A DNA stretch of 64,000 nucleotides, from positions 21,558,412 to 21,622,411 of the forward strand of contig NC_045139.1 in NCBI RefSeq assembly GCF_008831285.2. The letters run 5' to 3'. Positions 1 to 64,000 of this stretch are shown here, one piece after another. The stretch comes from Nymphaea colorata. Taxonomy: Eukaryota > Streptophyta > Magnoliopsida > Nymphaeales > Nymphaeaceae. The position numbers and the translations under genes were made by a program. Below the pieces are notes generated by a model that did not search any database, was not told the origin of the DNA, and saw only the letters and a program-made list of their open reading frames with translations. How positions within the stretch are numbered: the first letter of the stretch is position 1; every line of letters begins with the position of its first letter.

Positions 1-2814
1 GTAATCCCCATTCACTTCCATAATATCTTTAACTGTGCTCCCAATTGTATTGCGTACCAAATGTAGATGGGGTGTGGGGATCTTATCTATCAGTCGCTCT
101 GCTCCCCACTGGTCTGTCCAGAATTTGGCCAACGTACCATTGTCAATCTTCCAGCGGACATCACCTTTAATCCTACACCAAGCCTGTAGAGCCCTACGCC
201 ATGCTTTAGACACCCTTTTCCCCTTATACTGTTGTTGGTCAGGCCTTCCCGCTCATAATAATGACCTTTAACAAGCTCTGCTCAAGGGGAGAATTGTTGG
301 GACACTCGATACACTAAGAACGCCAAGTTCGCCAGATTAGTTTCACTAATATCTCTAAGTTCTACAGCTCCCTCTAATTTTAGGAGACATAGGGTAGCTC
401 ATTTGATACAATGATAGTTTTTGTGGTCTGCCATATGACTCCATAAAAACTCGGCTGCCATTTTGTTCAATAGTTTACAAGTGGTGGCAGTGAGTTTAAC
501 TACCAAGCTCCGGTAGGCAGACATCATAGAAAGAACATGTTTTATTAGGCTGAGTCTGCCAGCAAATGAGAGGCATTCTTTTTCCCAAAGAGTTAGCTTT
601 TGAGATGAGCGTAGGACTAAATGCCTGCATTGCTCATTTGTCACGTCAATTGTCAGGAGGGGAATGCCAAGATACTTGGTGGAAAGATGTCCTTGACGTC
701 AGCCTATTTCCTACTCTATCTAAGTTTGAACACGACTGTTCAGATTGAATGAAAGAACTGAACTCTTATCATTATTCATGACTAGGCCTGAGGGAGATGA
801 GAAGTCATCAAGACACGCTTTCAAGTTTCGAAAGTTTTTCAGTCTTCCTTGAATGAAGAAAATGATGTCGTCTACATATAACGTGGAGAAATGGGAGGTG
901 GTTCCAGCCCCCATGGAGGGAATCCTAATTTGATTGTTATTAACTTGTGCTTGAATGTTGCACGTGAGCATTTCCATCACTGTGATAACTAAATAGGGGG
1001 AGAGCAGGTCCCCCTGCCTGAGTCCTCTCTTGTTGTCAAACTACGTTCCTTCCTTGTCAATGATAAGAAGCACCGATTTAACTGTGGTAACGATAATCAT
1101 AATTTTCTTTACCCACAAATCATGAAATCCTAGGTAGCACAAGGTGGCCTGCAAGAGCTCCCAATTTACTCTGTCATAGACCTTACTCAAATCAATTTTA
1201 ACACAAGCTGTTTTGAAAAATATGAACAATTTCTTGGCTGAGAAGAAAGCTGTCATGAATGCACCTCCTCGAGAGGAAGGGATTTTGGTTCTTCGAGATA
1301 ATCCTGTTCAAGATAGGCCGCATACGCTTGACCATAATCCTGGTGATAAATTTTAGCATGCTGGTGCAAAGGGAGATGGGCCGAAATTTCTCCACTTGCA
1401 TCACACCTTTCTCATTGGGCAGAAGAACAATGTGAGTCTTATTAACTGATTTCACCAGTCTGTCGGTATTGAAAAACCCACGTATAGCCCTTGCTACTGC
1501 CTCATGTGCACAATGCTCCAGTTGCTTTGAAAAAAAAAGGGATCCCGAACCCATCAAGACCCGACATAGAGTCCCTATCAGCCTCCATAACCGCCCATTT
1601 GATTTCAGATTCAGTAACAGGTTTCAATAACTCATCATTTTCCTCAGGCATCACAGTAGGACCCAGCGCGATAGATTGAGGTAAGCATGCTGAGCCATGC
1701 GTGGTCCCTAACAGTGTGGCGAAAAACTTAGTACAAGCTGTAAAAATGTCAAGAGTGTCCATCGCAAGTTGACCCTCATGAGAGATAGTCTCAATCTTGT
1801 TACAGCGTCTCCTCCCATTGGCAATCCGCTAGAAGAATTTAGTGTTCATGTCTTCATCCCTCAACCATTTAATTCTAGACTTTTGACTCCAAAGTCATTC
1901 TTCTAAACATAGTAGTCTAGATAGTTCATGCTTAAGCCTGCATTCTTCTTCTATCGCCTCAAGCATGTCACATTTACTTCGAGTTTGAATGAGCTTGATT
2001 TTGGTCTTCATCTCCATAATCTGGTTAGGGAGATTATTGGCTTCACCCTTGCACCAAACCTTTACTTGTCCTTGGTGGCCTCTAGTTTATGTATGAGCTT
2101 GATCATGGCGCAGCCCTTTGTATCCACCACTCAGGCTGAAAGGATTTGATTGTTATAACCTGCCATGTCCTGCCAATACTAAGTGCAGGGTAAGTTTTGG
2201 ATCATCCACCCATTTCTTGGATACATAACACCTATCAATTTTTGACATGACATTCTCTTGTCCCATACGGTTGTTAGTCCAAGTAAATTTCATGTCGGGG
2301 CAGGATATTTCATATAAGGCCGATTGAGAAACAAAATTGAAAAGAACAATACATGCTTTCAGCGTCTTCCCAATTTTTTCATTTTTGTTTGAAACAATAT
2401 TGAAATCGCTCATGCAAATTACCGGCACACTACAGTGATTTACTACAGAGCATAGACTAAAAAACAAGTCCTTTTTGAAGTATGCATATAAACTCCGATA
2501 GCCACAAAATTCAGACCCGACTGAATTTTAAAGAAATGTAAAACAATCCAATGAAAATGAACATACAAGTTTTGAAGGTTTATCTCATATGGGTCCCATA
2601 AAGTGATGATGCATGCCCACGGTTCTGAAATAAGGATGTTAGAGATTAGTTGCATCTTTGAAATCTTGTATTGGAACTTCTGAAGTTGTTCCATATTAAG
2701 TTTGGAGTCAATTACGAAAGCAATAGTTGTGTTCATATTCCTGAGAGTCCACAAGAACTCATGTTGAGCTGGAGGAGTCGCCAGCCCGCAGACATTCCAA
2801 GCAAGGATATTCAT
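1..2814 (-). pseudogene. LINE ORF2 (endonuclease-reverse transcriptase), broken
   Basis: In transcription order, an apurinic-type endonuclease begins with NILAWNVCGL right after the start (2814-2770). It continues with a degraded GDFN-like motif (SDFN, near 2400) and FTWTNNRMG near 2270. The reverse transcriptase follows: LLPNEKG and FRPISLC (near 1420-1360), KIDLSKVYDRVNW (near 1190), LRQGDLLSPY (near 1000) and the catalytic YVDD at 867-878. A thumb and C-terminal segment with LTLWEKECLSFAGRLSLIKHVL follows near 600. The first methionine overlaps the ORF1 stop in an ATGA arrangement at 2811-2814. The reading frame changes several times (near 2450, 1760-1500, 1250 and 980), so no full protein is possible. 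Confidence 0.9.
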
Positions 2815-3462
2815 GAGCAATGGTGACCGAGCCCCCTCCCTTCTCGGCTACCCATTTGGTCTTTCGAGAAATCATCATCATTATCATCATTCATGGCCTT
2901 TGAAAATGTCTTAGCGACGACATTGCCAACATCCATTTCATCTAAAGGGGGTCCTTCCTCAAGTACCAGTGTAACCTCCACCATGATAAGGTCAATGTTT
3001 TCTTGTATGCACACACCTGCCTTCACATTTCTGTCACTCTCTTTTGGTGGGCTGTTCACTTTTTGGTGTTTCGTTTCTTCGCCTTTTCAGACATGTGGGT
3101 ATTGTTAGACTCATGCGGCAGGTTTGAATCCGTTGTTGCGGAACACAGAAGGCCTTTAGGGGTGCTTGGGATTGGCTCTAGAGGCACTAAGGCTACTTGC
3201 AATGCCTGCACATCTTTACCACCTTGCTGCGTGGATAAAGCAACTGGAATAGCTCTATCTTTTGCGTTGTTTGCATCCTCTAAATTAATTGAACAATTCC
3301 CCTTCCCTTCTGTGCAGTATGTATCCCTCCCACCAAGGATTTGGTAGAGCTTTCCCCATCTGCTTTTGTCTCTACTAGAAGCGTAAGCGCTTGAAGTTTG
3401 CTTTGTTTCAAGGGATGCTCTTTACCTTGCTGTATGGAGTTTGTCTTCTAGGGGTTTTGACC

Positions 3463-3940
3463 TATGTTACCGGGTGCGGCAGAATTGGATCCGCACCCGC
3501 GACCTAGATTCGCACCCAAACCGCACCTACATGAGCGTGTACGTGGTGCGTTTGGATCTGGTTTCGGATCGAAACCAGATCCAAACCAAGTTCATCTAAA
3601 GGCGTGTATGTGGTATTGGATCTGATTCCGGGTCGAAACCAGATACAGTTTAAAAAGTTAAACTTTTCTCACCCGTCAAAGTCTGCCACCGTCGAGTCAC
3701 ATAAATGTTAAGCAAAACATTTATTATATGTTACTTTATTGTTTAAGCTTTTATAGATACAGGACTAAAAAACGAACTCTTCCACCCAAGTGTCAAAATT
3801 TTGAAGTTTTTGAGTCAAAATTTTGAAGTTTTTATGAAATTAATAATAATAATAATAAATAGTCTTCCTGCACCGCCGCACCAATAAATTTTGACGCCGG
3901 CACCCGCACCGGCACCCGCACCCCGCACTCTGGTAACATA
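3463..3940. mobile_element. Non-autonomous TIR element (MULE-like), 478 bp, inserted in the LINE
   Basis: The element begins TATGTTACC and ends GGTAACATA, a perfect 9-bp terminal inverted repeat. It is bordered by a perfect 10-bp direct repeat, GGTTTTGACC, at 3453-3462 and 3941-3950. Removing it rejoins the minus-strand LINE ORF1 downstream of the zinc knuckle. Its ends are packed with GCACCC/GGTGCG-type subterminal repeats, and a perfect hairpin lies at 3550-3586. No transposase is encoded. Target length and subterminal repeats fit a Mutator-like origin, but the TIR is short, so class is an inference. A relative lies at 32786-33977. Confidence 0.85.
3550..3586. repeat. Perfect 17-bp-arm hairpin inside the TIR element
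   Basis: GTTTGGATCTGGTTTCG is followed by a 3-nt loop (GAT) and its exact reverse complement. A degraded partial copy of the same palindrome follows at about 3610-3650. Sixteen of the 17 arm bases recur in the element at 32786-33977, which suggests a conserved core. Confidence 0.9.
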
Positions 3941-4934
3941 GGTTTTGACCATTTGCCACCCATTGGGGGTGACCTTCTCCCCTTCCTTGACTGCCTCTCC
4001 TACAGTGCAGGAACCATCAAAATGAGTTGTGGACCCACATTTTTTGCAGTACTTGAACTTAGTTTCATATTCTATGGATTAAACGAAGATCTTTCCTCCT
4101 TAAATCTCCATCTCAATCTCTGATATGGGGCTGAACCCCAACGGTATTTCAATCTTTATGCGAGAAAAGCCAAATTGATGAAGATGCCTGGTATATTCAC
4201 CTGCTTCCACGAATGAGCCACCTATTAAATCTGCAATGTCAGTGAAGATGCGAGGGTCCCACCACTCTACAGGTAAATCAGGTAGTCTAATCCATATTCG
4301 GACTCGGTTGGAACTCTCGATCCTCATGAGAATACCAATGTGCCATTGATTTGCAATAAGAAGTCTACCTTCTACATACTATCTGCCGAGAGACAATATG
4401 AGATCAGCTTCAGAGGAGGTACGAAGGAGAAACATACATTTCTCCACCGATGTAAACCTTAAATCAGTAACACCCGACCATAAGCTTTTGAGGCTAGTGA
4501 AAATGAAGTTGTAGTCAAGATGACCTTTCCCAGCACCTCCCGCAAGAGTAGCAATGGCACTGAACTGAAATGACTGACACAAGACTTCGTATGATTGTTG
4601 TGAAATAAGCAGTTGCTTCTTCTCTGACCTTTTTCTCTAATGGAGGCAGATTCATCTCTGCCTCAACCCTCCCCCCATCAACTATGGATGCCTAAGACTT
4701 ACCATTTAAGGGATTGGTCACTGACGACAATACCTCTCCCCTGTTAGTGGACTCTGTAGCTCCACCCAAAACCATGGGTTCTCCACTCCAAATGGGTTCC
4801 ACCATGTACTGATGCCCTTGATAGGCCCATCGAGGCCAGCTGCTGCCTCTTCCACAATCATGAGAGGTCCTATGCCCTAGGAGAGAGAAAGCTGCTGATT
4901 CCGGACATTGAGAAAGATTGTTAAAAAATATCAA

Positions 4935-7900
4935 TATGAAAAAAAAAATTCTAGTCTGGGCAATTTGGACGCAGCCTACACCTGCCTCTGCCCCTGCTTC
5001 CCACTATGGATAGCTCCCTACGCCCCCTGTGAGGATCTTCCGCTGTTTATCCTCCTTCCCCCATCCCCTCATTGCCACTATGCTCTTTTGAAGAGCTCTT
5101 CGCCTTTAACAACAATGAGGAGGAGCTTCTCTCCTCCATGGCCAAATCAGTCCCTGGTTTGGCTTCAAGTCCAGCTCTCTAACGATGCTATGTGGCCTTT
5201 CATATCCACATCATCAACCAAGTATGCTTAGTCTCTCCCTTCAATTAAATGTGGAGCCAGAAATTTTAATTGAGGGGTATTACTTCTATATTATAAAATG
5301 TTAAGGGATAGTTATATGTAAATTAAAAAAACTGTCATGAAGTTTCAGTATGAAAATAAATATTCTTCGTGGAGCATATGTATGCCTTCGCCTCGGAGCA
5401 AAATGTAGTTCATTCAATGAGCTTAAGTTACAATTAAACAATTGCAATCACAAGTATGTACTTATAGAAATAGGATTTACGCCATTTGTTTACATAATTA
5501 TAGTTTATTCAATGAGTTTAACTTGTGGTTATATGTATAGAGATGCATTTTAATGATTGCATGATACGAATGAGATTTAAATCACTGGTTAAATAGTTGA
5601 ATTATAATTATATTTATAAAAATTCATTTAAATAATTGTAATCCCAATTATGAATTAATACTTATTACGCATTTGGGCTTTTCTTCCACTTCCATGGCCT
5701 CCGGTCAGCTGTATGTCTGAGCATGAGTTTGGGAGCAGCTGTATGTCTAGAGCTCTTTACCCGGTCGAATGTAGTTTTTGGTTACAGATGGAGTCCTTTG
5801 GTGTGCGGCGCAAATTTGTATTTTCCGGGCATAAATCATTTCGGGAGGGCGTCGTTTGGCTTCCTCCAGCTCTCTGTTCACGACGAAGTGTTGATGTCAG
5901 TTTCTCTTTGTTGCTTATATCCGTGCTGTACTAGCCATTTTTTGGCTTGTTCCTTATGGAACGTTTTGTCCGGCCTGGCAATGTCACCGTAAGTAATCGG
6001 TCGCATTCAAAAATAGGTTTCTAAACCGTATCCAAATGCCAAACTAACAAATGCGAAGGCGTCAGCCACCTCCTTCTTCAACCTACCCGACGTGAATCAG
6101 TGATACGGGCTAAAAAAATATAGGCCATTGCTCGCACATGTTTTACATGAATCAAAAGGAAAGAAATTGATTCGCTTCCATCTTCTACTTGAATATGTTT
6201 CACGGGTCAATAAAACAGCCTTGAAAACGCATTCTTGCTCAAGGAACAAGATCCCATTTTTAAATGTCATCCCTCTTCAGCAAACGTTGGCGTGGGACGA
6301 GTTTTCCAGAACAGTTGTGACGGTTGTATGCAAAAAAATAAAAAAAACAAAAGACTATTTATTTTATATAAAAATTTTGATAAAATATATGTCAGCTTTT
6401 ATTAAAATTTTGAAACACACTCCTCATAATTTTTTTTGAAAATGGTTGCTCTTGCGGCCCTTTTTTTTTTTTCCCTTTTTCTTCCAATGAAAGAAAAAAA
6501 AAAAACGGAACATCGACAAAGCCCATTACAGAAGAAAAAAAATACCGATGACCAACAACCTTCGATATTTCTTCCTTCACCTTCTCCACTACCACCATCA
6601 CCTCATCGCCCACCTCGGCTTGATGCCGTAACCCACCACAGTCTCAAGAATGGAACGCCGGTAGCCAAAAAAAATAAAAAGAAAAAGAAAAAAACCAGAA
6701 TATTACAAGCGTACGTTGAGATTGGAACCTCAGCCAATCTAGCCCATAATGGACCAAGCTTGAGCTGATTATTCGACTTCCAATGAACCCAACAAAAGAA
6801 ATCCCTAAACCGGACTAGTCATTTGGGTAGTAAAGGCTCAACTCGGCCTGATATATACATGGAAGCTCCACCTCTCTACGTTTTTTTTTCCCTTCCACAC
6901 ACACATATATATATATATATTACCGGCAGTTGGCCCTTTTAAAAATTTACCGATGACTTTCTTTAAAAAGTCTTGGTGCTTCGTGGAACACTCCTTAAAA
7001 AACTCTTGAAGCATTGCCAAAAGGTTTTTAAGGTACGAAATTTTAAATAACGTTGGTCATTAAACCGTATATACCCATCAAACATGAAGATGACCGGACT
7101 CAATAATTAACCAGACTGAGCTTGAGCTGCCCTACCGACATGACCTTCGAACCTGTTAGGCCCCAGCTTTGTCTGGCCCAGTCCGGCTCAGTTTTGAAAC
7201 TAATACAAAAAAATCTCATCAGCAACCAAGGAATTTCCGTAGATTTTCAGAAGAACGAATATTTTCAACAATTACATCGATGCCCCTGAGCATTAAGAAA
7301 TTTGAGGAATAAATATGCTCTTTTATAAAGCATTTCAATATTTCCCAAAGCCTTTTAGGAAATTTCAAAAAGGTGACATATGACCATCGAACACTGGAAC
7401 GTGGTTCAACAGCGACAAAAACAAAACACAACACATTGTGTTTTCCCATCCGATAATTCCTAAAAGAAAAAAAAGGAATTTCCAAAATTAAAACATTCCA
7501 GAATACTAATTCTGATGGGCTCAAACACTACATATAGAAGGCCTTCCCTGGCTATTTAAATATGTTTCATGGTTCAATAAAATAGCCAAGGATTTTGTTT
7601 TTGTTCGAAAACGGAAATTCAAACCAATCCAAAGACGGTTTAGATTGTTACTGCTCGTAACAATTGGAAATAAAGGTCCCCAACATTCTAAAAATCCAAT
7701 TATCAAAGGGAATTAATGCGACGTACATAACAAAAAATTAGACACTTGGTTATTGATGTAAACAAAATGGAGCTGTGACAACATTGTTAAATGTCACATG
7801 ATAGTGGTGGCTCGAATATTCTTGTTACTAGGTAATACTCAAGCATCCATAAACCAAGGCCCAAGAGGCAGGAAGCGCCATCCTATGCATAATACATACA

Positions 7901-8121
7901 AAAGCAAAACCTGAAGCAGGAAAATAAATCTGATATCGAGATTTTCTTCTATCTCACACTCTAAGAAGAGGAATCGGTACTAAAAACAAATCCTCAAAAG
8001 AGACACTTGCACATCCTGTGTAGATTTTGGCATCTTTTGAAAAGTCATCTCTTCATAAGGCACCTTTTTGAGGTCAGTTTCCCCAAGAGCAAAGCAAATG
8101 CCAACTTAATTTGCATCCGTA
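4935..8121. other. Intergenic stretch: possible LINE leader, then downstream region of the AAA ATPase gene
   Basis: From 4935 to about 5230 the minus strand is purine-rich and may be the LINE 5' leader. The segment 5270-5650 is AT-rich without coding signal. The segment 5650-6000 is more GC-rich with two overlapping short plus-strand ORFs that I do not recognise; it has a direct repeat CAGCTGTATGTCT at 5706-5718 and 5736-5748. Homopolymer-rich sequence fills 6436-6700. A phrase of about 30 bases (AATATGTTTCAyGGkTCAATAAAA) occurs near 6192 and again near 7560; the second copy sits in a hairpin with GGCTATTT/AAATAGCC arms. The 3' untranslated region of the ATPase gene must lie somewhere below 8121, but I could not place its end. 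Confidence 0.5.
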
Positions 8122-11100
8122 TTACAGGAAATATGATAGCTGCTGTTTCTTCCTTGAACCGCCCTCCCCATATAAATCATTCCACTGCTTTAAATCATTC
8201 ATAATAGACCCCTCAGCTGCAAAGCTTGCTGCCACCTGTGCATGCAATGACAGAAGTGATGCTTGGCGCAACGTGCCAAACAAAAGTTTTGTAGGAAGTA
8301 GGTTAAATTCTGTAACAAAGAGGCAACTTTCCAAGTGACACAAATAAACTTACCTGATTTTTAGCAAGCCTCATGTCTTCCATTGTTAATGGGCGGAGAG
8401 TTGCTGGTTCTTCCTTGTTCTCTTCACATGTATCAGCTTCTTCCTCTGCCTTGATTCCTTCTGCCTTTTTCTTTCGCTCCTGTAGGTTGCAGCTCAATCA
8501 TGTCTTTGTGCTGAAGAAAAAAAGAATATGGTCTTGCAGAAAGAACATCTTGAACTAGCAGTTTACCTTCTCTATTTCCTGCTGTATTAACTCCCTTACA
8601 GGCCTATATGCCGCAGTTGTGCATAAATTCTGTGGCAACGGACAGAAACCATAATGAATCTTTTGAACAAGGACAAAGATAGCCACGAAACAGAGTGCAG
8701 GCACCGTAACCCACCTTCAGATCACTGCCGCTGTATCCATCGGTCATGCCAGCAAGCTCCGTAAAGTCAAGTTCATCTGCTTTCTCTTTGGATAAAAGAG
8801 TCCTCAGGATCTTTTCCCTGTTTTCTGCAGATGGTAAACTCACCATAATTCTGTACACCATGTCCAAAAATTATGGTAAGCATGTGGAAACGCATAAACT
8901 GGTACACATTTAAACAGTCCAGTAGTAAACAATCAGTAATACACCTGCGTTCAAAACGTCGAATGATTGCCTCATCGAGGTCAAAAGGCCGGTTGGTTGC
9001 AGCAAGAACAAGGATCCGTTCACCTGATTTTGACAAAAGTCCATCCCAGTGGGTCATGAACTCATTCTTGATTTTGCGCATGGCTTCATGCTCACCAACC
9101 CTGGACCTCTGCCCAAGCATGCTGTCAACCTCATCCACAAATATAATGGTGGGCGAAACCTTTGCAGCGAGAGTAAACAGAGCTCTGACATTTTTCTCAT
9201 CTTCACCAAACCACTTTGAAGTGATAGTGGACATTGAAACGTTGATGAAGCTGGCTCCGGCTTCTTTTGCTATTGCCTTGGCAAGCATGGTTTTTCCAGT
9301 CCCAGGTGGTCCAAACAATAATATACCCCTGCAAGGCTTTAACAACCCTCCTTTGAAAAGATCTGGCCTTCGAAGTGGAAGCATGACTAGCTCCTGAATT
9401 GACTCCTTTATCTCTTCAATGCCACCTATATCTGCAAATGTCACTCCAATTTCACTTGCAGGGATAACTTCTGGTCTGATGCGCTTCTCAAACTCATTAT
9501 CAGGTGGAACTTCCTGATCATGGATGCAACAAATACAGTGTTAGGGACAGCAAGGAGCCAATTGTTTGAGATGAGAAGACGAGCAAGGACATCCAAAATA
9601 GTTTCAAGTACAACTATGGATACAAAACTTATGTCAGACTAAATGAAGGAATGGACAAACAAATGAAAAACATAGAGCAGCATGTGTGGGACAGTACCTT
9701 AGGTGGAGCAGCTAAATTGCCCCCATCATTCTTTGCAGCTGCAGCTGACTTCTCTATGTCGTTCTTGTTCTCAGGTGCCGATGCTTCACTTTTTGTTTCA
9801 GGCTTCACACAATCTCCTAGGTCATCCACCGCATTCGCCTGAAAGAAACAGGATTCAGGAACTAATCTCGAGGAAGAAACTAGTGGACATTAACCTATAA
9901 ATACAATCAACCTTAGGTGCATCAGTATTTGCTTCCAATTTCAGAGTGTCCCTGCCACCATGCTTGCTTTCTTGAAAAATGCTCAGTCCATGTGCCAAAC
10001 TGTTATACCACAAAAAAAACATGAAAAACGAAAATGACAAATGAAGGGCTCAAAAGATGTAGATGGTTCAGCCTATTTTACCTTTTGGATGAGATAACAA
10101 GCTTCCCATTTTTGTATTCAGGATCCTTGTTATTCATTAGATGATAAGAAACTGCAGATACTACTATTTCTTCTATGTACTTGCTTAGAATCATTGTGTC
10201 TGCAAGGCAGATAGAAGCGAGATCGTCACAATCAAGATCATTTGCAGCTAGAACCTCTGTAATGTGATTCCTGTTATCTTGAAACTGGATCATCCTCATG
10301 TCTTCTTCCAATTGTGTCTTCCAGCTAACTAAATGGTTCTCATCTTCAGGTGGTTTAATCTCAATGTTGTAAGGAAACAACAGAGATAACTTCTCATCCA
10401 CTTCTCCATAATCATTACCAGGTTCCAATGTTCGTGAGCCAAGAATAAGAACAGGTCCTGAGAGCTTCTTCAACATTCTCTGGAATAAGGAATAGACCCT
10501 CTGGGACCTAAACAGAAGATTCTCAATATCTCTAATGTAAAGAACAATAGGTCTTGTTTTTGAAACCGTAACTAAAACCTGTCCAGAAAAATCAAAAACA
10601 AATCAGTCATCTCATAAAAAAAAAATACGCAAAGGCAAACTTTACACTTAACAATGACAAGAAGAACCTGCTCTCACTCTCAGAACAGCAAAATGAAATA
10701 TTAACAAACCTGGGAACAGAAAAAAGTAGAAAAAATACTGGATGCAGTTATTTATCTAAAAATCAAAAGCAGCACATTTTAGAACTTTACCTTGTAAAGG
10801 GACTGAACAAAAACTTTCTCATCAAACGCCCAACTGGTAGCACGCCTGAGAGGGACTATAATAACGACAGGCAAAAGTTAAAAACAAATGCAAGATCAAC
10901 CCAGAATATATGAAATTTATTTGAAAACCAGCCTAAGAATCTCATGCATAATAACCTGTATTTACTGGAGTACCCTGGCTTGCAAGGCTACTGATATCTG
11001 CAGCAGCTGAGGCATTTCTTCGAAGCTTTACACCAGTTTGCATGCCTTCAGAACCTCTACGGACAAAGTGATATTCATATGACATTTAAGGAAAGAAACT

Positions 11101-13569
11101 CACCGAAGCTATAAAGAGAAATAGAGATAATCAACAAAAAGATACCTTGACCGCAAATCCATCCCACTACTCTGTCGCCGTAAGGTGCCTGCAATAGAAT
11201 GTGCCATTAGCTGAATGCTAAACACTGTAGGCATCTTTTGCTAATGGGGCATTAGCAATGTCATTTCGAAGACAAGCATTTTTTACTACTCGGGCATCAT
11301 AACTCAAACAGAATGAATTATCTCCATTGAAGGAACGTAGAGAACCGGCAGAGTGGTTCCTTGCTATCATAAATTACAAGGAAATATTTTCTAGGATTTT
11401 CCATTGTCTACCAAAGTACCTTTAAGCTCCTCACGTGGTGGGACGAGGGAAAAGGAACTCAAGAAGCTTGACATTCTTCCCAACGTTACCTCAGAGATTG
11501 ACCGCTTCAACGACTGCAGCCAGAGGATTAATTGTCATTGCACATAGTGGAGGGCATGGATTCGGGGTATGCGTGAAGCAGTTATTTTTACACCTTATGC
11601 CAAGCATGTAAAAGCATTGAAAGATTTAAAAAAATAAAAAAAGACACCTGAAGCATGCGATGAAATAAATACATGAATCGCTAAAGCCATGTCAATTCAG
11701 AGGGAAGAAAAGACCATACATCACTGCTACTGTCACTGCCAATACCACCGTTGCGGTTGCCATATTTGTTCTGCAGCTGAAGAGAACAAAACACGTTGTT
11801 GTCTCTGGTAAACTACTAGATATCAGAATCTTGAAAATGGTTCAGTTCTACCTTAAGTGAAAAGTCAGTTGCGTCAAGTAGCAAGAGCTTGGCCTCAAAA
11901 TAATGAGCTAAAGCCTTCGCAAGCATTTGTTGATAAAGTTCTGCAGCCAGGGGAAACTTTTGTCTAAAATAAGAACACAACATCAAAACTAAAATGTAAA
12001 CAAGGGAAGGAACGGAGCTTCACATGACCCACCGGCAGGGCCGGACAGCAAAATGGCCCGACTTGCGGGAGAAAGATTTCTGGTATGTTTGGAAAAATCA
12101 GCTTGTTTTAGATGAACGTATGCGGCACTTGTCAACAATACCCTGGTCTGCTCACTGTTGGCATTGTAAACAAAGGTCAATAATATTGGTTGTTCAATCA
12201 ACCAGTGCGCACAAGTGATATTTGATTAAGCACACAACCACATGAACCTCAAGAATATGAAAAAACATGTGCAACTTTTACATGCATATCACAAAGTAAA
12301 ATCTGATAAAGCCAGAAAAATACACCTGAACTATAACAAATTAAATTTGTTCTCTTCTTAAACGTCTATGAGACCTTCTGATCTACAGGATATCACGTAT
12401 ACAACTGCAAATTAAATAAAAACCTTGACGATATATGTCAAGACGACTCAAGAGGTTATAGGCTGACTGCACGGTGATCTTCAAACACTGACCACCTAAA
12501 GGACGAGACTACACAACGAGATAAAAGTACGATCGCGCTCCTCTGTCGAGGGTAATCCCCGTTAGGTTCCACCAACTCTCCACGATAAAGACTTGTCCTA
12601 TTTGCATCACTATCTTAATTAGTTGTGTATAGCCACAGGATCACCATCGAGCTGTCATTTGATCCGCATGACCTAGCATACCAATTACCAGGCATGGAGC
12701 ACAGAGCGGGAGCCAGAAATCGAGAAGGACAACTCGATCCAGTCCTAGGAACCATGAAATAAAGAGTAGATAAGTATAGAATGTCGGCTATATCCTGGTA
12801 TTCAGAGAAGAAGGGAGGAAAAAAAAAAGAAGCTTCCTTCGGAACGTATTTCAGCCATATTGTGGACTTCATTAAAAGAAAAGTCCTGTTTTCAGATTAG
12901 AATAGCATGAGGCCAGAATGTCTAAATCGTCAGAATCAGAATACTGTACTAATAATTTAGGAAAGTATTTACTAGAGCATCACACTTGGCTGTTATAGGG
13001 CAAATAAAATAGAAAACAATGGCCAAAAAGAAATTGCCCTTTAGGTTGCATATGATCGACAACTGCATGAGCATTGCACGCTAAAAACCATGAACTTACG
13101 GTCTGATGAAGTCGGACCTTAATCCATCGATAATAAAAAACAACCTAAAGTTGGCGGTTTAATGATTTCAACTGTTTTTGACATGCGACTGCTGAATGGT
13201 AGGCCCTCCATTGATTATTTCAACTTATTTACCGGAGCGGAACTACAACGACTAACAGCACCTGATGTCTAGAAATCGATTGTTGAAAGGTACAAGATAA
13301 AAAAAACAACATGCTGTTACGGTACCAGATAATCAGCGAAACAAGAGGGAGACTGCTTACTTGAGAAAGTAGGGGAACTCATCGAACGTGACGTTGCTTT
13401 CTTTCCCGTCAACAATCTGCCGATGCAACTCCTGCTCAATCCGCTCAGAGTTGGTGGCCGAGGACGACGACGTCCACTTCCCTACCTTCGGTCCGGACGC
13501 CAGACCCAGACCCACACCAACTCCGATTCCGACGCCCAAAGCGGACATGAGAATGCGTTTCTGCTCCAT
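8122..13569 (-). CDS. DAA1-like: DAA1-type AAA ATPase (Msp1/katanin-clade), 16 coding exons, 837 aa
   Basis: Coding exons on the minus strand in order: 13569-13361, 12154-12033, 11940-11852, 11776-11720, 11513-11420, 11188-11146, 11056-10956, 10855-10791, 10578-10082, 9999-9912, 9838-9698, 9513-8945, 8850-8715, 8629-8567, 8479-8354, 8235-8122. They sum to 2514 nt in one frame, with GT-AG at every junction. The start MEQKR leads into a Gly/Val-rich hydrophobic segment (residues 6-26) that looks like a membrane anchor. A linker of about 480 residues follows, with [16 protein letters not shown] in its middle. The AAA module has Walker A GPPGTGKT (570-577), Walker B IIFVDE (625-630), sensor-1 N676 and RRFERR (687-692), and the protein ends [12 protein letters not shown]-terminus, AAA core and C-terminus all match the Arabidopsis At1g64110 (DAA1) / At4g28000 / At5g52882 group, which is of similar length. 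In this clade the ATPase ring unfolds or extracts client proteins, Msp1/ATAD1-like; the plant clients are not known to me. I chose CTGCAG as the start of exon 4 (acceptor TTCAG) because it keeps the family's SLK-x-Q spacing. The gene appears intact. It lacks an FHA domain, which separates it from the related At4g02480 group. Confidence 0.95.
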
Positions 13570-14260
13570 CGCCGTCCAAATCCCAAGCCTGCGACTTTCG
13601 CAACTTGACTTTCGGTCGCCCTATCATGCAAAGGGAACGCGATAATCCCCCAGACCGCCCGGATCTCACTCAGCGAACCAGAAAACCACCAGCCAGAAAT
13701 CAAGTTTAATCCCGATGTCCTCCTCCTTAATTCGAAAACGCTATAAAAATCGAACTTCTGACCGGGAGATCAAGAGTCGAAACCGAGACACTCAACGCGG
13801 AAGCGATCCAATGAAGCACAAGCACTGCATCTCAGCCAGAAAACCCGTTTCCTTGCTCGTCGTAACCAGAGTGCAATGAGAACAACGCAAAGTAAAACCT
13901 AGCCGACGAATTCCAAAGTTATTCTCGTCCTTACCTCTCGTAAACCAAACCACGATATACACGCGCCGATCCTATCGTCGACACCGTAAACCGACGACTC
14001 TAGACCAACTCGGAACTAGGAAAGGAAGGAAAAACAAAAGACAGGGAACAAAAAACCTTGGTGTATGAGATAAAAAAACAACCCCGAAACAAATGACAGA
14101 AGGAAGACGTGTAACAGAGAAGATCCCGAAACCAAGAAAAACTCGCGAATTCCCGGCAACACGTTTCGACTCGTTGCCTCTTTATCTCCCTCTCACACAC
14201 TCTCTCCAAATCCGGACAACGACAGAGTAATATCTCTCTCTCCCTTTCTTACACCGCTAG
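13570..14260 (-). promoter_or_regulatory. Probable 5' leader and promoter of the AAA ATPase gene
   Basis: Directly upstream of the start codon, the sequence is more GC-rich than the surrounding intergenic DNA. On the minus strand it contains GA-rich tracts near 14170-14250 (CT-rich on the plus strand), a common trait of plant core promoters and leaders. The short ORFs here overlap each other in several frames and look like shadows. I could not fix the transcription start or a TATA box, so the extent is an estimate from composition. Confidence 0.4.
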
Positions 14261-15139
14261 CGAGGGGCAAGGCCTTGCCCGTATTTCTAGGCGCCTGGAT
14301 GCCTTACCCACACACGGCGGGACGAGAAAGTAGGACGGCCTTTGACTTGCCGTCGCCTGCCGGAAGAACGCTGGGAGAACCGTCGTGGACCAGCATACGA
14401 GGTGGTTATGCAATACGGCGTCCTGGGGGTCGGTTTCCACTTTTCCCGCTTTTTCCAGGCGTGTCGTTCATTTCCGGACTGTCGCTCTCTTGATCTGCCG
14501 CTCTTCCGACGCTCGCAGTCTCGTCGTGGTCATTGTCCTAGAGAAAAGCAGCCGTCGATCTGCGACGTGCCCCTTCCGGATAACGGACTTGCTTTCTCTC
14601 TTGCATTATGCCATCTGGCTTGAGTCGTTATGCTTGATATTGCACTGCACTCGAAAAAGAAAGAAAAAATTTTATTTTATGAAACTTGCCTTTCAGCTAT
14701 AATCTTAAATACGCATTTCATCTCCCACATCATACGTACGTAACAAATACGAAATAACGGCTCAACTTTACTGTTACCTCTCAATTCTATTCTACGTATG
14801 ATTTTACGTGAAATTTATGTCACTAAAAACAGATGAAATTTGTATTTAGAACTATACAACCAGAAGTCGGGCCTCAATTTTGCAAGAGCAACGACACTTT
14901 GGACAAGCGATCTCGTGAGTAATAAGTTTTTTGTCATGCACGATCCCAGAATAATAACACGTAAACAATTGACAGGGCTGTGCTTTTATTCAATGATATA
15001 AAAATCAGATGTTGAACATAGTGACTTTTATTTTCTCAAATGTGTAGATTAATTTGAGTCGTTTGGACTCATTCATAATGTCAACAACTAGTTTAAGAGG
15101 TGCCAAATGGTAAAAAAAATATTGGCACCCAATTTTAAG

Positions 15140-15199
<60 letters not shown>

Positions 15200-16270
15200 G
15201 GCTGCTGAAACTGAAAGCGATATAAACCATTATCAAAGTAACACCAAACGCTGGTGCATCATAAACTGTCACTAATGTTCTTAGCTCAGTTGTTTTTAGT
15301 TACACACTTTTAATGGCATCAGGCAGATTTGAACTCATCTTTCTTTTTCTCTCTCCCTATCTCAAAATTTTCTTTATGGGCTCACTACGATAAAACAACA
15401 TAAGGCGGTCCATACGGGGGACAATTTGTACTCCATATCGGCGAGGAATGTCATGACAGATAAAAACTTTCTACGTAGTTAAACACCCTATGTGGGCACG
15501 TCCTTCGCGCTGCTGCAGCCATGTTGGATCTCTAAGGTCTGGATCCGCCCATGATGGGCAGAGTCTAGATTCAAACATTAAATGTCGTAATGCATCCTTA
15601 TGCACAAGCAAATAGTTGCTTCATGATTTCTCTTATGAACGGAAAGAAAATTCGCAAAGCAGAAAGGAAGTGTTAACGTAGGAAATGAATGAAGAATTTT
15701 AAGAGGTATTGAATGTGTAAGAACAGTGTATTCTCTGGTGCAGTGAGGATAGGGAACTGAGGTTCTCCTATGTGAGAAAGGAGTGCCCATGTCGAGCTAT
15801 AAAGCTGGAGCTAAAAATTTCTTAGTAAGAGGAATCAACAATTTGTGGCATTTATATGGAAACAAATAAAAAGTTAAGAAAGTGTAACATAGAATTAAAA
15901 CATTTCTTGAGCTGATGTGGGCAATTGCACGCACGGCCTAGGGGCAGAACCAATTTTGTTTTTTGAATAGAGCATTAAGTGTATGGTTAACAATTTTTCA
16001 ATTGACCATTAAATAATGACCCAAGGAACACCATATAACGGGACCCATGTTTACCCAAGTTTCAACACTGAATTAAAGTTTCAAAAAGTAGCTTCGTGGG
16101 AAATAGACCCACGAACCTCTGCCACTGGCTAAGACCATTCATACAGGATGCTATATTTTTTTTTAGGTGTAAACAGATGATTATGAGTGGGAGGTTGAGG
16201 ATGGTTATAGAGACCTCCCTTCCCTCTATTGTTAAAAGCAGGGCCGATGGAAGGCGGTAATAGCCTAACG
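14261..16270. other. Intergenic stretch with one (CA/TA) microsatellite
   Basis: The first 380 bases are GC-richer, with overlapping plus-strand ORFs of no recognisable family; they may belong to the divergent side of the promoter region. From about 14640 the DNA is AT-rich with stops in all frames. A (CA)5 run followed by (TA)n occupies 15141-15196. Nothing coding was recognised. Confidence 0.5.
15151..15196. repeat. (TA)n microsatellite
   Basis: An uninterrupted TA dinucleotide run of 46 bases, preceded by a (CA)5 run. Confidence 0.95.
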
Positions 16271-16530
16271 TGTTTTTATAACAACCTGACCCATTCCTGG
16301 GCTCGGGCCCCTGGTTCGGTGGTTCGCAATCTGCCCCCTAGCAGTTTCGCCTCCAATCCTAAAAAAGATAAGAACCAAGACAATTATCTCATTAATGGCC
16401 TCCCTTTATAAGCCATTGAAGATCCCTCACGATCTTCAATACGGGACTAAACTTCTGGAGTGTTACAATCCACCCCCCTTAAGGCACACGCGTTCGTGCG
16501 TGTAGGACCCCAGGTCCGAGTGTTGAACCG

Positions 16531-16542
16531 GCTCTGATACCA
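16531..16542 (-). other. Primer-binding site of the TRIM (tRNA-iMet type)
   Basis: Minus-strand TGGTATCAGAGC, one base from the end of the 5' LTR remnant, is the standard plant initiator-methionine tRNA primer-binding sequence. Confidence 0.9.
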
Positions 16543-16543
16543 C

Positions 16544-16703
16544 TATAACAACTTGACTCACTCCTGGGCTCGGGCCCCTGGTCTGGCGGGTCTCAACCCA
16601 CCCCCTAACAGTTTCGGTTCCAACCCTGAAAAGACTATAGGGGGCGGGTTGGGATCCGCCAAACCAGGGGCCCGATCCCAGGAGTGGGTCGGGTTGTTAT
16701 AAC
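16544..16703. repeat. Long imperfect inverted repeat formed from two LTR ends
   Basis: The arm at 16544-16606 (TATAACAACTTGACTCACTC...) and the arm at 16637-16703 (ending GGTCGGGTTGTTATAAC) are reverse complements with scattered mismatches and a spacer of about 30 bases. Both derive from the U5 end of the TRIM LTR, including the palindromic core GGGCTCGGGCCC. Confidence 0.9.
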
Positions 16704-16769
16704 TTTTCCCCATTTGTTTTGGCTAAGGGTGGACCCCAATCTGTTATACAGTTTATTTTCTTTCTTTTA

Positions 16770-17091
16770 GTTTGCATTTGATAACCTTGGATCTAAGATC
16801 CGAAGTAGGATTTGCTGTACATGTAAATCTGAAGTTTATCGAACTGTAGATTTAAGAACCGTAGATTTCAGATCAGTGAGAATGCTGAAATCTATGGATC
16901 TCATGGGGAGGCTGACTTCAAGTGTGGATTTCAGATCCACACATAAAGGTAAAGATGGGAGGAGAGAGAGAAGGCTGAGGAAGTGAATCAAAAATGGGCT
17001 TTTCAAACCTAAGATTTTAAAACCTCAAGTCTCAGACCCGAGGCTATAAAATCTGCCCTGGATCTGAGATTCAAGGTAATCAAACGCAACC
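16770..17091. mobile_element. Tourist-like (PIF/Harbinger) MITE, 322 bp
   Basis: The ends GTTTGCATTTGATAACCTTG and, reversed, GGTTGCGTTTGATTACCTTG form an imperfect terminal inverted repeat of about 30 bp that continues into GGATCTAAGATCC / GGATCTCAGATCC. TTA flanks both sides (16767-16769 and 17092-17094), the 3-bp target duplication of PIF/Harbinger elements. The interior has many GATCT/AGATC words that can self-pair. There is no coding capacity. Confidence 0.8.
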
Positions 17092-17352
17092 TTAAATATT
17101 ATATATAAATATGTTTCCTATGGTTTATTCTATTGTGTTTTCAAATTCATGATACATAACACGTAGTGATTGCTCTACCCAAATAATTATAAGTCTTAAT
17201 ATGCTTTTATGTTTAGTGAGGCGTTTTTTTTCCCCCCATCAGTTTACACGTCTGAAACTCGGTTGTAATCTGAATATGTTATTAGATCCGGTTGCATTTA
17301 TATATAAGTCTGATGATGAAGATCATTGTTTAATTTTTTTCTTATTTCCGAT

Positions 17353-17620
17353 TTGTGTAATGCTTAATAGTATTAGTTCAGTTCTTTTTCAAATTTCATA
17401 CCTGAGTTATGATTAGAAGTATTAGTTCGAATGTTATTAGTTTCAAATATGAGTCTTGCGTAATAGTATTAGTTTTCTTTTTTTTTTCAAATTTCAGATC
17501 GGAGTTATGATTAGAAGTATTAGTTATATTGTTCTTGGTTTCATATCTAAGTCTTGCATAATAGTATTAATTCTGTTTTTTCTTTTCATATTTGATACCT
17601 GAGTCATGCAAAATAATATG
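17353..17620. repeat. Tandem repeat, period about 97 bp, nearly 3 copies
   Basis: The phrase TAATAGTATTAGTT recurs at 17365, 17461 and 17559 in slightly varied form. Between copies, the words CAAATTTCA, GAGTTATGATTAGAAGTATTAG and TTTCATATCTAAGTCTTGC recur in the same order. No coding signal is seen, and the array lies just outside the MITE. Confidence 0.85.
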
Positions 17621-17816
17621 AATTTTTAACAATTTTTTTGCTGGATCCATATGACGGTTCACATTTTTTTTAAGTTGAAGAGTTCGAAAATATTGATCTG
17701 ATCCAGTTGTATCTTATGCATGTACCAAACCTACTTTGGTTTTATTGTGTTGTATAGCGATACTTTTATTCATGTGGAATATAATATAATTATAAATTCC
17801 ATCATGAACTTGGCAT

Positions 17817-17818
<2 letters not shown>

Positions 17819-17880
<62 letters not shown>
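17819..17880. repeat. (AT)n microsatellite
   Basis: Pure AT dinucleotide run of 62 bases. Reading through it produces a spurious poly(Ile-Tyr) ORF. Confidence 0.95.
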
Positions 17881-17883
<3 letters not shown>

Positions 17884-19060
17884 TCATGAACATTTATGGT
17901 TTTACGTTCAGATCTCAATTCTAGTTTTGAGATCTACTTCGTTCGTTTGGATGAGTTTGAAAATGCTATATAAATTTTGAATGTGATCCATGATGGTCAG
18001 TGTAGGTCCCTATCTGATTCATATTAATGCATATGCCCTAGCGACCATGTCAAGCCCCATGGATGCAAAGCAATCTGTTGCCACTGTTAGTAATGATCCG
18101 GATTCTATTGGCATCTGTGCAGTCAGTGGATGGTATAGTGGATCGAACTGAGGTTCATAATTGTAAAGATGACCCTAGAGTACATATGGAGGAATGACTT
18201 CATGAAATAAAAAATGTGTTTCACATACTTGGTCTATAGACATATTGCATCATAGACTATGGATGATTGTGGATGGATTTGGAATCCATCTATGGACTTT
18301 AGAAGTAGGTAGAACGATAGTATGCTCCCTTCCCAATGAAGAATAGAAGAATCTAGAGAAGAATGCCTGAAGAGATACAACATTGCCCTAACTTTTAGAA
18401 ACATGGTGATAGACCCTGAGTTTGAGGTGGAACTTTGAATGAAGCACGACTTTTGGTGAGCTCGTGCTCAAGAGGACCGCATGGATTTCTCCATTCTTTG
18501 TAGTGGAATGGTGTAATGCTTGCATCCAAGGGATGAGGGGGCAGTACTGTTGAAATAATAAGTGAATGAACTTCATAGTCTTCTTCATTGTGGAAGTGTT
18601 TTCAATTATAGGGAAGAATTTCTTGGTCACGACTTTGTTGAGCTGTACAATTAGTCTTTGCACATAGTCACAATAGATTAATTTCTTGTTTATGGATAAT
18701 GCTGTTTTCTTTATTTTGTATGAACAATATGGTAAACTTTTTTGTTGTTTAATACTAGACAAGTTTTTTTTATTATATATGGCCAATTCTATAATGCTGG
18801 TCTAATTTGGTAATTATTGTGAAGATTGTGTGTGATTTGTATGTATTCTGGTAGATCATAAAATTGAAGAGGACAAACTAGTTATATAGTTTAGACTACT
18901 ATGATAGTGGGAGTTGATTTTGAACTTAGTAACATTTTGATTATATTGTACCACTAGCTATGGTACCTTAATTATTTATAGATGTGCAATGAGTTTTGTT
19001 TTGCATGCATTAGCGGTACACAATTAAATAATTATAATGATTGTGTCCCTTCCGATTGAC
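17881..19060. other. AT-rich stretch without recognised genes
   Basis: I see no supported coding feature. A 132-codon minus-strand ORF (18388-18786) has a composition typical of random AT-rich sequence and no family resemblance. The 3' end of this stretch may belong to the copia element that follows, whose left boundary I could not find. Confidence 0.4.
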
Positions 19061-21889
19061 TTAGAATATGTCAAGCAAGTGGATCTTATATTTGGCCTGC
19101 TTGAAAAAGTTGATTAAGGATAACATGATATATGTAATAGGAAATTACAATTTGCTTTAGAAAGTTGAATATTTTGATGCATTGAACCATAACATAACTA
19201 GATTAGAGCCAAATAGTATGCAAATCAAAAGGACTCTGAAGCCTATGATGCATGGAAATGAAAAAATGGCAAGAGTCACGATGTTGTGCTCGATACAAAA
19301 TGACAACATGTGTCTGTTTGAACAACACACTACTACCCAACAATTGCGGCTAGCCCTCAAGGGCAAGTTTAAAGGAGCATCAACCACTAAGTTGAGAAAG
19401 TTTACTATCAAATTCAACTCATATTGTAAACAAAACCAACATACTATGAGTCAACATCCCAGGGAGATGGCAAATATGATAAGAGAGCTGAAGTCTACAG
19501 AATATACCCTTACTGATAAACAAGAAATCCACGCGGTGATAAAATCATTGCCGAATAATATAGAGTATGAAAATTAGTATAATACATAATGAGAACATCA
19601 AAACTTTTGATGACATATCTCAACACCTTAATATAGAGTATGAATGCTTAGAAGCTGCCAAGTGAGTGGTAAGGCCTTCATTGCTGAAAGTGTCAAGAAT
19701 GCTCTCAGTCATAAGAGGAAAATGGGTGATGGTTCTAAGTAGTTCAAGAATAAACAAAGGAAAGATCAAGGAAATAAAAACAAGAATGTAACAACAATAC
19801 TATGTGAAGCATGGTGGAAAGAAGGACAAGAATAAGTTAAAGTGCTTTGACTTTGGGAAGCTTGGTCATTTTGTTTTGAGTATAGTGAACCAAATAATGT
19901 GCACACCTCTAGACTTTATATCATTATTCTTTTGTTTCAAGTTGTGCTCTAATTATGGAATCTCATTGTTTGTGGATTGTAAACTCATGAGTGACATATC
20001 ATATAATGAATAATTATAGTGCATTTATCAAATACCAGAAGTTCCTAGTCAGGAAAAGTAGTTATTCATAGGGAATAATAGTCATGTAGAAGATGTGTGC
20101 AAATTTATTTTCGCGAGTGGATGAAAACTACTATTGCTTGATGTGTTGTATATCCCATATTTCTTTATGAAATCTAGTTTCTACTTTAACTTTCTTGATG
20201 TTCAGCTATGGACTTACTATTAAAGACAATTTTGTTATGATATTGTTTAACTTTTCAACTTTATGTTCTAGTGTGTTAATAAGTGGTTTTTAACTATTGT
20301 TTGTAATATTTATTATGCGAGTCATTAGTGCTTTAATGTATATATAATTGTGGATGTCCACGTGGCATACTTGCCCGGGGCACATTGGTCAAAAAAGATT
20401 AAATAAATTTACTTGTGAAAGGTTATTAGGATCACTTACAAATACTGACATGCATGTCTGTGAGTACAATTTATCTAGCAAAGCAATTCAAAGACTATTT
20501 GGCAAAGTTGTCAAGGCTTTTGTTCTATCACAATAATGCATTGACATATTTGAACCCATGAGTGTAACATCGAAATATGGGGCATCATACTTCATTATTT
20601 TTTAATGCATACAATCAATTCGATTATGCATATACCATAAGTATGAGGTGTTAAATTGTTTCAAACACCTCATGAATGTGATTGAGAACCAACTTGATAA
20701 AAAAATCAAAGTCTTTGAATATATCATGATAGAAAATACTACTTATTCAAACAATTCAAGGAAATGTAGAATAAAAATGCATAGATAAAAAATTGACCAC
20801 ACATCATACACATCAACTGAATAGTGTTGTTAAGAGAATGAATCAAACATTGATAGATATGGTCAGGTCTATAATGGTGCAAGTGCAGTTACCAATTTCC
20901 TTTTGGGGTGATTGCTTGCTGACTGTAACATGCATTATTAACAATATATTCATAAAATCAGTTTCGTCAACCTTGTATGAATTATGAACAGTAGCAATTT
21001 GAGGACGTGAGCATATGCACATATGTTCACGATCATTCTTACTAATATGGTAAACTAGGACAAAGGAAAAAAAAGTATTTTTATATGATACTGTGAACAT
21101 TTCAAGGATTATGTATTCTTAGAAGAAATTATGGACGAAAATAAGACTGAAATAGATTATTGTGATGCTACATTTTTCGAAGCTGATTTCTCCAAAAAAA
21201 AGGGACATCAAGAGAGAGAAAGATGTTGAACTATATGAGTGCAAGAACATGCAAAGGAAAAAGTTGAAGATATTGAAGGAGAAGATGCATTGTCTTAGCT
21301 GGGTATAGTGGGATTGAACAACATGTGAGTCAGAATCTAAATATGGTACCTCGTTTAGGTATGAGGAAAAGGCTAGCATGTTGCAAATTTGAAATAGAAG
21401 GTTATGTAATGATGGTAGTACCTGACGATATTAACGTTCTAAAATTTGTTAATGATGTTATCTCTTGTTCAAAAAAGGAAAAATGAAAGAAAACAATGAA
21501 AGAAAAGATGAGATGCATAAGCATGAACAATGTTTGGGAACATCTTGATCTTTGTCAAGGAAAGGAGGCCATTGAGAATAAATGGGTTCTAACGTCAAAA
21601 GAAAAGAAAAGGATCCACTGAGAGATTTCAAGTCCAACTTATTGCAAAAGAATATACACAAAAGGAAGACATTGATTATGATGAGGTACACTCTTTAGTT
21701 ATTAGAACATCATATGTTCATTTTATTCTTGCTTATATTTCATATATGAACCTGCATTGGATGGTTATCAAGACAACATTCTTGATCAAAGAAGTGGATG
21801 ATGAAATTCACATCGAACACTTGAAGAATGTGTAGTAAAAGCTTTGAGCATAAAGTTTGCAGGCTGAAAAGGCCTATTTATAGACTTAA

Positions 21890-21890
<1 letters not shown>
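19060..21890 (+). pseudogene. Decayed Ty1/copia retrotransposon, 5' portion (gag to reverse transcriptase)
   Basis: Fragments in plus-strand order match a copia polyprotein. Gag has ARVTMLCSIQNDNMCLFE and MANMIRELKSTEYTLTDKQ (19275-19540), then HNENIKTFDDISQHL near 19590. A knuckle remnant KCFDFGKLGHF lies near 19840. The GAG-pre-integrase region has WHTCPGHIGQKRLNKFT near 20365. Integrase has LPISFWGDCLLT near 20890. The reverse-transcriptase start has ENKWVLTSKEKK near 21575 and DIDYDEVHS near 21670, then HWMVIKTTFLIKEVDDEIHI near 21755. Stops and frameshifts are frequent. The aspartic protease region is not clearly visible. No LTRs were found. The later part of pol seems to lie at 25257-25400. 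Confidence 0.85.
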
Positions 21891-25256
<3,366 letters not shown>

Positions 25257-25400
25257 GGGGAAAAAGTCACTAAGTTATACTTCTACACAATGGTGGCTGA
25301 TCTGCTTACTAAGCTGATAATCGTTAAAGGATTTAAAAAACATGTAATGTCTATAGTACTTAATAGAATACAATTTTTCTTTGAAGTATAGAAATCTCAT
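25257..25400 (+). pseudogene. Ty1/copia polyprotein C-terminal fragment (end of RNase H)
   Basis: The plus strand encodes MVADLLTKLIIVKGFKKHVM in one short stretch. This is the conserved last part of copia RNase H, typically MVADPLTKPI...FKxHVxxMGL. The same signature occurs on the minus strand at 39124-39345, so both belong to similar copia families. It is probably the 3' part of the element at 19060-21890. Confidence 0.75.
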
Positions 25401-26858
25401 GGTAGAATACTTGCATATCGTACATATGTATATAAGTATGCAACTACAGCTATATTGTTTGCTCACCCAAGCTTATCTCTTCGAATGCTAAGCAAGCAAA
25501 GATGAGATACGCAAAAGCCTAGGAACGATGTAGGAACAATGTAGATAATGATACATGTTTTATAAAGTCAAAGTGTCAATGAACCGAGATGACTTCAGCA
25601 AAACCACAATAAAATGATGATACTTGACATAACTCTCATTTTGATCATAATGTAAGATGAAATCTTACATTATGAAATTAAAAGTCAACATGGTTTCTGC
25701 TAGACCATGTAGACCTAGAAACTAGATCTGAGAGCTCAAATTATCCTGGTAGGATTAATAGTGAGAAGTAATTTGGAATTGGAAACAATAACAAACTGTT
25801 CAACATTATATAACATACACTCCATGAATCTACCCCCATGTTCAGGGCAAATTTATGGAACAATTTATTACTGTTCGTATTGCCAACCAACCTCTTAACT
25901 ATCATAATGTCCCAATCAATTTTCCTTTTGGCCCATTATAACAGCTTTGTCTAGCTTCCTCAATTTTGGAATCTCCAAGGGCTCCATCCATCTAGTTGAA
26001 GTTTGATTGTTCAACATATCTTCACACCAAGAGGCTTTACATGCCACCAATATATGCTCTTCTCTCTCATACCCGTTATTCACGCTTGACCATGAGTCCA
26101 TGACAACCTTATTTGAAGTAGTACAAGATCAAACCCTCGTTCCATTACTCATGTACCATTGGCATTACACATGGACATTTAAATATATGTAGTCATCTAC
26201 CTAGTTTAAGTGAGTATGGTACAAAAAATCATGTTTATTGTGAATTGAAAGTTGTTTATGTTTATATACTTAGTGTTTGAACATGTTCACTTATATGCAA
26301 CTAAATTGCTCAATGAAATCGATTTGTCCATAACCAAATCATATGTTTGGTTCATGACTAACTTAGATTGGTTTTGTGCTATATTGCATGTATGCTTTTA
26401 AACAGTCCTTGTCAGCTAACCTTGATTTGTGAGGCCAAATTACCCATCTCATTCCACCACCTATAGGATCTTAAAATTGAATTTTAACAAATTTATGTCC
26501 TAAAAAATGAAGCAATTTATGTTCCATTTGTTGGTTATGTACGTATTACCCATAAAAAGGGAAAGCTTTAAATTCCATTTGGCAGTTAATACATATTACA
26601 AGTACATGTTTCTAATAGATGTAAAACTTTATGATGTTACCCTATTCATTTAAATTGCATGCTTGCCTACATGTGTCTGAATTACTTTGCACAACCAATT
26701 TGCCCTTATACTTTAAAGCATTAAATTATCTTTATTTTATAAAATTAAATTTCCACCTCCTTTTGCCAACTACATGATCGCAGTATTTAGGTTTCAAGGC
26801 AGGTGTAAATCATTCAATAACATTTCAACAACTTTAGACGTTACAAAAAATGAGGTGT

Positions 26859-26923
<65 letters not shown>

Positions 26924-29128
26924 TATCTAGAAAACAATCACCCATTTGTTTTCACGGATCAATGTAAAAATAGTGATCACTCCATCTTCTTACAGGCAAA
27001 GGAGTAATTGGCTGAGTTGTGCAAAAAATAATCACTTGCTTGTATAGTAAAAAGTCATTCTCCGATAGTAATTGGACATCTATGCAACCAAACGTTGCTC
27101 ATTTTCATATTAAAATACAAATTGGGCATTGTCCAAATGAAATCACTAGTCAAATTTATGTCCAAATGAAATCACTAGTCCAAATGATGCTAATGAAAAT
27201 CACATCCACCTTTCATGACACTCTAATTCACAATGTCCCTTTGTTTTCACTTGTCCTTGATGACTTGATGATATGCTAGGTCATAATGACCTCCCATTTT
27301 CAATTGAATAGGATTCACAATAAAGCTCCTTCACCTTTAATCATACAACCAGTAGGGGAGCTACATGTGGACTGGCATGCATGGGCCACTACCCATGCCA
27401 GCCCATTAAAACTCCCATTGCGAAGGAGCTCGACCCAAGTCCAATGACATGTGTTGCCCATAACAGACTTGGGTCAGTGCCGCATAGCCCCTCATCCCCA
27501 AAGTAAAGCACCTCAGTGGCTCAGCCTCAAAGTAAAAGGTTGACTCGACGACTCCAGTGTTGACCTAAAACTCCCAAAGTTGAAAATTTTGTTTCCCGCC
27601 CCACCTTCCTACGAATCAGAAAGGGGCAAGGGCACTAGGGCAGTTTTCGGAAATGGGAATATCTCCCCCTACCACTCCATCACTCCATGGCTCTGCCTAA
27701 GGGCTCTGGCTGTCGTCAGAACTCGCTGCTGAGACATCATCTATCACATAGCTATGCCATCGGCAGTGGGTGCCAATCAAGGTTTGGCCCCAAATGATTG
27801 TGGTAGTTTCTATGGAGTGTGATGAGGTGGTGATGCCGTGAGTGAGTATTTCTTCTTCTTCATGAATCGTAAGTTCATTTCTTAATTCTTGTATGTTTAG
27901 ATTGTTCTTGATATACCTGGTTCATGATATTTCGTAGTCATTTTTGTCATCATGTGGGGTATGTGGTTGTGGGCACTGGGCAGTCAGCAATGAGGCCACA
28001 AGTGTCAAAGGGCGATGGCTGATGGATGCTCTGCAAGGCTCTCCTCTCTCTCTTTTTCTTCTTCTTCTTCTTATGATAAGTTTGATTTGGATGTTTCTAT
28101 ATAAGCTTTATTACTGTTTTGGGGATTTCAGTTTACCCTTTTGATTGTTAATTTTAGGGTTTTGGTTTCCCCTTAAGATTATGTTTATGCTAAAATTAAT
28201 TAGATGGTCTTGAACATAATCTCCAGTGGCCAATCTTAATTTTCTCACTTAGATTAGATGTGTGAGGAAAGTTGTGTCTCCAATCTTCTCGTTAAGCGCA
28301 AACCTTGAGAATGACATTAAGACCTTAAAGATACCATTCCAAAATCAATTTCCTAGAAATGGTCCCAATAACATTTCCTTATTTGTTCCTCTTTTATTGA
28401 TTTTTTTCTTTTTAACTTACCTAAAGAAAATTCCCTTTACCATCCATATTTTAGTGGGGTTTTGTTCAATTAAAGCTCTTACTTTTATTTTTCTGAAAAA
28501 TGTTTAACATTATGTAGACAATTTAAATTCTATCATGGTTGAATTTAACTTTTGATATAGAAAGAAAATTAGCAGAAGAAAGAACAACAATACATATTTT
28601 CTTCCTTGTATGGCTCCACATAAAATAGGAAAAAGTGCCACAACATATTACTACTAATGTGGGAATCACCACACAGATCCACTTTCTAAGGCCTCCTGTT
28701 TCCTGCCAATTAAAAGATTAAACATCTAGTTAGATTGTGAAACATTGCATATAAATGTTAATAATGAATTATCTGGTGATACGAATAAATGGAGAGATTA
28801 AGTTTTAACATCTCCATCATGCCTACCATTGACTAATACCAATACAACTATAACATATTCTTAGAGTCTAAAGCTTCGGTAAATGCTTCCATCATCTCAA
28901 TATCAAACCATGGGCTCAAGAATAGCTTTCTAAGATTACACACTTTCTAATCTCTCTTTTATTTGATTATTTATTAACTAATGAGAACAAATAGATTCAA
29001 ACAATGTGCTTTTCTATACTTTTCAACATAGGATCATAGGTCAATATGACTAAGCTAATAAAGTGTTTTTCTCTTATACTTGCCTTAGATTCTATAAAGT
29101 GCTTATCAACTTTCATATGTTTTGTTTT
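25401..29128. other. Intergenic AT-rich stretch with short repeats
   Basis: No gene was recognised. A (AT)n run lies at 26863-26921. A 29-bp direct repeat (GTCCAAATGAAATCACTAGT core) is at 27131-27188. A GC-richer segment at 27340-27800 has no family match. A short minus-strand ORF at 25916-26101 is unassigned. The right edge is fixed by the target site of the copia element that starts at 29129. Confidence 0.5.
26863..26921. repeat. (AT)n microsatellite
   Basis: Uninterrupted AT run of about 58 bases. Confidence 0.95.
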
Positions 29129-29299
29129 TGTTGAAATCAAAAAGTTTATTTTAAGGGTAGTAGTTTTTTTATTATTTAAAAGTTGGAGTCTTCTTTTGTC
29201 TTTTTACAACTTTATGAGTCTCCCTTATGTAACAGCTCTAGACGTGCCCTAATCTATCTTAAAGAAGAGACTAGGTCACGATAATTGATTCAAGTCTTT

Positions 29300-29338
<39 letters not shown>

Positions 29339-29356
29339 CTTTTTCTTCGTGTAACA
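29129..29356 (+). repeat. 5' LTR of the copia element (228 bp)
   Basis: It starts TGTTGAAATC and ends CGTGTAACA. It contains a CT microsatellite at about 29305-29336 that is longer than in the 3' LTR and accounts for most of the length difference. Confidence 0.95.
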
Positions 29357-29369
29357 TGGTATCAAAGCG
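29357..29369 (+). other. Primer-binding site, copia element
   Basis: TGGTATCAAAGCG lies directly after the LTR terminal CA. It differs by one base from the standard TGGTATCAGAGC site for initiator methionine tRNA. Confidence 0.9.
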
Positions 29370-30114
29370 TCATCTCCTTGGACCTGTCTGACCAGCTGCA
29401 GGTTGTCTTACCCTCCTGCCTTCCTTCCTCCTCTCTTCGTCTTCCTCTTCCTCTTCAACTCTATTATTCTGTCCAGACCTACCGTGGGTAACAGTTTGCC
29501 CTAAGGGGCTGTATCGTATGGGAGATCAGGAATCTGATCACTGCCAAGACATGATCAGTAGTGATTAGATGCCCTAGATCTGATCATTGCAAGGTCTGAA
29601 GATCGTTTGAGATATGAAGACACATTTTTCAGAATTGTGGGTGATGGTTGCGGTCAAACGCAGCTGTTGTAGTCAAAGGTAGACTAATTTTTCAATGATC
29701 TTGTGGTTCATGGATGACTGATTTGTATTCTTCAGAAGTTTACGCCCTAGATACTAGGGTTTGATGTTCTCTACCTCTAGTAATTATTTCTGTTATATAT
29801 AATTATGAAGTTGAAGGTGTGTCGTGGTTGAAGAAGCTTACTGCTACAGAATACAGTCAATAGTAACAGTCAATAGGCAGATTGGTGAAGGAGGTTTGTG
29901 TTGTTTGCTGTTTTGGTTTGTTGAAGTCTTCATGAAGAAGGGCAAGATTATTTTCTGTGGGTTATTGATGTGCATGTGATATTATTGATTTCTACTTTGT
30001 TTATCAGCTCCTTTGCATGACTGACTGATTATAAATAGGACTGATTTCCTGTGCCTTAGCTGCTGCATAATTTTATCATGGTATTCTTGTTCTTAATTCC
30101 TGTTGTGGTTCATT

Positions 30115-31297
30115 ATGACTGGGAGCAACAAATCAGAGGGTGACAATGATCATAAAGGAGCTAGAAGTCCCTTCTCCTATGGATCTACTATTAAGTTAAG
30201 ATGGACACAACTATGAACTGTGGTTCAGGTTTTTTATGTTGTCAGTTAAAGGACATAAAAAGAAACACATAATTGAAGAGGATGAACTTATTGACAAGTC
30301 AGGGAAGTACATGACATGGGAAGAGGACGACAACATGGTTATGTCTTGGATTATGAATAGCATCCAACCACAAATAGCTTCTACTATTACTTATTATACT
30401 ACTGCTAGGGAGATGTGAGAATTCTTTAGGCAGACATATTCACAAGATAAAAATGTAAATAAAATCCTTCAAGTTGAAGAAGAATTACACAATCTCCGAC
30501 AGGGAAATCAAGATCTATCACAATACTTTGCAATAGTTAAAGCTACCTATGAGCGATTGAAGTTCCCGCGCCCTCCATGCAAATCTTGTTACAAGTCACA
30601 CTTTGAACCTACCATAGTTGCAAAGTTTCTTGCTGGTCTCTCTCCTGAGTATGCCGCTGCCAAAGATCAGATGCTCAGTGAGAGCGAAATTCCTGATATC
30701 TCTGATGCATACAACAGACTTAGTCGACTGGATATTAGCTTGTCCCAACCAGCTAATGTGATGCCAGCTTCTGCACTTGCTGTGGGGGGTGGTCGTGGTC
30801 AGGGCACCACCTATAGTGCTAGAGGAAGAGGTATAGGCTGTGGAACTGGTGGTCATGGGAGGTTCCAATGCACTTATTGTAGAAAGATGAGACATTTGGA
30901 GGATCGTTGTTGGGATAAACATGGTCGTCCATCCTCTATGTCACAGGGAAGAGGTATGGTCACCAAACAGGGCAAGAGTCTTAATCATCCTCCTATGGGC
31001 TCTACACAGGTTGCCACTCTTACTATGGATGGTCCATCGTCTAGCATAGTATCAGAGACAGTTACAATTAGCATTGACAGATCTGAGTATGAGCAGTTTT
31101 TGGCATACAAAGCTTCACAGGATTTAGCTTCCACAGCTTTGATTGATCGAGCCTTCTCAATGGATACGTCCACATCTGATTCAGGTATCTCTTGGATTAT
31201 TGACTTAGGAGCATCGAGACATTTTTGTAGTAGACCTGGTTCTTTTACTATTTTACATAGATTCTCTCAGCTACGTCATGTCAATTGCAGATGGTAG
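30115..31297 (+). pseudogene. Copia gag and protease start, broken
   Basis: A methionine at 30115 begins MTGSNKSEGD. The frame is lost near 30215 and resumes with KKKHIIEEDELIDKSGKYMT, a typical copia gag N-domain. A TGA falls near 30416 before EFFRQTYSQDKNVNKILQ. The longest open part (30557-31297) has KFLAGLSPEY, a Gly-rich stretch, and the knuckle CTYCRKMRHLEDRC (C-X2-C-X4-H-X4-C). It then reaches the protease motif SWIIDLGASRHF, where the active-site triad DSG has become DLG. The frame ends after the protease start. Confidence 0.9.
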
Positions 31298-32785
31298 AAT
31301 GTCACCCATATTGGGTTATGGAGATGTGAAGTTTTCTCAGTCCATGACTATTCCACATGTTTTATATGCTCATGAATTTCCATCCCATCTGCTCTCCGTC
31401 AAATAGTTGACTATTGATTTACACTGCGCATTATTTTTTACCATGGTTCATGCTCATTTCAAGACTTACAAACTGGGAAGATGATTGGTGGCGGCTATAA
31501 GAAGGGGGCGTCTACATCCTGTCGGCTCCTATGGGTCTTGCTGCTTCTTCCTCTACATCAGAGTCTACATTCTTCCAATGGCATCTCAGGCTTGGTCATC
31601 CTTCAACGTCCAAGCTCCGTTCTATCCTACCTAATCTTTCAATCCTAGAGTCTTTTCAGTGTGAGGCTTGTCAACTTGGCATGCACACTCGTAGTAGTTT
31701 TCCTTCGAGTCTTAGTCCTTCAAGTCAAGGGTTATTTGATTTTCTCCATGTTGATGTGTGGGGGCCTAGCAGGGTTGCTAGCCGAGCTAGGTTTAGGTAT
31801 TTTCTGGTCGTTGTTGATGATTACTCTCGAGTTAGTTGGGTATTCATTTTGAAAGAACGGTCTGAAACAATTTGTATTCTCAAAAACTTGATTATTGAAA
31901 TAAAAACTCAGTTTGGTTCTGTGGTTAAGTGTATTCGCACTGATAATGCTCTCGAGTTCAAATCATCTATCTTAATGACCTTTTATGCTGAAAATGGTAT
32001 CTCTCCTCAATTTACATGCCCTCATATCTCACAACAGAATGAAGTCGCCGAGCGAAAACATAGGCAACTTCTAACAGTTGCTCGTACCCTAATGCTTCAT
32101 AATCATGTACTTGCAAACTTGTGGGGTGATGCCATACTCATGGCTTGTTACCTAACAAATCATTTACCTTCGTCCTCCATGGAGAACAAAGTACCTATTA
32201 AACTTGTTTATCCCAATCAAAACTTATTTCTTGTTGCACCTAAAGTTTTTGGGTGTACCTGTTTTGTTCATATCTTGGGCCTAAACATGATAAACTTTCT
32301 GCTCAAGCCATTAAATGTGTGTCGTTGGTTATCCTAAAAACCAAAATGGGTACAAGTGCTTTGACCCTGTAACTCAAAAAAAGTATATTAGTGCAGATGT
32401 CACTTTTTTGGAGTCTCAGTCCTACTTTAGTCCTACTTCAGTGTCGTCTGAGATGCCATGTCCTATTCCTCTACCTATTCCTCCGGTCCCGTTGCAATCT
32501 TTTCCTTCACCATTTCCTTCTCCTACTTCAACTACGAATAGGTTTCAAGACCCATTGGTCTACACTCGACGACAGGATCCCTCTCATGGTCGACCATCAG
32601 ACTCTTCTCAAGATGTGAGCCCCACTGAAGTAAGTATACCTGATGGTGATCCTTCACAGGGCTTTCCTATAGCCCTGCACAATGGCAAGAGACAGTGTAC
32701 CATGCATCCTATCTCTCACTTTGTTTCCATTGGCCATCTTGATGACAACTTACAGCAATTTCTTAAGGCTATGTCAGTCCATACC
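31298..32785 (+). pseudogene. Copia protease end and integrase, broken, cut by an insertion
   Basis: After a frame change, protease remnants continue (SQSMTIPHVLYA). The open part 31531-32337 has the GAG-pre-integrase word FQWHLRLGHPSTSKLR, then an integrase core with the catalytic acids in HVDVWGP, RTDNALEF and SQQNEVAERKHRQL. A further frame (32315-32785) carries the KCFDPVTQKKYISADVTF segment and a Pro/Ser-rich linker. The copia sequence stops at FLKAMSVHT, where the TIR element enters, and resumes at 33978. Confidence 0.9.
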
Positions 32786-32872
32786 TATGTCACCGTGGTA
32801 CGCCAGATCCACCCATATACTCGTACCGGTACGCCGGTACGGCAGTATCGGTACGTCGGTATGTGGTGGTAT

Positions 32873-32909
32873 GTTTGGATCTGGTTTCGGGTTGAAACCA
32901 GATCCAAAC
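32873..32909. repeat. Hairpin with 16-bp perfect arms and 5-nt loop
   Basis: GTTTGGATCTGGTTTC, loop GGGTT, then GAAACCAGATCCAAAC. The arms are identical to 16 of the 17 arm bases at 3550-3586. Confidence 0.95.
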
Positions 32910-33002
32910 TATATCAAAAGAAAAAAAAACGAAAACCTAAAACCCCAAGTCGCTCATCTTCTCCCTCTTCGCCTTTGAGTTTCTTCATTTGGTGACGAAC
33001 AA

Positions 33003-33127
33003 CCGGTGGATGGCGACAGACGACCAGTGGATGGTGACAGGCGACCCGTGGACGGCGACGGGCGACCGGTGGATGGCGACAGAGGCGACGAGGCGACGAA
33101 CGGATCGGTGGACGGCGACGGAGGCGA
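33003..33127. repeat. 21-bp minisatellite, 4 full copies plus a diverged fifth
   Basis: Copies begin at 33003, 33024, 33045 and 33066 with unit CCGGTGGATGGCGACAGACGA. A diverged copy starts near 33105. The period is a multiple of three and can be read as a Val-Asp-Gly-Asp-Arg-Arg-Pro repeat, but no supported protein surrounds it. Confidence 0.9.
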
Positions 33128-33247
33128 TGAATCCCTAAGAGTATTTGGTCAATCGGTTGAGATTCTTGTCTGTTTCCATTTGTTTGATGATGATGATTTC
33201 TGTTGTTTTGGGTGTACTGGAAGCCATGAAGCATGGGTTGGTCTGAC

Positions 33248-33341
33248 TAGAGAGAAGCTGAGTTGTTTCATTAAAAACTGCTGCTTTGTTTTATTAGAGA
33301 GAAGCTGAGTTGTTTTATTAAAAATTGCTGCTTTGTTTTAT
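33248..33341. repeat. 47-bp tandem duplication
   Basis: TAGAGAGAAGCTGAGTTGTT...GCTTTGTTTTAT is repeated twice head to tail with very few differences. Confidence 0.95.
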
Positions 33342-33977
33342 TAATGTTTGGTTTTGGGGTTCTTAACTGTTTTGTCTGTTTTTCTTGTGCCCTCTTTTGT
33401 TAGAAACAAGTCGAACTAGTGATGTTGTTGAGGAACTTGGGTTCGAGAGAGTTTTCTTATGCCCTTCATACTCCTCCGTGAGTGCTTCTCCCAAGTCCCA
33501 ACTCCTTATTGGAGTCTCTTGCTCTTTGCTCTAACAAGGATGGATATAATACGGCTGGAAAGTGTGTAGTTTAATTTTTGTTAAGTAGTTGTCTTGTTCA
33601 TTTATAATATGAACATTGGGATTTTGTAAATAGAAAACGTTATACAAGTTGCAAATATGATATATCTGAATTACCTTGAGCGAGTCAGTCTTCTAAAACT
33701 AAAACACTATTGTCTTAATGTGATGTGCGATTTTTACCTTGAATTGGTTTTTCTTTCTTAAAATAGATATCCAATGCACTTTCTGGATGATTGTTGTTGT
33801 TGTTATATCTCAGGTTATTATGCTTTCTTTTTCTTTACGAGATTGTATGTTGAGAAATATATATTTTTTTACAATTTTTTAAATTAAAAAAATAATATTA
33901 TCACCATACCGCGTACCAAGATTTGAAAAAACGCCGTACTCGTGCCCGTTTTCCCGTATCCATACCTCGGTGACATA

Positions 33978-35502
33978 CTCCATACTATACCAACTAGTCA
34001 TCAATAGGCATTACTAGACTGTAAATGGCTGAAAGATATGCAAGATGAGATGGATGCTTTCATATAGTGTGATACCTGAGAATTGGTTGATCCACCTGAA
34101 AATTGTGACATTGTTGGCTCCAAATGGGTATTTACGGTCAAGTATCATTCAGATGGGTCAGTAGAGCAATATAAGGCTCGATTTGTGGCTAAGGGTTACA
34201 CTCAGACATACGGCATTGACTTTTTTGAGACATTCTCTCCTGTGGCCAGGTTGGGCACTATTCGCCTCATTATTTCTGTTGCGGTATACTCTTACTGGCC
34301 TATGCATCAGCTTGATGTGAAGAATGTCTTTCTTTATGGTGATCTTGAGGAGACTGTATATATGCAGCAACCCCCAGGGTTCAAGCGACAGGGGGAGTGT
34401 AGTAAAGTGTGTCGTCTGAAGAAGGCTATTTATTGACTCAAACAAAGTCTCAGGGCGTGGTTCCACAAATTAGTGGTTTCACAATGTGGGTTTGAAGGAT
34501 CTCCTTTGGATCATTCTCTATTCATCAAGAAGACCTCCAAAGGTATAGTTGTTATGGTAGTATATGTTGATGATATTATCTTGACAGGTGATTGTGATAA
34601 AGAAATATCAGCTACAAAGGCTTTCCTTCAAAAGCATTTTGTCATGAAAGATCTTGGTCCCTTGTGATATTTTCTTGGGATTGAGGTTGCGCAGAATAAA
34701 TAAGGTGTAGTATTGTCTCAGAGGAAGTATGTCCTTGACCTACTTCAAGATACAGGGATGTTAGGGACTAAGCCAGCTAATCTCTCTATGAATCCATGTC
34801 TTCATCTTCATGATAATCAATCGGATCTAGTAGATTCATGATCTTATAGGTCTCTCATTGGCAACCTTCTTTATGTTACTGTAACAAGACCATACATTAG
34901 TTTTGTTGTTGCGAAATTAAGTCAGTTTATGAAAAAACCTAGAAGAGTCCACTGGGATGCTTCGTTGATGGTGTTGAAATACCTAAAGTCATCCCCGGGT
35001 AGAGGCCTCTTCTTTAAGAAATGTGAATCTCTAGAAGTTATAGCTTACAGTGATGCTAATTATGCAGGGTCTGTTGATGATAGAAAATCCACCACTGGCT
35101 TCTGTATCTTTGTTGGGGCAATCTCATATCATGGGAAGTAAGAAACAAAATGTAGTCTCTAGATCTAGTGCGGAATCTGAAGATAGAGCAATGGCTCAAA
35201 CAGCTATTGAGGTGACGTGGGTTAAATCTGTGCTAACAAATATGAATATTCATGTTCCTCTTCCTACGAAAATGTACTGTGATAACAAGGTTGCTACTTA
35301 TATTACAAATAACCCAGTATTTCATGAAAGAACTAAGCACATAAAGGTGGATTGTCATTATGTTCGTGATCTTATGTATCTACAGTTCATGTAGCTTCTG
35401 AAGATCATGCAACATATATGTTTATGAAGGCTCTTCCAATTGGTGATTTCTTTAGATGTTGTGATAAGCTGAGCATGGTTGATATCTATGCTCCAGCTTG
35501 AG
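33978..35502 (+). pseudogene. Copia reverse transcriptase and RNase H, broken
   Basis: It resumes copia sequence with CKWLKDMQDEMDAFI. The reverse transcriptase has GSKWVFTVKYHSDGSVEQYK and ARFVAKGYTQTYGIDFFETF (34110-34230), and the catalytic YVDD at 34564-34575. RNase H follows with SDANYAGSVDDRKSTTGF and a YCDNKVATYI segment, ending MVDIYAPA before the stop at 35502. In-frame stops occur near 34070, 34433, 34665, 34700 and 34840, and a frameshift lies near 35140, so the gene is dead. Confidence 0.92.
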
Positions 35503-35508
35503 GGGAAG
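35498..35508 (+). other. Polypurine tract, copia element
   Basis: TTGAGGGGAAG lies directly before the TG of the 3' LTR, where plus-strand DNA synthesis is primed. Confidence 0.85.
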
Positions 35509-35717
35509 TGTTGAAATAAAAAAGTTTATTTTAAGTGCAGTAGTTTTTTATTATTTAAAAATTGGAGTCTTCTTTTGTCGTTTTACAAATTTATGAGTCT
35601 CCCTTATGTAACAGCTCTAGATGTGCCCTAATCTCTCATTAAGAAAAGACTAGGTCACGATAATTGATTCAAATATTTTTCGTCTCTCTCTCTCTCGTTC
35701 TTTTTCATCGTGTAACA
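35509..35717 (+). repeat. 3' LTR of the copia element (209 bp)
   Basis: It starts TGTTGAAATA and ends CGTGTAACA. It is clearly homologous to the LTR at 29129-29356, with point differences and a shorter CT tract. The GTTTT target copy follows. Confidence 0.95.
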
Positions 35718-35864
35718 GTTTTCACAATGAACAAGACAAAAGGGGTCTTGATAATAGTTTGATTGACAAACGAGAGAAAACTTGAAGACTTTCATGATAA
35801 GTTCCCCAAGATGTTAAGAATATTTGGGTACTTGTTTTCTTACATATATATGATCCATTAAATA

Positions 35865-36200
35865 GAAGGTATTTGTTTAGAACAAATGATAATTGAGACA
35901 TACTAAAAGCCTACAATTATGACTTTTTACATGCTTTAGTAGAAGTTATTTGTTTAGGGTAGAAGATAACTAAGACAAACTAAGAGCCTGCAGTATTGCT
36001 CTATATTTTTCCTATGCTTTGTTATAAAATATTTGTTTAAGACAAGAAATAGCTCAAACAAGCCAAAAGCTTGTAACTATGATGTATGCTTATCATGGGA
36101 AGTTATTTTCTTTATATGCTTTATGGAAGTTAATTGTTTAGTACATGAGAAAATTAAGATAGACTAAGCATCTAAACTGTGATGATATTTTAACCAGTGA
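35865..36200. repeat. Degenerate tandem repeat, period 77-101 bp, 4 copies
   Basis: Units start near 35865, 35942, 36026 and 36126 with GAAGkTATTTGTTTAG-like words. They continue with ...ACTAAGAGCCT... and ...TATGCTTT.... No coding signal is seen. The array lies between the copia element and the hAT relic. Confidence 0.8.
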
Positions 36201-36264
36201 TGGAATTGTTAACAGATGTCTTCTCTTGATAATATAATTATAAGAAAATTAAATAAGTAAAACT

Positions 36265-38345
36265 GTGAAGTTTGTGGTGAGAATGCCTATATCAGATAAA
36301 ATTCTTCAAAATGAAAAGATATTAAAACAAAGAAAGAAGAATAATCAAAAGCAAAATGGCATACAATTTGACGAAGCAGATTCTGCACTTTATCTCCTAT
36401 GTCTGCCTATCATCTCAATGTTTGAGAAAAGTATCCATAGAGCTTATCTTGTGTGAGGTCCTTGTCACCCTAGTAACTATGATTTTCAGCCCAACCGTCA
36501 AAAGTGAAAGTTTAATCTAGCTTGGTTGACAAGTATAAGACTTGTTGGGGTATAATTCAAGAAAACATAGAACATATTGTCAATATTACTACTTTTTAGG
36601 CCAGAACATACAAATAGATTCATTACAGAGGTATTTGTGTCTGATGGGTTTAATAATTGAAAAGGAAATAAGTGATTTGATTTACATTTGGGAGCCCTCA
36701 CAGCCATCATAATGGAATGCGAAAGTGTAAAATTTCGAAGTAGCAAAAAAAAGTATATTAATGATGCTTTAGAAGCAAAGTGATAAACAAAAAATGAATA
36801 TCAAACTCATCTTTGGCAAACTATCAATGGAATAAGGATCCTATTAAGGCAAGGATTGTCATTTCAAGGGCATGATGAAAGTGACGCCACTTTTAATAGA
36901 GGAAAATTTATCTAGATATTGAAATATTTTGAAAAGATCAATAGCTAAGTTGATAAAGTTGTATTGAAGAATGCTCTAGAGAATATCAAGTTGATATCTC
37001 CCAATATACAAAAAGGTATTGGAAAAGCATGTGCGATAGAAACTACAAAATGCTACTATGAAAGAACTTGGAGGTACGTTTTTCTCAATTGCTTGATGAT
37101 TCTCGAGATATATCAAGTAAAGAAAAAATGACTACTGTGTTACACTTTGTTAATGAAAAGGTTCAAGTAGTTGAGTAATTTCTTGCCCTTATATTTGTTC
37201 TAGAGACGAGTGCCATGTTATTAAAGGCAACGATAGAGGAAATACTTTGCAAGCATAGATTGATCATATCAAGTTTGTGTGAACAGAGTCACAATGTAGT
37301 AAGCAATATGAAAGGTGCGTTTAATAGACTAAAAACTCTTCTATTCAATGAGAATGAATCTATACATTATATTCATTGTTTTGCATATCAACTCTAATTG
37401 GCACTAGTTGTTGTTGTTGAACATTATCTAGCAATTGGGTTTTGTTTTTGGAATATTATCCAAGTTGTAAATTTTTTTCTCTATTTAATGCAAAATATCT
37501 GAGCTTATTCGAGAAGTAGAATGTAGGAGACTTGCTAAAGCACTTAAGTTAGGTGAACTTTAAACATGATGAGTCTCAAACAACTTCGTGATGCTCGTTG
37601 GAGTTCTCATTATGATGCTTTAGTCAAGTTAATCAACATGTATCCTTATGTTATTAAGGCATTAGATTTAGTTGCAGATGTTGTAAATACCATGAATTTA
37701 GTTTTTCTATCAAAAACATGCTTTCAAAATTTGAAAGATAATGGGTCTACACCTCAAGGATGATCCAGGCGTGTAACTGAAAGGATTACATTTTTGCATC
37801 AATATTGTGTTGAAGTGTTTTATACTATAATTGATATATAACTTCAAGAGTTGTACAGTCATTTCACTGAGGCAAATATAGAGCTTCTCCTTTTCATGAC
37901 ATGTTTAAATCCAAAGGATAGTTTTTTTGTTTTTGATAAACATAAATTGATTCGTTTTGCTGAGTTCTATCCTAAAGGCTTGAATGAAGCAAATTTCTTT
38001 GGACTTGAAAGTCAATTAGATGTGTATATATGAAGACATGATAACCACTGAAAAGTTTTCAAATTTAAAATCTTAGACTGATCTTTCTGAAATGATGAAA
38101 CAATTGAAAAAGACATAGTATTTCTTCTGATGTATTTTTTGATTAAATTGGCAGTAACCTTACCAATTGCAACAATAATTGGAGAGAAATTTCAGCTATG
38201 AACATTAACAAAACTAGGCTTCACAATAAAATGAGAAATGAATGAGTTAATGATGCTTTGTTTTCTTACATTGAGAGGGACACATTTGACAATATCGGTG
38301 ATAAATCTATCATGCATCCTTTTCAGAATATGAAAAGAAGATAAG
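36265..38345 (+). pseudogene. Decayed hAT-superfamily transposase relic (zinc finger MYM-type 1-like, DUF4371)
   Basis: Short plus-strand fragments in several frames keep family order. SDGFNN lies near 36640, then LRQGLSFQGHDESDATFN (near 36850), a known signature of this TTF/DUF4371 group. Next come NIKLISPNIQKGIGKA (near 36990), SNMKGAFNRLKTLLF and the IHCFAYQL segment (near 37300-37395). DARWSSHYDALVKLINMY (near 37590) corresponds to the TRWSSH motif. FTEANIELLLFMTCLNPKDS is near 37860 and AEFYPKGLNEA near 37960. The last fragments, LAVTLPIATTIIGEKF and ALFSYIERDTFDNIGDKSIM (38150-38320), match the hAT C-terminal dimerisation domain. Many stops mean that no function remains. TIRs and target duplication were not identified. 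Confidence 0.85.
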
Positions 38346-38353
38346 GCCACATG

Positions 38354-38600
38354 CAATTTTGTTTATGACTACAATTTTTTGATTTGTTTTTTGGAGGAGA
38401 ATTGTAAATTTCTTTACAACTATAGTCATTTGATTTACTTTTTGATACTAACTGCAAACTTGTTCATGACTATAGTTATTTAATTCACTTTTTTGAGGTC
38501 ATTGGCCAATTGTAAATTTGTCCATAACTATAATGATTTGAAATGCTTGTTGGGACCAATTGTAAATTTGTTGATAACTATAATGGTTACTTTATTAATA
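38354..38600. repeat. Degenerate 50-58-bp tandem repeat, 5 copies
   Basis: Units start at 38354, 38405, 38455, 38513 and 38563, each with a TAAATTTGTyCATAACTATArT-like opening and a TTTGATTyACTTTTT-like middle. They begin immediately after the last hAT-like coding fragment and could be subterminal repeats of that element. Confidence 0.85.
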
Positions 38601-39119
38601 TCTATTTTAATTTGGAAGTTTTCTCATAAAATATGTATTAGTAGCCCACTACCAAAAGTTTCTAGCTTCACCACTAGACACAATCCCTCCAAAAGACCTC
38701 TTTATTTTCACTTTGGTTGGGTTAACAATAATTCTAGCCATCCCTTCCTCAATAGTTACAGCCTCTCAAAGGATGGTGGGTTTTGGCAGTTCATCTCTCA
38801 AATTTGCCATATCTCAAACCAATACATTGCAGCAACATGAAGAAGGGAAGGTGTCATAGAGATATTACACAAAGGGCATTGGCTGAAAGTGAGGGAGGAA
38901 GGTATGGCAAAAGGTGGGAGAGGAATATGGTGGCAAACAGTGGGAAAAAGAAAAGATTAAGAGGACGGCAAAAGATAACTTGCACATAATGCTCCCATAA
39001 TGCTATCATTTCATACCTTTTTTATTTATATATTTCAATGTAATGACATTTAGGTTCTACAAAATGATACCACTTTTTAAAACATTTCTAGGTTTTGTCC
39101 ATCTCATCTAGCTCACTTG
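38601..39119. other. AT-rich stretch without recognised features
   Basis: It contains two overlapping short plus-strand ORFs (38493-38840 and 38783-38989) with no family signature. The right end probably contains the unrecognised 3' part of the minus-strand copia relic. Confidence 0.35.
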
Positions 39120-40400
39120 ACACTTAGTGTCTAGGCGATCTGTTTGTGTGAGAAAATAACCTAAACCTGGCTACATACTTACATATAGATGTGCGACATA
39201 TGTGACTTAGTCTTGTGATTTTTTCATTAAAAGAAAGATTATATTCTACGAGTCCCATAGACATTACATGTTTTTTAAATACATTAACAGTGATCGGCTT
39301 AGTAAGAGGATATGCTACCATTTCGTGGGTAGAAATGTAGTTCATCTATACTTTTCCTTTTTGTATTACATCATGCAGGCACTTGCATATAGTGTTTAGT
39401 TTTACAATTGAAATTTAGGGTTCTTGACATATGCAATTGCAACTTGATTATCACAATAAATGTTAACAAGTGCACTCACTATTGAGACAATATCAGGATG
39501 TTTGAAAAAAATCTCCTCAACAGACACCCTCTTGTACTGCTATGGATCTAGCTACAAATTCAACTTCCATGGTACATAGGTCTACACACATATGTTTCTT
39601 GCTACACCAGAATATTGCACCATGATTGAGTAGAAATACATATTCAGATGTGGACATACATTCATAAGGGTCACCTCCTCAATTGGCCTTTGTGTAACCT
39701 CTAACCCGCAGTTCACCATTGTGATAGCATAGTGCCAAGTTTTCAGTTCTCTTTAAGTATTGCATGATTTTTTGAACTGCTTTCTAATGAACTTGTTTAG
39801 GATTTGACTGATATCTACTGACCATGCCAATTGCATGGCATGTGTTAGGTCATGTAGTATCATTAAGTACATTAGACTGCCATTCACACTTGGATAAGGT
39901 ACATTTGACATTTTTTTTCTTTCTTTTGGTCTTTCTAGACACATTATAGTAGAAAACTATTGCCTTTACTCATGAGAGTATCCGCTGACTTGCAACTTTG
40001 CGTATTGCATAGTGTATTGCATATTAAGAGAGTAAGCTAACTTTTTGAGTGATTTCTTTTAATTTTTATGTCCAATAGAACTGATGCTTTGCCCATGTCC
40101 TTCATTTCAAAATGATAAGATAGTCAATCCTTGGTTGACTTGACTAACTTCATATTATTACTAGTCAATAAAATGTCATCAATATATAGAGAGATAATGA
40201 CAAATTTCTCTTGTTGAAGTGTCATATATACACAGTATTCTTCATCAATCATTTGTTTTTGTATGTTCTGGGTTATCCAACTCGTAGAGAAAGCATTGAA
40301 TCCTTCATAGATAGCATAAGTTGCCTTGTACTTGAGATTTCTTGCTCTGGAGATTGTCCAAAGAGGACAATTGTGTAATTATTCTCACTTGACGATGAGT
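39120..40400 (-). pseudogene. Decayed Ty1/copia reverse transcriptase-RNase H relic
   Basis: Minus-strand fragments run from YKATYAIYEGFNAFSTSWI (near 40300) through YCVYMTLQQEKFVIISLYID and a YIDDILL catalytic site (near 40190). They continue with HFEMKDMGKASVLLDIKIKR (near 40080), VPYPSVNGSLMYLM (near 39880), and RNase H pieces YCDNQVAIAYVKNPKF (near 39420) and MVAYPLTKPITVNVFKKHVM (near 39320). Stops interrupt every segment. Gag and integrase are absent, and no LTR was identified. The RNase H end resembles the plus-strand fragment at 25257-25400. Confidence 0.88.
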
Positions 40401-40918
40401 GCAACTAGGGATCCTTGGAATAGGTCGCACTGTAGGAGTATGTTATATGCTACAATATCCACATTGTTGTGTGGAACTTTGAAGATGAGATAAGTTTGTC
40501 AAAGATAGCAATGAAACTGCAAGATTGGTGCAGACTGTTAGAGCAAAGGAAGAAGGATTGTTGATGAAAACTGGATGCTACAACATTGCCTTTTATCCAT
40601 CCAAGCAAAAGACATATTTAATGGTGATATTAGAGTGGTGAACAACAACAAAGTATGGATAAGTAGAATGTGTAAGTCATTCCATCAAACCCTTGATTGA
40701 ATTTTTTTTGAAGGACATAGCGATATTATGGAAAACAGAGTGAAGTTTGTTATAGATGACCCATCACCTAAACCTTTCACTTGTTAAATGTTTTTGACAG
40801 ATCTTTCTATTATAAAATCTGGTGGTAGGCCAGGACAAAGACTCGAGCAACTCAAACTTGGGTCATTAAAACTCATCTCGAGCTTGAGCTGGCTTTTTTA
40901 TCTGGTAGAGTTCAAGTT

Positions 40919-41080
40919 CCTTAAATGCAACTTTTTTAAGTCCACTAGGGTTAGGAAATGAGTATTTAATCTTTCTTTCATCGGTTTTATTTCATTTTTC
41001 CTTGAATGCAACTCGTTTAATGCCACTTGGCTCAGGCAATGAGTATTTAATCTTTCTTTCATCAATTTTGTTTCATTTCT
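40919..41080. repeat. 81-bp tandem duplication
   Basis: Units begin with CCTTAAATGCAAC (40919) and CCTTGAATGCAAC (41000). Both contain GCAATGAGTATTTAATCTTTC-like text (shared core AATGAGTATTTAATCTTTC) followed by TTTCATC. Confidence 0.9.
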
Positions 41081-41184
41081 CAATCCATTTTCTTTCTCCT
41101 CACTCACTTTTTCCTCCATCTATTGAAGCCCGCTATCTCCTTCAGGTATAGCACAAATCGTGATGCCAATGCAGCAAAAGGTAC

Positions 41185-41236
41185 CACTCCTCTCTCTCTC
41201 CCTCTCCCTCTCTCTCTCTCTCTCGCTCTCTCTCGC
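41185..41236. repeat. Interrupted (CT)n microsatellite
   Basis: CT dinucleotide run with CCCTCTCCC and CGCTCT interruptions, about 52 bases. Confidence 0.9.
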
Positions 41237-42573
41237 AATCTAAAACACCATCGATTGAGCAACAGTTGAAACTCTTTGATTGAGGGTGAATCTCTCACTC
41301 CATTGGGGATTCTTGAAAACCCTCTCTCACAAGTGATGCTTTCAAAAACCCTCACTGAGCAAGGGTTTCTAAAACCCTCGCATGAGCAAGGTTTTCTAAC
41401 TCAAAAATCCTCTCTAGATTGAAGGTTTCACCTTGCACAAGAGAGGATTTTTATAAAGCGTTGAGTTTTTAGGTGAAACCCTTAAGGGTTTCTGGAACCT
41501 TCAAGTGAGAGTTTTAGAACCCCTTCGATCGCTTGATCTAGGGTCTGAAAACTAAAACCCTTGACTAAGAGTTCCTATGCAAATGATCTTGAATTTGATT
41601 TTTTTTTTTTTTAGATTTTTATTATGTGATTGTTCCTTCTCTTCTCTAGAATATCAATCTTTGGCCTCTTGCATGTAATGATGATAACTATGTAGGGCAG
41701 CTATTGTTGATGCATGACTCAAATGACAACTCATTCTTCACATGAATGGGGGGTCACATTGTAGGCAAACCTCATGGATGTTTTGTGTTAAGTTTTGCAT
41801 TACAATTTACACTTTCTCATTGTCTTCTGGTTCTTGGTTTATAGTTTCACTTTTGGGAGGTCAGTGATCCAAGGGGATATAGTCTGATCTAGTCACTTCG
41901 CACAATGGCTTAACATGGTGTTTTCTTTATGAACTATCAACTATTTGACCAAAGAAATTTGATTGCATTATGAACAAACCTTTTTTATATTGTCCTTGTA
42001 ATGGGCTTTATTGAGTTCATTTTAAATGAGTTTCAAACGAGCTTAACGAGTCGAGCTGAAGTTGACAACATGAAATAGACGAGCTTATTGAGTAGAGCTC
42101 GACATTGTACCATCAAGTAGATCTTGACATTGTACCATCAAGTTGAGCTCGAGCCAGCTGTTGAGCTTGACTCAAGCACGAGGCTTTGTAAGTCTAGCAG
42201 AGCGAGCTTGAGCTCCAATCAGCTTGTGTTCACCCCTATCTAGCACCAGCCACAACCTGAGTAGTGGTCATTCTGGGACATTTTGTAAGGGCAAGGATAA
42301 TTTACTTATCCAATTTTTTTGCAGTAAATACTCTCTTGATTTTATCTTAATAAAATCCAAGGCAACCCCCTAGCAAAAGTTACCCAGCTCACTCGTGAGA
42401 TGAACAGTTGAAAGAAAAACAAGGAGAAAAATGTGTGAACCAATACTATATGACAAAGATGTCCAACAATTTTTTCTCCTAGTTTTTCTCTAAACCGTCT
42501 ATCATGATAGATTGTACATCACTCGTGAATAGGTTGGGTGGCTCTAGATAGCTAGAGTCACCATTCAATTTTC

Positions 42574-42616
<43 letters not shown>

Positions 42617-42618
42617 TA
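42574..42618. repeat. Compound (AT)n(AC)n microsatellite
   Basis: A TA run of about 20 bases is followed by a CA run of about 22 bases. Confidence 0.95.
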
Positions 42619-42799
42619 TACATATATTCTTGAAAACAAATATGTAGTAGATGTTGTGCATCAATTGTGAATTTGGATAATTTATTTTTAAAATGTATAG
42701 AAATTGATAGCTTGGTTGTTGAAAGGATCAAGTTCCAAATTTATTTAGTCTATATAGATAAAGCATGCATGAATCTAAACTTATTTTCTTATGTTTCAT

Positions 42800-44230
42800 T
42801 TTATGAATTAGGATTTTGAAATAAAAGGAAATTTTGAGAACATAAAGCATGTTTGAAATGAATCAGTATAAATGGATACATCTCCTATGTGTTTTAATTG
42901 CATTGATTTGCATGCTTTTCCTGTTTGCATATTAATTATTGTAAATGTATGTGATTTTGGAATTGATTTGTTAAAAGCATTAACCATTATGCATGTTATG
43001 ATTTCAGATAAACAGATTTGGATTTGATTTTGTTTTAAATTATATATATGCATGCAGGATGCTCATGTCTGTAATTGTTGATTTATTAAATTTTCTATTT
43101 AAATTCATATTTGAGATCTAGATTGCTATTCTCCATGATGGAGGGAGATTTTATTATGTCACTTTTTATCATTCAAGAATGTCATGGAAATGTTTATATA
43201 CATTGATAATATATAGATAAATAAATTATATGAGCAAATAACATGAACATTAAAATCATATTTAATTATTTGATGTGAACAAGGATTGCTCATTGCAGTT
43301 AATGCATACCTGGTTTGACCGTGTATGGTTGAAACTACTCACAAGAGTAAGGTGGCATGATCTCTCCTAACATGAAAAATGAGGAGAGGGTTGTCACTTT
43401 ACCTGGGTGGGGCTGAGCAGTGTTAATGTTCGTTGTCCAAGTTTTGGTCGTTCATAGTTGGTAACTCCTTTCACTTTATTTGGGCATGCCAGTTATGGCA
43501 TGACTTGTTCCTCTCACCACGAGATTTTGGGGAACACCCTTTGACATGTCCTTTTGAGGGTTGGTTAAATAAAGGAAGACAAGGACCGCTCTCTAAGTCT
43601 AAGACCAGCTAGCGCTTTGTGTAGTTGTTTGGTTGTACTCCAGGACAGTTTAATAAACTATTGTGCAAAAATACAAATGCCGGCTAAATCACCACTCGTA
43701 TAATCTTGCTGTTATTGACAAGAGCAACAGAAAATGGTTGCAAACATGCCAATAGATAATAACTATTGCATGCATGTGAACATATATTCATGATATTATT
43801 TTTGTTAATATTTCTTATTGTTAAATATTTTCATCATCCATGTTCATATTTAATATTCACACCATAAATTGATTCTATTGACTTAATAGTAAGATAAGTT
43901 TGACTACAGATTGGTTAACATAAACTAGAATAGACTAATAGTAGATATTGTAGTGAGAACTTCCCCAAGTCCTCACGTCCATTTCCTTTTTTAGGTAATC
44001 GCAAATTGGAAAATTGGTGTTGTGGTTATTATACTCCTGGAATTATCTGTGTCCAAACCGGTCCACGTCTTGTTAGAAATTAAAAAAAAAAAAAGCTTTT
44101 ATATCTTTTCCTTCCATTCTATACTTTTATGGAACATTGACTTGAATGACTTTAATTAATTCATTATTTAAGTATTGGTAGTTTAAAATTACCCGGTAAA
44201 GATGCCTAATATTTTTAGAAAATTGCCTTA
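42800..44230 (+). repeat. Duplicated noncoding block, copy 1
   Basis: This copy shares ordered words with 48000-49800. AAGGTGGCATGATCTCTC is at 43349 here and 48786 there; GAGATTTTGGGGAACA at 43521 (48961); ATTGCATGCAT near 43765 (49219); AACCGGTCCA at 44057 (49622); GTATTGGTAGTTTA at 44173 (TATTGGTAGTTTA, 49731). The offset drifts from 5.44 to 5.56 kb, so these are old direct repeats. I see no ORF. They may be LTRs of a large non-autonomous element or a segmental duplication; no clear TG...CA ends were found. Confidence 0.75.
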
Positions 44231-45249
44231 AAAATTAAGGTAATTATAGTTTCATGTTGTCTACATCAAGAGCAGTCTCAAGGGAATTTGAGCTACAATT
44301 AGAGGAGAAGTTTGAGATGTAGTACAACAGTGAGCCTAAGTTGTAGTCCGGGAGGGAATGTAAGAGATAGTGGAGCACTAGCAATTATTCCCATATTAGA
44401 AGACCACCATACTATCACTTTTAGCATGAGGATGCCCTTACTAGTAATGATTTTTATATTGGGAAACCATCATATTATCACTTTCAATATGACAATGCAC
44501 CTATCACCAATACCTAACATAGTAATACTATTGGGTGCAAAACCTTCCCCAATGTATTGTCTAACCTGACACCTCCTTGGCCTGAGTCTTTGAATTGCTT
44601 GGCATATCAAAAAGATAATGCATTTTGCTTTTGCGCCCCATTCTTTATTCTACTATGACTCAGACAGCTTCAGGAACGACTACATGTTCAATTCTAGCTT
44701 GCAGAAGTGTTTGGCTACCGTATTGCATCTCGACCTCATTCGTGCATAGAATCAAATATCTCTACATGAATACGTAGCAACCTCAATGACCTTCTCATGT
44801 TTCCCTTTCTTATATGATGTTTTCCCAATCTGTTTATTAAAAAATATGGTTCAATAAAAATGGATTACGTCATATTTCAAAAAAAGCTTTACTTTGATGA
44901 ATAATTCGTTTTAAACTCTGTTAGCACTATCATGGTTTAAGTAATCTTTGTAATTTATAGGTCCCACTTGCAGACATTTGCTAATGACATAGCTATTATG
45001 TTATGTCAGCCTACTTCCCTTTTTTTGCTGACTCAGTATTGACAAACCACACTAAAAGGCGTCATAAGCAATATATAAAACTAACGGTTACACAAAACAT
45101 ATTTCAGTATATATAAGATATCATGTCTTTTGATATTTCAAAATGATATTTTTCACCTTTTTTCCTTTTATTGACATGTTCATGCCTACCTTGTTACGTA
45201 AAATGATATATATATGTTTGTTATGAAGCATTATAATGATGCACTATGT
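44231..45249. other. Noncoding AT-rich stretch with a 60-bp duplication
   Basis: Two units of about 60 bp at 44385-44510 share ACCATCATATTATCAC-like words. No coding signal was seen in the rest. Confidence 0.4.
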
Positions 45250-45990
45250 TACATAAGTGAAAAGTTGTTTCACTTACCATAGATATTTTCTTGTGTTGTG
45301 TCTTCTGCTTATATTTGTCTCTTCTATCTCCTTCGGTCTTTATCCATCTCCTTCTCCCTCACTTTGCTCATTTCCTCTCATTTCCTTTCACTATCTATAT
45401 TATTGTCATTCACGAAGATTCTTTTTCATGTCTATCTTCTTCTACTTTCCTCCCTTAGACAAGTCCTCTCCCCTTGATGACAATACTTTCACCTCTTTAT
45501 TTGCCTAGCAAGACTTCATCTGCTTCCTTCTTTCCTACCTTCATCTCCTTTCCTTGCCCTCATTACTCTCACTTAGCAAGATATCATCTACTACTTGCTT
45601 TTTTTTACTTGCTTGCTTGCTTATTTCCTTTCACTCTCTAGCCCTCATTATTCTAACCAAACAATGCATCATTTATTACCTACTCTAGCCTGCTGTCTTA
45701 TTCACTTAATGAGACTTCATCTGCTTCCTTCCCTCATTTTCTCTCATTACCTTGCCTACATTACTTTTACCTAGCAAGATATCATATTACTACCAATTGA
45801 TCAGCTATTTCCTCATTTCCTTTCTTATCCTCACATTTTGTCACTTTGATTACTTTTATTGACCAATACTTTCATCTATTTTGCTATTTTCCTTTAATCT
45901 CCTTGCATCTCGTTCATTTTTGGCTTCTACTAAGAGTTCTTTTGTCCCTTGTTCAGCTCCTATTACACTCCCTTGTGTGTAAGTCATCAA
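45250..45990. repeat. Pyrimidine-rich degenerate tandem repeat
   Basis: On the plus strand, CT-rich units of very roughly 50-90 bp recur with CTAGCAAGACTTCATCTGC, TTAGCAAGATATCATC, TTAATGAGACTTCATCTGC and CTAGCAAGATATCATATT openings (45507, 45575, 45706, 45771). Each is followed by CCTTTCCTTG- and CTCATTAC-like words. It reads as open in one frame only because pyrimidine-rich DNA has few stops. Confidence 0.7.
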
Positions 45991-47999
45991 GTTTGTTAGT
46001 CAATTATATGATAATAAAGAGAAAACAATGATATTGTTTTTTAATATTTAATTATTATTGAACTATTGCATTGCATCATTTGCTGTAAGGAGCCACAACT
46101 TTTCCCTATCTTCTTTCACCCTTATTAATGGTGAGTGTGAGAGTTGGTTTGTATGTTTACTCGTGTGCTATGAGTGTTCAATTGCTCTGTTAATCTTTAC
46201 TTGTTAGTTCAATCGCATACTTGTGTATGGCTGAGGTATGCATACATCCATTCGTGCATGACAGCGTGATGTTATGATGCATCATGCATGATATCGAGTA
46301 TGCCTACACTGCATGATGCCCTGTACATGCTTTGATTTTTACAACCATGCGCAAGTCTCTCTTGTGGACTAAACATGCATACATAATTTCTCTGTTCATA
46401 ACTTTCATGATGTTGGTATCCAACATAGGAAAAGATCGAAGACCCCTTTTGTTGTGTTGATTTATTAAACTGTATGCTTTTGTATTCTTTATTAAAGCTG
46501 TTCTTAGTAAGCCACTTTCAAACCTGCAACATATAGAAAATAAAACGTTAAAATAATATCAAAATAAAGGGGATGGTTAGAGCCTCCCTTCTGTCGTGGG
46601 ATCAACCACAAGGGAAAAACAAAGAACGGGAAATCTTGAAAGAAAGAGAGCATAACTTTAGGCTTCAGTTTGCCCCGTGCTTGCAATGGCCTTGCCGGGG
46701 GTGGAGATGACTACTGCTCTTTCAGGCCGAACCTGAAGGCTAAAAACCCTAATGAAAACTAAAATCTAAAAAGTGGTGAAATAGGTATGTGAAAAAAGGC
46801 CAATAGCGTGGGTTGAGTCAATGATGCACTATTGCCATGACGCTAGGGGCTAGAGGCCACCGAAAACCGTCAAAGACTGGAGATGGCCGGAGGTAGCCAT
46901 GGAAATCTCGGATGGAGATGAGAATGGAAAGGAAAGAGAAAGAATAGATGAAAAATGGGAAAGGCGTATGAAGTGGGAGTGCCTTTTAACGTTTGTAAGA
47001 GAATTTCTTAATCTGCACCAAGATTTTGGTTTATTTTCACAGTTGCTATTATAATCATAAAATGTTAATCCTGCCTCACTCTTTCAAGTTTTTCTTTTTC
47101 AAAGAGAGTTTTTTGCTTTTTAGCCCCTCATTTTGCAATACGGAATGTTATTAATTCCAGAAATGGCGTTTCAAAGTCCGGAGAATTCATGTCGGCCGAC
47201 TTTTTTCATAGAAGTATTTGTTGAAAAAGGTTCTAATTTTTCTTTTTGCAGTTTCTAGACGTGTACATGTTTAGAAATTTCGGAGATTCGGTTTTTGAAA
47301 CTCAGAAAATTCATTATGCCCTGTTTTACGTTTGTAAAATTCTGAAAAAGGGTTCTCAGACTGATTTTATGCAAAAATTCAAGTTTTACTTTCTTTTACA
47401 TTTTCAAATCAGATTTCATTGCCCCAAATTGTCCTATTTGTTTCCTAACAATTTGAAACTCAATTCATAGAGGTTGCGATATATTTGTCACAGTTTGAGA
47501 ATTTAATGATTTTGATGTTTTTTGCGATTGCAAAAGATTGATTGTAGACTGCAAACTTAACTAGGAACAAATATGGATCCATTTTGTTTTGAAAACATAT
47601 ATTTTAATTATAGAAGACTAATTGGATATGAAGCTATCTTGTCCTGGAATTATTTAATTGAAAAAATATATATATAATTCCAATTTAGTTAAAAATATAT
47701 TTTAATTATTGAATGTAATTTACATTAGATTTGGATTTAGACTCGACTTATTTGAAAGTGGATTTATATATATGGGTTTAATTTATTTGAAAAAAAAATA
47801 TTTGCTATAAACAAGAGATTTGGATATAGAACCAACTTGTTTTCAAAATATTTTAGATATTATGAATAGACTTCAACATATATCTATCTTGCGTTAAAGA
47901 CATTTGAGTTGTGGTGCACAAATCTAGATTTGAATCTATCTTGGTTTAAAAGGTGGATATTTTATTTGCAGTGAGTGATTTTGAAAATAAATCTATATA
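45991..47999. other. Unassigned stretch between repeat blocks
   Basis: No gene was recognised. The segment 46500-46960 is GC-richer; its minus strand has a short ORF (46504-46686) of no known family. The segment 47560-48000 is AT-rich, with loosely repeated GATTTGGATATAGAACCAAC-like words that resemble the left part of the duplicated block. Confidence 0.35.
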
Positions 48000-49800
48000 A
48001 GCAGCTGTACAATAATTTCAAATTAGGATTACTTGAAAATGCATATATTTAATGAAGTTAATTGTTAAAGTGGATCTAGACTTAAGCCTAGTTTCGTTTA
48101 GATAGTTAAATCACACGTGTTTCAATGTAATCTCTTGTTATCTATTTGTGAGTTATAAATTTAAAAAAAAAAAGTTAATTTCAAGAATACAAAGTATGGA
48201 CCTCATTAGGTTTTAGTTGTATCCGATCAATTTGGATCTAATTCGTCTCTCATATATCAGTTTAACTAGTTGCTGTCATGCATACATGTGGATCTCAAAT
48301 TGATTTGTTAGAAACATATATCTTTGTGCATGATCGTAGAAAAATAAATACGGATCTGACTTGTTTAAAATTTTGCATGCACATATATATGACTGTGACT
48401 TTGTTAGCTTATGTATATGAATTGTATGATAGCCCATGTCAATTGTTGTGTTTGCTTTGATTGAGTGTAAGCTTTTGCATGATTGATAGTGGCAAGGTGG
48501 CATCTAGACTCTTGTGCTAATGATTGAAATACATGTGCTTGTGAACATATGATTAAGAATTTTGTTCTGGTGGCCATAAACTCATATCGTGCCATTTATC
48601 TAAGTCCAGACATGATATATATGATGTTAATCAAGTAATTAAGTATATGCAGCAAATGAATAGTATGAGCAAAATAATATATGCATCGAACATATGCTTA
48701 AATGTCTGAACTAAACAATGAATGTTCATAATGATTTAATGCATATCTGGCCTGACCTTAAATGATCTGAATTACTCAAAGGAGCAAGGTGGCATGATCT
48801 CTCATGGCATGAGGAAGGATGTGAGGGTTGCGCTTCCCACCTAGGTGAGGCTGAGTAGTGCCAATACTTGTCACGTAGGTTTTTGGTTATTTGCTATTGT
48901 TGTTTCTGCTATGTATTTATTTGGGCATACCTATTTAAGGATGACCCGTTCCCCCTCCATGAGATTTGGGGAACAGCCCTCCAACTTGCAATTTTAAGGA
49001 TCAGTTTAATGGAAGAAGATAACAGCTAATTAGTAAGTCTAATACTAACACCTGAGTTGTTTATGTTGATGATGTTTTTGTTCTACTTATGGCCATTGTA
49101 CAAAAAAAATTGTTGTGTGAATAAAACCAAAATTGGTTGGATCACCACCTGCATAGTGGCTGCAGTTATGGACAAGAGAAACTTAATCATGGTTGCAAGT
49201 ATGTCAACAGATAATTAATATTGCATGCATCTTCTATACATAAATTCATGATGATGTCACTGTAAATACTTGTTACTATTAAATGCTTTATTGTTTGTAT
49301 GCATAACTGATACTAAATGCATGCATTAGATCTTTCAATTTTATGTGAAAATGAGGTAAACTACACGTTGGATTGGTACGCATGATTGATTATTACATTA
49401 AATTGTTGTACCACTTTATTTTTATTATAAAATTATGTTGTTGACTATCTTGATTCCATGAATTGGAATTAGTTGAATAGTTGATTGCCATTTGTGTACT
49501 ACATTGAATGAGGATAGACAACATACTGAGAATTTTCCCATTTATTATTATTTTTCAGGTGATTGTGAATTGAATAGATGGTGATGAAGTTGTTGTATTG
49601 TGCGATGAACTAATGCTGCCCAACCGGTCCATGTCATCATTTGAATTGTGTAATTTAGAAATTTTATCTGACTTGTATTCTCTACTTTTAATGAAACATT
49701 GTTGATTGTTTAAGTTAACCTATTATTTGATATTGGTAGTTTACAGTAACAATGCCTAATGATTTTAGAAATTAGATGTTTGAAAAGTTTTTTTTTGGGT
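48000..49800 (+). repeat. Duplicated noncoding block, copy 2
   Basis: The second copy of the block at 42800-44230, in the same orientation and with the same word order (shared words at 48786, 48961, 49219, 49622 and 49731). It is followed by a pyrimidine-rich tract (49870-50200), as copy 1 is followed, after a gap, by the tract at 45250-45990. No ORF is supported. Confidence 0.75.
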
Positions 49801-50586
49801 GTTTTGATTTTAATTTAAAATGATTTAGATTTTCAAGCAAAATTGTCGTTAAAATTTAGGATCGGTACAATATGACTTCTCCCTCCTCAGCTACAATCAT
49901 CTATGCTCTTTGCCCTCTTTCTCTATGCCTTGCTTTACCATTGGCTTCGATCTTCTCATCCCCCTCAACTACAATCACCTGACATCTATTCTCTCCTTTG
50001 CTCCTAGCTATATCCTCTGCTTCAATCTCCTAATAGATCTGCCCACTTTGCTTAAAACTACACCATTGACTTCAACCTTCTCATCTTTCTTAACCTCAAT
50101 TTCCTAACCCATCTACCCTCATCTCATTTTCTCACAGCTTTATCCTTATTTTCAATCTTCTCTTCTTCTTTTTTCTGCCAACCTATCCCTTTCTTGTACC
50201 AATTTTGGTTCTACCTATTTTCTTAGGCAACTCACTCCCAATCAGTCATATTAAATGGATGATTAGTATCCTATTCATATGGAAACAGGTCGAATCTGCG
50301 TAAAATAAAAATTTAAAAATAATTACTAATCACACATTTATGTGAATCACATGAAACAATCAATAAATCACAAAACAAACTAATCGACCTTATGATTTTA
50401 CATTAGAATAAATAAAATTGCTTAGTTGCATATGTAAGTACCATGTTGATGATCAAATCTTGCACTGGCTCCCACTCTATAAACTAAATTGTGCCATAAC
50501 TAAGTCAGCCCTCTATCTATCCTCATTTGCCTCAAAATAGCACATTCAATTTAATGCTAATTTTTACCTTAACAACACAACCATCA

Positions 50587-50984
50587 TGTTCTCCTATGTT
50601 TGTGTCTGTGTAGTTATTTTTCTTTTTTATTTACAGTATTTTTGGTGTATACTTGTATTTATTTGCAATGGAGCACTCTCTCACTGGCCCCACGTGCATG
50701 TATTTTGTGTTTTGGGTGGTCGACATTTGAATCCTATGGAAATGGCTTCAGTCATCCTATATAAGTAAAGTTTAGTTTTCTTTAAGATTTCTTTGCTTAT
50801 ATTTTCCTTGTGATGAATACAATCCATGTGTATTGCAAGTTCCTCATTCTATTTCGTTGTGTTCTTGGCTTTTCGTACACACTCTTTCTTTTTGTGTTAC
50901 ATGTGTACTCTTTTGCCTCTTAATGACTTATGGTGGATAGGCAACCATCATGCCTCATTGTCAGAAGAAAGTAAGCCCATGAAA
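50587..50984 (+). repeat. 5' LTR of the gypsy element (398 bp)
   Basis: It starts TGTTCTCC and ends ATGAAA. It aligns with 55533-55931 through shared words such as TTTGGTGTATnCTTGT, TTGAATCCTATG, CTTGTGATGAAT and GATAGGCAACC. The terminal CA has decayed to AA. Confidence 0.9.
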
Positions 50985-50985
50985 A

Positions 50986-51003
50986 CTCGTATCAGAGGCA
51001 GAG
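50986..51003 (+). other. Primer-binding site remnant, gypsy element
   Basis: CTCGTATCAGAGGCAGAG resembles the tRNA-iMet site TGGTATCAGAGCC with changes, and it sits just after the LTR end. Confidence 0.65.
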
Positions 51004-51078
51004 CAAGCATTTGACACAATGGGATGTGAAGAGTTAAGTCGACATCAAGTGAACTGATGACTGGTTGTCTCTGGTAGC

Positions 51079-52150
51079 ATGGCTGGAGACAAGACAGGTT
51101 CTTCAACTAAGGGAGTACAAACTTTTCAGTAGAAAAAGCAAGGGATAAGTGGAACCAATTGATCGGTAGAAGCTCGACTGGCTGCTGTCGAGACAGCTGT
51201 TGCATCATTGAATCATTCAATAACTGAAGCTGCCCAGAGCTTAGAGAACTACAACATAGGGACTAATCAGAATTTAGACCAAGAGAAATCTCAGTTGAGA
51301 GAAGTTTTGGCCCATTTGGCAGCTATAGAGTATGAGATGTAGGTTCTCAAGATGCGGAACAGATCTATGGAGAATCGTCTTACCATGATGGGGGGAGCCA
51401 GAGGTTATTGGTGTCATGCCTCATATGGAAGTCCCTAAGTTGAAGAGATACAATGGTACTCGAGATACAAAGTTTGAAAACTTCTTGTATCATATGTAGA
51501 AGTACCTCAAGGTAAACTTGATTTATGATGACAAGATGAGAATCAAACACGAAAAGCAAAGGTGAGAGAGTGACGTCAAGAAGAGGCATTGCACCATTGA
51601 TACTTGGGATGAATTCGAGCACGAAATGTGTGGGCCTTTCTTGATATGACAACTACTTATGGAACTTAAGCAAATAGGTTTGATCCATGATTATGTTAAG
51701 GCTTTCACAACAAAGATGTTGGAGATCTCAAAAATGCCTAATGAAGTTCAATTATTCTACTTAATGGATAGACTACAACCTTGGATAGAGCATGAACTTC
51801 GGTGGCAAGACCCCAAAAACTTGGAGTAGTGCCCTTCCAGTTATCGAAGATTAGGTTGACACATCAAGATGACCCAAGTTAGAGTATAAGCCCTACAATT
51901 CAAAGAAAAGCAAGAACAACAACTACAACAATTGTGGCAACAATAAGAAAATTAGACAACAAGACAAGAGGAACACCAATATGACTATGCAAAACAGTGG
52001 TGGCGGGAGTAGGCGAGATGACAACAGCTACAATCCTTCTTAGCCACCTCCATGATTGAAGTGTTGGGACTATAGTGGCAATCACTTTGTGTCAAAGTGT
52101 CAAATGTTGGGAGCAACTAGGCAAGTTTCTCAAAACAATATGCTTACCTT
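51079..52150 (+). pseudogene. Gypsy gag, broken
   Basis: From a methionine at 51079 (MAGDKTGSSTKGVQ), fragments run through EARLAAVETAVASLNHSI, VPKLKRYNGTRD (near 51440) and WDEFEHEM (near 51610). They continue with MLEISKMPNEVQLFYLMDRL (near 51720) and a zinc-knuckle remnant CWDYSGNHFVSKC (near 52065). This is the order of a Ty3/gypsy retrotransposon gag. Several in-frame stops are present. Confidence 0.85.
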
Positions 52151-52279
52151 GTGCATGCTTAGGAAGATGAAGGCCTACATATGGGAGCATTCCAGCTTCT
52201 CAATGCTTTGAACTTGACGAAAAAGATGACACTGGTGACAACTACTGAACTTATGTACTTAAGCATTCTTATAACAAAA

Positions 52280-54800
52280 AGTCAATGATGGCAATGGTAG
52301 ACATAGGTGCAACACATAATTTAATCACAAAAGAAGAGGCGAGAAGATTGGGCCTCAACCTTGAGAATGAAGAGTTATGCATGAAGGCAGTAAACTCAAA
52401 GGCAAAGCCCTTCTACAGAGTAGCCTGAGGTGTGGTTGTGAAGATTGAGAGTCAATTGGAAAAACCCAACTTTTTTGGTGGCATCGATGGATGATTTCAC
52501 GATGATTCTAGGCATGATGGTCATTATTTTGGTAAAGATAATCCCAATGCTATGAGCTATTGGCATCCTAGACAAAAAGGTCTCCCTACATGGTTCTAGT
52601 ATTGGCAGTAAAGAAAAATAAGGACAAGACTGTGATGTTGTCTGCTATGCAGTTGAAGAAGGGCATAAAACATAAAGATGAAGCATACATGGTGGTAATA
52701 AAAGAATGTTTGATGATTTTTTTGGTTGGTCGTAGAGGCTCTTACACTTGTCTTGAAGGATTTCACAAAAATGATGCATGTAAAACTCCCAAAATAATTG
52801 CTACCATGATGATAAGTGGACCATGTGAATTGATCTCCAATCCAAAACCATCAGCCATGGCACCTTACCGAACAGGCCCTATAGAATTGGAAAAACTTCA
52901 ACGTCATCAGGTGGATTAAATGCTTGTTGGAAGGATCATTAGGCCCTCTAAGGCTCCCTATGATGCACATGTGTTGTTTCAGTTAAAACATCATGTGTGG
53001 AATAACGAGCACTGAACAAAGTGATAGTAAAGACTAAGTATCCTTTACCATTGATAACGTACCTCTTTGATCAGTTGGGCGAAGCATGAGCATTCTCTAA
53101 GTTGGACCTTCGTTCAAGTCATTGGCAAGTCCAGATTGTATAAGGGGATGAACTGAAAACCACTTGCGTCACTTGTTACAGATCCTATGAGTTTTTGGTT
53201 ATGTCATTCGGGTTGACAAATACACCTCCTCAACATTGATGAACGAGATTTTTTACCCTTATCCAAACAAGTTGGTAGTAGTTTATCTTGACGACATTAT
53301 GGTATTTAGCAACAACTTGAAAGAACATGTGGGACATCTGTAGATGGTGTTCCAAGAGGGAAAAGTGCCTCTTCAACTAGGGAAAAATCAGCTTCCTTGA
53401 CTATGTTGTCAAGCATGATCAACTATAGAATATTACATAAAAGGTGAAGGCCGTCCAAGAGTGGAACTTGCCAACTAAAAGTCCAAAAGTTGCATTTCTT
53501 CCTTGGGTTGGTGAGCTATTATTGGCGGTTCATCAAGGGGTAGTCACTCATTATTGTGCCCCTCACTAATTTGCTGAAAAAGAACCAAACACGGGCATGG
53601 ATGGAGCTAGTTTAAGATGTTTTTGATAGGTTGAAGACGGCCTTTCTACAGGAGCTCATGCTAAATATGTCCTTACACTTGAAGTTAACTCCACACAAAT
53701 GCCTTTGATTTTGCTATTGGTTGGGCATTCATGTAGGAGGGACTCTCCATTGTCTATGAGAACTAGAAGCTAAAGGGATGCAGAGTAGCCCTACTCTATG
53801 CTTGAAGGGAAAATGATAGCCATTGTGCATTGCCTTCATATATAGAAGTATTATATACTGAGAACTCAAGTCATTGTAAAGGTGGACAATGTGACCACAA
53901 GTTATTTCAAAAACTAGAAGAAACTGACTTTGAAACAAGCTCGGTGACAAGAATTTTTGGCAAAGTTTGACTTTGCACTTGACTATAAGGTAGGAAAACC
54001 CAATGTGGTGGCCGATGCACTAAGTTGGAAAGCAGAATTCATGGTAGTTAAGGCAGAAGCCTTCAAAGCAAAAACTAGAGGGTGTTCTCGTCGGGCGCAT
54101 TCACAAAGCATGTTGTAGAATTCCATGGCCAAGCATTGAGTAACCTTGGCCGAGGCAGGGAAGATTCAGAGACTCTAGTTGTGGGATGGACTTCTCCTCA
54201 CTAAGGGCCGACACATGTTCATGCAAAGGGGGGATAATCTTGGACAGGAGTTGTTAAAGGAGTTCCATGACACATTGTAGGTTGGCCATCCTAGCTAGGA
54301 GCAAGCCTTAGCACTAATTGAACATGACTATTTTCTGTCAAAGATGTGAGACGCTGATGAAGATTATATGAAAACATGCCTCATTTGCTTGCACGACAAA
54401 GAGACAAATAAGAAGACTGCTCGCTTCTTGGAACCTCTTCATGTTCCTGAGCATCCATGGAAAACCTGTTCATGGACTATTTTTGTGAATCTCTCCAAAG
54501 TAGACAACTTCAACTTTGTCTTTGTGGTTATGGATCAATTTTCCAAATATGCTACTTTTATCTGAGCCTTAAAGGAGTGTCCTATGGAAAAGATGGAGAA
54601 GTAGTTCGTAAAGAATATAGTGAAGTATTGAGGCATGCCAAAACATATTGTAAGTGACCATGACGCCCGCTTCACAAGTAAGTTTTAATGTGAAATGTTT
54701 CGGTTGTGGGTTCTAACTGGCTATTTTAAACAATCTTTCATCCATAGATGTCACTTAGATTGAACACATCAATGTTTTGTTGGAGCAATATTTACAGTGT
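52280..54800 (+). pseudogene. Gypsy pol (protease, reverse transcriptase, RNase H, integrase), broken
   Basis: Protease: VDIGATHNLITKEEARRLGL (near 52300), where the active-site DSG/DTG reads DIG. Reverse transcriptase: IIRPSKAPYDA (near 52935), KYPLPLITYLFDQLGEA (near 53040), FSKLDLRSSHWQVQI (near 53095) and catalytic YLDD at 53284-53295. RNase H: KVDNVTTSYF and KFDFALDYKVGKPNVVADAL (near 53880-54020). Integrase: CLICLHDKETNK (near 54375), PWKTCSWTIFVNL (near 54455), FVVMDQFSKYATFI (near 54525), MPKHIVSDHDARFTSKF (near 54635) and HNPFEIATGQQ (near 54890). Stops and frameshifts occur throughout. Confidence 0.88.
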
Positions 54801-55532
54801 TTTGTTAGCATGAACCAAAAAAATTGAGTGAAATTGCTAGACATAGTCTAATTCTGCTACAACTTGCAAAAAAAAGGGAGCCTTCGAGGCACAATCCATT
54901 TGAAATAGCCACTGGGCAGCAACAGAGAATGGATGTCCAACCTTCACCTACCAATTTGTCAGGGACTAATAGGAGCAAACAAAGTGATCAGAAGTGTTCT
55001 TACACAAAGCTGTTAAGAAGATGAAAAAGTGGGCCAACAAGAAATGATGACCTATGGAGTTCAAAGTAAGAGATTAGGCCCTTGTGAAGTTGCAGATTGC
55101 ATGTGAATCTTTCATGGGAGACACTGTGTGCTGGTTCATAAGTGTGAGAGACTATTCACTGTAGTCAAAGGAACGGAAAGCTAGCATACAAGCTCAATCA
55201 TATGCTAGTAAGATACACTCAGTGTTCTGTGTCTGCAACCTAAAGCCCTTTTATGCCGATGGTAGAGATCTGGAGATGAGCACATTGTAATATGAGTCAA
55301 TCTTACACAGTGCATCATCAACTAAGCGAGCATAGACTGATAAATAGAGCAGATTCTTTGGCATAAAATCAACTATCTAGATAGTTAAAAAAGTATATTG
55401 TGAAGTGGATATATAAGGAGCAATCAACGTGGGAGTATGTCTTTCGGATGAAGCAACAATACCCAAAGTAAGTCTCAACCTATCATGCAGCAGTTGACAC
55501 TGAGGGTGACACATGATTTAAAGGGAAGAGCA

Positions 55533-55931
55533 TGTTCCCTTGTATTTGTATCTATATAGTCTTCTTTTCTTTTTGTGTATAGTGTCTTTGGTGTATGCTT
55601 GTGTTACTTGTAATTGGGCACCCTCCCACTAGCCTCAGTGTAGGTTGGAGGATCTATGCTTTCGGTGGTTGATAATTGAATCCTATGTAAGCGGTCTCTA
55701 CCATCATATGTAAGTAAAATTGAGTTTTCTTCAAGATATCATTGCTTACATTTTTCTTGTGATGAATGCAATTTATGTTCATTGCAAGTTCCTCCCTCTA
55801 TTCCTTTGTGTCCTTGACTTCTATATGCACTCTTTGTTTTCAATTTATCTATGCATTCTTTTGCTTATTAAGGCTTATGGCAGATAGGCAACCGATAGGC
55901 TTCACAATCCAAAGAAAGTAGGTCTGTGACA
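55533..55931 (+). repeat. 3' LTR of the gypsy element (399 bp)
   Basis: It starts TGTTCCCTTG and ends CTGTGACA, keeping the canonical TG...CA. The purine tract AAAGGGAAGAGCA (55520-55532) directly precedes it. Confidence 0.9.
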
Positions 55932-55935
55932 ATCA

Positions 55936-57780
55936 TTTAGCTACATTAAATGTTGGCTAGCTATTTCCACTATTACTTGTTTTAACAATCTAAATCACAT
56001 CATACTACAATGCATTAAGCACAAACAAGTTTAGGCTAATGCCAATGTTGCTGGAAAGTTTGCATGAAGCTTTTCTTGAGGACTAAGCTAGCATCATGTT
56101 GCGGCATCTAGTTCACCCTTTACTTCAAACATAAAAAACTGAATTGCACACTCAAATAAACATGAAATCATATAAGCAATTGAAAAATAAAAGGAATAAT
56201 AAAATATAAACCTAAATTGCAGACTATCTTGACCCTCTACGGAGGACTAATTGCCGAATACTAAATCAACCATTTTTGTCATCACCCGTTTGTAGCATCT
56301 AGATAACATGATTGTGTTGGCAAAAACGTGCATGAATTCCAGGTAGTCAGAATAATATACTACCCCGTACAGTAGTTTTAATTCATCCCTCTAGCTACTT
56401 CAAAGTAAATAGGCCATCTTTTTGCAAACAAGTGAACAACTGATTTGTCCTGTGCTTACATCAACACTCATACAATCAATTAAAAACTAATTTGCACATT
56501 CTCGCAATCTAAGTCACACAATTTTACTACATTGGGTGAGTAATTAGTTGAAAAAGAAAAATGCAAAGATTACCCAAAAGTTTTCAACCATTCTTCAAGG
56601 ACTTGGGTGGTCCATAGTAGGAGTCTTCTTTTGCTTCAATAGCAGTGGTAACAATCAAACGGTCAAAAGAAGAACTCGCCTTTGCTCTGGTGTACACTGG
56701 GTGCACTTCCAGGAAAGAGGATTCTAGTGGCTTTTCTCTGTATTGTGAAGGTGCTTTTCTAAATGCTTCTCCAAACTTAAAGAGACACAACAAAGGGTCT
56801 TTTGCTTTCTCACCAAGGGAGGGCATTAACACCATTCAGGGCCGACATAGATGCATGCATTTATGTCTTTCAACAACCCCACTGAATTTGTCAATCATGG
56901 ACGTAAGTTAAGTTGCTCGACCCCATCACAGGTTTTTTCCACATGGTGTCAGTTGAGAAGTGTGGTGCATATAACCAGCTCCATGGAGATCGTGTTCTCT
57001 TCCATTGACTACACTATCGTGGAAATGGTCAAGGGAAGACCATACTTGAAGGACGTTGAACGATTAAAGGGAGGAGTGCTTGAAGTAAGGAGACAACGTA
57101 ATAAACCCCCCTTCAAATGAGGGTGATGATGTCATTGATCACATAAAATGGTAAGAAGGCTTAATTGGCAAGAAGAGGGGACTTCGCAGCCATAGAAGGG
57201 ATTCAAAAACTAGATTATATTTCTGGAGATGGAAGATATGACCTGCCCCACTTCTTCCAAGTTCTTCGTCTTTCTTTTCTTCATATACCAATTCTTGAAC
57301 CCTGGACGTTATGTTACATTGTTCTACTACCATTTGGTTAGGGGACAACTGGTCCCTCCTCCCAAGTGCCCAAAACCATAAGCTGCACCATCTCTTGAGA
57401 CTACTTAGATTGAGTTACGTGCACGGAGATCTTTACACAACAATGTGCACCAAGGTGGGGTGGGGACAATTTTGATTTTTTTTTATAAAGGAAGTTTACA
57501 TTTTATTTTTTTATGCTTTTAAAATCCTTTTTTACCATTTGAAAAAGTTTCTTTCTATTATTTTTAATATGGATATTTAGGACATTATGACCCCCTTTGC
57601 AAGCAAGTAACCAGCTTTGGAGGCTATTAGCAATCCAAAGTCCGATTATGGCAATCATGGAACAACTGGTAATGCGGCCCTGAAACCACCGCCATGACAC
57701 GAACACGTCGAATACGAACCGGGCAGTTAGTCCGTACTCGGACCCGAACAGGACATAGAATAGGATGCAGCCAATAAGAA
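55936..57780. other. Intergenic stretch with an unrecognised short ORF cluster
   Basis: The segment 55936-56560 is AT-rich and featureless. The segment 56584-57350 is less AT-rich with short ORFs on both strands. The most protein-like is a minus-strand ORF (56835-56584) containing KAPSQYREKPLESSFLEVHP and ending GPPKSLKNG. I do not recognise it; it could be a fragment of a gene or transposon. The right end should hold the promoter of the FLX-like gene. Confidence 0.35.
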
Positions 57781-57789
57781 TCTGCCCTT

Positions 57790-58654
57790 TCTCCGGTCTC
57801 TATACCGCAGGACTCCCCGACGGAGAGAGATCGAGAGGGAGTGAATTGGGCGTTCCTCCTCCTATACTACAGATTTCTAGGGTTCTTTTTGCTGCTTGAC
57901 GGTAGTACGCTCCTCTTCTTCGTCTCGCAGTTTTCTTATTTCCGTCGTCTCCATCTATCCGTCCTTTCGTCATACGGACAATTTCCTTTGGTTCGCTTTG
58001 TTTGTCAGCTTTTCATTTCTCTCTTGCTTGTCCTCTAATGTTAGTTTGTCATGGATTTTCTGCATTTCTTTTGGTCATTTGTCCCTAGAGTTCGTGGATT
58101 CAACCTGCAACCCTAATTCTCTCAAAAAGTTGCAATCTGCTAGGGTAGAGAGTTAGCTTATTGCTGTCCTGGAAAACCTTTAGGATCGTTCATGGGCAGC
58201 CTGTTGTTTTGTTTTTGTTCCTATTTAGGAAATTCTGCGCATTCAACTGCTGCTACTGATTGCCGTTAGCCTGTCAATAATTCAGCGCTTGGCAGACGGC
58301 TATGAAGCCCTACGTCGTTTGTCTGCCCTTGGTAAAATACGTAGTCGATGCGTGGGCAGTGAGAAATTGATGGGCCGAATATTGGCTAATTTTTATTTGG
58401 ATGGATGCTAATAATCTTTCCATCTTAAATCCAGCCTTTGGATTTATAGCTTGCCTTTATTTATTCGCAACAGGTTCACAAGCCTCCATAGTTAGTCGAG
58501 TTCATAAGTATTTATGTCTTTCAGATCCACAACAGAACAAGCTAGCTAAGGTTCTGCTATTACCACAGTTTGGATTTCTATAGCTTCTTCTCACTTTTTG
58601 TGCTTTTTTTTATTGTTTTCAGGATATTCGTCCCTCAGGGAAAGATAAAAGAGG
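57790..58654 (+). promoter_or_regulatory. Probable 5' leader with intron for the FLX-like gene
   Basis: GA-rich then TCTAGGGTT-type sequence (57820-57900) looks like a plant leader. A polypyrimidine tract ending in TTTTCAG at 58622 is a good acceptor 33 bases before the start codon. This suggests a leader intron of about 0.7 kb, whose donor may be near 57900 (GACG-GTAGTA). This is inferred from the splice signals only. Confidence 0.5.
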
Positions 58655-61198
58655 ATGGCTGGAAGAGGTCGGCTACCTCGTCATGTTGCAGAAGGCAGCA
58701 GGGGTTTCCACCCAGGCATTCGCGATGTCCCATCAGTTGGCCGTCGCCTAACACCCCATCCTGCTATTCTTGAAGAAGAGCTTGAGATTCAGACAGAGGA
58801 AATACGTAGGCTGTTGTTAGAGAACCGAAGGTTAGCTGAAGATCGTGCAGGAATGTACCGGGACATTGCTTTCACCAAGGATGAACTGCACCGATTAAAT
58901 TTTCTGATTGCAGATATCCGCACGGAGAAAGAATTCCATGCTAGAGAGTTGATAGAAAAAGGTTTGAAGTTAGAGGCTGACCTTCGGGCTACTGAGCCTT
59001 TGAGGCTAGAAGTTTTACAGCGGCAGGCAGAAGTCAAAAAATTGACTGCTTTAAGACAGGAGCTTGGTGTCCAAGTTCAAAATCTCTCTCAGGACTTGGC
59101 AAGGGCACAAGCTGAAAATCAGCAGATTCCGCATTTGAGGGCAGACATAGATGGCTTAAGACAAGAACTTGCTCATGCCAGGTCTCTTTCGACTACAACA
59201 TAGCATATTTGATCTACATTATTATTGAATTCGCTTTCTCTACCAATTGGTTTCCTCTGGTTAGAGTACTGAAACTGGATAGATGTGTGAAATGAAGCTA
59301 TTTATTATTGTAGGATGGCATTTGAGGCAGAAAAAAAGGCCAGCATTGAGCTGATGGAGCAGAAGCAGGCAATGGAAAAAAATCTTGTTTCTATGGCCCG
59401 TGAGATTGAGAAAATTCGTGTAGATATTGCTGGATCTGACCATAGGCCTTGGGCTGCTGGTACGTATCTTTAAACCAATTTAATGCAGTCAGAAATGTAT
59501 GGCCTTCAACCTTGCATGTGCCTGGTTTAAAATGCTGGTTTTCTGCTTTCACATATCCTTCCAAAAATCAAATGAAAGAAATATTTCTTATAATGACATG
59601 TTAAATACAATGAAGTGATAGTTGTTGTTAGGATTTTTCCCTCTAAGTTCTTTTTGTGTAATTTCGGCTGGAATAGTATTGCTTTATTTCTCATGCTCAT
59701 TTATTTATTGGTATTAGACGCACAAAGTCATTTAATTTTGGATATTTGTGTAAAAGATTCCATGATTATGTGTAAATTTCACCATTTTCTTTGTCATATA
59801 GCAACTACAGAAAGACAAGTGTAGGGTTTTTGAAGAGGTGTTCCATATGTCACCACTTCAGTGCTACTTTTGAAAATGTATGCCCATTCGGCAAGGAAGG
59901 AGAAAAAGAGGAGGTAAAGGTGGCAGTTGGCATAAAATCTCGACCAAGGGAGGAAAGGACACAATAATCTCCTTTGGCCCTGATATTCCTCCTCCCATTC
60001 TTAGTTGCACACCTGCAAAAACCAACAAAACAAGTGGCCAAAAACACAAGAAAATAAAATGAAAGATATGAAGATGGAACTATATTCCAGCCTAGATCAC
60101 CCTCCTGGAGGTTGAAGAACAATCCACTTGCAAGAGTCCTCTGCGGATGGATATTGGAAAGGGGCGAAAAAGGAATCTCTTAGGACTTGGAACTTGGAAG
60201 TCATCAGTGACCACTGTAGGAGGTCTTTAAGCCACAACCTCTGTAGCAGGTCTCTCTATGCTTGTATCTAAGTGTTCAATAAACTTGTTCAATAATAACC
60301 CATAATTTTCAATGAAACTGCAAATCAACTAGAGAAGAATTTAAAATCATACAACAAGATGCCATCCAAGAGTGGCATTTTGAATTTTTCTTCAAGTCAA
60401 TTGGATTGAGTTTGATCAGAAGAGGTTGTTCAAAAAAAAAAGGGATTGACCTCAGGCAAGGTTGACTTATCCTGGAGTATCTGAAGAATCCATTGGATGC
60501 GCCTGTGGCAGGTCAACTTCAGCTAAATTTGGATCCGAGGTTTGGGTCTATGATGTGATCTGTGAATGCTCTTGGATATGGATCTGGATCTCTTTCTGCA
60601 GCGATTTCTCTCCAAAACACCAAAAACTTGATGTCTCACTCATTTGTAACCTTGATTAATGTGCAATTTGAAACACAAGCTCTTAATACTTAAACAATGT
60701 AAACATGAGATGTAAATAATGAACATGCAGATGAATACATGCAGAATATGCTAAGAAAGTGATTCATTTCATACATCATCAGGTGGGTAAGGTTATTACT
60801 TATTAGGTTTAGATTGTTAAGTAAATCTGTATAAAATATATGAGTCTATATGTCCCAGAAAGTGTTCTGTGATCCCTTCACACTGGGTTTTTACATGGAA
60901 AGTTGACTGCAGGTGGAAGTTATGGAACTAAAGTTGGTAGTCCAGAGATGGGTTATGCAGGTCCATATGGAGATGGATATGGACTTTCTTCGGTATGCAA
61001 TCTTGCATGTACTTCTGACTTCCTTATCTATTAGCTTATGCATATTTTGTGGTAATGGATGTTTGGACTTTTTCCTTCCTGACGTTGTTTCTTTGTCATT
61101 GATATTCACTTATTCAGGTTGTTGGTGACAAAGGCCACAGTTTTGGGATTGGATCAAATTCATATGCACTTGACAAATCCCGTCTTGCACATCGCTGA
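58655..61198 (+). CDS. FLXL3: FLX-like 3 coiled-coil protein, 4 coding exons, 277 aa
   Basis: Coding exons 58655-59181, 59314-59459, 60913-60992 and 61118-61198 join in frame (834 nt) with GT-AG introns. The protein starts MAGRGRLPRH. A long predicted coiled coil follows, from about residue 40 to 215, with family words EIRRLLLENRRLAEDR, ELIEKGLKLEADLRA, LSQDLARAQAENQQIPHLRA, EKKASIELMEQKQAMEKNLV and SMAREIEKIR. It closes with a Gly/Tyr-rich tail (GGSYGTKVGSPEMGYAGPYG) and ends LDKSRLAHR. Domain order, the HRPW segment and the GGSYG tail fit Arabidopsis FLX-like 3 better than FLX or FLX-like 1 and 2. FLX proteins act with FRIGIDA in the complex that activates FLC and delays flowering; the role of FLX-like 3 itself is less certain. 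The start is the first in-frame ATG after the acceptor at 58622. No defects are seen. Confidence 0.88.
59460..60912 (+). other. Large second intron of the FLX-like gene (1453 bp)
   Basis: Bounded by a GTACGT donor and a TGACTGCAG acceptor, it is far longer than the other coding introns (132 and 125 bp). Its middle (about 59840-60660) is less AT-rich and has overlapping ORFs on both strands, none recognised, so an old insertion is possible. No TIR or target duplication was found. Confidence 0.7.
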
Positions 61199-64000
61199 CT
61201 GCAGAGTTGTCTTGATGTTCAATGAGCTTGAGCTTGGTGTTGCTCTAGGTTACTGATGTTATAGTAGAAGCACTAGATTTCTAGTTCAGTGCAGATGAAC
61301 ATTAAGTTCACCTATTCGTATATAATGTCGCCATTTGCTTATGCAAAACTCCATTGTTCATGGCAGAGTAATCATCTTGCAGTTGAACCTCTTTTAGGTT
61401 TTGCTACTTAAATTTCATTTGAGTTTTGCCTTTTCTTTTCCCATTGCCCAGTGGCTTCCGTCTAATTATTTCCTCTTTCAAGTCATTAAGATATGAGTAT
61501 GCAGCCTCATTCATCATGTAGATCTTTGTTATTCACTATGCAATCAATCATGTTAACCTGTTTTGCATCTAGATGTGCTATCGAAAACATGCCCGAACTT
61601 TTTATTTTTAACCTGATAAACCCTATTTCTTTCTGTATAGCTCGTCTTAACTTTCATAATTTTTTTATGCTCTCTCACATACAAGAGCTGTTGATAAAAT
61701 AATTTGAGACTGGAGGGGCCTTTTTTATCCTCCAGCAATTTTTCTGTTAGTGATTTTTTCCATTGAAATTCAAAGAATGCCAACAATTGGATGGATTTGA
61801 TGCTATTTCCATTTGGCATTTTTTCTTTTTACTTGTGATACGTAAATGCTTTGAAAGCTTTAATTTTTTTCCAGTGACTGGAAGTTGTATTTTGTGGTCG
61901 GCTAGGATTTGTACTAGCATATGCGTTCCTAAATTTGGAGTTGCATAAGCTGCACACCTGTACCTGTTTTGTCATCTTAAGAGATTATAACATGATAGAC
62001 TTGAGGTGTAAAGGTAGGAGCCTAGGAGGCCTACTGGATTATGGATTTGAATGGCTACACTTTACAGGTTGTTACTCCCATAGAGCGTCATTTTTACTTT
62101 TGGGCTGTAAGGTTATTGATGTTCTGACCTAAAATCAACATGAAGGGAAGTTAACCTGTTTCAAATCTGTCCATGTTTCTGGCTAATTAATACGATTGTG
62201 TGGATCTCTTGGCAGTTCATTTGGACTTTGATATGCAAAGTTTGGACTGAGTGATCGTTATGCTTGATTTTTCTTTGGTGATTTTGCTTTCAAAGCAATT
62301 ACCTCATAAATAGTATTTTTAATGAGATCTTTATTACATCATTCACAAATGTTAAACTCAGTATGTGTGTACAGTTGCTGTGTGACTTCTGGTTTCGATG
62401 CTTGTTATTGGTGGCCCCAGAGGTAGTTATGAATGCATTTCTTCGGTATAATTAGAGTGAATGGTTTACCTGGGTGCATTCAAGATGGCACTAAGTGCGT
62501 CTTTCCTTAATCTGCTACTGAAATTTGCGAAATCTTCCAGCAAAGCCAATGAACTGTGATGTTTGGGCCGCCAAGCCTGTGAAATGTGCCATTAGCTGGT
62601 TGATGGCTGTAAAGTTGCTGTGGGTCTTTCTCTTTTTGCTTTCCCTTGTTCTATCACTGTGGACGAGATGATTGTCTTCAGTTTCTGTTATATGGATGTA
62701 GTGTTGAGTGTTCTGCGTGGCTTCTGATGGGAATATCCAACATGGAATTTTATGATTTATTTGTCTAGGTCACTAAAATTTTGTTCCCTGAATAATGAGT
62801 TGAATTGGAAGGCTATTCTCTTAGTGCTATTTTTAGATCTTCCTATGGATATGACCAGCTTTCATGTGATCCTGGTTATGTATTCTCTAGTCGTGTAATT
62901 GGTATCTCAGTGCTGGAACCAAGGATGACAAACCGGAAACATATGGAGTTGAATCATTAAAGTTGCTGCTGCTTCCTGGGTTGATATGATGGCAAGACAG
63001 TTTTTGGAATGACTGGATAAAATGAGTTTCTTCTTCCTTTCTCCTGTCACTTGTGGGAGATTGGTTCATGAAAAGATCTTAAAAGATTTGGCAGTACGGA
63101 GACACCTTTCCTCTTGTGCTCATTTGGCAGTGTCTCCATGTTTTATTGTAGTCGATAGGGCAGGGATACGAGAGGGGTTTTTAGGTGTCATTTTTCTGAG
63201 GTGGAGTTATCAGTTGACTTTGGGGGCCCTTGGTGGGGATTGATGTTAAGAGCGGGTTGAGGTGTCACTGGTATTATTTTTGACGGACGGTTCAGCTTTT
63301 GCAGTGTGGTGAACTAAAGATGAAATGTTGATGAGGTGTTTATTATAATTGAGCTGCACACCTGGAGCATTTTTTGGGGATGTGAGATGAACCTATAGGT
63401 ACACAGTAATAGGCATATGTTGGAGTGTGTAATTTCTAGTTAGTTCATCAGAGGTTTTGGAATGAGTCTGAATATGTTTTTTTTTTTTTTTTTTTTTTTT
63501 TTTGCATTTAATAGATTAGCGAAGCACAATTTCATGTCTGGTCAATCTGCTTCTAGGCATGTTGGAAGCATTCTAGGTTACCTCTGTTCTTGGTTAACCT
63601 GCATTTGTTAATGAAAGAGACCTGCATTGATGTGCCGTGAGATCATCATATTTTGTTTAATGATGGTGAAATTATTCTTGTGAAGATACATCATACATGC
63701 CAAATGAGATGATCTAGTAGGCAACTACTAATAAGCGTTCTGTGTCTTGGATTTTGGTATACCCTTATTTTTCTTGTACCTGCATGTGGAGGATGATTGT
63801 TGTTAAGATAATAGAAGCTCACTTATTCATGGATGTTTTGTGCCCTTTGCCTGTTTGTTCCCAGATAGTAAGTGGTAGTACCCTATAACAAAGGATTTGT
63901 TGGGATGATGTTTTGTGTATTATTAAGTGTTTAAATATCTTTTATATTTGTAGCTGAGATGCTTTAAGTCCTGTATTTCTGTTTAGGAATTTATGTTTCT
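61199..64000. other. Downstream region of the FLX-like gene, no further gene recognised
   Basis: The 3' untranslated region lies at the start of this stretch, with an unplaced end. The remainder has moderate AT content and short unsupported ORFs (for example 63022-63243). A T run occupies 63477-63503. No transposon signature was recognised up to the window edge. Confidence 0.45.
63477..63503. repeat. Poly(T) run, 27 bases
   Basis: Uninterrupted thymidine run. On the minus strand it could be the poly-A tail of a retroposed sequence, but I see no SINE or LINE next to it. Confidence 0.9.

Follow-up and report, generated by a model that had tools for sequence, protein, structure and literature searches.

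Two non-autonomous hAT elements in Nymphaea colorata, one of them probably a hAT-A core with the tips of a second hAT family

The window, the whole 64,000-nucleotide stretch of Nymphaea colorata DNA that was analysed, corresponds to positions 21558412-21622411 of contig 2 in a genome of 408 Mb and 783 contigs. It contains the exons of an AAA ATPase gene at 8773-9444 and 10078-10476 on the minus strand (Pfam AAA, 5.5e-40; DUF7751, 3.2e-29) and a fragment of a copia-type gag at 19182-19577 on the plus strand (Retrotran_gag_2, 8.5e-09). It also contains two elements, here termed e1 and e2, both of which are non-autonomous hAT transposons. Their features are as follows; loci elsewhere in the genome are given L numbers.

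3454..3461, no strand: left target duplication of e1, GTTTTGAC (8/8 match)
3462..3941, plus strand: e1, a mosaic MITE of 480 bp (CTATGTTACC...GGTAACATAG), from its ends, 8-bp duplication and mosaic alignment
3462..3536 (element 1-75), plus strand: left tip of e1, alignable to hAT-G (BLAST to L076 and L074), with GGTGC-type repeats
3543..3592, plus strand: hAT-A block of e1 with the palindrome at 3550-3586 (94% to L031, 95.7% to L024)
3607..3650, plus strand: decayed second palindrome unit of e1 (70% to the first copy)
3654..3772, plus strand: MITE interior of e1, common to the GTACC-tipped L062, L040, L037, L031 and L052 (73% to L062, 1.4e-15)
3829..3941, plus strand: right tip of e1 with six GGTGC-type repeats, of ambiguous origin by alignment (hAT-G or hAT-A)
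3942..3949, no strand: right target duplication of e1, GTTTTGAC (8/8 match)
31531..34200, plus strand: copia pol gene split by e2, from Pfam and the frame of the empty site (the right limit is that of the stretch read)
32778..32784, no strand: left flank of e2, TCCATAC, a decayed 8-bp duplication (flank comparison)
32785..33978, plus strand: e2, an internally deleted hAT-A element of 1194 bp (matches to L025, L028 and L021 ends)
32795..32872, plus strand: left GTACC/GTATC-type subterminal repeats of e2 (repeat count)
32873..32909, plus strand: palindrome of e2 (identical arms)
33979..33985, no strand: right flank of e2, TCCATAC (flank comparison)

The end pairs of both elements, TATGTTACC at 3463-3471 with GGTAACATA at 3932-3940 in e1 and TATGTCACC at 32786-32794 with GGTGACATA at 33969-33977 in e2, are present as the original prediction had them, and the true terminal repeats, CTATGTYACC/GGTRACATAG, are 1 base longer. 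TATG is preceded by C in 32 of 34 ends, which were found with a search pattern that left this base unspecified, and CATA is mostly followed by G at the opposite ends. Thus, with the C...G included in the register, the target duplication is 8 bp and not the 9-10 bp first proposed. It is perfect (8/8) in 10 of the 15 complete elements (e1, L014, L021, L023, L024, L025, L027, L031, L033, and L062), with the right end called partly by flank matching for most elements, including L027 and L023 and excluding e1 and e2. In L028 it is 8/8 if the right end is set one base further out; it is 7/8 in L022 and L055/L042, and 6/8 in L034. L062 and L055/L042 were found without any choice of the right end by flank matching. 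Element e2 has decayed, having C for G at its right end and flanks that share only the 7-mer TCCATAC.

The duplications are like those of hAT elements. The 8-bp target duplication of hATs is present, in e1 among others, and has decayed to 7 bp in e2. Among 11 duplications, T occupies position 2 in 10 and a purine occupies position 7 in all 11, which resembles the hAT target consensus nTnnnnAn. The hAT terminal repeat consensus starts with a pyrimidine followed by A and has G at position 5; CTATG has the pyrimidine and the G, but T at position 2. Features shared with the hAT superfamily (hobo/Ac/Tam3, the plant DUF659-type elements, and hAT MITEs) are the 8-bp duplications, the short terminal repeats, and the many subterminal repeats. 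The subterminal repeats differ in kind between the two elements, as had been noticed: within 90 bp of each end, e1 has 5 GGTGC-type repeats on the left, 6 on the right, and no GGTAC-type repeats, whereas e2 has 5 GGTAC-type repeats on the left, 1 on the right, and no GGTGC-type repeats. At 480 bp, non-coding and bounded by terminal repeats, e1 has the form of a hAT MITE, and it has at least 61 match rows in the genome (from the best 40 of 478 candidates).

Element e2 aligns nearly end to end with L025 and L028 (80% with gaps) and also matches L021, an element of 3.7 kb, at either end of the latter. It lies within copia sequence, with Pfam matches to gag_pre-integrs, rve, and SH3_retrovirus on its left; removal of e2 together with one TCCATAC yields a single copia reading frame with one stop left. 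Direct repeats at 29129-29327 and 35509-35706 (163 nt at 90% and 53 nt at 85%) bracket the copia genes that bear e2. These repeats are probably parts of the copia LTRs, suggesting that e2 landed in a copia copy that was already inserted.

In hAT-A, the family to which e2 belongs, the ends are CTATGTCACC, GTACC-type repeats lie near each of them, and the left end is followed at 28-125 bp by a palindrome. Neither e1 nor e2 encodes a hAT transposase. However, the larger relatives do retain hAT domains, including the C-terminal dimerisation domain: L021 matches DUF659 (3.5e-29) and Dimer_Tnp_hAT (8.4e-10), and L022 matches Dimer_Tnp_hAT (4.9e-12). Such a transposase, together with internally deleted copies and MITEs, is likewise found among plant hATs. 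When the C-terminal piece of L021 is used as a query, there are at least 151 genome matches (from the best 150 of 935 candidates). Of 300 transposase matches examined, 6 lie no more than 4.5 kb from a palindrome, and among these 6 are two with open frames, one of 498 aa and the other of 680 aa. Right ends were also fetched beside five related transposases, whose C-termini are 53-65% identical. Four of these (L069, L070, L071, and L072) have a TGTGACATAG-like right end with GTACC or GTATCC repeats, and no such right end was found at the fifth, L073. Thus, the GTACC type looks old in this group.

The two palindromes have identical 16-nt arms at 3550 and 32873, with the complements at 3571 and 32894, exactly as first described. 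The equal spacing of 87 bp between end and hairpin is a coincidence rather than a matter of design, since spacing varies from 28 to 125 across the 30 ends in which a palindrome can be recognised. The palindrome itself is not a product of chance: genome-wide there are 96 occurrences of the 16-mer, at 68 places after grouping, and 0 of the reversed-pattern control. The pattern is found 0 and 0 times in viral and prokaryote contigs, and at gathering thresholds Rfam matches nothing in the window. From the 66 other palindrome places, 26 were fetched, which with e1 and e2 makes 28 loci. A CTATGTYACC end (with at most 1 mismatch) lies within 220 bp of the palindrome at 21 of the 28; over 200 draws of random places within those loci, the count averaged 0.825 and never exceeded 4. 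No such end was found near the palindrome at the seven remaining loci (L010, L013, L015, L016, L019, L030, and L032). The original prediction had allowed that the palindrome might prove to be rare or to lie outside the ends, and that the duplications might not be seen again. Instead, its copies are not rare and lie inside the ends, and the duplications recur at other loci, at 8 bp.

Ends were also sought without the palindrome, using the pattern TATGTYACCGN{0,1}GGTRCG, which gave 41 ends, against 1 in the forward and 0 in the reverse control; all 41 were read. With the arms masked, 34 of the 41 were classed against known left and right ends, giving 25 left ends, 8 right ends, and one that could not be assigned (L067). 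Allowing up to 3 mismatches, an arm is present in 21 of these 25 left ends and in none of the 8 right ends. The remaining 7 (e1, e2, L009, L014, L025, L027, and L031), handled outside the arm-masked script, are left ends with an exact arm. In total, an arm is present in 28 of the 32 left ends of the end-selected sample and absent from all 8 right ends, a count that is not fully independent, since L047, L049, and L053 form a set of close copies and L064/L065 resemble a single locus. Within hAT-A, the hairpin is a marker of the left end. L064 (C15:2172915-2173165) and L065 (C253:56750-57000) have near-identical left ends and the same 8-bp flank, cttttcaa, and are probably one locus assembled twice.

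The armless left ends are L037, L040, L060, and L062. L062 has lost the palindrome, yet it has a perfect duplication. Consequently, the idea that the core is generally needed for mobility, as had been suggested, is unsupported. In L040 and L060 the loss of the palindrome is nearly exact, a pattern expected if inverted repeats are unstable, and in L066 the palindrome is shortened, its centre being lost. Among nine end-selected elements that bear it (L036, L049, and L053 were dropped), the palindrome is the best-conserved block, with a mean identity of 0.757 compared with 0.593 in the preceding 40 bp, 0.442 in the following 37 bp, and 0.429 for shuffled sequence.

A long palindrome at the left end alone sets these elements apart from the hAT superfamily in general. 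The closest comparison is with Hermes of the housefly. According to excerpts of the Hermes study, BED domains bind a quasi-palindromic pair of repeats at the left end and none at the right, and activity needs unlike ends (PMC10368747). The features that hAT-A has in common with Hermes as described in those excerpts are subterminal repeats, a left-only quasi-palindromic pair, and unlike ends; however, the Hermes pair is about 17 bp long and is located at bp 11-27, while the palindrome here has 37 nt and lies 28-125 bp in (PMC10368747). By analogy, transposase N-terminal domains may bind the palindrome as a paired site, marking the hAT-A left end. This reading, in which the palindrome is the left-end transposase binding site of hAT-A, is put forward tentatively, with somewhat less than even confidence. 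The N-terminal pieces of L021 and L022 look zinc-finger-like, with a C-x2-C...H-like stretch in L021, but those of L021 and L033 have no match to Pfam zf-BED.

The palindrome could also be a promoter or operator of the transposase gene, or a site for a host factor, that has no role in mobility and that the MITEs retain by descent. This is a serious possibility, albeit a minority one. In the larger copies, a C+T-rich, leader-like stretch follows closely downstream of the palindrome, and the absence of the palindrome from some left ends, including that of L062 with its perfect duplication, fits such a role. Yet it is the best-conserved block even in MITEs that have no transposase gene, and the e1-type MITEs retain it, often twice or more. 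We consider it improbable that the palindrome works through its physical structure, forming a hairpin or cruciform that serves as a pause site in gap repair or replication. As single-stranded DNA, the e1 37-mer folds strongly (z = -9.13), and the losses and the shortened copy (L040, L060, and L066) fit palindrome instability. However, covariation between the arms is no higher than in shuffles, so there is no support for selection on pairing as such, and arm pairing is rejected as the selected property; what is conserved is the sequence and the left-end position, not pairing alone. Tandem palindrome units, two or more, are present in the e1-type MITEs L011, L023, and L056, like that at 3607-3650 in e1.

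GGTGC-type ends were sought with TATGTYACCNGGGTGC, which gave 103 ends and 0 in the control. Among the 100 of these that were listed, 4 are within 120 bp of an exact 16-mer, and all four match e1. Because GGTGC ends near the 16-mer are so few, and all e1-like, the GGTGC ends constitute a separate, abundant set, hAT-G. Native examples are the left ends L074 and L076, the right end L077, and the 1293-bp element L055/L042; the native sequence of hAT-G is thus three left and two right ends, with left and right assigned by likeness. None of the three native left ends that were fetched (L074, L076, and L055) shows the palindrome. Consequently it is not a feature of every subfamily, which had been put forward as a check; the hAT-A left end has it, and these do not. 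A DUF659 gene near one hAT-G-type end was rejected as the hAT-G transposase, as repeats of another kind follow that end.

Along e1, BLAST assigns element positions 1-75 to hAT-G, 82-131 to hAT-A (94-96%), and 193-311 to the MITE interior (73%, 1.4e-15). In all, the left ~75-85 bp of e1 align to hAT-G. The left block scores 71 against hAT-G and 20 against the best of eight hAT-A left ends, with a shuffle maximum of 31 (n=100), and the left blocks of L027, L056, L011, L009, and L023 favour hAT-G over hAT-A in the same direction. The blocks of L027 are of similar kind: positions 1-88 are the hAT-G left tip (80.9%, 4.5e-21), 94-120 the flank of the hAT-A palindrome (96%), 160-234 the interior of GTACC-tipped MITEs (73-75%), and 281-359 the hAT-G right tip (77%, 2.7e-11). 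In a sliding comparison, six left ends (e1, L027, L023, L056, L047, and L053) change family along their length, and those of e2, L014, and L062 do not.

The right tip of e1 scores 63 against hAT-G and 62 against hAT-A, and has no clear class in the sliding comparison. Taken alone, it has some 30 matches in the genome. These right-tip-only matches, the 6 GGTGC-type and 0 GGTAC-type repeats, and the right tips of L027 and L023 make it likely that this tip is also derived from hAT-G. In e1 and L027 the two ends carry one kind of repeat, and so do those of L023, where the left repeats are few and mixed; such agreement is what a single protein that has to recognise the two ends would require. Perfect 8-bp duplications flank three mosaic copies at different places (e1, L027, and L023), showing that the mosaics transposed.

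Judged from these alignments, the e1 lineage consists of a hAT-A hairpin and MITE interior joined to a hAT-G left tip and, probably, a hAT-G right tip, and the swapped repeats appear to have arisen by replacement of tips rather than by drift. The fixed core and swapped end repeats of the original prediction are therefore borne out, the left tip aligning to hAT-G and the hairpin and interior to the e2-type family, although the term sibling subfamilies misses that e1 is a mosaic of two families. The alternative of concerted drift, in which base changes turned GTACC into GCACC in one lineage together with its transposase and no tips were exchanged, is distinctly unlikely. GTACC and GCACC are a single transition apart, both motifs are mixed in the related right end L072, and the left repeats of L023 are few and mixed, which indicates that repeats can also drift. 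However, the collinearity of the e1 left block with hAT-G extends beyond the repeats, its score against hAT-A is at shuffle level, and there is a sharp change to hAT-A at the palindrome flank, so drift is already disfavoured. Identification of e1 and e2 as MULEs, for which plant duplications are ~9 bp, is rejected as scarcely credible, as it draws on the initial 9-10-bp reading and is opposed by the 8-bp register in 10 of 15 complete elements and by the hAT transposase domains of the larger copies.

Together, these results make it probable that e1 and e2 are two non-autonomous hATs, that e1 is a hAT-A core with hAT-G tips, and that its transposase was switched by exchange of tips. The switch itself is inferred from the fact that hAT transposases read terminal and subterminal repeats. 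On the Hermes model, the hAT-A protein would move e2 and the GTACC MITEs, the hAT-G protein would move e1, and tip exchange would have transferred the MITE from the first transposase to the second. The earlier suggestion of different transposases is a fair inference, with no transposase of the second family found among the transposase matches compared with hAT-G ends. The exchange probably took place by template switching or recombination during repair after excision. The direction, a hAT-A MITE gaining tips, follows from the palindrome being native to hAT-A, and in e1 the palindrome would be a passenger or an auxiliary site. The fuller sequence of events, in which the MITE exchanged both tips with the second family, kept its core, and then spread, carrying the palindrome, in some copies multiplied, as a recognition site no longer needed, is in our judgement evenly balanced.

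Non-autonomous Ac/Ds and Mutator elements are moved through their ends, which are shared, and their interiors differ. Here the arrangement is reversed, with a shared core and different ends, and this MITE lineage departs from the hAT superfamily in general in that its left tip, and probably its right tip, match a family other than that of its core. MITEs depend on transposases encoded elsewhere, and how they acquire a new one is rarely traceable. If the reading given above is correct, tips would be exchangeable modules and a left-end palindrome would be a family-specific recognition site for transposase. The presence of one interior and hairpin under two sets of tips, with clean duplications, opens the proposed transposase switch to binding and excision assays, and the palindrome, being confined to the left end, offers another way into the question of how hAT transposases might distinguish the two ends. 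In the open-access literature, among the matches listed, there is nothing on these ends or on a tip-swapped MITE.

Among the related hATs is a group with 65% C-terminal identity (for example G000:C7:6464543, with right end L069), in which at least nine matches share one E-value. No exact 16-mer is present near their coordinates among the 68 palindrome places. Seven of those nine have a 670-aa open frame, and the group looks young.
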